Of a stretch of DNA of 39,804 nucleotides, positions 1-39,804 are shown piece by piece. The stretch comes from Candidatus Parcubacteria bacterium (lineage in GTDB: Bacteria > Patescibacteriota > Minisyncoccia > Minisyncoccales > JAGMDC01), in the NCBI GenBank assembly GCA_023128895.1, contig JAGMDC010000010.1:1-39804 (forward strand), given 5' to 3'. The stretch's first letter is position 1, and each line of letters opens with the position of its first letter. A program made the position numbers and the translations under genes. The notes under the pieces are model-generated. The model saw only the letters and a program-made list of their open reading frames with translations. It did not search any database and had not been told where the DNA came from.

Positions 1-78
1 AGAGCGAGGGAGAAATACAAAAGTTCATTTTTGTATTCCAACCGAGCGAACAATTATGCGGCGAAGCCGCAATCATAA
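1..78 (+). repeat. Dispersed two-hairpin extragenic repeat, copy A
   Basis: Two stem-loops in series: an A/T hairpin (AATACAAAA at 14-22 paired with TTTTGTATT at 29-37) and a G/C hairpin (TGCGGC at 57-62, loop GAA, GCCGCA at 66-71), joined by the words GAGCGAGG and ACCGAGCGA. The same two-hairpin arrangement returns at 28404-28480 (inverted) and 30138-30318 (partly tandem). It lies directly in front of the first gene and may continue beyond the window edge. It resembles REP/BIME-type elements in architecture only; no REP transposase gene is visible. Confidence 0.8.
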
Positions 79-84
79 AATATA

Positions 85-1140
85 ATGAATAATCAAAATT
101 TTTTAGATATTTCGTGGGCAACAATATTAAAGATGGCGGTGGCCGGCGTTGGTCTTTATTCTTTGTATTTGTTAAGGGATTTTTTGATTTTGTTCGCTTT
201 TGCGTTTGTTATCGCTATTTTGTTTGAGCCGGCAGTTGAGTGGCTGATGAGGAGAAAACTGCCCCGTTTTTTATCTGTTGTGTTTATTTATGTTATAATG
301 TTCAGCCTTTTAAGCGTCGCGCTTTATCAGACTTTGCCTTATTTTATTTCAGAAATTCAATACTTTTCTGAATTTTTTCCGCAGTATTTTCCTGAGTATT
401 TTGGAAAAATTTCGCCCTTACTTGAAAAAATGGGATTTGAAGCGTTCGCGAATTTAGAAACATTTTTAGCCACCTTCCAGGGAATTTTGAAAACAATGAC
501 AGAGAATATTTTCAGCGCTGTGTTTGTGCTCTTTGGCGGGATTTTTAGCGCTTTGTTCACTATCACTATTGCTATTTTTATATCATTGGAAAGAAAAGAA
601 GTTGAAAAAGGATTGTTGCTTTTGTTCCCTAAAAAATACGAGGATTATTTATTGAGTGCGTGGAGGAAGTCGCAGAAGAAGATAACGGGCTGGTTTTTTA
701 TTAGAATTATCGGCTGCGTTTTCGTGGGATTGAGTTCGTATTTAGCTTTTTCGCTTTTGGACGTTGAATATCCTGCTTCTTTGGCTTTAATAGCAGGCAT
801 ATTTGATTTTGTGCCTTTTATAGGGCCGTTTTTTGCGGCAATAATCGCTTTTATGCTTGTTTCTATGGATAGTTTCTTAAAAGCGGTTTTTATGCTCATT
901 GCTTTTGGATTGATACAAGGAATTGAAAACGGACTTCTTCTGCCAATTCTTTCCAAAAGGATTATCCAGGTTTCGCCGCTTGTTGTTTTGTTTGCTTTGT
1001 TTGTTGGCGGGAAATTCTGGGGCGTGATGGGCGCGATTTTGATTGTGCCGTTAGCCGCGATTTTGCTTGATTTCATAAAAGATTTTTTGGAAAAACGAAA
1101 GGAAGAAGAAGCAGAGATTGAAGAAATTCCGCGCGTGTAA
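85..1140 (+). CDS. AI-2E family transporter (permease)
   Basis: A 351-residue polytopic membrane protein of the AI-2E transporter family (PF01594). Family members export or exchange small molecules or ions; the name comes from a proposed autoinducer-2 role in a few members, so the substrate here is unknown. Visible features: a pair of N-terminal hydrophobic segments (about residues 12-50), further segments at about 60-85 and 145-165, and a C-terminal cluster with the family-typical stretches GIFDFVPFIGPF (about residue 240) and QGIENGLLLP (about 275), then a charged Lys/Glu tail. Length is usual for the family. The ATG start follows a TATAAT-like AT stretch and an extragenic repeat, with no convincing Shine-Dalgarno. 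The 3' side is followed by a hairpin and a T-rich stretch that separates it from metG. Confidence 0.88.
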   Translation: MNNQNFLDISWATILKMAVAGVGLYSLYLLRDFLILFAFAFVIAILFEPAVEWLMRRKLPRFLSVVFIYVIMFSLLSVALYQTLPYFISEIQYFSEFFPQYFPEYFGKISPLLEKMGFEAFANLETFLATFQGILKTMTENIFSAVFVLFGGIFSALFTITIAIFISLERKEVEKGLLLLFPKKYEDYLLSAWRKSQKKITGWFFIRIIGCVFVGLSSYLAFSLLDVEYPASLALIAGIFDFVPFIGPFFAAIIAFMLVSMDSFLKAVFMLIAFGLIQGIENGLLLPILSKRIIQVSPLVVLFALFVGGKFWGVMGAILIVPLAAILLDFIKDFLEKRKEEEAEIEEIPRV

Positions 1141-1165
1141 TTGTGTTTTAGAGTAAAAAAAAAGA

Positions 1166-1226
1166 GCAGAGCGCCTTTTTTATCTAAATACGAACGCTGT
1201 CTCTGCACACCTTATTTTTTTTCTTT
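1166..1226 (+). terminator. Probable terminator after the permease gene
   Basis: GCAGAGCG at 1166-1173 can pair with CGCT..CTCTGC at 1195-1206 (small bulge), followed by a run of eight T at 1214-1221 and more T-rich sequence. The stretch on to about 1290 is extremely pyrimidine-rich on the plus strand and carries no recognisable gene; the short open frame across it is low-complexity. Confidence 0.5.
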
Positions 1227-1362
1227 TTTGTTTTTCTTTTGTTCTCTTCAATCTTTCTTTTTTTTTGTTCCTAATCCTCTCGCAGAAGTTTTTATGTGGC
1301 ATTTTCGCCTCCTATTATTGCTATTGAGTGCTATTATATTAAAGGTAGCACAATGAAATTTT

Positions 1363-2799
1363 ATGTCAACAAAAAAGAAAAAATTTTATATCACGACACC
1401 TATTTATTATGTAAACGACCAACCGCACATTGGGCATTCTTATACTACTATCGCGGCTGATGTCTTAGCCCGCTATCGCCGTATTCAAAAAGATAAAGTA
1501 TTTTTTTCAGTCGGAGTTGATGAACACGGCGCTAAAATTGAAGAGGCGGCAGAAAAGAAAGGTAAAACGCCGAAACAATTATGCGACGAAAATTCAAAAA
1601 TCTTTGAAAAAATATGGCAGGATTTGAATATCTCTTATGATAATTTTATAAGAACCACTGATCCTTATCATAAAAAAATAGTCCAGAAAGTTTTGAAAAT
1701 TCTGTATAATCAGGGAATTATTTATAAAGGAATTTATGAAGGGCTTTATTGCGTGGGATGCGAGCAATACAAAACTAAAAGCGATTTGGTAAATGGCAAA
1801 TGCCCGGAGCATCAAACCAAGCCAATGGTTGTTAAAGAGGAAAATTATATTTTTAAACTTTCTCAATTTGAAAATATCTTAAGAGAAAAGATAGAAAAAG
1901 ATGAATTTGAGATAAGACCTAAGGAAAGAAAAAAAGAAGTTTTACAATTTTTAAAAAATGGGCTTCAAGATATTTCTATTTCTCGCCAAAGAGTAAAATG
2001 GGGGGTTGTTTTGCCTTTTGATAAAGCGCATACAGCTTATGTCTGGGTGGACGCATTTCTGAATTATCTCACTGTGATTGGCTGGGATGGGAACGCTAAA
2101 AAATTTCCTAAATTTTGGCCGCCAGATTTACAATTAATGTCAAAAGATATTTTAAGGGTTCACGCAACTATTTGGCCCGCTTTGCTTTTGGCTTTAAATA
2201 TACCATTGCCTAAAAAATTATTTGTTCACGGTTATTTCACGATTGATACACAAAAAATGAGCAAAACAATTGGCAATGTTATTTGGCCAAACGAAATGAT
2301 AGAAAAGTTTGGTGTGGATGGAACTCGCTATTTACTGCTTTCTGCCTGCCCTTTTGGCAGAGACGGAGATATTTCTCGGGAAAAATTATTAGAAAAATAT
2401 AACGCGGATTTGGCAAAAGGGCTGGGAAACTTAACGGCAAGAGTAATAACTCTTACTGCGAAAAACCCGCCAGCCCGCAGTAGATACAGCGTTTCTGGCG
2501 GGAAAGTAAATAAGGAAATTAAAAAAATTCAGAAGAACTATAAACAAGCAATGGATGAATTTAAGTTAAATTCCGCGTTGGAGGAAATTTGGAAACTAAT
2601 TGGGTTTTGCGATAGATATATTGAAAAAGAAAAGCCCTGGGAGCAAAAAGATAATCAATTATCAGTGATAAACGATTTGTTAATTGCCTTGTCTAATATC
2701 GCGGAGATGCTTGAACCGTTTTTGCCGGAAACCTCGGAAAAAATTTTGAAACAGATAAAATCAAAATCTAAAGGCAAACCGTTGTTCCCACGTATTTAA
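1363..2799 (+). CDS. metG: Methionyl-tRNA synthetase
   Basis: Class I aminoacyl-tRNA synthetase charging tRNA-Met in the cytoplasm. The 478-residue protein has the HIGH signature at residues 22-25 in the context YYVNDQPHIGHSY, a zinc-knuckle-like CVGC...CPEH set in the CP insertion (about residues 129-149), the AYVWVDAFLNYL stretch, and KMSKT at about residue 300. A helical anticodon-binding domain follows. There is no C-terminal EMAP/Trbp111 domain, so this is the short form. The ATG start gives the expected MetRS N-terminus directly. An oddity is a palindromic insert at the start of the anticodon-binding region (encoding PPARSRYSVSGG). TatD follows within about 50 bases, as in many bacteria where metG and tatD are adjacent. 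Confidence 0.97.
   Translation: MSTKKKKFYITTPIYYVNDQPHIGHSYTTIAADVLARYRRIQKDKVFFSVGVDEHGAKIEEAAEKKGKTPKQLCDENSKIFEKIWQDLNISYDNFIRTTDPYHKKIVQKVLKILYNQGIIYKGIYEGLYCVGCEQYKTKSDLVNGKCPEHQTKPMVVKEENYIFKLSQFENILREKIEKDEFEIRPKERKKEVLQFLKNGLQDISISRQRVKWGVVLPFDKAHTAYVWVDAFLNYLTVIGWDGNAKKFPKFWPPDLQLMSKDILRVHATIWPALLLALNIPLPKKLFVHGYFTIDTQKMSKTIGNVIWPNEMIEKFGVDGTRYLLLSACPFGRDGDISREKLLEKYNADLAKGLGNLTARVITLTAKNPPARSRYSVSGGKVNKEIKKIQKNYKQAMDEFKLNSALEEIWKLIGFCDRYIEKEKPWEQKDNQLSVINDLLIALSNIAEMLEPFLPETSEKILKQIKSKSKGKPLFPRI
2466..2502 (+). repeat. In-frame palindromic insert in metG
   Basis: CCCGCCAG at 2466-2473 is exactly complementary to CTGGCGGG at 2495-2502, with 21 bases between. It is G/C-rich against an A/T-rich gene and reads through in frame at the junction between the catalytic core and the anticodon-binding helices. 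The CCCGCCAG word recurs in the palindrome inside tatD. Confidence 0.7.
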
Positions 2800-2801
2800 G
2801 T

Positions 2802-2851
2802 TGAGCGAGGCAACGAAGTTCATTCGCTCACCTTTATATTCACCTTTATAT
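2802..2851 (+). repeat. Hairpin plus 12-base tandem duplication before tatD
   Basis: TGAGCGA at 2802-2808 pairs with TCGCTCA at 2824-2830; the word TCACCTTTATAT is then repeated twice in tandem (2828-2839 and 2840-2851) and the second copy ends exactly at the tatD ATG. The hairpin core shares GCGAGGCAACGAAG with the large palindrome at 15294-15458. Confidence 0.7.
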
Positions 2852-3715
2852 ATGTTATTTGACACACACGCACATCTTAATTTTCCGGAGTTTGAAAAAG
2901 ATTTTGAGAAAGTGATTGACAGATGCCAAGAGAATAATGTTTGGCTCATAAATGTAGGGGTGGACTATGAGACCTCAAAAATAGCGGTTGAAATTGCTGA
3001 AAATTATGACAAAGGGGTTTTTGCGGCAATTGGACAGCATCCTTCTGAAGCAAATGAGAATTTGGATTTTAAGAAATATAAAAATCTTGCTGAAAGTTCT
3101 GAAAAAGTTGTTGCCATAGGCGAAATAGGATTGGATTACAAATACAAGCCAAAACACGAAAAGGAATTTGAGGTTTTTAAACAAAAGCAAAAAGAATTGG
3201 TTTTAGAACAAATAAAATTGGCGCAGGAATTGGGCTTGCCTGTCATTTTTCACTGCCGAATGGCGCATAAAGATCTGACAAATATTCTTGAGTTACAAGT
3301 TACAGGTTACAAGTTACAGGCCGTAATTCATAGTTTTACCGGGACATTGGAGGAAGCAGAGAAATATTTGGCTCTTGGGTTTTATTTAGGGTTTAATGGA
3401 ATTATTTTTAGGGAAATTAAGGGAATATTATTTGAGGAAATTATCAAGAAAACTCCAATAAACAGGATTTTAGTTGAAACTGATTGTCCGTTTTTAACCC
3501 CGCCCGCAACGCTTCGCCCGCCAGCAACGCTTCGCGTAGCGATGCGGGCTGGCGTAGCGATGCGGGCGGGCCCGCCGCAGGAAAATAATAAAAGGAACGA
3601 ACCAATGTTTGTGAGGCATATTGTTCAAAAAATTGCGGAAATTAAGGGTTTATCGTTTGATGAAACAGCGGAAAATACTTTTGAAAACGCGCGAAAATTG
3701 TTTAGAATTTTTTGA
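2852..3715 (+). CDS. tatD: TatD family metal-dependent hydrolase (DNase)
   Basis: TIM-barrel metallohydrolase of the TatD family, a cytoplasmic Mg-dependent 3'-5' nuclease class. Visible ligands: DTHAHL at residues 4-9, GEIGLDY at about residue 90, the HC dyad in PVIFHCR, HSFTGT, and the terminal VETDCPFLTP (D of ETD is a metal ligand) followed by RNEP. I take the ATG at 2852 because MLFDTHAHL is the canonical family N-terminus; an open frame extends upstream to 2801 only through repeat sequence. The 287-residue protein is longer than usual because of two repeat-derived inserts: about ten residues from a heptamer array before the AVIHSF strand, and 24 residues from a palindrome between TP and the RNEP motif. 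Both fall in surface loops, so the enzyme is probably functional. Confidence 0.95.
   Translation: MLFDTHAHLNFPEFEKDFEKVIDRCQENNVWLINVGVDYETSKIAVEIAENYDKGVFAAIGQHPSEANENLDFKKYKNLAESSEKVVAIGEIGLDYKYKPKHEKEFEVFKQKQKELVLEQIKLAQELGLPVIFHCRMAHKDLTNILELQVTGYKLQAVIHSFTGTLEEAEKYLALGFYLGFNGIIFREIKGILFEEIIKKTPINRILVETDCPFLTPPATLRPPATLRVAMRAGVAMRAGPPQENNKRNEPMFVRHIVQKIAEIKGLSFDETAENTFENARKLFRIF
3292..3319 (+). repeat. Heptanucleotide array (GTTACAR)x4 in tatD
   Basis: Four consecutive 7-base units alternating GTTACAA and GTTACAG, translated as part of LELQVTGYKLQ. Since 7 is not a multiple of 3, gain or loss of one unit would shift the frame. Confidence 0.9.
3499..3570 (+). repeat. 72-base in-frame palindrome in tatD
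   Basis: A near-perfect palindrome centred between 3534 and 3535, with 30 of 36 positions complementary. Each arm is itself a tandem pair of an 18-base unit (CCCGCCCGCAACGCTTCG type on the left, CGTAGCGATGCGGGCKGG on the right), so the same unit is present four times, two direct and two inverted. It adds exactly 24 codons (PATLRP/AMRAGV repeats) without disrupting the frame. Flanking sequence is typical A/T-rich coding DNA. Confidence 0.92.
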
Positions 3716-3772
3716 CAATCAAAAATTTTTTTGTTATATTAAAACCGTAAATGAATCGGATTTTGGTATAAT
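3712..3772 (+). promoter_or_regulatory. Tandem promoters for rny
   Basis: P1: TTGACA at 3712-3717, 17-base spacer, TATATT at 3735-3740; the -35 box overlaps the tatD stop codon. P2: an extended -10 element TGGTATAAT at 3764-3772 with no good -35. P1 would give a 5' leader of about 90 bases and P2 about 60 bases before the rny ATG. Confidence 0.75.
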
Positions 3773-3837
3773 TTAATGTCAATTATTATGAACACTATAT
3801 AACAATTACATTATGAGCAACCAATTATCTGCGAATT

Positions 3838-5394
3838 ATGAATATTTTATCTGTTTTAATAGAGAATATTTCTCTAACGGGTTTTTTTGTCAGCATATTG
3901 TGCCTGTGTTTAGGTTCTGTTTTAGGATATTTTGCAAGGCAGTCCATTGCCAAAAAGCAAGTAGGCACATTAGAGCAAAAAATTCAGAAAAGGATTTCTG
4001 AAGCGCAGGAGGAAGCGAAAACCATAACTGACGAGGCAAAAGAAAAAGCGTGTACTATATTAGAATCAGCGAAAAAAGAGGAGAACAAAAGAAGGCAGGA
4101 AATGTCTAAGACAGAAAATGTTTTATTAAAAAGAGAAAACATTTTAGACAAGAAAATTTCGCAGTTGGAGGAGAAACAACAGGAATTTCGCGCGAAAGTG
4201 GACCAGTTAAGAAAGATTAAAGAATCATTGGGAGAATTAAAAGAGCAAGCGCTGGAAAAATTAGAGAAATCAGCGCAAATGCCGAAAAAAGAAGCGAGAC
4301 AGGAATTATTAAAAGAAGTGGAGAGAGAATCAGAAAAGGAAATTTTGGAAAAAATGAGAAAACTTGAAGAGCATGGCAGGGAAAAGTATGACAAAAGAGC
4401 AAAAGAAATATTAGGATTAGTTATTCAAAAATGCGCTATATCGCAGGCACAGGAGATTACTGCTACTTCTGTTTCCTTGCCAAGCGAGGAAATAAAAGGC
4501 AGGATAATCGGGAAAGAAGGCAGGAATATAAGGGCGTTTGAAGAAGCGACAGGCGTTGAGGTAATTGTGGATGACACGCCGTCCGCTGTTACTATTTCCG
4601 CTTTTGATCCTGTTCGTCGGCAGATTGCCAAAAAAGCGCTGGAAGCGCTGATACAAGACGGAAGAATACAGCCGGCGAGAATTGAAGAAATAGTCGCTAA
4701 AACAGAAGAAAAAATTTCTTTACAGATGAAAGAGGCCGGGGAGAAAGCTGTTTTTGAAACTGGAGTTATCGGGCTTAATCCAAAACTCGTTCAATTATTA
4801 GGACGATTATGGTTTAGAACAAGTTACGGGCAAAATGTTTTACTTCATTCTATTGAGGTTTCGTTTTTGGCCGGCGCAATAGCCGCGGAAATCGGAGCAA
4901 ACGCGAGAATCGCGCAGAGAGCAGGACTTTTGCACGACATTGGAAAAGCTCTGGACTGGCGCGTGCAGGGTTCCCATACTGATATAGGCATAAAAATTTT
5001 AGAAAAATTTGGAGAAGATAAAGCGATAATTGATGCTATCAAATCCCATCATGAAGAATATCCTTATGAAAGTTTAGAAGCGGTTATAGTCCAGACAGCC
5101 GACGCGATTTCAGGAGCAAGACCAGGGGCGAGAAAAGACACTTTGGAAAATTATCTTAAACGATTAGAGGATTTGGAAGTGATTGCAACTGGTTTCGCTG
5201 GTGTGGAAAAGGCATGGGCTTTGCAAGCAGGCAGAGAATTAAGGGTGTTTGTCAAGCCGGAAGAAATTAGCGATCTTGAATCTAAAAAATTAGCTAAAGA
5301 AATTGCGGAAAGGGTGCAGGAAGAGTTAAAATATCCCGGGGAAATCAAAGTTACAGTAATTAGAGAAACAAGAATAATTGAGTTTGCTAAATGA
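3838..5394 (+). CDS. rny: Ribonuclease Y (membrane-anchored endoribonuclease)
   Basis: RNase Y initiates bulk mRNA decay from the inner face of the membrane. The 518-residue protein has the full family order: N-terminal membrane helix (about residues 9-33), a long Glu/Lys/Gln-rich coiled coil (about 40-200), a KH RNA-binding domain with GRIIGKEGRNIRAFE near residue 220, and an HD domain with the metal-binding HDIGKALD near residue 366 and SHHEEYP further on. Length matches the usual 510-520. The chosen ATG gives the family-typical N-terminal membrane anchor; the ATG at 3813 is in another frame. It sits behind two promoter candidates and is followed by two strong hairpins, so it is probably its own transcription unit. 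Confidence 0.97.
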   Translation: MNILSVLIENISLTGFFVSILCLCLGSVLGYFARQSIAKKQVGTLEQKIQKRISEAQEEAKTITDEAKEKACTILESAKKEENKRRQEMSKTENVLLKRENILDKKISQLEEKQQEFRAKVDQLRKIKESLGELKEQALEKLEKSAQMPKKEARQELLKEVERESEKEILEKMRKLEEHGREKYDKRAKEILGLVIQKCAISQAQEITATSVSLPSEEIKGRIIGKEGRNIRAFEEATGVEVIVDDTPSAVTISAFDPVRRQIAKKALEALIQDGRIQPARIEEIVAKTEEKISLQMKEAGEKAVFETGVIGLNPKLVQLLGRLWFRTSYGQNVLLHSIEVSFLAGAIAAEIGANARIAQRAGLLHDIGKALDWRVQGSHTDIGIKILEKFGEDKAIIDAIKSHHEEYPYESLEAVIVQTADAISGARPGARKDTLENYLKRLEDLEVIATGFAGVEKAWALQAGRELRVFVKPEEISDLESKKLAKEIAERVQEELKYPGEIKVTVIRETRIIEFAK

Positions 5395-5464
5395 ATACCA
5401 GACTTCTGGTATACATTTTCTACATTCGCTCGGAAGTCCATGCGAGCAAGCTCGCTGGACTTCC
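5390..5464 (+). terminator. Two tandem hairpins closing the rny transcript
   Basis: First hairpin: 13-base arms at 5390-5402 and 5405-5417 with one mismatch and a two-base loop; it contains the rny stop codon. Second hairpin: GGAAGTCCA (5432-5440) with TGGACTTCC (5456-5464), enclosing GCGAGC/GCTCGC at 5442-5447 and 5450-5455. Neither has a long T-tract, so they may act as mRNA 3'-end stabilisers as much as terminators. The second carries the GAGCGAG/CTCGCTC words seen in the dispersed repeats. Confidence 0.7.
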
Positions 5465-5522
5465 CTCGCTCACTTGAAAATAACTAAAAGGTCGGAGAAT
5501 TAAAAATTAAATAAAAAAAATT

Positions 5523-6596
5523 ATGGCAAAAAATAGAGAAAATATAGGAAAGGATTATGTAGAATCTCTACAAGAACAAGAAAAAGAAAGGGATGAGATG
5601 ATGGAAGGAGCACAGCAAAAAGATTTAGAGGAAAAAGAAGCGGAGAAAGCAAAGGAAGAATCATATAAAGAAACATATAAAGAAACATTAGACGACGCGG
5701 AAAAAATAGAGACAAAAAAAGCCGATGAAGAAATGAAGCAAGCGCAGAAAGAACAGATGAAAAAGGATTATTTGGAAGAATATGGATTTGGAGAAAAACC
5801 GGAAAAAGAGGGAGAAGAAGATGAAGTAGAAACTGCAAAAGCGGAAGCAGAAGAAGAGGATGCCGGAGAAAAAGAGGAAGCGGAAGAGGATCTGAGCAAA
5901 GCTCAGGAAAAAATTAAAAAGGAGCAGTTGGAAAAAAAGTTGGCTGAGGAGTTAGATGAGCCATTAAATAAATTGGTTCAGGTACAAAAGAAAATTAAGG
6001 AATGCGAGGAGCATATCAAAAATCCCGAAGCAATGATTTTTAAGGGTGCAGAAATAAGAAAATACGAACAAGAAAAAGAGGCGTTGATGCCTGACGAAGG
6101 AATCATTAAAAAAGAAATTGAGGAACTTGCTGGAACATATGAAGGAGAAGGTTTTTTATCAGAAGAGGAGGTTGAAGATATAGTGGAAGAAAAACTTGTG
6201 GAAAAAAGAGGAGAATCTGGCGAAACAATTGAAGAAGGAGCAAGCGAAGAAGAAATAGCAGAAGCGGAGAAAACCGCAGAGAAAAGAGAAAAGTTGTTGA
6301 AAGAGTTGGAAGAGATGGAGCAAGAAGTTGATACTGAAACAGGAGAATTACCGGAAAGCAAGAAAGAAGCGTTTAAAAAACTTTTGAAAAATCCTTTATT
6401 CTATAAAGTTGTTATTGGTGGAGCGTTGGTTGGTGCTTCAGTAGTTTGCCCTGCGTTTGGAGTTGGTTATGGTGCGATAGGAATAATGAGTGCTAAAACA
6501 GCAGGTATTACTTGGAGTATCGCAGGAGCATCTATTGCGGCAGCGACTGGATTCAAATTAGCGAATTTGCTAAAAAAATGGAGGAATAAAAAATAA
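5523..6596 (+). CDS. Glu/Lys-rich coiled-coil protein with C-terminal membrane hairpin
   Basis: I do not recognise a named family. The 357-residue product is dominated by Glu, Lys and Ala (about residues 1-290) with heptad-like patterns that predict long alpha-helical coiled coils. It ends in a hydrophobic, Gly/Ala-rich region (about residues 296-347, beginning VVIGGALVGASVV) that looks like two membrane helices separated by a short turn, then a basic tail KKWRNKK. There is no signal peptide, so a tail-anchored topology with a large cytoplasmic coiled coil is likely. It is followed after one base by a small acidic protein, suggesting co-translation and perhaps a joint role. The composition biases all homology searches, so function should be left open. 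Confidence 0.8.
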   Translation: MAKNRENIGKDYVESLQEQEKERDEMMEGAQQKDLEEKEAEKAKEESYKETYKETLDDAEKIETKKADEEMKQAQKEQMKKDYLEEYGFGEKPEKEGEEDEVETAKAEAEEEDAGEKEEAEEDLSKAQEKIKKEQLEKKLAEELDEPLNKLVQVQKKIKECEEHIKNPEAMIFKGAEIRKYEQEKEALMPDEGIIKKEIEELAGTYEGEGFLSEEEVEDIVEEKLVEKRGESGETIEEGASEEEIAEAEKTAEKREKLLKELEEMEQEVDTETGELPESKKEAFKKLLKNPLFYKVVIGGALVGASVVCPAFGVGYGAIGIMSAKTAGITWSIAGASIAAATGFKLANLLKKWRNKK

Positions 6597-6597
6597 T

Positions 6598-6909
6598 ATG
6601 GTTACAACTAATCAACAAACAATTCAATTTAGAGATTTGTTTAAAGAGCTTGGAATGGAAAGTTTGCCAATAGAGAAACAAGCGGGGATAATAGAAAAAG
6701 TGAGCAGAATAGTATATAAAAAAATCCTTTTGCGCATTATGGATAAATTGTCTGATGAAGACGCCATTGAAATAGACGCGCTTTTAGAGAAAAAGGATTA
6801 TGAAAAAGTTGATGAGTATATTAGAGATAAAACCCCTGATTTTATAACAATCCTAAAAGAAGAAATAGAGAAAGTTAGAACAGAGGTCATAGGAAGAATG
6901 AGAGTATAA
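6598..6909 (+). CDS. Small conserved CPR-type helical protein (DUF5663-like)
   Basis: A 103-residue, predicted all-helical acidic protein. The pattern LPIEKQAGIIEKVSRIVYKKILLRIMDKLSDEDAIEIDALLEKKDYEKVDEYI read as a whole (cited here only by its features: a Leu-rich helix, a short acidic turn, then a second helix pair ending in PDF) resembles the small CPR family I know as DUF5663; I am moderately sure of that name. It contains no catalytic motif or Cys pair. It starts one base after the preceding coiled-coil gene ends, so the two are almost certainly one operon and possibly partners. Function unknown. Confidence 0.72.
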   Translation: MVTTNQQTIQFRDLFKELGMESLPIEKQAGIIEKVSRIVYKKILLRIMDKLSDEDAIEIDALLEKKDYEKVDEYIRDKTPDFITILKEEIEKVRTEVIGRMRV

Positions 6910-6912
6910 GCA

Positions 6913-6930
6913 GCGTTGCGTTGCGTTGCG
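6913..6930 (+). repeat. Pentanucleotide array (GCGTT)x3.6
   Basis: Three full GCGTT units plus GCG between the small helical gene and rmuC. Short, intergenic, G/C-rich relative to its surroundings. Confidence 0.75.
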
Positions 6931-6961
6931 ACGATAATATTTATCACTAATTGTTTTTATA

Positions 6962-8062
6962 ATGGCTGATTTTATTTTTGTTTTAATAATTGTTTTAGCG
7001 TTGGGCGTTGGCGTGGCGTTTTCGATTTTTTTTATCAGAAGGGAGTTGAAAGCAATGAAAGAAAAAAAAGAGGAAAATCCTATTTTAAGTTTGTTCCAGC
7101 AGGAATTAAAAGAGATTCGTTCGGAAATAAAAGAGACGCGCGAAACGAGCAGGCAGTCATTGGAAAAACAATTGCAGGAAAGCGGTAAAATCGTGAGAGA
7201 TGTTACTCATCATATTAGAGATATTACTTCGCAATTGGAAAAAATCCACAGCGACCACGAACATGTTAAGGATGTAAAAAGCCAGTTAGGAAAATTAACA
7301 GATATTTTAGCCAATCCTAAACAAAGAGGCATATTAGGCGAGTATTTTCTTGAGACATTGCTGAAAAATGTTTTTCAGCCAAACCAATATAAATTACAGT
7401 ATCAATTTAAGGATAAAGAGATTGTTGACGCTGTGATTTTTATTCAGGATAAAATCATTCCTATTGATTCCAAATTTTCGCTGGAAAACTACAATAGGAT
7501 TTTAGAAGAAAAAGACAAGATTCAAAGGGAAAAATTGGAAAAATTATTTAAGATGGATTTAAAGAAAAGAATTGACGAGACCTCAAAATATATCAGACCA
7601 CAGGAAAAGACAATGGATTTTGCTTTTATGTTTATTCCGTCTGAAGGAATCTATTATGACTTGCTAATTAATCAAATTGGTGCTATAAAGATGAATACTC
7701 GCGATTTGATTGAATACGCTATGAAAGAAAAGCATGTTATTATTGTATCTCCGACATCCTTTTACGCTTATTTACAAACGGTTTTGCAGGGTCTAAGGGC
7801 TTTGCGAATAGAAGAATCAGCAAAAGCGATTAGAAAACAAGTGGAAAATTTACAAAGGCATTTATTAAATTACGACACATTTATGGAGAAATTGGGGAAT
7901 AATCTTGGCACAACTGTAAATAGTTATAATCAGGCCTATAAGGAATTTGGCAAAATAGACAAAGATGTGGTAAAAATCACGGCGAAGCCCCAACACAAGG
8001 GCTCTGGTGTGGGGGATAACGAGAAAACAATTGAGCCGTTACAAATAGAAAAACCAGAATGA
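6962..8062 (+). CDS. rmuC: DNA recombination protein RmuC
   Basis: RmuC-family protein (PF02646), thought to limit inversions at short inverted repeats, with a nuclease-like fold. The 366-residue protein has an N-terminal membrane helix (about residues 3-25), a coiled coil (about 30-115), and the RmuC core beginning at QRGILGEYFLETLL (about 121), with PIDSKFSLENY and FAFMFIPSEGIYYDL further on. Length and order fit the family. The last 30 residues (from about AKPQHKGSG) are hydrophilic and encoded by a locally G/C-rich, imperfectly palindromic segment (7986-8015), possibly another repeat insert. rplU follows after four bases. The presence of RmuC beside many inverted repeats is noteworthy given its proposed role. 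Confidence 0.93.
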   Translation: MADFIFVLIIVLALGVGVAFSIFFIRRELKAMKEKKEENPILSLFQQELKEIRSEIKETRETSRQSLEKQLQESGKIVRDVTHHIRDITSQLEKIHSDHEHVKDVKSQLGKLTDILANPKQRGILGEYFLETLLKNVFQPNQYKLQYQFKDKEIVDAVIFIQDKIIPIDSKFSLENYNRILEEKDKIQREKLEKLFKMDLKKRIDETSKYIRPQEKTMDFAFMFIPSEGIYYDLLINQIGAIKMNTRDLIEYAMKEKHVIIVSPTSFYAYLQTVLQGLRALRIEESAKAIRKQVENLQRHLLNYDTFMEKLGNNLGTTVNSYNQAYKEFGKIDKDVVKITAKPQHKGSGVGDNEKTIEPLQIEKPE

Positions 8063-8066
8063 AATT

Positions 8067-8378
8067 ATGTTGGCAGTAATTAAGACGGGGGGAAAACAGT
8101 ATTTTGTTTCTCCCGGCAACAAAATTAAAATAGAGAAAATCAATGGAGATGTTGAAAAGGAAATAGAATTTTCAGAGGTTTTGCTATTAGAAAAAGATAA
8201 GGATGTGAATATAGGCGAACCATTAGTAAAAGACGCAAAAGTGTTTGGAAAAATTTTAATGCAAGATAAGGCGAAAAAAATAATTATTTTTAAATACAAG
8301 CCCAAAAAACGGTATAAAAAGAAAACAGGACATCGCCAGGAATTTACAGAAGTAGAAATAACAAAAATCAGTGGCTAA
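8067..8378 (+). CDS. rplU: 50S ribosomal protein L21
   Basis: Ribosomal protein bL21, 103 residues, the standard length. The N-terminus MLAVIKTGGKQYFVSPGNKI and the C-terminal basic YKPKKRYKKKTGHRQ are characteristic. In many bacteria rplU is followed by rpmA (L27); here no rpmA follows and dnaB converges from the other strand. The stop codon lies in the loop of the bidirectional terminator. It is probably transcribed with rmuC. Confidence 0.98.
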   Translation: MLAVIKTGGKQYFVSPGNKIKIEKINGDVEKEIEFSEVLLLEKDKDVNIGEPLVKDAKVFGKILMQDKAKKIIIFKYKPKKRYKKKTGHRQEFTEVEITKISG

Positions 8379-8392
8379 ACCACTGATTTTTT
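8363..8392. terminator. Bidirectional terminator shared by rplU and dnaB
   Basis: AAAAATCAGTGG (8363-8374) pairs perfectly with CCACTGATTTTT (8380-8391) around a five-base loop; the A-run and T-run give a U-tract in both directions. The rplU stop codon is in the loop, and the dnaB stop codon begins at the outer edge of the other arm, so the signal is built into both coding ends. Confidence 0.93.
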
Positions 8393-9791
8393 AATTTTCG
8401 CTCTCGTCCTCTTCTCCTCCGCTGTATTCTTCTTTTTGTAGGTTTCTGAAACTTGCTTTTTGCTCGTCAAAATAAAGTTCTATTTTGCCAATAGGCCCGT
8501 TTCTGTGCTTGGCAATGATAATGTCGGCAATCCCTTTTCTGTCAGTGTCAGGACGATATCTGTCCTCGCGGTATATAAAAAGAACGACATCGCTATCCTG
8601 CTCCAGCGCCCCAGACTCTCTGAGGTCTGCCAGGCGGGGAATTTGTGGGATGCGCTGTTCTACTGCTCTGGATAACTGTGAAAGCGCTAAAACAGGGATG
8701 TTTAATTCTTTAGCCAGGCCTTTCAACGCCCGGGAGATTTCTGTTATTTGCTGGACAGGGCTTGCAGCTGGATTTCTTGGTTCCATCAATTGCAGATAAT
8801 CAATAATAAGAAGGCCCAACCCTTTTTCCGCTTGCAAACGCCGCGCCATTGATCTCATCTGAAGGATATTGGAAGTGGCAGAATCATTAATAAAAATAGG
8901 CGCTTCAGACAAAGACCCTAACGCGCGTTGGATTTTGGTAAAATCATTGTTTTCGCCTTCAGAACTTAACCTGCCTGTTCTCAAGCGCCATAAATCAATG
9001 CCCGCTTCTGACGCAATCCATCTGTCAACCAACTGGTCTTTTGACATTTCTAAACTGAATATGCCCACTGGTATTTTGCTGTTTGCGGCCGTGTGTTTCG
9101 CGATATCCATTGCCAAACTGGTTTTGCCTATGGAAGGCCGTGCGGCTAAAATAATAAGGTCTGATTTTTGGAACCCTGATAATTTATTGTCTAAATCAAC
9201 AAAGCCAGTGGGAGTGCCTCTGATTCCTCCTTTGTTTTTTGATAATTTATCCAGCCGTTCAAATGCTTCTTCCAGAGTGACTTTCACCGGCACAAAATTT
9301 TGAGTATGCGATGTCTGCGCGATGCTGAAAATTTTTTCTTCCGCTTTGTCTAAAATAATATCTATATCTTCGCTTTCGTTATATCCAAGAGATCCAATAT
9401 CATAAGAACTGCTTATTAAATCGCGCAAAATTCTTTTTCTCTGGATTATTTTAGCGTAGTTTAGGACATGAAGCGCGTTTGGCACGGAATTGATAAGTTC
9501 CGTGAGATAACTGTTTCCGCCTATTTTTTCCATTTGTTCTTTTTCTTTTAATCGCGTGGAAACAGAAAGCAGGTCAACTGGCTCTCCTTTTTCAAAAAGG
9601 TCCCGCATTGCTTCATAAATCTGTTGATGAATTTTTTGATAAAAATCCCTTGGTTCCAGAAAATCCACTACTTTGACAATAGCGTTTTTGTCCATCATTA
9701 AAGAACCCAGCGCGGATTTTTCCGCTTCTATATTCTGTGGAGGAAGTTTGTCAGGCAGTTCTTTATTTTGTGTGAAGTTTTCCTGCGCCAT
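8391..9791 (-). CDS. dnaB: Replicative DNA helicase DnaB
   Basis: Hexameric replicative helicase that unwinds DNA at the fork. The 466-residue protein has the N-terminal DnaB domain (PPQNIEAEKSALGSL at about 17-31), a linker, and the RecA-like DnaB_C domain with Walker A ARPSIGKT at 217-224, LLIIDYLQLM (Walker B), and the arginine-finger region LADLRESGALEQDSDVV. No intein is seen, though DnaB is a frequent intein host. The C-terminus is acidic. Start ATG at 9791 gives the expected N-terminus. It is a single-gene unit, with a consensus promoter divergent from lepB and a terminator shared with rplU. Confidence 0.97.
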   Translation of the reverse strand: MAQENFTQNKELPDKLPPQNIEAEKSALGSLMMDKNAIVKVVDFLEPRDFYQKIHQQIYEAMRDLFEKGEPVDLLSVSTRLKEKEQMEKIGGNSYLTELINSVPNALHVLNYAKIIQRKRILRDLISSSYDIGSLGYNESEDIDIILDKAEEKIFSIAQTSHTQNFVPVKVTLEEAFERLDKLSKNKGGIRGTPTGFVDLDNKLSGFQKSDLIILAARPSIGKTSLAMDIAKHTAANSKIPVGIFSLEMSKDQLVDRWIASEAGIDLWRLRTGRLSSEGENNDFTKIQRALGSLSEAPIFINDSATSNILQMRSMARRLQAEKGLGLLIIDYLQLMEPRNPAASPVQQITEISRALKGLAKELNIPVLALSQLSRAVEQRIPQIPRLADLRESGALEQDSDVVLFIYREDRYRPDTDRKGIADIIIAKHRNGPIGKIELYFDEQKASFRNLQKEEYSGGEEDESEN

Positions 9792-9818
9792 AGTTTTATA
9801 ATTTTGTCTTGCACTCTC

Positions 9819-9846
9819 ATAATAGCCAATCTGCCAAGTTTGTCAA
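9819..9846 (-). promoter_or_regulatory. dnaB promoter
   Basis: Read on the minus strand: TTGACA (9846-9841), 16-base spacer, TATTAT (9824-9819). Transcription would begin near 9812, about 20 bases upstream of the dnaB ATG. Its -35 is only six bases from the lepB -35 on the other strand. Confidence 0.78.
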
Positions 9847-9852
9847 AAATAT

Positions 9853-9881
9853 TTGCCAAACAGGGAAAAATTTGCTATACT
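9853..9881 (+). promoter_or_regulatory. Promoter of the lepB-hisS-ftsZ operon
   Basis: TTGCCA at 9853-9858, 17-base spacer, TATACT at 9876-9881. Predicted start near 9888, 14 bases before the lepB ATG. It fires away from the dnaB promoter. Confidence 0.75.
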
Positions 9882-9901
9882 TTACACATTATTAAAATGA
9901 T

Positions 9902-10456
9902 ATGAATACGATAAAAAATACATTGTTTTTTGTTTGGGAGGTTTCTAAAATTGTTTTGATTGCTTTAATGATAGTTATACCTATCCGTGTTTTTGTATTT
10001 CAGCCGTTTTTTGTAAAAGGCCAGTCAATGGAGCCGAATTTTCACAACAATGATTATCTTATTATTGATGAGTTGTCATACAGGTTTAGAGCGCCGGAGC
10101 GCGGGGAAGTAGTGGTATTCAAATATCCGCGCAATCCGTCCCAAAGATACATAAAGCGAATTATTGGCTTGCCCGATGAAATAGTGGAGATACAAGATAA
10201 TCAAATAATAATCCATAAATATCTTGACACAATAATTTTAGATGAATCAGATTATCTCCCAATATCTATTAACACTTCTGGGACAGTGAAGATTTCTTTG
10301 GGAGAGGACGAGTATTTTGTAATGGGCGATAACCGTGTCGCTTCTTCTGACTCAAGAAAATGGGGCGCTTTGCCAGAAGAAAATATTGTTGGAAGAGTGG
10401 TTTTGAGACCTTGGCCAATAGCCGCACTGGCAAAAATAGACGCCCCAGAGTATTAA
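9902..10456 (+). CDS. lepB: Signal peptidase I
   Basis: Membrane-anchored Ser/Lys protease (family S26) that removes signal peptides from secreted proteins. The 184-residue form has a single N-terminal membrane helix (about residues 13-33), the nucleophile Ser42 in GQSMEPNF (box B), the general base Lys85 in RYIKRIIGLP (box D), and the GDNR...SDSRKWG box E. This short, one-anchor architecture is typical of Gram-positive-like and CPR enzymes. The ATG start lies 14 bases from the predicted transcription start, so the leader is very short. It opens the operon that continues with hisS, eight bases downstream. Confidence 0.96.
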   Translation: MNTIKNTLFFVWEVSKIVLIALMIVIPIRVFVFQPFFVKGQSMEPNFHNNDYLIIDELSYRFRAPERGEVVVFKYPRNPSQRYIKRIIGLPDEIVEIQDNQIIIHKYLDTIILDESDYLPISINTSGTVKISLGEDEYFVMGDNRVASSDSRKWGALPEENIVGRVVLRPWPIAALAKIDAPEY

Positions 10457-10465
10457 AATATTTGC

Positions 10466-11749
10466 ATGAAAAGACCAAAATTTCAAACGCCATTGGGAAT
10501 GCATGACATTTTGCCGCGCGAGCAAAAATATTTTGAGAAAATTTATAATATAACGAAAAATATTGCCGATTTTTACAACTTTGGCAAAATCAGCACCCCA
10601 ATTCTTGAACAAGCCGAAATTTTTGAAAAAGGAACAGGCGAAAGCACTGATATTGTGCAAAAAGAAATGTACACCTTGCGCACAAAAGGAGGCGATTTAC
10701 TGGCTTTAAGGCCGGAAGGCACGCCCGGGGTTGTAAGAGCGTATATTGAACACGGAATGGCAAGTTTGCCCCAGCCGGTAAAACTTTGGTATTTTGGTCC
10801 GTTTTTCAGACACGAAAGGCCGCAAGCAGGCAGATATCGTGAATTCAATAGTTTTGGGTATGAAATTTTGGGAGAGCAGAATCCAATAATTGATACGCAG
10901 ATTATTCAGATTTCCTATAATATATTGAAAGAATTAAAGTTCAAAAATTTAATAGTGGAGATAAACAGCATTGGCGATTCTCAATGCAGGCCGTATTATA
11001 AAAAATTATTAGTGAGTTATCTTAAGCGCAAAGAATCTTTATTGTGCCAGAATTGCAAGAAACGGTTGAAGCAAAATCCATTAAGAATTTTAGATTGTAA
11101 GAACGAGGCCTGCCAGAAAATCGCGCAAGGAGCGCCGCAAATGGTTGACCACCTTTGCGATGAGTGCAAATATCATTTCAAAGAGGTTTTAGAATCATTG
11201 GACGAAACAGAAATTCCTTATAGCTTAAATCCGTACTTGGTGAGGGGATTGGATTATTATACTAAAACAGTGTTTGAGATTTACGAGGATACGCCGGAAG
11301 GCAGGAAAATAGGCGCGTTGGCTGGCGGGGGAAGGTATGATAATTTAGTAAAATTATTAAGAGGCAGAGACACTTTTTGCTGCGGAGCATCAGGAGGAGT
11401 GGAAAGAATAATAGATATACTCAAAATCCGAAAAACAGCCGATTCATATAAAACAATTTCCAATAAAGTTTTTTTAGCCCAATTAGGAACAATGGCGAAA
11501 AGAAGAACTCTGAAATTAATGGACGAATTCAAGAAACAAGGAGTTCCAATAGCAGAGACCCTTGGAAAAAATTCTTTGAAAGCGCAATTGAGAATAGCTG
11601 ACAGACTTGGGGTTGACTATACTTTGATTTTAGGTCAAAAAGAAGCAATAGAGGAAGTGATTATTTTGCGGGAAATGAAGACAGGCAAGCAGACAACTAT
11701 TAAACTGAACAAAATCGTTAAAGAACTGAAAAAACGATTAAAGAAATGA
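10466..11749 (+). CDS. hisS: Histidyl-tRNA synthetase
   Basis: Class II aminoacyl-tRNA synthetase charging tRNA-His. The 427 residues carry the N-terminal PLGMHDILP, motif 2 FRHERPQAGRYREF, the HisRS-specific RGLDYYTKTVFEI (about residues 257-269), motif 3 GGVERI, and a C-terminal anticodon-binding domain. The insertion domain contains four Cys (CQNCKKRL...CKNEACQK plus CDECKYHF), suggesting a zinc-binding insertion, which is common in many bacterial HisRS. Its stop overlaps the start of the HIT gene by four bases (ATGA), so translation is coupled. Confidence 0.97.
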   Translation: MKRPKFQTPLGMHDILPREQKYFEKIYNITKNIADFYNFGKISTPILEQAEIFEKGTGESTDIVQKEMYTLRTKGGDLLALRPEGTPGVVRAYIEHGMASLPQPVKLWYFGPFFRHERPQAGRYREFNSFGYEILGEQNPIIDTQIIQISYNILKELKFKNLIVEINSIGDSQCRPYYKKLLVSYLKRKESLLCQNCKKRLKQNPLRILDCKNEACQKIAQGAPQMVDHLCDECKYHFKEVLESLDETEIPYSLNPYLVRGLDYYTKTVFEIYEDTPEGRKIGALAGGGRYDNLVKLLRGRDTFCCGASGGVERIIDILKIRKTADSYKTISNKVFLAQLGTMAKRRTLKLMDEFKKQGVPIAETLGKNSLKAQLRIADRLGVDYTLILGQKEAIEEVIILREMKTGKQTTIKLNKIVKELKKRLKK

Positions 11750-12096
11750 GCAATTGTTTATTTTGTAAAATAATAAATAAAGAGCAGCCAGCTGATATAA
11801 TTTACGAGGATGAAAAGTTTATCGCGTTTAATGACATTGCGCCAAAGGCGCCAATCCATATTTTGATTATTCCCAAAAAACATATTCAATCTGTAAATCA
11901 TTTAGAAACCAAAGACAAAGAATTAATCGGAGAATTATTTTTACTTGCCAAGCAGATTGCCAAAGAGCAAAAAATATCAAAGACCGGGTATAAATTAATT
12001 TTTAATGTAGGCAGGGGAGGGGGACAGATTATTGACCATATCCATCTCCACCTCCTTGCCGGCTGGACAGGTAAAATTCCAATGCTTAATATATGA
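11746..12096 (+). CDS. HIT family nucleotide hydrolase/transferase (Hint-like)
   Basis: Histidine-triad protein of the HINT branch, a homodimeric purine nucleoside phosphoramidase class. The 116 residues start with CLFCKII (the usual Cys pair near the N-terminus), have the mid-protein segment FNDIAPKAPIHILIIPKKHI, and end with the triad HIHLHLLAGW at residues 98-107. Only the two-Cys half of the zinc site is evident. Translation is coupled to hisS by an ATGA overlap. Physiological substrate unknown; association with tRNA synthetase genes fits the known ability of Hint proteins to hydrolyse aminoacyl-adenylates. Confidence 0.94.
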   Translation: MSNCLFCKIINKEQPADIIYEDEKFIAFNDIAPKAPIHILIIPKKHIQSVNHLETKDKELIGELFLLAKQIAKEQKISKTGYKLIFNVGRGGGQIIDHIHLHLLAGWTGKIPMLNI

Positions 12097-12102
12097 AAAA
12101 TT

Positions 12103-12339
12103 ATGTCTATTCAAATTAAAAAACAATCAAGAGAGAATTCGCAGAATTTAGTTCGCCGCTTTTCGCGCCGCATTCAACAAAGCGGTGTTTTGCGCCGCGC
12201 CAGAAATATTAGGTTTGCTAAAAGAGCGAAAAGCGCGCAATTAAAGAAAAGAACTGCTTTAAGAAAAGAGGAATTGAAAAAAGAATATGAATTATTAAGG
12301 AAATTAGGGAAAGAGTTGCAACAAAGAAAAAGATATTAA
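12103..12339 (+). CDS. rpsU: 30S ribosomal protein S21
   Basis: Ribosomal protein bS21, 78 residues. The pattern ENSQNLVRRFSRRIQQSGVL matches the S21 N-terminal half (paired helices binding the mRNA platform), followed by an Arg/Lys-rich helical tail that is somewhat longer than in Escherichia coli (71 residues). It lies between the HIT gene and ybeY with spacings of six and one bases. The identification rests on the N-terminal half and composition, since the tail diverges. Confidence 0.88.
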   Translation: MSIQIKKQSRENSQNLVRRFSRRIQQSGVLRRARNIRFAKRAKSAQLKKRTALRKEELKKEYELLRKLGKELQQRKRY

Positions 12340-12340
12340 A

Positions 12341-12790
12341 ATGATGGAAATCAATAATTTAACCACTGAAAACATAGATGAGGATTTTTTACAAAAAATT
12401 ACTGAAACGGTCTTACTGGGAGAAAATAATAAAAACGCTGATTTTTCTCTTGCTTTTGTGGGACAGGGCAGAATGAGACAGGTTAATAAAAAATTTCGCG
12501 ATAAGAACAGAGTAACAGATGTTTTAAGTTTTCCAGAATCCAAAATTTTTTTAGAAAAATTTAAAGTCGGCGGTTTTTCAAAAACGCAAAATTTAGGAGA
12601 AATTATTATTTGTATTCGGGAAGTTAAAAAGAACGCCAAACGATTTGATTCTTCTCTCCAACGCGAGTTAGCCAGGGTGTTAATCCACGGAATTCTTCAT
12701 CTATTAGGATACGACCACGAAAAAAATGAGAAAGATGCTGAACAGATGCAGGAAAAAGAAAAATTTTATTTATCGCAATTAGGTTTGTAA
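12341..12790 (+). CDS. ybeY: Endoribonuclease YbeY (rRNA maturation factor)
   Basis: Zinc-dependent single-strand endoribonuclease acting in 16S rRNA 3' end maturation and ribosome quality control. The 149 residues include DKNRVTDVLSFP and the diagnostic zinc motif HGILHLLGYDH near residues 114-124. Two ATG codons are adjacent (12341 and 12344); either could be used. It begins one base after rpsU ends, and the pairing of a ribosomal protein gene with a ribosome maturation nuclease makes sense. Confidence 0.96.
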   Translation: MMEINNLTTENIDEDFLQKITETVLLGENNKNADFSLAFVGQGRMRQVNKKFRDKNRVTDVLSFPESKIFLEKFKVGGFSKTQNLGEIIICIREVKKNAKRFDSSLQRELARVLIHGILHLLGYDHEKNEKDAEQMQEKEKFYLSQLGL

Positions 12791-12794
12791 TATT

Positions 12795-14015
12795 ATGTCA
12801 AACATTATCACTGGTTTAGACATAGGGACTGGCTCTATCAAGGGTTTAGTAGTTGCAAAAAGACAGGATTCGTCTGGTTTTGATATTGTGTCCAAAGCGG
12901 AAAAATTTTCTTTAGGAATTAGAAAAGGTACAATAATGGATCCAGAGGAGGTTTCCAAAAATGTTCGCTGGGTGTTAAACAATCTTCAGCAAGAAAGTGA
13001 GGAAAGAATTGAAAAAATATATGTCAACTTAAACGGGGGGCATATTTTTTGTTTACCTTCGCGCGGAAGTGTGGTAATTTCAAGGGCAGACCAAAAAATT
13101 TCGCAGGAAGATATAGATAGAGTAATGCAATCCGCGAGAGCGTTTTCTTTGCCGGGAAATAATAATGAAATATTAGGAGTATTCCCAAAAGAGTTTATAG
13201 TTGACGGTCAAAAAGGAATAAAAGAGCCGTTTGGAATGAAAGGCATTCGCTTAGAAACAGAAGTTCTTGTATTATGCGCGTTTTCTCCTTATGTTAAAAA
13301 TCTTACTGAAGCGATTTTGAATTCTGACCTTCAAATTGAAGACATTGTTCCTTCCGCTTTAGCCGCTGGAAAAGCGGTTTTAACTCCAGAACAGAAAGAA
13401 TTAGGAGTAATAACAGTGGATATTGGCGCTGGAGCAACATCTTTAGCTGTCTATAACGAAGGGGATTTAATACATAGCGTTGTTATTCCTATCGGCTCCT
13501 CTTTGATTACTCAGGATATTGCCATAGGCCTTCAAACCGAAATTGATATTGCTGAAAAAATAAAAAACAAATTTGGTTCCTGTATTTTGACTAATTCCAA
13601 TAAAAACAAAAAAGAGAAAATTGCGGTAGAGGATTCTTCGCCAATAGTTTTTTCGCATAAGATGCTGGAGAAGATTATTAGTTCAAGGGTTTCGGAAATT
13701 TTTTCTTTAGTTCAAAAGGAATTAAAAAAAATTTCTCCCCAGCCAATGCTTCCAGCGGGCGTGGTTCTAACGGGCGGCGGCGCAAAAATACCTAAAATTG
13801 TTGATTTGGCGAAAAAAGAGTTAAAACTGCCCGTGAGAATCGGAAAACCGCAATTTTTTTCAGAACTTAACGGAGATACCCGTATGAGCACGCTTTGCGG
13901 ATTAGTGATGGAAGGAATAGAATCGACAGATAACGAGCCGCAGATAAAATTTCCAAATTTTGCGAAGAAGATATTAGAGAAAGCAAAAAATTTTTTTAAG
14001 GCGTTTGTGCCATAA
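12795..14015 (+). CDS. ftsA: Cell division protein FtsA
   Basis: Actin-fold ATPase that tethers FtsZ to the membrane. The 406-residue protein begins with the phosphate-1 motif TGLDIGTGSIKGLV, has the family-specific 1C domain (about residues 85-170), the second phosphate motif VDIGAGATSLAVY (about 208-220) and the adenosine motif VLTGGGAKIP. The extreme C-terminus (KKILEKAKNFFKAFVP) can form an amphipathic helix, the expected membrane-targeting sequence. ftsZ starts four bases after the stop. Length is close to the usual 400-420. Confidence 0.96.
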   Translation: MSNIITGLDIGTGSIKGLVVAKRQDSSGFDIVSKAEKFSLGIRKGTIMDPEEVSKNVRWVLNNLQQESEERIEKIYVNLNGGHIFCLPSRGSVVISRADQKISQEDIDRVMQSARAFSLPGNNNEILGVFPKEFIVDGQKGIKEPFGMKGIRLETEVLVLCAFSPYVKNLTEAILNSDLQIEDIVPSALAAGKAVLTPEQKELGVITVDIGAGATSLAVYNEGDLIHSVVIPIGSSLITQDIAIGLQTEIDIAEKIKNKFGSCILTNSNKNKKEKIAVEDSSPIVFSHKMLEKIISSRVSEIFSLVQKELKKISPQPMLPAGVVLTGGGAKIPKIVDLAKKELKLPVRIGKPQFFSELNGDTRMSTLCGLVMEGIESTDNEPQIKFPNFAKKILEKAKNFFKAFVP

Positions 14016-14019
14016 TCTC

Positions 14020-14958
14020 ATGAAATCCTGTCCAAAAATTAAAGTAATAGGAATTGGCGGTTCTGGATGCAACGCTGTTTCCAGAATGATGCGCTGCAAA
14101 ATTCAAGGCATTGATTTGATTGCCGTTAATGCTGATGTTCAGGATTTGAAATCCAGTTTCGCGCACCACAAACTTCAGATTGGAGAAAAAATAACGCAAG
14201 GATTAGGGGCCGGAATGAATCCGGAAATAGGCTTTCTCGCGGCAGAGGAAAATCAGGAGGAAATTAGCAGAATAATAGGAGACGCTGATATGGTTTTTCT
14301 TACCTGCGGGTTAGGCGGCGGCACCGGGTCAGGAGCTTCGCCCGTGATTGCGGAGATCGCGCAAAAGCAAGGAGCTTTAACTATTGCTGTTGTCACCAAG
14401 CCGTTTTCTTTTGAAGGAAAGCAAAGAAAAATAATAGCGGAAAAAGCCCTGGAAGAATTGAAAAATACGACAGACACTCTGCTTATCATTCCAAATGACA
14501 AAATTCTTTGTTTTATAGATAAAAACACCACTCTTTTTTCCGCTTTTTGGGCGTGTGACGAAGTATTAAGAGAAGCAGTGCAGGGAATTTCTGATTTAAT
14601 TGTTCTTCCCGGGATTATTAATGTGGATTTCGCGGATGTAAAAGCGATTATGAAAAATTCCGGGCCTGCTTTATTCGGTACAGGAATGGCAAAAGGAGAG
14701 CAAAGAGCGGAGCAGGCAGTGAATAAATCATTGAAATCTCCATTATTAGATTTTTCAATCAATGGAGCACAAGGCGTTTTATTTAATATCAGCGCGGACA
14801 GAAATCTTAATTTAGACGAAATAAATACTGTAGCCAATATAATCACTAAAAATGTCAGTCCAAAAGCAAAAATAATATTCGGAGCGACAACAGACAGAAA
14901 ACTCCCAAAAGGAATGCTTAAAATAACTGTTGTTGCAACAGGATTTGACGAATCATAA
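14020..14958 (+). CDS. ftsZ: Cell division protein FtsZ, short form
   Basis: Tubulin-like GTPase forming the Z ring. From the ATG at 14020 the protein has 312 residues: GIGGSGCNAV at the N-terminus, the tubulin signature GGGTGSGASP at about residues 98-107, and the T7 synergy loop NVDFADVKAIM. I reject the ATG at 14005 because it lies inside ftsA and adds only five residues to a complete N-terminus. The protein stops at the end of the globular core (ITVVATGFDES), so the variable linker and conserved C-terminal peptide that normally bind FtsA are absent. A preceding ftsA with intact membrane helix makes this odd. No frameshift to a tail is visible in the 14 bases before trxA. Confidence 0.95.
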   Translation: MKSCPKIKVIGIGGSGCNAVSRMMRCKIQGIDLIAVNADVQDLKSSFAHHKLQIGEKITQGLGAGMNPEIGFLAAEENQEEISRIIGDADMVFLTCGLGGGTGSGASPVIAEIAQKQGALTIAVVTKPFSFEGKQRKIIAEKALEELKNTTDTLLIIPNDKILCFIDKNTTLFSAFWACDEVLREAVQGISDLIVLPGIINVDFADVKAIMKNSGPALFGTGMAKGEQRAEQAVNKSLKSPLLDFSINGAQGVLFNISADRNLNLDEINTVANIITKNVSPKAKIIFGATTDRKLPKGMLKITVVATGFDES

Positions 14959-14972
14959 TAAAATTAAAAATA

Positions 14973-15290
14973 ATGATAACTGTATTAAACGACCAAAATT
15001 TTGAGCAGGAAGTTCTGAAAAGCGACAAGCCCGTCTTAGTGGACTTCTGGACAGCATGGTGCCCTCCATGCAAGATAATGGAACCGTTTGTGGAAAAATT
15101 GTCAGAGGAGTATGACGACAGAATTAAAGTTTGCAAACTTAATGTGGACGAAGCGCGCCAAACAGGCGCGGCTTACGGGATTGAGGCAATTCCCACTATA
15201 ATGATATTTAGACAAGGAGAGGTTGTGGGCAACATAATCGGCGCTGTTCCTTATGAAATACTTGTTCAGAAGGTGCAGGAATATATATAG
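14973..15290 (+). CDS. trxA: Thioredoxin with CPPC active site
   Basis: Cytoplasmic thioredoxin-fold disulfide reductase, 105 residues, normal length and without a signal peptide. The active site is WCPPC (Cys30 and Cys33) in place of the canonical WCGPC; the cis-proline is present in IEAIPTIMIF. Replacing Gly by Pro is expected to alter the redox potential but CPPC is found in some natural thioredoxins. It is separated by a large palindrome from a ferredoxin:thioredoxin reductase catalytic subunit, which points to that enzyme as its reductant instead of NADPH:thioredoxin reductase. Confidence 0.94.
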   Translation: MITVLNDQNFEQEVLKSDKPVLVDFWTAWCPPCKIMEPFVEKLSEEYDDRIKVCKLNVDEARQTGAAYGIEAIPTIMIFRQGEVVGNIIGAVPYEILVQKVQEYI

Positions 15291-15293
15291 TTT

Positions 15294-15458
15294 AATTTGC
15301 GAGGCAACGAAGCCCTCAAGGCACCGACCCTCAAAACCCCAGCGGGGTTTTGGGGTCTAATATCTCAGCGCCTGACCGAGCACTCAGATTACTGAGTGCT
15401 CGGACCATGCTCAGGCGCCTCCGATGTTTGCCATTGAGGACTTGTTGCCTCGCAAATT
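15294..15458. repeat. 165-base nested palindromic element between trxA and the reductase gene
   Basis: Outer arms AATTTGCGAGGCAAC (15294-15308) and GTTGCCTCGCAAATT (15444-15458) are perfectly complementary, and complementarity continues discontinuously inwards (CCTCAA / TTGAGG). Inside sit two more hairpins: CAAAACCCC/GGGGTTTTG (15332-15352, loop AGC) and a perfect 12-base stem CCGAGCACTCAG/CTGAGTGCTCGG (15376-15403, loop ATTA) enclosed by GCGCCTGA/TCAGGCGC (15368-15375 and 15411-15418). No open frame of note. It could be a miniature mobile element or a structured intergenic RNA; the inner G/C hairpin could also end the ftsZ-trxA transcript, but no T-tract follows. Confidence 0.85.
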
Positions 15459-15468
15459 ATTTTTTACA

Positions 15469-15735
15469 ATGGAAGAAAAAGTAGAAAAATTAATAAACGA
15501 GTATAAAGAATTTGCGAAAGAAAACGGCATGTCATTAAATCCTAACTCGGTTTTAGTGGAGAGTTTGGTCAAAAGGTTGCTGGAAAATGAGGAAAAACAC
15601 AAGGAGCGCTACTGCCCCTGCCGTTTTATTACTGGAGACGCTGAAAAAGACAAGGACAAAATTTGCCCATGCAAATGGCATCAGGAAGAAATTGCGCAAG
15701 CAGGCCATTGCCATTGCAGTTTGTTTGTGAAATAA
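15469..15735 (+). CDS. Ferredoxin:thioredoxin reductase, catalytic beta subunit-like
   Basis: The 88-residue protein has the diagnostic Cys pattern of the FTR catalytic subunit family (PF02943): CPCRF, then CPCKW, then CHCSLF, which supply the 4Fe-4S cluster ligands and the redox-active Cys pair. In the family, electrons from ferredoxin are passed through the cluster to a thioredoxin disulfide. I choose the ATG at 15469 (MEEKVEKLINEYKEFA), because the open frame upstream to 15424 runs through the palindromic element. It follows trxA and precedes a pilin gene by one base. No variable FTR subunit is visible. Electron donor unknown. Confidence 0.9.
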   Translation: MEEKVEKLINEYKEFAKENGMSLNPNSVLVESLVKRLLENEEKHKERYCPCRFITGDAEKDKDKICPCKWHQEEIAQAGHCHCSLFVK

Positions 15736-15736
15736 A

Positions 15737-16531
15737 ATGAAATCAAGAGGTTTCACTCTCATAGAACTATTAGTTGTTATCTCAATCATTGGCGTGATTG
15801 CCAGCATTGTTTTGGTATCTTTCAGCGGACAAAGAGATAAAGCAAAAATAGCAAAGTCTCAACAATTCAGTGCGAATATTAATCACTCTCTCGGCGCCTA
15901 CGCTGTAGGAATATGGGACTTTGAAGACCAGAATAATCCTACTGCTGACAGGTCTGGATATGGAAATAATGGAACCCTTTATGACAACACTAATTTCGTT
16001 GACAACGATGTATTGGGCGGACACGCTCTTATCTTTGACGGGAGCGGAGATTATGTTGATTGTGGTAGCCACGAGAGTTTGACTCCTGCGAATATTACTA
16101 TTGAAGCATGGGTAAATGCTAGTACGTTAAACTCTCATAACGGGATAATTTCTAATATGACTGCATGGGGTACTGGTTTCAGTCTTCAAATGGGCACTAC
16201 TCAAAATATTGTAGCGATGGTCTCAGGTGTATATCTCAAAACCAGTTGGACGCCTACGACAGGAGCGTGGTATCACGTTGCTGCAACTCATGATGCTGCA
16301 ACCAACCTTAATATTCTTTATGTTAACGGAGCGGAAGAAAATAGGACAACTCGGGTAGTAAGTTATGAGGCTAATCCTAAAACATATATAGGCGTATTTT
16401 ATACCTCACCCGGAATTTATTTCAACGGCACAATCGACAATGTTCGGATTTACAGTGAAGCGCTGTCTACCACGCAAATCCAGCAGCACTATGCTCAAGG
16501 CGCGGCAAAACACGGCATCGCGTTGAAATAG
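15737..16531 (+). CDS. Type IV pilin-like protein with LamG-like domain (paralogue 1)
   Basis: A 264-residue surface protein. Residues 1-30 are a class III prepilin leader and hydrophobic helix (RGFTLIELLVVISIIGVIAS; cleavage expected between Gly and Phe). Residues about 55-255 form a concanavalin-like LamG_3-type jelly roll: WDFEDQNNPTADRSGYGN, LIFDGSGDYVDCG, ITIEAWVN, WYHVAATHD, LYVNGAEE, and the closing GTIDNVRIYSEALS. LamG domains bind carbohydrate or protein ligands, so an adhesin role on the pilus is likely. The first 75 and last 30 residues are nearly identical to the protein encoded at 30351-31178, while the central part differs. It begins one base after the reductase gene. Confidence 0.93.
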   Translation: MKSRGFTLIELLVVISIIGVIASIVLVSFSGQRDKAKIAKSQQFSANINHSLGAYAVGIWDFEDQNNPTADRSGYGNNGTLYDNTNFVDNDVLGGHALIFDGSGDYVDCGSHESLTPANITIEAWVNASTLNSHNGIISNMTAWGTGFSLQMGTTQNIVAMVSGVYLKTSWTPTTGAWYHVAATHDAATNLNILYVNGAEENRTTRVVSYEANPKTYIGVFYTSPGIYFNGTIDNVRIYSEALSTTQIQQHYAQGAAKHGIALK

Positions 16532-16548
16532 AAAATATATCAAGCATG

Positions 16549-16590
16549 CAGAGAGCCGACTTCGGGAGATTTCACGAGGTTGGGTCTCTG
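16549..16590 (+). terminator. Imperfect hairpin after the first LamG-pilin
   Basis: CAGAGAGCCGAC (16549-16560) can pair with GTTGGGTCTCTG (16579-16590), one G-U pair and one mismatch, 18-base loop. No T-tract follows; a TATAAT word at 16597-16602 sits just before the next ATG. Terminator function is uncertain. Confidence 0.4.
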
Positions 16591-16605
16591 TAAACCTATA
16601 ATCAA

Positions 16606-17559
16606 ATGAGAAAAGCGATAATTTTATTTTCCGGCGGACTGGATTCAATTTTATGCGCGAAAATTCTGCAGGAAACACCTGCCTACGCGCAGGCAGGAAA
16701 AACGAAACTCTTAGGAATTTTTTTCAAGAGTTATTTTTTTAATTCAGAACAAGCGATAACTGCGGCTAAATTAGTGAAACTGCCATTAAAAGTTATTGAT
16801 TTTTCTGAAGAGCAGTTAAAAATAACAAAAAATCCCAAACACGGATATGGAAAAAATATGAACCCCTGCATTGACTGCCGCATTTTAATGTTCAAAAAAG
16901 CAAAAGAAATAATGAAAAAGCAGGGTTTTGATTTTATTGTTACTGGCGAGGTTTTAGGAGAAAGGCCTATGTCGCAGAATAAGCGAGCAATGGAATTGAT
17001 AGAAAAAGAATCTAAATTAAAGGGATATATTTTAAGGCCTTTGTGCGCAAAATTGTTGGAGCCTGCTATACCGGAGAAAATAGGATGGATAAATAGGGAA
17101 AAAATGTTTGACATCCGCGGTAGGTCTCGGAAAAAACAAATTGAAATGGCAAAAAAATACAAAATTAAAAAATATCCCAGTCCATCTGGCGGCTGCCTTT
17201 TAACAGACCCGGAATTCAGCAAGCGGCTGAAGAAATTATTTCAAATTTGCGCAAAATGCAAGAATAGCGATATTGAGTTATTAAAAATAGGCAGACATTT
17301 TTGGGAAAATAAAGTAAAAATAATAGTTGGACGCAATTATAACGAGAACAAACAAATTAAAAAATTAGCGCGAAAAGCAGATATTTTAATTGAGATGAAA
17401 AATTATACAGGGCCCTTGACTTTGGTCAGAAATTACAGCAAATCAAAAGTTAAAAAAACAATCATTGAAAAAGCGCAAAATTTAACCCAATTTTATTCAT
17501 TAAAAGCGCGCGGTAAAAGAGACGCGCAATTCAAGATTGCCCAAAGTAAACGAAAATAG
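16606..17559 (+). CDS. PP-loop ATPase, ThiI/MnmA-like tRNA thiolation-type enzyme
   Basis: Adenylating enzyme with the PP-loop SGGLDS at residues 9-14. It has CIDCRILMF and a later GGCLLTDP, giving the conserved Cys expected for persulfide-based sulfur transfer, plus FIVTGEVLGERPMSQNKRAM. The C-terminal 80 residues (GRNYNENKQIKKLA and ILIEMKNYTGPLTLVRN) look like the NFACT-R type RNA-binding domain that accompanies this branch of ThiI-like proteins. There is no THUMP domain, so it is not classical ThiI. The reaction is probably tRNA uridine thiolation, but the position modified is unknown. A short palindrome-derived insert (TPAYAQAGKT) lies right after the first helix of the PP-loop domain. 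Confidence 0.85.
   Translation: MRKAIILFSGGLDSILCAKILQETPAYAQAGKTKLLGIFFKSYFFNSEQAITAAKLVKLPLKVIDFSEEQLKITKNPKHGYGKNMNPCIDCRILMFKKAKEIMKKQGFDFIVTGEVLGERPMSQNKRAMELIEKESKLKGYILRPLCAKLLEPAIPEKIGWINREKMFDIRGRSRKKQIEMAKKYKIKKYPSPSGGCLLTDPEFSKRLKKLFQICAKCKNSDIELLKIGRHFWENKVKIIVGRNYNENKQIKKLARKADILIEMKNYTGPLTLVRNYSKSKVKKTIIEKAQNLTQFYSLKARGKRDAQFKIAQSKRK
16678..16697 (+). repeat. In-frame palindromic insert in the PP-loop gene
   Basis: CCTGCCT (16678-16684), loop ACGCGC, AGGCAGG (16691-16697): perfect arms, G/C-rich, in frame between the PP-loop helix and the next beta strand. Family proteins normally run straight from LLQ to the next strand here. Confidence 0.65.
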
Positions 17560-17565
17560 TATAAT
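17537..17565 (+). promoter_or_regulatory. Promoter of the MFS-PAP2 unit
   Basis: TTGCCC at 17537-17542, 17-base spacer, TATAAT at 17560-17565, inside and just past the end of the PP-loop gene. Start predicted near 17572, 15 bases from the ATG. Confidence 0.68.
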
Positions 17566-17586
17566 GAAACAAATCTCAAATAATCT

Positions 17587-18780
17587 ATGCATTTTTTGAA
17601 ATCAAATCCAGTTTCATATTTTTTCTTTTTTTTGAAAAAAGAATCAGACAGATTTTTGGCAAGTTTAGCCATAAGGGGTTTTGCGTTTGGAATGATTACT
17701 ATTTTTGTTCCGATTTATATTTATCAGCATTTTAATTCCTTATCTTTAACTTTTCTTTTTTTTGCGGGTATTTACGGTTTATACGCTATTTTAGTGCCAA
17801 CAGGGGGTCGAATAATGATGAAAATCGGCATTAAGAAAGCAATGCTTGTATCCCACCCCTTGTTTTGGGGATTTTTTGTTTGTTTGCTTTTTTTTGATAG
17901 TTCCTGGCTGTTTATTCCTTTATCTATAATTTTAAATGTTTTAGCCATGACTTGTTTTTGGCCGGCTTTTCATACTAATTTTTCCAGGGTTTCTGAAAGC
18001 GCGAAAATGGGCAAAGAAGTTGGAAAACTTAATTTTATTACTGCCGTGCCCGGAATTTTAGCCCCGGTTATTGGAGGAATAATTATTACTATTTTTGGAT
18101 ATCCAACTTTGTTCGTGGTTGTATTGTGCGTATTATTTAGTTCAGCGATTCCTTTACTGCTTTCTGAAGAAGTGCACCAGACATATTCTGATTCATACTT
18201 AAAAGCGTATAAAAGAATTTTTAAAAAAGAAAATAAATATTATAATTTAGCTTTTGCCGCTAATGGAATGGAAACAGTGATTAACGCTTATCTTTGGCCT
18301 TTGTTTTTAATTACTATATCTATCGGGTATCTCGCCATAGGAAGTATTGCCACTGTTGCTTTAGTCGTTTCTTTGCTTTTTACTTTATACATGGGCAGAA
18401 TTACAGACAGAATGGATAAAAGAAAGCTTCTTGCTATTGGTTCGGTTTTGACTTCTGGCGCGTGGATCGGGAAGTTTTTCGTGGTGAGTCCTGTTTCCGC
18501 TTTTATTGCGCAAAGTTTTTACAGATTGTCCAGAACAGCCGCTGGAATACCATATCAAACCTTTTTATACGAAAAAGCGGAAAGCAAGGGACATGAAATA
18601 GATGAGTTTATTATTTATAGAGGTATAGTGCTTAATGGCACCAGAACGGTTTTGCTTGTGATTTTAGCTGGAGTAGCTTTTATTATTCCAAATATTAATT
18701 TTACTTTTATTTTGGCGGCAGCGTTCTCATTAGGTTTTGTGTTTATTAGCAAAGCGCCGGGATTTAAGGCAAAGAAATGA
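17587..18780 (+). CDS. Major facilitator superfamily transporter
   Basis: A 397-residue polytopic membrane protein with about twelve hydrophobic segments in two halves split by a charged loop (about residues 195-225, SDSYLKAYKRIFKKENKYYN). The MFS loop 2-3 signature is degenerate (GGRIMMKIGIKKAML), and the equivalent in the second half is MGRITDRMDKRKLLAIG, which matches the G-x-x-x-D-R pattern well. Substrate cannot be predicted. The N-terminus (before residue 27) is longer and charged. PAP2 phosphatase follows three bases after its stop, so they share a transcript. Confidence 0.88.
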   Translation: MHFLKSNPVSYFFFFLKKESDRFLASLAIRGFAFGMITIFVPIYIYQHFNSLSLTFLFFAGIYGLYAILVPTGGRIMMKIGIKKAMLVSHPLFWGFFVCLLFFDSSWLFIPLSIILNVLAMTCFWPAFHTNFSRVSESAKMGKEVGKLNFITAVPGILAPVIGGIIITIFGYPTLFVVVLCVLFSSAIPLLLSEEVHQTYSDSYLKAYKRIFKKENKYYNLAFAANGMETVINAYLWPLFLITISIGYLAIGSIATVALVVSLLFTLYMGRITDRMDKRKLLAIGSVLTSGAWIGKFFVVSPVSAFIAQSFYRLSRTAAGIPYQTFLYEKAESKGHEIDEFIIYRGIVLNGTRTVLLVILAGVAFIIPNINFTFILAAAFSLGFVFISKAPGFKAKK

Positions 18781-18783
18781 CCA

Positions 18784-19344
18784 ATGATAAATTTGGGTTT
18801 TCAACAAATAAACGGCTTTGCTGAACAATACATCTGGCTGGACACAATGGGTATTTTTTTTGCCCAGTATTTTGAATATATTTTAGTTTTTTGTCTTATC
18901 TTGTTTTTGTTTTTACCTGTCAGGTTTTCTTTTTTACGTTTGATTGAGAAAATTAAAAAAAATTGTGTAATTTTCGCGCAAGCGATTGGAGGCGCAGTTG
19001 TTTCGCGGTTTGTTTTTACGGAAATTATCCGTTATATTCTGCCAATACAAAGGCCGTTTGCGGAAAATGATGTTAATTTGCTAATAAACCACATTAACTC
19101 ATATAGTTTCCCTTCCGGACACGCAGCGTTTTATTTTGCCTTATCAGCAGTGATTTTTTATTATAATAAAAAAGCCGGCATTCTGGCTTTCTTCGCGAGT
19201 TTTTTAATTTGTATCGCGCGGGTATTTTGCGGGATACATTGGCCAATGGATATTGTTGCCGGCGCTATAGTTGGAATTTTTTCCGCTTGGCTGGTAGTAA
19301 AATTGTGGAAAAAATCAATAGAAAGAAAAGAGTTAGGGATGTAG
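18784..19344 (+). CDS. PAP2 family phosphatase (possible undecaprenyl-diphosphatase)
   Basis: Integral membrane phosphatase of the PAP2/vanadium haloperoxidase superfamily, 186 residues. The three active-site motifs are present in order: IQRPF (C1, partially degenerate KxxxxxxRP), SFPSGHAAF (C2, SGH), and CGIHWPMDIVAGA (C3, RxxxxxHxxxD, Arg in CIARVFCGIHWPMD). BcrC-like members recycle undecaprenyl diphosphate for cell wall synthesis; others act on phosphatidic acid, so the substrate is not settled. It is preceded by the MFS gene and ends convergently with the lamin-tail gene. Confidence 0.92.
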   Translation: MINLGFQQINGFAEQYIWLDTMGIFFAQYFEYILVFCLILFLFLPVRFSFLRLIEKIKKNCVIFAQAIGGAVVSRFVFTEIIRYILPIQRPFAENDVNLLINHINSYSFPSGHAAFYFALSAVIFYYNKKAGILAFFASFLICIARVFCGIHWPMDIVAGAIVGIFSAWLVVKLWKKSIERKELGM

Positions 19345-19371
19345 ATAGGGATGTAGATATCGGATATCTAC
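19335..19371. terminator. Tandem 12-mer and perfect palindrome between convergent genes
   Basis: AGGGATGTAGAT occurs twice in tandem (19335-19346, 19347-19358), covering the PAP2 stop codon, and overlaps the perfect palindrome GTAGATATC-G-GATATCTAC (19353-19371) that reaches the lamin-tail stop codon. It sits exactly between two converging genes, so a bidirectional stop signal is plausible, though T-tracts are lacking. Confidence 0.6.
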
Positions 19372-19372
19372 A

Positions 19373-20623
19373 CTATTTGATTGAGCGTTTTAGGGCTACA
19401 ATTGCGCTGGCAGACAATAAAGCAAGTATTATTGCCGCAAATTTAAAATTTCCAGCGACCTGGCCCATGCCATCTGCAAAAGGCACTCCGTGCTTAACCG
19501 GGTTAAGCACAGGGGTGTTAAGCACAGGGGTCAGACCCTTGTCAACCTGTTTATTGTCGGTGTTGATTGCGCTGGTTTTTTTTACATTTTTTGTGTTTTT
19601 TGTTTCATTTGTATCCTCGGAAATAATGTTTTCCCAGCCCGGAGTTAAAACGTTGCTCCAAACCCATTTGCCGCCAATTCTATTATAGGATTGATTTAAT
19701 TTTGCTTTTTCATAAACAACAGCGTCTATGATTGTTCCATTCGGCTGGATTAAATTCAATCCGTCGTTGCTGTTGTTTAGTGTTATTTTTGTTTGCGGCC
19801 TTTGGAGCAATAAAAATGATTTTGCATGAATTATTGTATTTTGCGGCAGGGTGTATGATTTTATTTTGCCCTGTGTGTCGGTGATTTTCCAACGAGAGAT
19901 GTCAACAGGAAAATTGTTTTGGTTAAAAATTTCAATCCATTCGTTTTCAGCGTCAGACCCTTCAGGAGACGGCAGAATCTCATTGATAATTACGCCCTCG
20001 GGATATTCAATTATCAAAGGTTCAACCTTTGATTGTTTGATTGTTGGTTTGGTCGCGGTCTCGGGTTTTAACGGCTTGGAGTTTTCTGCCATTGGGGTAC
20101 CGCGCGCGGCAGCACTTGTCTGCCAGTTGTCCGCGCTTGCGCCGCTGGTCTTAAGGTTTTTTCTTTCCATTGTTTTGTAATCTGGTTTTGCTTCTCCCGC
20201 GAACCATTTATCAGAGCAGTTAATATCGTCAATTATATTGGAATTATTGTCTATGAGTTGAATATGTTCTCCGCTGTTTTTCAATCCATAGCCAGACCAT
20301 CCGCTTGGTGTTTGGCTTGCTAAAATATCAGGAATTGTTGTATCATCTGTTCTTTCTATAATATAGTAGGAGAATTTTGGTATTGAATTAAGCAAGGGCT
20401 CAATCAGGGTTTGTTTGTTATTTTCGTATATCCCCCATTGAGCAAGACTAATATCCTTGTTGGTGTTATTGTAAAGTTCTATCCATTCGTCAGCGCTGCT
20501 AATTTCTGTTCCCATCCAGCAAATTTCGCTGATAACAATGTCCAATGCATTTGCCGCAAAAACAAAATTTGCCGGACATAAGCCGGCAAATAAGATAACT
20601 AATATGAACAAAAAGAGTTTCAT
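19373..20623 (-). CDS. Secreted protein with two lamin-tail domains and C-terminal membrane anchor
   Basis: A 416-residue exported protein. Residues 1-23 form a signal peptide (FLFILVILFAGLCPANFVFA). Two lamin-tail domains (LTD, PF00932) follow: the first from IVISEICWMGTE with DEWIELYNN, the second from VIINEILPSPEGSDAENEWIEIFNQ, both with the Ig-like strand pattern ending in YNRIGGKWVWS. A Lys/Thr/Asn-rich linker leads to a C-terminal hydrophobic helix and basic end (FAAIILALLSASAIVALKRSIK). LTDs in bacteria occur on surface and nuclease-associated proteins; function here is unknown. The linker contains a repeat-derived insert. It begins two bases after ruvB ends, so the two are co-transcribed. 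Confidence 0.9.
   Translation of the reverse strand: MKLFLFILVILFAGLCPANFVFAANALDIVISEICWMGTEISSADEWIELYNNTNKDISLAQWGIYENNKQTLIEPLLNSIPKFSYYIIERTDDTTIPDILASQTPSGWSGYGLKNSGEHIQLIDNNSNIIDDINCSDKWFAGEAKPDYKTMERKNLKTSGASADNWQTSAAARGTPMAENSKPLKPETATKPTIKQSKVEPLIIEYPEGVIINEILPSPEGSDAENEWIEIFNQNNFPVDISRWKITDTQGKIKSYTLPQNTIIHAKSFLLLQRPQTKITLNNSNDGLNLIQPNGTIIDAVVYEKAKLNQSYNRIGGKWVWSNVLTPGWENIISEDTNETKNTKNVKKTSAINTDNKQVDKGLTPVLNTPVLNPVKHGVPFADGMGQVAGNFKFAAIILALLSASAIVALKRSIK
19490..19531 (-). repeat. Palindrome plus 15-base tandem repeat in the lamin-tail gene
   Basis: Plus-strand GTGCTTAACC (19490-19499) and GGTTAAGCAC (19501-19510) are perfect complements around one base; GTTAAGCACAGGGGT is then repeated twice in tandem (19502-19516, 19517-19531). 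In the protein this gives the TPVLN-TPVLN-PVKHG part of the linker, in frame. Confidence 0.85.
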
Positions 20624-20625
20624 TT

Positions 20626-21657
20626 TTACAGCAGGTTTTGGGTTCCGGTATATTTGATTCCAAGATGTTCATACGCGGATTTTTCAGCAATTCTGCCGCG
20701 CGGAGTTCTTTGTATAAAACCCAACTGCATCAAATATGGTTCGTAGATATCCAAAATAGCGTCTTTGTCTTCGTTGCTTGCCGCGGCTAAACTTTGAACT
20801 CCTACAGGGCCTCCGTTAAATTTTTTAATAATTGTTTCTATCACCCTCCTGTCTCCGGTTTCCAAACCCAAGTTGTCAATTTCCAAAAAATCTAAGGCAG
20901 ATTTAGCTATTTTTTCAGTAATTACTCCCTCGCCTTCAACTTGCGCCCAATCCCTCACTCTTTTCAAAAGACGGTTTACAACCCTGGGCGTAAATCTGGC
21001 GCGCTGGGCGATAATTTTTTTCGCAGAGGGCTCTATTTCTATTCCCAAAATTTCAGCAGAGTTTTGTATGATTTTTTCCAATTCTTCGTTATTGTAATAA
21101 TCCATTTGGAAAATCGCGCCAAATCTGTTTCTTAAAGGCGAGGAAAGCAGGGCGACGCGCGTGGTCGCGCCAATCAAAGTAAAACGGTTAAGTTTCATAT
21201 CCATAATTCGAGCCATGGGACCTTTGCCTAAAATTATATTAAGTTTGAATTCTTCCATTGCCGGGTAAAGGTATTCTTCGCAAACTCTGTTGATGCGGTG
21301 GCATTCGTCTAAAAACAGAATATCGCCGTCTGACAGATTAGTTAGGATTGAAGCCAAATCGCCAATTTTTTCAATTGACGGGCCAGTAGCAATGTGCAGA
21401 TTAGCACCCATTTCTTTGGCAAATATGCGCGAGATTGTGGTTTTTCCCAGTCCAGAACCGCCGTAGAAAAGAAGATGTTCCGGCACTTCTTTTCTTTTTT
21501 GCGCCGCCGTAAGAATTATTTTGAGATTTTTCTTAATTCTTTCCTGCCCGATATATTGGTTCCATGTTTTGGGGCGCAAAGTTAAATCAAGGACTTTGTC
21601 CTCATCATCGGATTGGTTTTCAAGTATGCGATTGTTGTTTGTTGTGGGGGTTGACAA
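20626..21657 (-). CDS. ruvB: Holliday junction branch migration ATPase RuvB
   Basis: AAA+ hexameric motor that works with RuvA in branch migration. The 343 residues show Walker A GGSGLGKT (about 66-73), Walker B ILFLDECHRI (about 112-121), sensor GATTRVALLSSPLRNRFG with the arginine finger, and the C-terminal winged helix (RTPRGRIAEKSAYEHLG). The usual GPPGLGKTTLA has become GGSGLGKTTIS, a conservative change. The only start that gives a full N-terminus appears to be TTG at 21657; no clear Shine-Dalgarno precedes it. That codon overlaps the -35 of a plus-strand promoter for a probable RNA gene. ruvA is 10 kb away on the other strand and ruvC is not in the window. Confidence 0.96.
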   Translation of the reverse strand: MSTPTTNNNRILENQSDDEDKVLDLTLRPKTWNQYIGQERIKKNLKIILTAAQKRKEVPEHLLFYGGSGLGKTTISRIFAKEMGANLHIATGPSIEKIGDLASILTNLSDGDILFLDECHRINRVCEEYLYPAMEEFKLNIILGKGPMARIMDMKLNRFTLIGATTRVALLSSPLRNRFGAIFQMDYYNNEELEKIIQNSAEILGIEIEPSAKKIIAQRARFTPRVVNRLLKRVRDWAQVEGEGVITEKIAKSALDFLEIDNLGLETGDRRVIETIIKKFNGGPVGVQSLAAASNEDKDAILDIYEPYLMQLGFIQRTPRGRIAEKSAYEHLGIKYTGTQNLL

Positions 21658-21678
21658 AATAATAGTTTTAAGTATAAT
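21651..21678 (+). promoter_or_regulatory. Consensus promoter of the candidate structured RNA
   Basis: TTGACA at 21651-21656, 16-base spacer, TATAAT at 21673-21678: both hexamers match the sigma-70 consensus exactly. It points away from ruvB, and no plus-strand protein gene follows for 1.6 kb. Confidence 0.85.
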
Positions 21679-21685
21679 AAATAAT

Positions 21686-21830
21686 AAAAGTAAGTTGGTT
21701 TAGGGTCGGGGGGTGATGGAATTTCTTTTAGTTTCGGGTAATTCGGGTCGTGCTGGGTTATTCCTCAAAGAGGTTCTATACTTTAAGTTTTTAAACTGAA
21801 GTTATACCCCCGACCCTAAGCCAATTTTTT
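21686..21830 (+). ncRNA. Candidate novel structured small RNA
   Basis: A 145-base region between pilB and ruvB with its own perfect promoter. Long closing stem: 18 bases at 21695-21712 pair with 21807-21824 (17 of 18, the exception being T opposite G, a G-U pair in RNA), immediately followed by TTTTTT at 21825-21830, as in an intrinsic terminator. Enclosed elements: GAATT/AATTC (21719-21723 with 21740-21744), CCTC-AAA-GAGG (21763-21773), and a long hairpin TATACTT..AGTTT-TT-AAACT..AAG-TATA (21777-21806) that abuts the closing stem and could stack on it. I checked by eye for tmRNA, SRP RNA and RNase P RNA hallmarks and saw none; a divergent 6S RNA is the main alternative. There is no open frame of note on the plus strand. 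Confidence 0.72.
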
Positions 21831-21834
21831 GTTG

Positions 21835-23133
21835 TTACATTATTCTATCCAATTCTTCAAGCGTTGTAACTCCCTCTAAAATTTTGAGCAAGCCGTCCTG
21901 CTCCATAGTTACCATTCCTCTTGCCAACGCCTTCTCCCTTATTTTCGCGGTAGAGGGATATTTGGTGATAAATTTTTCCATTTCATCGTCAATAGGAATT
22001 ATTTCAAAAATGCCCATCCTTCCTTTGTATCCTGTATTATTGCAGTATTTACATCCCTTTGCCCGAACAATTTTCAAATTTTTATCAATTTTTTGCGCAA
22101 GTTTTATGGACTTAGGTATACCCTTAAGCCCTGTTTTTATTTTCTTCAATTCTTCAGCAGACGGTTTTTCTTTTTTAGAACATTTTTTGCAGACCTTTCT
22201 TACTAATCGCTGTGCTGCGGCAATGTTCAGTGCAGGACCAATGTTCGGCAGATGGGCGCCAAGCGCGATAAGGCGCGCAATGGTCCCGACAGCGTCATTT
22301 GTATGCGCAGTGCTTAAAACCAAATGCCCTGTGAGAGCCGCCTGAATAGCGATTTTCACTGTTTCCTGGTCCCTGATTTCGCCGACCAATATCACGTCAG
22401 GGTCCTGGCGCACAATTGCCCTTAATCCATTGGCAAAATCATATCCTTTATTCTCGTTTGTCTGGGTTTGCGAAATGCCCTTAATATGATACTCAATTGG
22501 GTCTTCTATTGTAATAATTTTGATTTTCGGGTTATGGATTTTTTTCAAAATCGCGTACAGAGTGGTTGTTTTTCCAGACCCTGTGGGACCAGTCATAATA
22601 ATCATTCCATTGGGTTTCTGGATTTCCTGTTGGAAAATTTCAAACAGGTCTTTTCTCAATCCTAATTGTTCAATTTCAATCAGGGATTTTGGATTTAATA
22701 TTCTTAATACCAATGATTCGCCATACTCTGTTGGCAAGGAAGATGTTCTGATTTCAATGTTTTCTTCCTTGCCGAAAACAATGGAAAATCTGCCGTCCTG
22801 CGGCTTGCCGCTGATATTCAATTTAATGCCGCTCAAAAGTTTGATTCGCGACAGTAAAGCATTGTATTTTATAATATCCATTTCCGCCACATCCTGCAGG
22901 ATGCCGTCTATTCTTGTCCTGATTTTTGCTTTGTCTTTTTTCGGTTCAATATGAATATCAGACGCGTCCATACTTATTGCGCCGCCTAAAATTATTTGTA
23001 AAAAATCAGTGGTTCTTTTATCCAGATTTTTTTTAATCGCTTTTTTGAAATCAGGGACATTGGCAATGCTTTTTGATATCTTTGCGGATACAGCAGGGGA
23101 TATAATTATTTGGCCTATTATTTTGTCTTCCAT
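21835..23133 (-). CDS. pilB: Type IV pilus assembly ATPase PilB/GspE, short form
   Basis: Cytoplasmic secretion ATPase that powers pilus extension. Numbered from the ATG at 23133 (432 residues): Walker A GPTGSGKT at 182-189, Asp box ITIEDPIEYHIKG, Walker B DPDVILVGEIRD, His box LVLSTAHTNDA, and a zinc-binding tetracysteine (CKKC ... CKYC). A GTG at 23163 in the same frame would add ten residues. The usual 150-200-residue N-terminal MshEN domain is missing, so the protein begins just before the N2 domain (SDIHIEP). It is opposite in strand to pilC and the other pilus genes, and is preceded by a leader with a terminator-like hairpin. Confidence 0.93.
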   Translation of the reverse strand: MEDKIIGQIIISPAVSAKISKSIANVPDFKKAIKKNLDKRTTDFLQIILGGAISMDASDIHIEPKKDKAKIRTRIDGILQDVAEMDIIKYNALLSRIKLLSGIKLNISGKPQDGRFSIVFGKEENIEIRTSSLPTEYGESLVLRILNPKSLIEIEQLGLRKDLFEIFQQEIQKPNGMIIMTGPTGSGKTTTLYAILKKIHNPKIKIITIEDPIEYHIKGISQTQTNENKGYDFANGLRAIVRQDPDVILVGEIRDQETVKIAIQAALTGHLVLSTAHTNDAVGTIARLIALGAHLPNIGPALNIAAAQRLVRKVCKKCSKKEKPSAEELKKIKTGLKGIPKSIKLAQKIDKNLKIVRAKGCKYCNNTGYKGRMGIFEIIPIDDEMEKFITKYPSTAKIREKALARGMVTMEQDGLLKILEGVTTLEELDRIM

Positions 23134-23144
23134 AATTTTTGCAT

Positions 23145-23173
23145 AAAAAAAACGGCTAAACACGCAGCCATTT
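23145..23173 (-). terminator. Attenuator-like terminator in the pilB leader
   Basis: On the minus strand AAATGGCT (23173-23166), eight-base loop, AGCCGTTT (23157-23150) forms an eight-pair stem with one G-U, directly followed by T's to 23145: a classic intrinsic terminator shape, located between the pilB promoter and the pilB ATG. A 17-codon open frame (beginning MAACLAVFF, from 23171) runs through it and overlaps the pilB start in another frame. Confidence 0.65.
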
Positions 23174-23205
23174 AATAATTACTTTTTGGAATTTCATATT
23201 TTTTT

Positions 23206-23227
23206 GTAATGTCATTGTAAACATTAC
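23206..23227. repeat. Perfect hairpin at the pilB transcription start
   Basis: GTAATGT (23206-23212) and ACATTAC (23221-23227) with an eight-base loop. It falls at the predicted 5' end of the pilB transcript and could be an mRNA-stabilising 5' hairpin or an operator. Confidence 0.6.
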
Positions 23228-23230
23228 GCT

Positions 23231-23259
23231 ATATTACCGAAAAATATAAAGATAGTCAA
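23231..23259 (-). promoter_or_regulatory. pilB promoter
   Basis: Minus strand TTGACT (23259-23254), 17-base spacer, TAATAT (23236-23231). Start near 23224, giving a leader of about 90 bases that contains a 5' hairpin and the terminator-like hairpin. Confidence 0.6.
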
Positions 23260-23267
23260 GGCAGGCA

Positions 23268-23303
23268 TTTATCATTGATAATTAATCATTGATAATTGAT
23301 AAA
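23268..23303. repeat. A/T-rich 14-base duplication with palindromic ends
   Basis: ATCATTGATAATTA-type units repeat with period 14 (23271-23283 and 23285-23297), flanked by TTTATC and GATAAA. It separates the divergent pilB and tsaE units and resembles the CAATAAT array in front of ruvA. Confidence 0.65.
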
Positions 23304-23323
23304 TAATTAGTTATTATTGATGA

Positions 23324-23803
23324 ATGAACAATGAAACATACATAACAAACAGCGCGAAACAGACCCAGAAAATCGCGGAAAAATTAGCAAAGAAAATTGT
23401 ATCCCCTATCGCTATTTTTAACAGGGGGGAGCGGCGGGGGAGTAGTTTGGTTTTGGCTCTGGAAGGCGAGTTGGGGAGCGGGAAAACAACATTTGTCCAA
23501 GGCATTGCGCGAGGATTGGGAATCAAGGAAAACATCACAAGTCCCACATTTGTGGTTTTAAAGAAGTTTCAAGTTTCAAGTTTCAAGTTTCATTTCTTTT
23601 ATCATATTGATTGCTATCGGCTGGAAAAGCCAGAAGATTTGCTGGATTTGGGGATTGAAAAAATACTATTGGATAGGCATAATATTGTTGTAATAGAATG
23701 GGCAGAGAAAATCCAGAAAATCCTGCCTTCCTTTATTATCAAAATTAAATTTGAGTTTGTCGACGATGCTAAAAGAAAAATAACAATGAATTATGATTTA
23801 TGA
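23324..23803 (+). CDS. tsaE: tRNA threonylcarbamoyladenosine biosynthesis ATPase TsaE
   Basis: ATPase that assists TsaB/TsaD in making the t6A modification at tRNA position 37. The 159 residues contain the P-loop GELGSGKTTFVQGIA, the following ITSPTF motif, HIDCYRL and the late VVIEWAEKI. Two repeat-derived inserts lengthen it: one just before the first strand of the P-loop domain (SPIAIFNRGERRGSS, where related proteins have a short PGD turn) and one from a heptamer array after FVVLKK (KFQVSSFKFH). Both lie outside the catalytic motifs. tsaB and tsaD are not in the window. A strong terminator follows. Confidence 0.94.
   Translation: MNNETYITNSAKQTQKIAEKLAKKIVSPIAIFNRGERRGSSLVLALEGELGSGKTTFVQGIARGLGIKENITSPTFVVLKKFQVSSFKFHFFYHIDCYRLEKPEDLLDLGIEKILLDRHNIVVIEWAEKIQKILPSFIIKIKFEFVDDAKRKITMNYDL
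23403..23428 (+). repeat. Palindromic insert in tsaE
   Basis: CCCCT (23403-23407) pairs with AGGGG (23423-23427) over 15 bases, followed by a run of G-rich codons (to about 23441) that stands out from the A/T-rich gene. Encodes the extra RGERRG loop before the P-loop strand. Confidence 0.5.
23564..23591 (+). repeat. Heptanucleotide array (AAGTTTC)x4 in tsaE
   Basis: Four perfect 7-base units, 28 bases, the same unit size and copy number as the array in tatD. Translated as KFQVSSFKF; loss or gain of a unit would shift the frame. Confidence 0.93.
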
Positions 23804-23835
23804 ATAATTAAGTGTCCAGAATTTTATTTTTTCAG

Positions 23836-23858
23836 CAGAGCATTATTGCTCTGTTTTT
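23836..23858 (+). terminator. tsaE terminator
   Basis: CAGAGCA (23836-23842), loop TTAT, TGCTCTG (23847-23853), then TTTTT: a clean intrinsic terminator 33 bases after the tsaE stop. Confidence 0.9.
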
Positions 23859-23885
23859 GTTTTCCGATATAGAATTCTCTAAAAC

Positions 23886-23894
23886 TTATCCACA
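23886..23894 (+). promoter_or_regulatory. Solitary consensus DnaA box
   Basis: TTATCCACA matches the strict DnaA-box consensus. It lies about 95 bases upstream of the membrane HTH gene. I see no neighbouring boxes or unwinding element, so a role as replication origin is not supported; it may be regulatory or chance. Confidence 0.35.
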
Positions 23895-23988
23895 TGTTGA
23901 GTTTGTCCCTTGGTTTGATTTATAGTAAAATATACTAATCAATTATTATTGATAACTTATCGGCTGTCTATAACATTTAATAGCATTA

Positions 23989-25005
23989 ATGCCTCAAAAT
24001 AACTCAACACAAGAAGGATATATTTCTTTAACTGAAGCCACAAAATACTGCGATTACACGCAGGAATATTTATCATTGCGCGCGCGGCAAGGTAAACTAA
24101 AAGCAGTGAAGTTTGGCAGGAATTGGGTTACTAAAAAAGAGTGGGTTCAGGAATACTTTGGCGCTACTAACAGCGAGAAAGCAAAAGAGCAGGCGGGAAA
24201 GACGCAAAAGGCGCAAAGATTTTTATTTTCAGCCGATAGATTGTTTTCCTCTGTCGCGGAATTGCTGATACTTGTCCGGCGATTAAGCGCAAACCTCAAA
24301 ATAGTTGTTAAGAGGCCAGAACTCAAATACGCTGTTGTAGGGGTTCTGCTTTTTATTTTTATAGGCGCTGGATTTGTTTTGGGCGCGCCCAAACTTTCTG
24401 TTGCCAAGGATTTGTTTGTGGAAGGACTGGTTATTTTTTCCGAGGAAGTGAATCGCGGCGTTTCAAAATTTTCTGAAGATGTTGGATATGTTTCCGATAC
24501 TACGCGCGAAATGGCAAAAATTCCGTCTGTAAATATTATTCAAGAGATTTTAAATGGCGCTGGGCAGATCAGTATGCCTTTTACTCAAAAGGTGTGGTGG
24601 CATGCCTTTTTCGATAATGTCCGCGTGGGGGGTGAAATAATTGCAGAGGTTCCGTTATTTGCTGTTTCAACAATAAGTGATAAAGTAAAAGAGACAAAAC
24701 AATTTGTCAGCGAAAATTTTTTTTCTACCAGAAGCGGCGTCAAAACAGTTGTACAAAGTTTTCGCAACGCGAAAAATTGTGTAATCAATGGAGCGAAAAA
24801 TACAGTGATCGCGATAGCGCATATTCCTCCGTATATAGCAAACAAAATTTTCGCATTTGGAGACAGCGCGATAAATAGAATTTCTACAATAGAAGATAGC
24901 GCGTTCTATGGACTTGCATACACGGGCAGTATGTTCATGGAGTATATACAGTGGCTGAATCAAATAGTTGTTCAGCCGCCGCTATCCGCACCCGCGCCAC
25001 AGTGA
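23989..25005 (+). CDS. Membrane-anchored HTH-domain protein (3' end probably frameshifted)
   Basis: A 338-residue protein. Residues about 10-57 are a MerR/excisionase-like helix-turn-helix (YISLTEATKYCDYTQEYLSL, then QGKLKAVKFGRNWVTKKEW). A charged linker leads to a single membrane helix at about 113-133 (YAVVGVLLFIFIGAGFVLGA). The remainder (about 135-338) would be outside the cell and is predicted helical, ending in a Pro-rich stretch. So it is a one-pass protein with a cytoplasmic DNA-binding domain, a plan seen in one-component regulators and in some CPR proteins. The frame ends at QPPLSAPAPQ, but the +1 frame continues with 25 Pro/Glu-rich codons to a stop at 25070-25072, ten bases before the next gene. 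Function unknown. Confidence 0.8.
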   Translation: MPQNNSTQEGYISLTEATKYCDYTQEYLSLRARQGKLKAVKFGRNWVTKKEWVQEYFGATNSEKAKEQAGKTQKAQRFLFSADRLFSSVAELLILVRRLSANLKIVVKRPELKYAVVGVLLFIFIGAGFVLGAPKLSVAKDLFVEGLVIFSEEVNRGVSKFSEDVGYVSDTTREMAKIPSVNIIQEILNGAGQISMPFTQKVWWHAFFDNVRVGGEIIAEVPLFAVSTISDKVKETKQFVSENFFSTRSGVKTVVQSFRNAKNCVINGAKNTVIAIAHIPPYIANKIFAFGDSAINRISTIEDSAFYGLAYTGSMFMEYIQWLNQIVVQPPLSAPAPQ

Positions 25006-25082
25006 TATAGAGCCGCTGCTCGCGCCTGTACCCGTGTTGCAACACGCACCCGAACCAGAATTCGAAGAATAGCATAAATATT

Positions 25083-25727
25083 ATGTCGCCTATTCAAACA
25101 AAAGTATTCCGGCACGAACAGGAGTACTTTTTCAAATTCCATAGTTCTAAATTAAATGCTTTGTCAAAAAATGAGCCGCGCTTGCGGGAGTATTTGCTTG
25201 AAATTTATGACAACTGCCCTGATGAATTTTTCTCGCAGAGTTTGAGGTGCTCGCAGACAAAATTAAAAAATGTGGAATTAAGAAAGCGCCCCAAGAACAA
25301 TGGCGCTATTGCGCAGGCAAAATCAGCTCTTTGCGATATAAAAAACAACAGAATGAGGCATCCTGCTGTTCAGGATTTTATGCTTCTAAATGACGAGGCA
25401 ACAATTGCGTGTGAAGTGCCGGTATATCTCGCCCCGTGGGAAGTTCCCGGGATGGATAGGCCTTTGTCAGGGCATATAGATATTTTGCAGTTTAGAGGGG
25501 ACAAAGTGTGGATTTTGGATTATAAGCCAAACGCGCGCTATAATATTCAGGCGTATATGACCCAGGTGTTTCTTTACGGAATTTGTTTGAGCAGGAGAAC
25601 TAAAATTCCTATGGAACAAATTGGTTTGGCGTATTTTGACGATAAAGATTATTTTGAAGTGAAGCGAGAGAAGCCCGAACAAGATTTCTTGTTCGGGCTT
25701 CCGAGCGAACGCAGAAAATGCGCTTAA
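25083..25727 (+). CDS. PD-(D/E)XK superfamily nuclease (RecB/Cas4-like fold)
   Basis: A 214-residue protein with the nuclease core motifs: Glu111 in CEVPVYL, Asp133 in SGHIDILQ, Asp146-x-Lys148 in WILDYKPN, and the Gln-rich helix QAYMTQVFLYG. This is the arrangement of RecB-type exonuclease domains (PDDEXK_1). It lacks the four-Cys iron-sulfur cluster of Cas4 and there is no CRISPR array nearby. Metal-dependent DNA cleavage is expected; role unknown, though a 5'-3' exonuclease gene follows within 55 bases. The last 20 codons are formed by a perfect palindrome. Confidence 0.85.
   Translation: MSPIQTKVFRHEQEYFFKFHSSKLNALSKNEPRLREYLLEIYDNCPDEFFSQSLRCSQTKLKNVELRKRPKNNGAIAQAKSALCDIKNNRMRHPAVQDFMLLNDEATIACEVPVYLAPWEVPGMDRPLSGHIDILQFRGDKVWILDYKPNARYNIQAYMTQVFLYGICLSRRTKIPMEQIGLAYFDDKDYFEVKREKPEQDFLFGLPSERRKCA
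25670..25701 (+). repeat. Perfect palindrome at the nuclease gene's 3' end
   Basis: GAAGCCCGAACAAG (25670-25683), loop ATTT, CTTGTTCGGGCTTC (25688-25701): 14 perfect pairs, still inside the coding frame, 24 bases before the stop codon. Either a coding-sequence insert or a 3' mRNA hairpin. Confidence 0.9.
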
Positions 25728-25780
25728 TGGCGCAACTTTGAGGTTAGCGTCCCGCGCCAGCCAGCGTTGATAATTTAATT

Positions 25781-26674
25781 ATGCAAACTTTAATTATTAT
25801 TGACGGGAACTCAGTGATTCATCGCGCGTATCACGCTTTGCCGGAACTTACTGCCAAGAACAAGGGATTGGTAAACGCTGTTTACGGGTTTTTGTTAGTG
25901 TTTTTCAAGGCAGTAAAGGATTTTAATCCGAACTATATTACTGTTTGTTTTGACACTCTTCCTCCAACTTTCAGGCATAAGCAATTCAGCGAGTATAAAG
26001 CAAAAAGAAAAAAAGCGCCGCAGGATTTGTATGACCAGATTCCAATGGTTAAAGAAATTTTAAGCGCGCTGAAAGTCGCTGTTTTTGAAAAATCAGGATT
26101 TGAGGCAGATGACTTAATTGGGACAATCGCGAGCAAGGCAGCGCAAAAACAGCCGATTCCAGAGATTCAAACAATGATTATTTCCAGCGATTTTGATGTT
26201 TTTCAACTTGTCAACAGCAAGACCAAGGTCTATAATCTAATAAAAGGCGTGAAACAGGGAGAGATTTTTGACGTAAGAAAAGTAAAAGAAAAATTCGGAA
26301 TATCGCCAGCGCAGGTTGTTGATTTCAAGGCTTTGGCAGGGGACGCGTCTGACAATATTCCAGGTGCGACAGGCATTGGGAAGAAAACAGCAATTGATTT
26401 GGTTCAGGAATACGGGAGTGTTGAAAAATTGTATAAAGCGATAGAAAAGGGTGAGGCGTGGGATATGAAACAGAGGGTGAAGGAGATATTATTAAAGAAC
26501 AAAGAACAAGTTTTAATGTCTTATGGATTGGCAAAAATAGATTCGTGCGTTGGTATTGACCTGAATTTGGAGAAGTGCGCGTGGCGCGCTCCGGCAACAG
26601 ACCCTGAAATACGCGCTCGCGCTTCACGAGTCCTTGAAGATTACCAATTCTATACGTTAAAAAACCGATTATGA
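25781..26674 (+). CDS. Stand-alone 5'-3' exonuclease (FEN-like, Pol I N-terminal domain type)
   Basis: A 297-residue flap endonuclease/5' nuclease equivalent to the N-terminal domain of DNA polymerase I; it would remove RNA primers and flaps in replication and repair. Visible: IIDGNSVIHRAYHALP at the N-terminus, the acidic cluster FEADDLIGTIA and ISSDFDVFQLV, and the helix-3-turn-helix region FKALAGDASDNIPGATGIG. No polymerase domain follows, so Pol I is either split or absent, as in other CPR genomes. Its stop overlaps the histidine kinase start by four bases. Confidence 0.94.
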   Translation: MQTLIIIDGNSVIHRAYHALPELTAKNKGLVNAVYGFLLVFFKAVKDFNPNYITVCFDTLPPTFRHKQFSEYKAKRKKAPQDLYDQIPMVKEILSALKVAVFEKSGFEADDLIGTIASKAAQKQPIPEIQTMIISSDFDVFQLVNSKTKVYNLIKGVKQGEIFDVRKVKEKFGISPAQVVDFKALAGDASDNIPGATGIGKKTAIDLVQEYGSVEKLYKAIEKGEAWDMKQRVKEILLKNKEQVLMSYGLAKIDSCVGIDLNLEKCAWRAPATDPEIRARASRVLEDYQFYTLKNRL

Positions 26675-28401
26675 AGATTTATTCATTATACGCGTTAGTG
26701 CCAGTGGTTTTTCTGGCTTTAATATCAGTGAATTTTTTTACTGTGTCTTTTTCTATGGAACAGCACAGACAGGATGTCTTGGAACTCGCTGTTCAGGAAA
26801 AAATCAATTTAGCGAAAACAATCAAAGAAAACCCTACAGCGACGCTTGTGCAGGAAATGGCAAATTTTCAGGATGTGCGTTTTATACGGATAGTTGGCAG
26901 AGACGGGGCTATCACGCAGACCAGCATTGAAAGCGAGGCAGGCCAGACAATTTACGACCCTGTTATTTCTTATGTTCTAAACTCTAACAAGGAAATAGTC
27001 AGGGACGATTCTTTCAGTAATAAGCCCATTAAATTAGTTGTTTATCCCGGACCGCAAAATCAGACCATCTGGGTCGGTTTTACTTTGGACAGCGTTAAAA
27101 CAACACTCCAAAATATCTGGCTGAAAGACGCTCTGGTAATTTTCGCTGTTTTGTCCCTTTCAATTATAGTTCTTTTGATAGTTTTGCGTGATATTATTAA
27201 TCCTTTGTCAGAAATCAGTTTTGCGTGCGAAAAAATCAGGAGAGGAGACCTTAACGTTAAAATTTCGGGAAAATCGCGGACTGAAATCGGCGAACTTGTA
27301 GAAATATTTAATAAAACAATAGAAGAACTGCGCCAGACGCACAATTTTTTGAAACGCTCGCGAGAACAGACAGAAGAGGAGAAAAATAAGACAATGGCTA
27401 TTATAAATAATTCTCCTGACGGGCTTATTGTTTTTGACGAAAAAAATAGAGTCGTTTTACTTAATCCCAGAGCAGAAAATTTTTTGGAAGTCGGAATAGG
27501 GGACATAAAAGGTAAAACCCTGTCCGAACTTGTCAGATTTGAGGGTTTTAAAAAATTGACAAACATTGTTGGCAAGGACTTGAAGAATGCGTTTAGAGAG
27601 GAATTAGCAATAACTTCGCATTTGATGCTAGAGGTTTCCGCTATTCCTGTTTTGAAAAATCAAAAAAAATCGGGAATTTTAGTTATTTTACATAACATCA
27701 CAAGAGAAAAGAGAGTTGAAAGAATGAAAACAGAATTTGTTTCTATTGCCGCGCACCAATTGCGCACGCCATTGTCTGCTATTAAATGGACTTTGAAAAT
27801 GTTCACAGACGGCGACCTGGGAAAAATCACAAGCAAGCAAAAAGAATTTATGGTAAAAATTTATAAGAGCAATGAAAGGATGATTGCTTTAATAAACGAC
27901 CTTTTGAATGTCGCGCGCGTGGAAGAAGGCAGGTATATTTACAAAAAAACATTTGCGGATATTGGAAAAATTTGTAATGATGTGGTACAATTATATAAAC
28001 AAGAACTGGACAGAAAGAATATTAAATTTAATTTTATTAAGCCAAGCGCTTTACCAGGGGTAATGATAGACGCGGAAAAAATTCGGCTCGCATTCAGAAA
28101 TGTTTTTGAGAACGCTATAAAATATACGCCTAAAGACAATGAAATCACGGTTTCTATAAAGAATTTTGACAATGAGCTGGAGATTTCCGTGCAGGACACT
28201 GGCGTTGGCATACCCGAAAATCAGCAGGACAGGATATTCACCAAGTTTTTTAGGGGCGCTAATATAATGAGAATGGAAACCCAGGGAACTGGCTTAGGAT
28301 TATTTATCGCAAAAAATATTATTGAGGCGCACAAAGGTCGAATTTGGTTTGAATCGCGCGAAGGCGAAGGCACTACTTTTTATTTCACCCTGCCTTTGTA
28401 A
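26671..28401 (+). CDS. Membrane sensor histidine kinase (HAMP-PAS-HisKA-HATPase)
   Basis: A 576-residue transmembrane kinase. An N-terminal helix (about 5-27), an extracytoplasmic sensor of some 120 residues and a second helix (about 152-172) are followed by a HAMP domain (about 173-225), a PAS domain (from about 245, IINNSPDGLIVFDEKNRVVLLN), the HisKA dimerisation helix with phosphoacceptor His at about 362 in SIAAHQLRTPLSAIKW, and an ATPase with N box NVFENAIKYTP, G1 DTGVGIP and G2 GTGLGLFIAKNII. The ligand is unknown. A receiver-only response regulator follows 85 bases later, beyond an extragenic repeat, and is the likely partner. Translation is coupled to the exonuclease by an ATGA overlap. 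Confidence 0.95.
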   Translation: MKIYSLYALVPVVFLALISVNFFTVSFSMEQHRQDVLELAVQEKINLAKTIKENPTATLVQEMANFQDVRFIRIVGRDGAITQTSIESEAGQTIYDPVISYVLNSNKEIVRDDSFSNKPIKLVVYPGPQNQTIWVGFTLDSVKTTLQNIWLKDALVIFAVLSLSIIVLLIVLRDIINPLSEISFACEKIRRGDLNVKISGKSRTEIGELVEIFNKTIEELRQTHNFLKRSREQTEEEKNKTMAIINNSPDGLIVFDEKNRVVLLNPRAENFLEVGIGDIKGKTLSELVRFEGFKKLTNIVGKDLKNAFREELAITSHLMLEVSAIPVLKNQKKSGILVILHNITREKRVERMKTEFVSIAAHQLRTPLSAIKWTLKMFTDGDLGKITSKQKEFMVKIYKSNERMIALINDLLNVARVEEGRYIYKKTFADIGKICNDVVQLYKQELDRKNIKFNFIKPSALPGVMIDAEKIRLAFRNVFENAIKYTPKDNEITVSIKNFDNELEISVQDTGVGIPENQQDRIFTKFFRGANIMRMETQGTGLGLFIAKNIIEAHKGRIWFESREGEGTTFYFTLPL

Positions 28402-28403
28402 AA

Positions 28404-28480
28404 AAATTATTGCGGCTACGCCGCATAATTACTCGTTCGGAATAAATACAAAAATGAATTTTTGTGTTTATTCTTCACCC
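28404..28480 (-). repeat. Dispersed two-hairpin extragenic repeat, copy B (inverted)
   Basis: Same two hairpins as copies A and C in reverse orientation: TGCGGC-TAC-GCCGCA (28411-28425) and a long A/T stem, 28441-28455 with 28458-28472 (14 of 15 pairs). The 15-base A/T stem is the best preserved of the three copies. It separates the kinase and response regulator genes. Confidence 0.85.
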
Positions 28481-28486
28481 ATAATT

Positions 28487-28852
28487 ATGGTTAAAATATT
28501 AATCATTGAGGACGATAAATTCCTTAGGGAGTTAATCTCTCAAAAACTTGTTAAAGAGGGTTATGAGATTTGCGAAGCAATTGACGGCGAAGAAGGAATA
28601 AAACAGGTTAGGAAAGAAAATCCTGATTTGATTTTGCTTGATTTAATTTTACCCGGGATAGACGGATTTGATGTCTTGGCTCAAATGAAAAGAGACCCGG
28701 TTCTCGCAAAAATTCCAGTAATTATTCTGTCTAATTTAGGGCAAAAAGAAGACATAGAAAAAGGCATTAATTTAGGAGCGGATGATTATTTGATTAAGGC
28801 GCATTTTACGCCCAATGAGATAATTGAGAAAATAAAGAGCGTATTGAAGTGA
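28487..28852 (+). CDS. Single-domain response regulator (CheY-like receiver)
   Basis: A 121-residue stand-alone receiver. Acidic pocket EDD at residues 8-10, phosphoacceptor Asp52 in LILLDLILPGIDGFD, Ser at ILSNLGQ and the invariant Lys in YLIKAHF. No output domain, so it acts through protein contact. The open frame extends upstream to 28322, but that part covers the kinase 3' end and the extragenic repeat; the ATG at 28487 gives the normal MVKILIIEDD N-terminus. The preceding histidine kinase is the probable phosphodonor. holA starts seven bases after the stop. Confidence 0.95.
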   Translation: MVKILIIEDDKFLRELISQKLVKEGYEICEAIDGEEGIKQVRKENPDLILLDLILPGIDGFDVLAQMKRDPVLAKIPVIILSNLGQKEDIEKGINLGADDYLIKAHFTPNEIIEKIKSVLK

Positions 28853-28859
28853 GGAATTT

Positions 28860-29816
28860 ATGTTTATTTTTTTATACGGCGAGGATACATTTAGATCTCT
28901 GCAAAAATTGCGCGAAATTGTTGACGAGTATAAAAAAATCCATATAACAGGATTAAATTTAATATATTTTGATTGCCAGAATGTTGAATTCACAGAATTT
29001 GAAAATGCTGTCCAAAGCGTTTCAATGTTTCAGGAGAAAAAACTGATTATACTAAGGAACGCTTTTTTTAATACTGATTTTAAGGAAAAATTTTTGAAAT
29101 GGGCCTCTGAACCACGTGGGGTTCAGAGCAAGCAATCCTTTGAAAACATTATCGTATTTTACGAAAATCAAGCAATGAAAAAGACAGACTCTTTGTTTAA
29201 ATTTTTGAAAACAAAGGCAAAATTGCAGGAATTTAATTTTTTAACAGGCAGGAAATTACAGGACTGGGTTAACAAAGAATTTGAAGAATACGGGACAAAA
29301 ATTGAATTTGGAGCAAGAGAGTGTTTGATTAATTTTGTAGGTAAAGATCTCTGGCAAATGTCCCAGGAAATTAAAAAATTATGCGCCTACAAAAAAACTG
29401 ATAAGATTGTCAAGATAGAAGACGTGGAACTTTTGGTAATTCCCAAAATTGAAACAGATATTTTTAAGACCATTGATGCTATCGGCTTGAACAATAAAAA
29501 ACTCGCGCTTTTTCTTTTACGCAAGCATTTGGCAAAAGGTGACTCCCCCTTATATTTGCTTTCTATGATAAATTTTCAGTTCAGAAATTTGCTTTCTGTT
29601 AAGGATTTTATGGAAAAACAAGGCAATACTTATGGCAGAGTAAAGATTCCGGGAATGCATCCCTATGTTGCGCAAAAAAGTTGTTATCAGGCGCGACAAT
29701 TTGGGCTTGAGAAATTAAAAAAAATCTATCAAAAATTGCTTTTGACAGACATGGAAATTAAAACAGGTAAAATTGACGCGCGAATGGCGCTGGATATGCT
29801 GATAATTGGAATATAA
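28860..29816 (+). CDS. holA: DNA polymerase III delta subunit
   Basis: Clamp-loader subunit that opens the sliding clamp. The 318 residues have the HolA pattern: N-terminal FIFLYGEDTFRSLQKL, KKLIILRNAFF, FENIIVFYENQAMKK, and a C-terminal collar domain (DIFKTIDAIGLNNKKLALFLLRKHL ... KIDARMALDMLI). As usual for delta it has an AAA+ fold without a functional P-loop. An eight-codon palindromic insert (SEPRGVQS) interrupts the loop before ENIIVFYE. It converges with rpsT, two bases away. Confidence 0.92.
   Translation: MFIFLYGEDTFRSLQKLREIVDEYKKIHITGLNLIYFDCQNVEFTEFENAVQSVSMFQEKKLIILRNAFFNTDFKEKFLKWASEPRGVQSKQSFENIIVFYENQAMKKTDSLFKFLKTKAKLQEFNFLTGRKLQDWVNKEFEEYGTKIEFGARECLINFVGKDLWQMSQEIKKLCAYKKTDKIVKIEDVELLVIPKIETDIFKTIDAIGLNNKKLALFLLRKHLAKGDSPLYLLSMINFQFRNLLSVKDFMEKQGNTYGRVKIPGMHPYVAQKSCYQARQFGLEKLKKIYQKLLLTDMEIKTGKIDARMALDMLIIGI
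29105..29128 (+). repeat. In-frame palindromic insert in holA
   Basis: CTCTGAACC (29105-29113), loop ACGTGG, GGTTCAGAG (29120-29128): nine perfect pairs, 24 bases, exactly eight codons, placed in a surface loop between two strands of the AAA+ domain. Confidence 0.8.
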
Positions 29817-29818
29817 TA

Positions 29819-30082
29819 TTATTGTTTTTTGTTTATTGCGTTGCTTATTCTGCTTTTTGTCCTTGTCGCGGTATTTTTTTTGATAATTCCTGTTTTAGCT
29901 GATTTGTCCAGAACTTTGTAAATTTGAGGCAGTAGTTCTTTTGCCTCTTTTGTTTTTTTCTGCGCAATTAAAACTTTTGTTTGTTTGAGAACAATTCTTA
30001 AATTCTTTTTGCGGGCAATGTTTCGCTTTCTTCTTGTTATATTTTGTCTCAGCGCTTTTTTCGCTGATTTAATTATGGCCAT
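29819..30082 (-). CDS. rpsT: 30S ribosomal protein S20
   Basis: Ribosomal protein bS20, 87 residues, standard length. The N-terminus MAIIKSAKKALRQNITRRKRN and the helical basic remainder with KNTATRTKSRISNAI near the C-terminus are diagnostic. Converges with holA over a two-base gap, so its 3' end must be made within the holA region or by processing. Its 5' side faces the second LamG-pilin unit. Confidence 0.97.
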   Translation of the reverse strand: MAIIKSAKKALRQNITRRKRNIARKKNLRIVLKQTKVLIAQKKTKEAKELLPQIYKVLDKSAKTGIIKKNTATRTKSRISNAINKKQ

Positions 30083-30126
30083 ATTACATTAAATATGTTA
30101 TCATATTTTTTGTTTTTAATCAATAG

Positions 30127-30135
30127 TGGTATAAT
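30127..30135 (+). promoter_or_regulatory. Extended -10 promoter before the second LamG-pilin
   Basis: TGGTATAAT at 30127-30135, an extended -10 element with no clear -35. Transcription from near 30143 would carry the whole tandem hairpin array in a leader of about 210 bases. Confidence 0.55.
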
Positions 30136-30137
30136 TA

Positions 30138-30318
30138 GGAGCGAGGGAGGAATACAAAAATTCATTTTTGTATTTCAACCGAGCGAGTAATTATGCGGCG
30201 AAGCCGCAATAATTTAGGAGTGATTTCAACCGAGCGAGTAATTATGCGGCGAAGCCGCAATAATTTAGGAGTGATTTCAACCGAGCGAGTAATTATGCGG
30301 CTTTGCCGCAATAATAGA
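30138..30318 (+). repeat. Dispersed two-hairpin extragenic repeat, copy C, with 51-base tandem units
   Basis: Unit 1 (30138-30216) has both hairpins: AATACAAAAA-TTCA-TTTTTGTATT and TGCGGC-GAA-GCCGCA. Units 2 (30217-30267) and 3 (30268-30318) repeat a 51-base segment with only the G/C hairpin; units 1 and 2 share their last 44 bases, and unit 3 has a changed loop (TTT for GAA). There are no spacers of varying sequence, so this is not a CRISPR array. Confidence 0.92.
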
Positions 30319-30350
30319 ATAACATATAAACATATAAGCATTTTAACATT

Positions 30351-31178
30351 ATGAATGAGAAAGCATTTACGCTTATAGAACTATTAGTAGTTATTTCAAT
30401 AATAGGTGTAATTGCTAGCATTGTTTTAGTATCTTTTAGCGGTTCAAGAGATGAAGCAAAATTAGCAAGAGGACAGCAGTTTGACGCACAAATCAATCAC
30501 GCTCTCGGAGCGTACGCAGTAGGGATATGGGACTTTGAAGACCAGAATAATCCTACTGCTGACAGGTCTGGATATGGAAACCACGGGACTATTTACGGAA
30601 ATCCAGTTTTTGTTAATTCAGAAGTATATCCCGGAACTAAAGCATTGCAGTTTGACGGCGCACAGACTCAATATGTAAAAAGTTCTAATCTGGTTGTTGT
30701 CCCACAAGACGGTACGATAGAAGGGTGGATTAAAGGAAAGCTTTCATCACAAACAGGACAGAATATTTATCCTTTTGGTTTCAATCATGTTTCTTTACTA
30801 GGACCTAGTGGTACCACAACAGAAAGAGCAGGGATAATAACTGGTACAGGAAGCAGCTATGATTATGTAAATTGGGGTGATAAAAATCTTTACAATGGTA
30901 AGTGGCACCATTATGTAGTTTCTTGGGTAAAAAAAGGAGAGAATAATTATCAATTTCATCTTTATATTGATGGGAAACAAATTGGTAATCCTAAAGTTAG
31001 CACTAGGCATCCTGCAGGGCAAATGAGAAACATCCAGGTTGGCGTTGCTTGGGGCACTTACGGAGCTCATACAGGCGAAATCGACAATGTTAAGATTTAC
31101 AGCGAAGCGCTCAGCGCAAGTCAAATCCAGCAGCATTTTGCCGCAAGCGCGGCCCAACACGGCATCGCCTTGAAATAA
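30351..31178 (+). CDS. Type IV pilin-like protein with LamG-like domain (paralogue 2)
   Basis: A 275-residue surface protein with a class III prepilin leader (MNEKAFTLIELLVVISI, where the cleavage-site Gly is replaced by Ala before Phe), a hydrophobic N-helix, then a LamG_3-like domain from GIWDFEDQNNPTADRSGYGN to GEIDNVKIYSEALS. The core has GTIEGWIKGK, WHHYVVSWVK and LYIDGKQIG. Its N-terminal 75 residues and C-terminal 30 match paralogue 1 closely at the DNA level, whereas the core is unrelated in detail. Ala at the leader cleavage position is unusual for PilD processing. Likely an alternative adhesin or minor pilin. Confidence 0.93.
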   Translation: MNEKAFTLIELLVVISIIGVIASIVLVSFSGSRDEAKLARGQQFDAQINHALGAYAVGIWDFEDQNNPTADRSGYGNHGTIYGNPVFVNSEVYPGTKALQFDGAQTQYVKSSNLVVVPQDGTIEGWIKGKLSSQTGQNIYPFGFNHVSLLGPSGTTTERAGIITGTGSSYDYVNWGDKNLYNGKWHHYVVSWVKKGENNYQFHLYIDGKQIGNPKVSTRHPAGQMRNIQVGVAWGTYGAHTGEIDNVKIYSEALSASQIQQHFAASAAQHGIALK

Positions 31179-31180
31179 CA

Positions 31181-31207
31181 AAATGTTAACATCGGATGTT
31201 AACATTT
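31181..31207 (+). terminator. Perfect hairpin after the second LamG-pilin
   Basis: AAATGTTAACAT (31181-31192), loop CGG, ATGTTAACATTT (31196-31207): 12 perfect pairs, three bases after the stop codon. Only a short T run, so it is either a weak terminator or an mRNA 3'-end stabiliser. Confidence 0.7.
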
Positions 31208-31216
31208 GACATTTAT

Positions 31217-31258
31217 CAATAATCAATAATCAATAATCAATAATCAATAATCAATGAT
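31217..31258 (+). repeat. Heptanucleotide array (CAATAAT)x5-6 overlapping the ruvA start
   Basis: Five perfect CAATAAT units (31217-31251) and a sixth variant CAATGAT (31252-31258) that supplies the ruvA ATG (31254-31256). The array occupies the whole ribosome binding region, so no Shine-Dalgarno is present. Confidence 0.93.
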
Positions 31259-31901
31259 TGCTTATTTACAAGGAAAAATTATTTTGAAAAAAGATTTGAA
31301 AAGGGAGAGGTTTGTGGTTATGAATGTAGGCGGGAAGGGCTACAAGGTTTTTTTATCTAAAAAAGTTTTTACTTCGCCCGCGATAGCTTTGGCGAAGGCG
31401 GGGGATGAATCTGAATCAAACGAAAGTATTGAGTTGTTTTGCTATCTTTATGTTAGGGAAAATATAATGGACTTATACGGGTTTTTGTCTTGGGAAGAGA
31501 GAGAGGTTTTTGAAATGTTAATCGGCATTTCCGGCGTGGGGCCAAAGGCGGCTTTGGAAATTTCAGGGCTGGGGCCATTGGAAAATTTGAAAAAATCCAT
31601 TGAGGCAGGCGATGGAAAAATTTTTGAGGGCATTCCCGGAATTGGCAGGAAAAGAGCGGGAAAGATTTTATTAGAGCTGTCCGGCAAAATTAGAGATTTT
31701 GGCGCGCCTGCGCGCCCCCACACCAATGGAATTGGTGTGGGGGGGCGCGCTAACGATGGGGCAGAAGAAGACCCATGCGTGGACGCGCTTGTAAATATGG
31801 GATTTTCCAAAACACAAGTTATACAAACTCTCGCGCAAATTCCAAAAGAAGAAATAAGCGAAGAGGAACGAATTAAACAAGCGCTGAAAATATTAAGATA
31901 A
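31254..31901 (+). CDS. ruvA: Holliday junction branch migration protein RuvA
   Basis: Tetrameric Holliday junction binder that loads RuvB. The 215 residues comprise the N-terminal OB fold (MIAYLQGKI ... YLYVRENIMDLYGF), two helix-hairpin-helix motifs (LIGISGVGPKAALEI and FEGIPGIGRKRAGKI), a linker and the RuvB-binding C-terminal domain (CVDALVNMGFSKTQVIQTL). It is longer than the usual 190-200 because of two repeat inserts, one in the OB-fold loop (PAIALAKAGDES) and one in the flexible linker (ARPHTNGIGVGGRAN). Both are in places that tolerate insertion. The start codon lies in a heptamer array. pilC follows five bases after the stop. Confidence 0.96.
   Translation: MIAYLQGKIILKKDLKRERFVVMNVGGKGYKVFLSKKVFTSPAIALAKAGDESESNESIELFCYLYVRENIMDLYGFLSWEEREVFEMLIGISGVGPKAALEISGLGPLENLKKSIEAGDGKIFEGIPGIGRKRAGKILLELSGKIRDFGAPARPHTNGIGVGGRANDGAEEDPCVDALVNMGFSKTQVIQTLAQIPKEEISEEERIKQALKILR
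31373..31401 (+). repeat. Palindromic insert in the ruvA OB-fold
   Basis: TTCGCC (31373-31378) pairs with GGCGAA (31391-31396), and the shifted CCCGC/GCGGG pairing (31377-31381 with 31397-31401) is an alternative. In frame, G/C-rich, in a loop between strands. Confidence 0.6.
31710..31750 (+). repeat. Palindromic insert in the ruvA domain II-III linker
   Basis: An 18-base arm (31710-31727, beginning GCGCGCCCCC and ending CACCAAT) is complementary to 31731-31750, which has two extra G; loop GGA. It encodes PHTNGIGVGGR inside the flexible linker, in frame. Confidence 0.9.
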
Positions 31902-31906
31902 TTTTT

Positions 31907-33130
31907 ATGGCAACTTTTACATATAAAGCCAAATCATTGCAAGGAGAAACGCATACTGGAATTAAATCCGCAAAAGACAAAAAAGAATTGGCAAAAAGCC
32001 TGCGCGCCGAAGGTTATGTTTTAATCTCCGCGCAAATAAGAGAAGAGAAAAAAAAGAAAACCAGTAATATTTCTATTTCAATCCCTTTTTTAAACCCTGT
32101 GCTATTAACAGATAAAATGTTTTTTACCAAGAATCTTCAAGTAATGGTTGCCAGCGGGGTTCCTTTGCCACAGGGGTTAAAAACACTTTCTGTTGCTTCA
32201 AAAAATCAAAAATTCGGCAAGGTTTTGTTAGAAATAAAAAACGAGATTATTAAAGGGGAAAGTTTTTCAAAGGCATTATTCAAATATCCCAAATTTTTTT
32301 CCGAACTTTTTGCTAATATGGTGAAAGTTGGGGAGGAAGCAGGCACTCTGGACAAGGTGCTTGGCATACTCGCCAAACAAATGGAAAAAGACCATAATCT
32401 GAGATCAAAGATAAAAGGCGCTCTGATTTATCCATCGGTTATTATTATTGCTATGCTCGGAGTGGGAATTTTAATGCTCGCAACTGTTGTGCCTAAATTA
32501 GCCGACACTTTTAACGAGCTTAATATTGAACTGCCGACAACCACTAAATTCGTGATTTTTATGGGAACTTTTTTAGCGGAAAAGTGGTATATTGTGATTT
32601 TGATATTCGCGGTTCTCGTGTTTTTGGGGATGACAGTTCTCAAAACCAAAAAAGGCGGTATAATGTTGAGCCGAGTTTTATTGAAACTTCCTATTATCGC
32701 GCCTTTGGTTAAAAAAACCAATTGCGCTTATACCGCACGAACCTTGAGTTCTTTGATTGCGTCTGGAGTTCCGCTTGTGAGAAATCTAGATATAACTTCC
32801 GGCGCGGTAACTAATTTTTATTATAAAAAAGCATTGAAAGAAATGGCAGATAAAGTTCGGAAAGGAGAGAAACTTTCGTCCGCTATGAGCGAGTACGAGA
32901 ATCTTTATCCAGTTATTATTATTCAGATGTTGAAAGTCGGCGAAGAAACAGGCGAAACCTCGTCTGTTTTAGAAAAAATTGCTGATTTTTTTGAGCAGGA
33001 AGTGACTGACAGCGCCAGGAATTTATCAGCAGTAATTGAGCCGGTTTTAATGTTGATTATCGGCGCTGCCGTTGGATTTTTCGCTATTTCAATGGTCCAG
33101 CCAATGTATTCGATGCTTGAAGCAATATGA
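31907..33130 (+). CDS. pilC: Type IV pilus inner-membrane platform protein PilC/GspF
   Basis: Polytopic platform protein on which the pilus is assembled. The 407 residues contain two GspF domains (about 68-190 and 270-395), each with the helical pattern and the signature MVASGVPLPQGL / LIASGVPLVRNL and the repeats MVKVGEEAGTLDKVLGILA / MLKVGEETGETSSVLEKIA. Membrane helices at about 170-195, 225-245 and 375-400. N-terminus FTYKAKSLQGE is standard. The stop overlaps the following pilin-like gene start (ATGATGA). The assembly ATPase pilB is elsewhere on the opposite strand, and no pilT retraction ATPase is in the window. Confidence 0.96.
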   Translation: MATFTYKAKSLQGETHTGIKSAKDKKELAKSLRAEGYVLISAQIREEKKKKTSNISISIPFLNPVLLTDKMFFTKNLQVMVASGVPLPQGLKTLSVASKNQKFGKVLLEIKNEIIKGESFSKALFKYPKFFSELFANMVKVGEEAGTLDKVLGILAKQMEKDHNLRSKIKGALIYPSVIIIAMLGVGILMLATVVPKLADTFNELNIELPTTTKFVIFMGTFLAEKWYIVILIFAVLVFLGMTVLKTKKGGIMLSRVLLKLPIIAPLVKKTNCAYTARTLSSLIASGVPLVRNLDITSGAVTNFYYKKALKEMADKVRKGEKLSSAMSEYENLYPVIIIQMLKVGEETGETSSVLEKIADFFEQEVTDSARNLSAVIEPVLMLIIGAAVGFFAISMVQPMYSMLEAI

Positions 33131-35007
33131 TGAAAAAATCAAAAGGGTTCACGCTTATTGAAGTTATTGTCGGCTCGGCGTTGTGTTTGCTGGTGTTTTT
33201 GGGAATTTTTGGCTGTTACCAATTGGGTTTAAAAGTACTTGGCCAGTCCAAAGCCAGAATTATCGCGAGCGCGATTGCAACGGAAAAAATAGAAAAATTT
33301 AGGTCTTTGCCGTATCACCATGTAGGGATTTATGAGTGCAAGGATGGGTTTCCAGAATGCGACCCTGAAATAGAAGAACAAATTATTCCTGGATACCCGT
33401 CTGGTTTGATAAAAAAATTAGAACAATTATTGCGCAATAATATAGAATTTTCAGTGGACAGTGTTGTTGAATACGGGATTAACTGCTGGGACGGAGTCGG
33501 AGCCGCGGGATTGGAATGCCCGTCTGGGGCGGATGATTTTTGCCCTGAAATTCCCTGCCCGGAGGACGAATGCCCCAATGATTACAAAAAAATCAGGATA
33601 GAAGTTTCCTGGTCAGGCAGGTTCGGCGGCAAAGTGGTTTTGGACAGTTTGGCGAGTCCGGCTTTGAGCGAGCAGGAATGCCAGGAAAAAGGAGGGTTTT
33701 TGATTATATCAACTTATGACGCTTTTGGAGAAGAAATAATTGGTTTTCCGGAGATTAAAGTTGAGAACACGGAAACCAGCGAAATAAAGACATCTGCGCC
33801 GGAAAACGGCAGACAGGTTTTTGTTTTAGCCCCGGGGTCCGCGCTTTATAAATTATTAATTTCAAAATCAGGATATACCCAGGAGCAAACATTTAAGAGC
33901 GGGGACGCTTATCAGGGCAGGGTTATCGCAAATACCCAATATCCTTATGGCAATCCCAATATATCAGAAGGCATAATAGAGGAAAGAACTTATTATATTG
34001 ATGAGCAGAGCGTTTTCAATATTCAGACATTGTCGCCTGAAAGCGCGGACAGATTTGTTGATACTTTTACGGATGAAACAAAAATTTCAGAAAAAAATAA
34101 TATACAAATTTCAGAAGGCCAGGCAAAACTCGCGAAAGTTGATGGCGAGGAGTATTACCATAGTTCAGGGTATTTGATTTCAGAAGAAATTTTTTCTGAT
34201 ATTTTGGTTGCCTGGAACAATTTTTATTTTTCACATAGCGAACCGAAAAATACAGACATTATCTATCAAATTTTATTTTACGATTCTGTCACGGAAATTT
34301 GGGATGTTGTCCCAGGGTTTGGAGCAATTACTGAATCACCTATGAATTTGTCCAGTCTGGATATTGAGACATACCCGCGGTTAAAAATAAGAGGGGATTT
34401 TACCACATCCGATACTAATTTTTCCCCGACTTTAGAGGATTGGCAGATTACTTGGACAACTTCTCAGCCAATTCCTGTTGGCAATGTTGATTTTTCGCTT
34501 TTATTGGGAACGGATTTAGACGATGTGCCTAAGATTATCGGAACTGATGGCGACGGCGTCCCGATTTATAAATATGAACACAGCCATTTTACAAACGATG
34601 TAGGAATTTTGGACCTGGAAGAGATGGAGTTTGGCAAATATGTTTTTTCTGATTTTTCGGTCGGGGGCTCTGTTATTGATTTGCGGGAAGATCTTTCGCC
34701 CCAGCCAGTTATTTTAGAACCGAGAATATCACAGACAGTAGAACTCTATTTGGAAGCAATGAATAATTTATTGGTTTATGTCGGGGACAAAAATTCCGGC
34801 GAGCCAATATTTTCCGCTCAAGTCAGGTTATCTAACAGCGATTTGGAGTATGACAAGACCCAGCTCACAGACATTGACGGCAAGACATTGTTTATTCCTT
34901 TGGAATCTCAAACATATAATTTAGAGGTGAGTTCAAACGGGTATGCAACCTCAACTGACAGTGTCGCAATATCCGGCTCTAAGGAAAAAATTATTGAAAT
35001 GGAATAA
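33127..35007 (+). CDS. Large minor pilin-like protein with carboxypeptidase-regulatory-like domains
   Basis: A 626-residue protein with a class III prepilin N-terminus (SKGFTLIEVIVGSALCLLVFLG) but far longer than a pilin. After the pilin helix come a Cys-rich stretch (about residues 112-155, with eight closely spaced Cys, e.g. CPEIPCPEDECP), a beta-rich region, a carboxypeptidase-regulatory/CnaB-like module (about 195-275, ISTYDAFGEEIIGFPEIKV), a middle section typical of surface proteins and a second such module at the C-terminus (about 545-626, NLLVYVGDKNSGEPIFSAQV). Likely a pilus-tip or surface-exposed subunit. Two ATG codons (33127, 33130) are possible starts. Coupled to pilC by overlap. 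Confidence 0.88.
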   Translation: MMKKSKGFTLIEVIVGSALCLLVFLGIFGCYQLGLKVLGQSKARIIASAIATEKIEKFRSLPYHHVGIYECKDGFPECDPEIEEQIIPGYPSGLIKKLEQLLRNNIEFSVDSVVEYGINCWDGVGAAGLECPSGADDFCPEIPCPEDECPNDYKKIRIEVSWSGRFGGKVVLDSLASPALSEQECQEKGGFLIISTYDAFGEEIIGFPEIKVENTETSEIKTSAPENGRQVFVLAPGSALYKLLISKSGYTQEQTFKSGDAYQGRVIANTQYPYGNPNISEGIIEERTYYIDEQSVFNIQTLSPESADRFVDTFTDETKISEKNNIQISEGQAKLAKVDGEEYYHSSGYLISEEIFSDILVAWNNFYFSHSEPKNTDIIYQILFYDSVTEIWDVVPGFGAITESPMNLSSLDIETYPRLKIRGDFTTSDTNFSPTLEDWQITWTTSQPIPVGNVDFSLLLGTDLDDVPKIIGTDGDGVPIYKYEHSHFTNDVGILDLEEMEFGKYVFSDFSVGGSVIDLREDLSPQPVILEPRISQTVELYLEAMNNLLVYVGDKNSGEPIFSAQVRLSNSDLEYDKTQLTDIDGKTLFIPLESQTYNLEVSSNGYATSTDSVAISGSKEKIIEME

Positions 35008-35024
35008 TTCTATGGTTTTTATAT

Positions 35025-35636
35025 ATGAAAGCATTTTCTCTTATTGAAACATTGGTTATTATTTTTGTGTTTTCTATTGTGATGCTGCTTACAGCAAGTT
35101 TTATTATAATGGGTTATAAGACCCAGAGTTATACATATCAGCAGTCCATTGCCATAAACGAAGCGCGCAAAGGAGTTGAACTAATGGTCAAGGAAATCAG
35201 GGAAGCGCAGACAGGGGAAAACGGCGCGCACATCATTGAAGACGCGCAGGAAAAAGAATTTGTTTTTTATTCAGACGTTGATAATGATAACAGGGTTGAA
35301 AAAATCAGATATTTTATTGACGACATCAATAATGAATTCAAGAAACAGATTTTTGAGCCGAACAACTGGACTTTTTATGATTTGGAAAACGCGGACCCAA
35401 GCGGGATTTTCTATCCCGCAGAACCTTCAAAAGAAATCGTGATTTCGCAGTATTTGGTTGACGAGCCGCCATCGGTTTTTACATATTTTAACCAAAATGG
35501 AGAGGAACTCACAGACCTTCCAGCTATTAAAAAATACACAAAAACAATCAAGGTTTGTCTGGTTATTAATATTAATCCGAACCGCAAGCCTGACGCTTTT
35601 GAACTATCATCTGAAGCGAGTTTGAGAAATTTATGA
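35025..35636 (+). CDS. Minor pilin-like protein (PilW/GspJ type)
   Basis: A 203-residue protein with a very short class III leader (MKAFSLIETLVIIFVFSIVM, Ala at the cleavage position, Glu5 equivalent present) and a hydrophobic helix to about residue 30. The body has the GspJ/PilW-like pattern: ARKGVELMVKEIREAQ, then a fold with KEFVFYSDVDNDNRVEKIRYF. Predicted secreted, part of a tip complex with its neighbours. Its stop overlaps the next gene (ATGA). Confidence 0.85.
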   Translation: MKAFSLIETLVIIFVFSIVMLLTASFIIMGYKTQSYTYQQSIAINEARKGVELMVKEIREAQTGENGAHIIEDAQEKEFVFYSDVDNDNRVEKIRYFIDDINNEFKKQIFEPNNWTFYDLENADPSGIFYPAEPSKEIVISQYLVDEPPSVFTYFNQNGEELTDLPAIKKYTKTIKVCLVININPNRKPDAFELSSEASLRNL

Positions 35637-37162
35637 ATCAACGCGGCGCAATTATCACATTGGTTCTTGTTTTTGGCGCTATATTTCTTATGTTAATAGG
35701 AGGGCTTTTTGGTTTTATTATGCTTCAACATAAGGCCTCTCTTCAAAAAGCCGCGTCCAGCGAAGCTTTGAACATTGCCGAGGCCGGCGCGGATTATTTT
35801 CGTTGGAAACTTCCGGATTCCATAAACGACATCACTGACGCGGATGTTCAGGACCAGCAGGATTGGTGTAACAACGCCGAAACAGAGGAGGTTTGCGGTT
35901 CTTTGGAATGGTGCGGGCCGTATGCGCATCAGTATTTCAGTTCCAATGGAGAGCAAGCAGGTGAATTTACTTTATGCGTCAAATCAAACAAAATTTGCAA
36001 CAAGATTTTAGGAATACAAATCAAGTCAATCGGCTCTGCTGCAGCATTTCCAGACATTAAAAGAGGAGTTCAGGTAAAACTCGCCTCAACTTCTATTGCT
36101 GAATACGCTTATTTATTAAATGATTATGTTTGGGTCGGCGAAGACAGGCAAATTTTTGGAAAATATAAATCCAATCAGGGAATAAAGATGGACGGGACTA
36201 ATAATTCTTTGGTTGAATCAGCCGTGGAAGGAGGGTCTTGGCTCTGCGATAAAAGTTATGGGTGCAGTCCAAGCGATTGTCCGGAGTACTGCGAACAAGA
36301 GACATCCGCTTGCCGATGTCCAGGCGTGGCTGGTGCTGGAGGTCCCAAGGATTTATGGCACCCAAACGAATTAGGCGATGAAAATTTACCAAGCACTTTC
36401 CCTTTTAGCGGGATTAGCGCGGAACTTAATGAGATAGAAGCCCTGGCAAAATCGCAAGGCATATATTATCCTCCTTCTGTTAATAATGATCCAGCAGGTA
36501 AAGGTTATCATTTGATATTAAACGCTAACGGAACTTTTGATATTAAAATTATCACAGGGCTGAACCGTATTGACTGTTATAGTATGGAAAATGGATGGAA
36601 TGAAGTTTGCGATGAGGAAATTACGAGTTATAGCTCCAGTTGGCAGGAATCTGGCACGCTTCTTCCTCCTGACTGCGGCCTTATATTCATTGAAGATAAT
36701 TTATGGATTGAAGGCACTTTGCGAGGCAAAGCCACAATTGCCGCTGCTGGAATTTCTGACACCAGCGTTATAATCAACGGAAATATAGAATACGCAACTG
36801 ACCCGCCCGACGGTTCTGATTCTTTGGCAGTGATTACCAAGAAAAATATTTTAATCCCTTTGTATTCGCCAAATGAGATGAAAATTTGCGGCGTGTTTGT
36901 GGCGCAGAACGGGCATTTTGGCAGGCATCATTATCATAGTGGATGGCATAAGCCCTGGCATAAAAGAGATAAACTATTTATTTATGGCTCTATCGTGAGT
37001 AACGGCAGAGTAGGAACTAAATGGTTCAGTGGCGGGCATTGGGTTTCCGGGTATAATGAGCGAAGGAATTTTTTTGACAGCAGGTTAGCCAAAGATCCTC
37101 CTCCGCTTCTGCCGTCTGTCTCTCCGGCTCTAGAGTTTATTTCCTGGGAAGAAACCCGATAA
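35633..37162 (+). CDS. PilX/GspK-like large minor pilin with Cys- and His-rich region
   Basis: A 509-residue protein. The N-terminus (MNQRGAIITLVLVFGAIFLM) and the stretch ALNIAEAGADYFRWKL match PilX-type proteins, which lack a classical FTLIE leader. The rest is large: a Cys-rich stretch at about residues 200-235 (CDKSYGCSPSDCPEYCEQE, then ACRCPG), a beta-helix-like region with polar repeats (about 350-420) and a His-rich motif HFGRHHYHSGWHKPWHK (about 425-441) that could bind metal. No catalytic motif recognised. Probably surface-exposed. Followed by a hairpin and the pilM promoter. Confidence 0.85.
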   Translation: MNQRGAIITLVLVFGAIFLMLIGGLFGFIMLQHKASLQKAASSEALNIAEAGADYFRWKLPDSINDITDADVQDQQDWCNNAETEEVCGSLEWCGPYAHQYFSSNGEQAGEFTLCVKSNKICNKILGIQIKSIGSAAAFPDIKRGVQVKLASTSIAEYAYLLNDYVWVGEDRQIFGKYKSNQGIKMDGTNNSLVESAVEGGSWLCDKSYGCSPSDCPEYCEQETSACRCPGVAGAGGPKDLWHPNELGDENLPSTFPFSGISAELNEIEALAKSQGIYYPPSVNNDPAGKGYHLILNANGTFDIKIITGLNRIDCYSMENGWNEVCDEEITSYSSSWQESGTLLPPDCGLIFIEDNLWIEGTLRGKATIAAAGISDTSVIINGNIEYATDPPDGSDSLAVITKKNILIPLYSPNEMKICGVFVAQNGHFGRHHYHSGWHKPWHKRDKLFIYGSIVSNGRVGTKWFSGGHWVSGYNERRNFFDSRLAKDPPPLLPSVSPALEFISWEETR

Positions 37163-37172
37163 AAATTTTCAA

Positions 37173-37188
37173 TCCGCCAGTTGGCGGA
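37173..37188. terminator. Short perfect hairpin after the PilX-like gene
   Basis: TCCGCCA-GT-TGGCGGA, seven pairs with a two-base loop, flanked by AT-rich direct repeats (ATTTTCAA at both sides). The CCGCCA word links it to the in-frame palindromes. No T-tract suited to a strong terminator. Confidence 0.5.
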
Positions 37189-37204
37189 CAATTTTCAAAT
37201 TTTC

Positions 37205-37234
37205 TGTTATAATGAACATGAAACCGCGGTTTCA
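37205..37234 (+). promoter_or_regulatory. pilMNO promoter with palindrome at the start site
   Basis: Extended -10 element TGTTATAAT at 37205-37213; no good -35. The predicted start falls in TGAAACCGCGGTTTCA (37219-37234), a perfect 16-base palindrome that fits a dimeric repressor operator or a 5' hairpin. The pilM ATG follows five bases later. Confidence 0.6.
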
Positions 37235-37239
37235 ATAAC

Positions 37240-38334
37240 ATGTTTGAATTGTTAAACTTAAAACCAGACGCGTTTGGCATTGATATTTCTGATTTGTCCA
37301 TCAAAATTATAAAACTCAAAAAGACGAGCCAAGATTTTGAATTAGTTTCTTATGGCGAAACAATAATGAAGCCGGGCGTGATTGAAAAAGGTGAAATTAA
37401 AAACGAAAAAGAATTAAGCAGAGTGATTAAGAACGCGTTAGGTAATGTTAAAGGAAAAAAATTAAAGACATATTTTGCCGGGCTTTCTTTGCCAGAAGAA
37501 AAATCATTCTTAAAAGTGATAAAGATGCCGAAAATGGGATTAGAAGACCTTCAAGAAGCGGTTTATTTTGAAGCGGAGAACCATATACCTTTGGCCATAG
37601 AAGATGTTTATTTTGATTTTGAAATTATTTCGCCGCGCGCAGCGGTTCAGAAAAATTATCTGGAGGTTTTATTGACCGCTCTGCCGAAAAAAACAGTGGA
37701 TAGCTATATCTATTGCTTAAAAAAAGCGGGCATTAGGCCATTGCAAATAGAAGTGGAGTCATTGTCGCTTGCAAGAGCGTTAATTAAAAATAAACAAAAT
37801 TCTAAATCTGTTCTTTTAATTGATTTGGACGCGAATAAAACAAGCTTTATGTTTTTTTCAAATAACGCCATAAGATTTACTTGTTTTTCTTCTGTTTGCT
37901 CCCAAACATTTACTCAGGCAATTGTACGGTTTCTAAAAGTTGAACCAGAAAAAGCGGAAGAATTAAAACAACAATATGGATTCCAAGGTTATAAAAAATA
38001 TAATTCCCCCAAGAACAATAAAAAGAAAAAAACAAAAGAAAATGCTTTGCGCGAGCAACAGGTTTTTGAAGCGTTAATTCCAAGTGTTACTGATTTAATA
38101 GAACAAGTGAAAAAATACATGGATTTTTATAATACTTACGATACAATAGATAAAATTTTACTTTCCGGCGACGGCGCTTGTTTAAAAGAAATTGACAGTT
38201 TTTTTAGTTCAGAATTGGATATGCCAGTGGAGCTCGGCGATCCATGGGTTAATATATCTGAAAAATTTTTATTATCTAAATGCAAATCCTATAAATACAG
38301 CATTGCAATCGGCCTCGCCCTTGGTGTCTGTTGA
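37240..38334 (+). CDS. pilM: Type IV pilus assembly protein PilM
   Basis: Cytoplasmic actin-like ATPase-fold protein that binds the N-terminal tail of PilN. The 364 residues have FGIDISDLSIKIIKL at the N-terminus, PLAIEDVYFDFEII, LLIDLDANKTSFMFF (second phosphate motif, degenerate) and KILLSGDGACLKEID at the adenosine motif. A Lys/Asn-rich loop (about residues 250-268) is unusual. It lies three bases upstream of pilN, as expected for the pilMNO alignment complex. Confidence 0.94.
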   Translation: MFELLNLKPDAFGIDISDLSIKIIKLKKTSQDFELVSYGETIMKPGVIEKGEIKNEKELSRVIKNALGNVKGKKLKTYFAGLSLPEEKSFLKVIKMPKMGLEDLQEAVYFEAENHIPLAIEDVYFDFEIISPRAAVQKNYLEVLLTALPKKTVDSYIYCLKKAGIRPLQIEVESLSLARALIKNKQNSKSVLLIDLDANKTSFMFFSNNAIRFTCFSSVCSQTFTQAIVRFLKVEPEKAEELKQQYGFQGYKKYNSPKNNKKKKTKENALREQQVFEALIPSVTDLIEQVKKYMDFYNTYDTIDKILLSGDGACLKEIDSFFSSELDMPVELGDPWVNISEKFLLSKCKSYKYSIAIGLALGVC

Positions 38335-38337
38335 TAT

Positions 38338-38874
38338 ATGCTTAATCTTCTTCCACAATCAGAAAAAAAGTTTCTTGAGCGGGAAAAATGTTATAAAACC
38401 TTGCTGATTTTGGGATTGGCTGTGTTATGCGCTTTGGTTTGTCTTAATTTAATTTTATTGTCAATAAAAATTTATATTTCAGCCCAGACAGAAGTAGAAA
38501 ACATTATTTTTCAGCAAACTGAAAAGCAAATTCAGAATTCTCGAACGCGAGGCATAGAAGACGCAATAAGAACAACCAACAAAGATATGGCAGATATGCA
38601 TTCTTTTTATAAAAATAAAACTGATATGTCCGAACTTTTAGAAAAACTTTCAGAAATTCTGCCGCAAGGAATTTATTTGACTTATTTTTCTTTTAGCGCG
38701 GAAAAAGAGTCAGAACGCGAAATTTCTATTTCTGGATTTTCTCCTTCGCGCGAAAAATTATTTGAATTAAAACAGATATTGGAATCCGAAACAGAGTTTC
38801 AAGAGGTTTATTTTCCCTCTTCCAATTGGGTAAAGCCCTACGATATAGATTTTTCATTAAAATTCCATCTATAA
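38338..38874 (+). CDS. pilN: Type IV pilus assembly protein PilN
   Basis: Inner-membrane protein of the pilus alignment complex. The 178 residues begin with MLNLLPQSEKK, the NLLP motif that binds PilM, followed by a membrane helix (about 22-45) and a periplasm-side ferredoxin-like domain (about 85-178, LEKLSEILPQGIYLTYFSF). The closing SSNWVKPYDIDFSLKFHL is typical of PilN. Confidence 0.9.
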   Translation: MLNLLPQSEKKFLEREKCYKTLLILGLAVLCALVCLNLILLSIKIYISAQTEVENIIFQQTEKQIQNSRTRGIEDAIRTTNKDMADMHSFYKNKTDMSELLEKLSEILPQGIYLTYFSFSAEKESEREISISGFSPSREKLFELKQILESETEFQEVYFPSSNWVKPYDIDFSLKFHL

Positions 38875-38889
38875 TTAAGAATTAATATA

Positions 38890-39405
38890 ATGAGAGTCCT
38901 ATTATTACCATTAGTCATTATTTTATTAGGAATTTTTTCCGCGCTTTTGATATCTTCTTTTTTGTTTACCGGGATTCAAGATAATTCCCAAGATTTTATT
39001 TTTCAGAGAAAAGCGCTTGCCCAAATTGAAGCAAATTTTGAGAACCAGAAGAATTTGCAGAAAATTTATCAAAATTTTGAATCAGATTTGGAAAAAATTG
39101 AAACGCTTTTTGTGAAAAAAGACGCGCCAATAGAATTTATTGAATTTTTGGAACAAAAAGCCCGGCGTTGCTCTCTTTCAATTGAAATTTCCTCTTTATT
39201 TACTAAAGAACAGGAAGATAAATGGGAATATTTGAGTTTGCAAATGGATTTAGAGGGCGAGCCCCAGCAATTTCTAAAATTTTTAAACCAAATAGAAAAC
39301 AGTTTGTATTTTATAGAGATTGAAAAATTGAATTTGAAAAAAACCGGCAAAGGACCGCGAGAAGCGATAGACGCTTTTTTAATAATCAAAGTTCCGGTTA
39401 AGTAA
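38890..39405 (+). CDS. PilO-like pilus alignment protein
   Basis: A 171-residue bitopic membrane protein placed exactly where pilO is expected. N-terminal membrane helix (about 3-25, LLLPLVIILLGIFSALLIS), a coiled-coil segment (about 40-85), and a small alpha/beta domain with FLEQKARRCSLSIEISSLF and GEPQQFLKFLNQIENSLYFIEI, which follows the PilO ferredoxin-like pattern. Assignment rests on position and fold pattern more than on sequence identity. Confidence 0.8.
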   Translation: MRVLLLPLVIILLGIFSALLISSFLFTGIQDNSQDFIFQRKALAQIEANFENQKNLQKIYQNFESDLEKIETLFVKKDAPIEFIEFLEQKARRCSLSIEISSLFTKEQEDKWEYLSLQMDLEGEPQQFLKFLNQIENSLYFIEIEKLNLKKTGKGPREAIDAFLIIKVPVK

Positions 39406-39408
39406 ATT

Positions 39409-39747
39409 ATGGAATATAAACATATTTTAAAAATACAAAAAATTAAAACTCTGGCTTTCTATCTGGCAGAGCATTGTTTTGGTTTTTTTCTTGTTTTAAC
39501 ATTGTTTGCGCTCATTTATAACGGATTTGTATTTTACAAATACAGCATTGTAGCGGAAAAACAGCAAATACAGGATTTGGGCGTTGTTCTTAAATTTCAG
39601 GAAAATATTTATCAGGATATTTTAGAGATATGGAGCGAGCAGGAGCGAAAATTTGAAGAGTCGGAAAATAAGGAATATCCATCGTTGTTTCAAAAAGAGC
39701 AAGAGCAAGAGCAAAACCAGGAGAAGGAGATTGAATCTGTTGACTGA
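39409..39747 (+). CDS. Small membrane protein downstream of pilO
   Basis: A 112-residue protein not assigned to a family. One hydrophobic segment (about residues 24-46, FGFFLVLTLFALIYNGFVFY), a moderately charged central helix, and a Gln/Glu-rich C-terminal tail (EQEQEQNQEKE). It starts three bases after the PilO-like gene, so it belongs to the same transcript and might be a lineage-specific pilus accessory protein (position of PilP in other bacteria, but it has no lipobox). Confidence 0.7.
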   Translation: MEYKHILKIQKIKTLAFYLAEHCFGFFLVLTLFALIYNGFVFYKYSIVAEKQQIQDLGVVLKFQENIYQDILEIWSEQERKFEESENKEYPSLFQKEQEQEQNQEKEIESVD

Positions 39748-39767
39748 TTCTGTTTTAATGTTATTAT
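39740..39767 (+). promoter_or_regulatory. Probable tRNA-Ser promoter
   Basis: TTGACT at 39740-39745 overlaps the preceding stop codon; TATTAT at 39762-39767 gives a 16-base spacer. Start would be near 39774, about 12 bases before the mature tRNA. Confidence 0.6.
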
Positions 39768-39785
39768 GATAAAGCAGAAATGTAT

Positions 39786-39804
39786 GGAGAGGTGGCTGAG
39801 TGGT
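39786..39804 (+). tRNA. tRNA-Ser, 5' part (cut by window end)
   Basis: GGAGAGG acceptor 5' strand, then TG and the D-arm start GCTGAGTGGT, the standard opening of bacterial tRNA-Ser. Anticodon lies outside the window. Confidence 0.8.

Follow-up and report, generated by a model that had tools for sequence, protein, structure and literature searches.

A 36-bp palindromic element nested in frame in a patescibacterial tatD gene and dispersed among Patescibacteria and the Verrucomicrobia group

The window analysed here, i.e. the whole stretch of 39,804 nucleotides from a Candidatus Parcubacteria bacterium (contig JAGMDC010000010.1, assembly GCA_023128895.1), contains a gene for a TatD-family DNase that is interrupted in frame by a 72-bp palindrome. 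The features to which we refer below are the following:

2801..3715, + strand: tatD, the gene in which the insert lies, for a TatD-family metal-dependent DNase with intact motifs; start at 2801 (TTG) or 2852 (ATG)
3499..3570, + strand: 72-bp composite, one 36-bp element nested in another, adding 24 codons in frame
3499..3516, + strand: left half of the outer 36-bp element, CCCGCCCGCAACGCTTCG
3517..3552, + strand: inner 36-bp element, CCCGCCAGCAACGCTTCGCGTAGCGATGCGGGCTGG, A-T subtype at positions 7 and 34
3553..3570, + strand: right half of the outer 36-bp element, CGTAGCGATGCGGGCGGG
2470..2502, + strand: in-frame insert in metG, 33 bp, a putative diverged relative with similar termini, CCAGCCCGCAGTAGATACAGCGTTTCTGGCGGG, read PARSRYSVSGG
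31715-31743: insert in ruvA, an unrelated GC-rich palindrome
29105-29128: insert in holA, an unrelated GC-rich palindrome
about 16678-16697: insert in the PP-loop gene, an unrelated GC-rich palindrome
25670-25701: unrelated GC-rich palindrome in a nuclease-like ORF

The original prediction placed a 72-bp palindrome in frame in an otherwise intact tatD, and in this it is confirmed, both in its exact coordinates (3499-3570) and in the single ORF, 2801-3715, that runs through it. The ORF matches the Pfam family TatD_DNase (PF01026) over positions 1-253 of 253 (E 8e-73), and the motifs THAHL, GEIGLD, FHCR, IHSF and ETD are all found in its translation. The insert lies in the loop preceding the RNEP motif. 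The closest TatD relative searched (68% identical) reads DCPFLTPPQEGDKRNEP opposite DCPFLTP[24 aa]PPQENNKRNEP, and thus the insert comprises exactly 24 codons, as had been claimed, all of them missing from this relative. Aligning TatD relatives, much as had been proposed for sister genomes, shows a clean insertion: nearly all of them have an alignment gap at the same site, and the alignment to the best-matching solved TatD chains stops at residues 217-218 and resumes at 241-245. When the flanks are joined without the insert they read DCPFLTPPQENNKRNEP, for which the counterpart in Thermotoga 1j6o is DCPFLPPQPFRGKRNEP. A second small insert of near-tandem GTTACAAGTTACAG repeats, read LQVTGYKLQ, is found in tatD at about 3279-3318, and a similar GTTAC repeat is present in another locus (L070).

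The two arms of the palindrome, 3499-3534 and 3535-3570, are 83% complementary and have no loop between them, and there are direct pairs at 3499/3517 and 3534/3552. The original prediction read this arrangement as four copies of an 18-base unit. Because sharp-ended single 36-mers are the common unit elsewhere, we read it instead as a 36-bp element (3517-3552) inserted at the point of dyad symmetry of another (18+36+18). Such a structure could have been produced by two insertions, the second into the centre of the first, or by a single insertion of a ready-made 72-bp nested unit.

The 36-bp unit has the consensus CCCGCCC-GCAACGCTTCG-CGTAGCGATGC-GGGCGGG. Among 132 aligned contexts, conservation begins and ends sharply at positions 1 and 36 while the flanks are near random, and the termini of the 132 aligned copies read CCYGC and GCX'GG. 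The unit therefore has fixed ends, and it is dispersed in unrelated loci of unrelated genomes. In the 0.74-Mb genome from which the window derives there are 13 cores at ≤2 mismatches; the genome search that had been suggested for further copies recovers the GCAACGCTTCG arm 13 times, and its reversed control not once. In the order, 21 of 247 genomes carry the 22-bp core (≤1 mismatch), and the reversed control has no match in any of the 247. A scan of GTDB found at least 116 stretches among the matches listed. Counting by record titles, the carriers among the GTDB matches listed include at least about 45 patescibacterial genomes (Moran-, Davies-, Giovannoni-, Nealson-, Staskawicz-, Portnoy-, Falkow-, Kuenen- and Nomura-bacteria, and others) and at least about 15 genomes of Verrucomicrobia, Lentisphaerae and Kiritimatiellia. 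Most carriers have 1-11 matches (≤2 mismatches), and the two highest have 20 and 65. The family had been ascribed to one lineage; identical copies in numerous Patescibacteria, and also in the Verrucomicrobia group, show that ascription to be too narrow. No match to the element was found in the plasmid sequences searched, and the viral contigs searched have matches in two contigs only.

At three loci, L264, L309 and L327, the element adjoins an apparent 3' tRNA fragment ending ATCGCGCAC. L309 and L327 come from soil bins of Verrucomicrobia; L264 is a contig labelled 'Acidobacteria', but its flanks are common to Verrucomicrobia contigs and it is probably mis-binned. Insertion in tRNA genes, suspected from the flanks of some copies, was rejected when ARAGORN and Rfam found no tRNA spanning the element at six suspect loci; a doubtful tRNA-Cys appears at L314, and only after joining the flanks.

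The nested arrangement seen in tatD recurs. Units nested at the centre of others occur both in this genome and in further Patescibacteria, as well as in bins of Verrucomicrobia and Lentisphaerae (8 contexts were flagged in this survey, one of which, L024, is a tandem pair instead). In another genome (G042, locus L082), the element sits at the centre of a 33-bp palindrome that stands empty in the window's metG; the filled site, GTAGATA^CAGCGTTT, has exactly 36 bp added, bluntly. In the Lentisphaerae genome GWF2_57_35, which has the 65 matches (≤2 mismatches), most of those seen lie in loops formed by a repeat of the host itself. Palindrome tips thus serve repeatedly as targets of insertion. Inverted repeats flanking single copies were no more frequent than in shuffles. 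The inner copy in nested forms is usually of the A-T subtype, and so a ready-made 72-bp unit may move as a whole.

Is the unit, then, best described as a palindrome? Its internal mismatches, A.A and T.T, are kept in 124 and 127 of the 132 copies, respectively. When mutual information is computed for the 630 column pairs of the 76 unique 36-mers, none of the four strongest pairs (7-34, 3-30, 12-30 and 11-21) is a dyad pair. All four fit two hairpins offset by four bases, one formed by nt 5-36 of the top strand and the other, its mirror, by nt 1-32, which are nt 5-36 of the bottom strand. The composition of pair 7-34 is C-G in 45 of the unique 36-mers, A-T in 10 and T-A in 7, and that of pair 3-30 is C-G in 48, T-A in 11 and T-G in 9. 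The two offset hairpins have 840 and 850 paired cells, compared to shuffle maxima of 818 and 840, and the full palindrome has 944 compared to a shuffle mean of 951, i.e. no excess; since the copies are related, such shuffle tests overstate significance, but the A-T type and the T-A type are each represented at 17 loci, drawn from both host groups. DNA folding of the top-strand variants gives mostly the shifted hairpin: a 4-nt 5' tag, a 5-bp stem CCXGC/GCX'GG, an AA/G bulge, CGC/GCG, a T.T mismatch, TCGC/GCGA and a GTA loop. Three reverse complements were also folded: the top-type hairpin appears in mirror form in two of them, and the third adopts the tagged bottom-strand form. Thus, each strand can form a 32-nt hairpin after a 4-nt 5' tag (CCYG or CCXG), interrupted by an AA/G or AT/G bulge and a T.T mismatch and closed by a 3-nt loop. 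The hairpins of the two strands overlap and are mutually exclusive, and base pairs of both co-vary across copies. To call the unit a simple palindrome is misleading, and the covariation rejects that description.

The genes that host the element were identified by Pfam or NCBIfam matches. In its own genome they encode TatD, an FtsZ-family protein, a UvrD-PDDEXK protein, GlyRS, PheT and MnmA (with two tandem copies). In other genomes the hosts are RF1 (two copies), TsaD, RNase J, RsmI, GatB, Jag/EloR, PheT, MurD and UvrB, and further hosts elsewhere are UvrB again, UvrA, IleRS, GltX, IOR alpha, LCP, Fpg, L21 and a Nudix protein. In-frame copies thus occur in more than 20 known protein families, in both orientations. 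At two loci from different families (L069 and L074, both rplU), the element occupies the same site of the L21 gene, with near-repeats AAAATTGA on both sides, which could reflect common ancestry, transfer or a hot spot. The pheT genes of this genome and of G042 (L016 and L087) carry it in a similar region, one in each orientation, a pattern that suggests a permissive loop hit independently in the two.

The inserts of the window had been predicted to form a single repeat family. For metG this stands to the extent that its insert, alone among the window's inserts that were resolved one by one, looks like a diverged relative of the tatD element, a resemblance we judge from sequence; the inserts of ruvA, holA and the PP-loop gene are other, unrelated GC-rich palindromes. 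In total, the window contains 9 GC-rich palindromes with perfect arms (≥8), compared to a mean of 1.4 in Markov sequences, and 6 of the 9 lie within long ORFs. The tatD element is one palindrome family among several. Several copies of a dispersed repeat rich in A+T, GAGCGAGGGAG..TACAAAAATTCATTTTTGTA..GCGGCGAAGCCGC, are also present in the window, partly tandem and in both orientations (2-76, 28404-28488 and 30131-30315).

The genome has two Y1_Tnp genes that are RAYT-like (L014 and L015; G000 C4:93403 and C3:119663). Both have their own palindrome inside the reading frame, and one is bracketed by its palindrome; the two palindromes occur at about 15 and about 10 sites genome-wide. They recur in frame in other genes, with YYENRSRSI/YYENGSRTI read in seven ORFs including the Y1 gene itself, and hence Y1-linked palindromes colonise coding sequence in this genome. 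Many Y1 genes of the order likewise have their own palindromes inside their reading frames. Y1_Tnp genes are found in 19 of the 21 carriers versus 113 of the 226 non-carriers of the order (p 2e-4), an enrichment that may reflect only the general load of mobile DNA; two carriers, G043 and G225, have no detected Y1 gene. None of the examined Y1 loci, in the order and in the GTDB carriers, has a Y1 gene flanked by the tatD-type element. One candidate for a cognate locus, L285, was rejected as the element there has inserted into the loop of a repeat that belongs to the host. ORF clustering near the copies found no recurrent neighbour genes beyond shared host genes and the reading frames of the Lentisphaerae host repeat.

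We infer movement from the distribution of the copies and from the empty sites. With a probability of roughly 0.7, the best explanation is that the tatD element is a non-autonomous, orphan REP-like palindromic mobile element of 36 bp that moves as a single strand with a Y1/HUH enzyme acting in trans. A single-strand transposase of the Y1/HUH class (RAYT/TnpAREP-like) would recognise the hairpin and move the element as ssDNA; because the Y1 association consists of enrichment, with no linked gene found, this step in trans is put forward conditionally. Insertions in permissive loops would then add 12 residues, mostly PARNASRSDAGG or PARIATRSVAGG, and be tolerated under selection, which they could survive because the unit is only 36 bp long and five of its six frames are open. 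It is apparently a minimal parasitic element, whose insert host proteins tolerate as a harmless surface loop. A fuller formulation combines these elements: a minimal single-strand mobile element of 36 bp, with two overlapping and exclusive REP-like hairpins, one per strand and both selected, that spreads between Patescibacteria and the Verrucomicrobia group without a linked transposase, repeatedly targets palindrome tips and is tolerated in frame in essential genes. This combination we advance tentatively, at somewhat less than even odds.

Alternatively, the unit could be a true palindromic element of the Rickettsia type (RPE, or CGTC-tagged REP), whose movement would depend on a non-HUH mechanism not yet known and perhaps extinct. 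The two share a life style, in frame in housekeeping and repair genes, and for neither has a dedicated transposase been found (PMC3733652). We consider this unlikely, however, as the CGTC end tag of R. conorii RPE-4/-6 is missing and the termini are CCYG and X'GG.

A MITE moved by a DDE transposase would also be palindromic and non-coding, and it should leave a target-site duplication. The flanks of the element show an excess of 2-bp repeats (24 versus 9.8), no excess at 3-6 bp, and a few cases of 7-9 bp. This pattern lends the possibility some weight, but no fixed duplication length is apparent, insertion at the L082/metG site is blunt, and a unit as short as 36 bp whose bulged hairpin is conserved internally is not what a MITE would lead us to expect; we regard this explanation as quite improbable.

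The hairpin is stable and some copies are intergenic, as would suit a structured RNA or a regulatory hairpin (a terminator, attenuator or protein-binding site) retained for host function. Yet copies lie in unrelated coding regions, in both orientations and in several frames, and covariation preserves a hairpin on both strands of the DNA, more than a role as RNA would demand, so that such a role is very improbable.

Selection could also act at the level of protein, if the 24 residues conferred a new function on TatD, and likewise on the other proteins. Among 66 spanning ORFs the PARNASRSDAGG frame is used in 36 and PARIATRSVAGG in 11, and the element is in phase 0 in 47, although the set includes some redundant and some possibly spurious loci and its p values are indicative. 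The excess of phase 0 and of the PARNASRSDAGG frame suggests purifying selection for a hydrophilic loop, and a tolerated loop of this kind accounts for the frame bias; unrelated proteins read this DNA in five different frames, and relatives lack the insert. Adaptation of the proteins is, in our view, highly improbable.

Finally, an artefact of assembly or binning, including the spread between phyla, is hardly credible: nearly all carrier genomes are metagenome-assembled and the 'Acidobacteria' contig is probably mis-binned, but the copies come from independent projects and long contigs (e.g. 667 kb), in surrounding loci with G+C from 0.29 to 0.66 and at differing insertion sites.

Selfish palindromes inserted in frame had been an oddity of Rickettsia and of a small number of REP-rich genomes. 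In the present case, several palindrome families with no relation to one another behave in this way in ultra-small genomes that are thought to be streamlined, and one of these families keeps an identical sequence in two phyla that are far apart. From the co-varying hairpins it can be predicted, in a form open to test, how orphan repeats are recognised. Each insert amounts to a natural experiment on how well a loop is tolerated by an essential protein, examples being release factor 1, tRNA synthetases, an FtsZ-family protein and ribosomal protein L21. Gene annotation and marker-gene alignments of Patescibacteria can also be misled by such inserts.

It is useful to compare the element with known systems. 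Di Nocera et al. (2013) described intragenic REPs, commonest in Opitutus terrae (GTAG) and Rickettsia conorii (CGTC, equivalent to RPE), whose targets include UvrA, UvrB, UvrD and tRNA synthetases; the CGTC REPs have no dedicated transposase (PMC3733652). The original prediction likened the tatD insert to the Rickettsia elements, and the likeness holds for the colonising of coding sequence in frame, with genes unbroken, but not for the CGTC end tag. RPEs (RPE-4/-6 of R. conorii being CGTC REPs) are likewise short palindromes in frame in genes that remain functional, with no linked transposase and with uvrB among their targets (PMC3733652). By the description of RPEs, the tatD element is set apart by its missing tag, a probably different sequence and its two overlapping hairpins; RPEs are found in one genus, whereas the tatD element is common to phyla, with hosts in Patescibacteria and relatives of Verrucomicrobia. 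It works like an RPE, but because the tag is missing we do not claim membership.

The GTAG REPs and their RAYTs (REPtrons, including the intragenic REPs of O. terrae) resemble the tatD element in length (20-40 bp), imperfect hairpin, AA-containing bulge, 5' tetranucleotide and intragenic copies; Y1 transposases are common in its carriers, and the two Y1 genes of its own genome have their own palindromes. The differences are the tag, CCYG/CCXG in place of a terminal GTAG/GTGG (within the unit, GTAG is found at positions 20-23 but not at the end), the presence of tagged hairpins on both strands of one 36-bp unit, and the lack of a flanked Y1 gene at the loci examined. The E. coli REP plan of 5' tetranucleotide, hairpin stem and AA-containing bulge (PMC8266576) is present once per strand. 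REPs have been described as species-specific (PMC6006769), whereas this sequence is identical across phyla.

Like the ends of IS200/IS605 elements and their palindrome-associated derivatives, the tatD element may combine a hairpin with adjacent short complementary blocks resembling guide/cleavage-site pairs, and a fixed target-site duplication is not apparent; the co-varying offset stems are compatible with such pairing, or may simply be the base of the hairpin. Unlike them, the tatD element is a single 36-bp hairpin unit, without left and right ends around a gene or a known target tetranucleotide. MITEs are similarly small, non-autonomous palindromic repeats, but the tatD element is much shorter, shows no clear target-site duplication of fixed length, and no parent insertion sequence was found. 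The open-licence literature yielded no description of such an element in Patescibacteria. The known precedents are intragenic REPs and Rickettsia RPEs, and what is new is the identity across phyla, the two-strand hairpin architecture, the nesting and the patescibacterial hosts.
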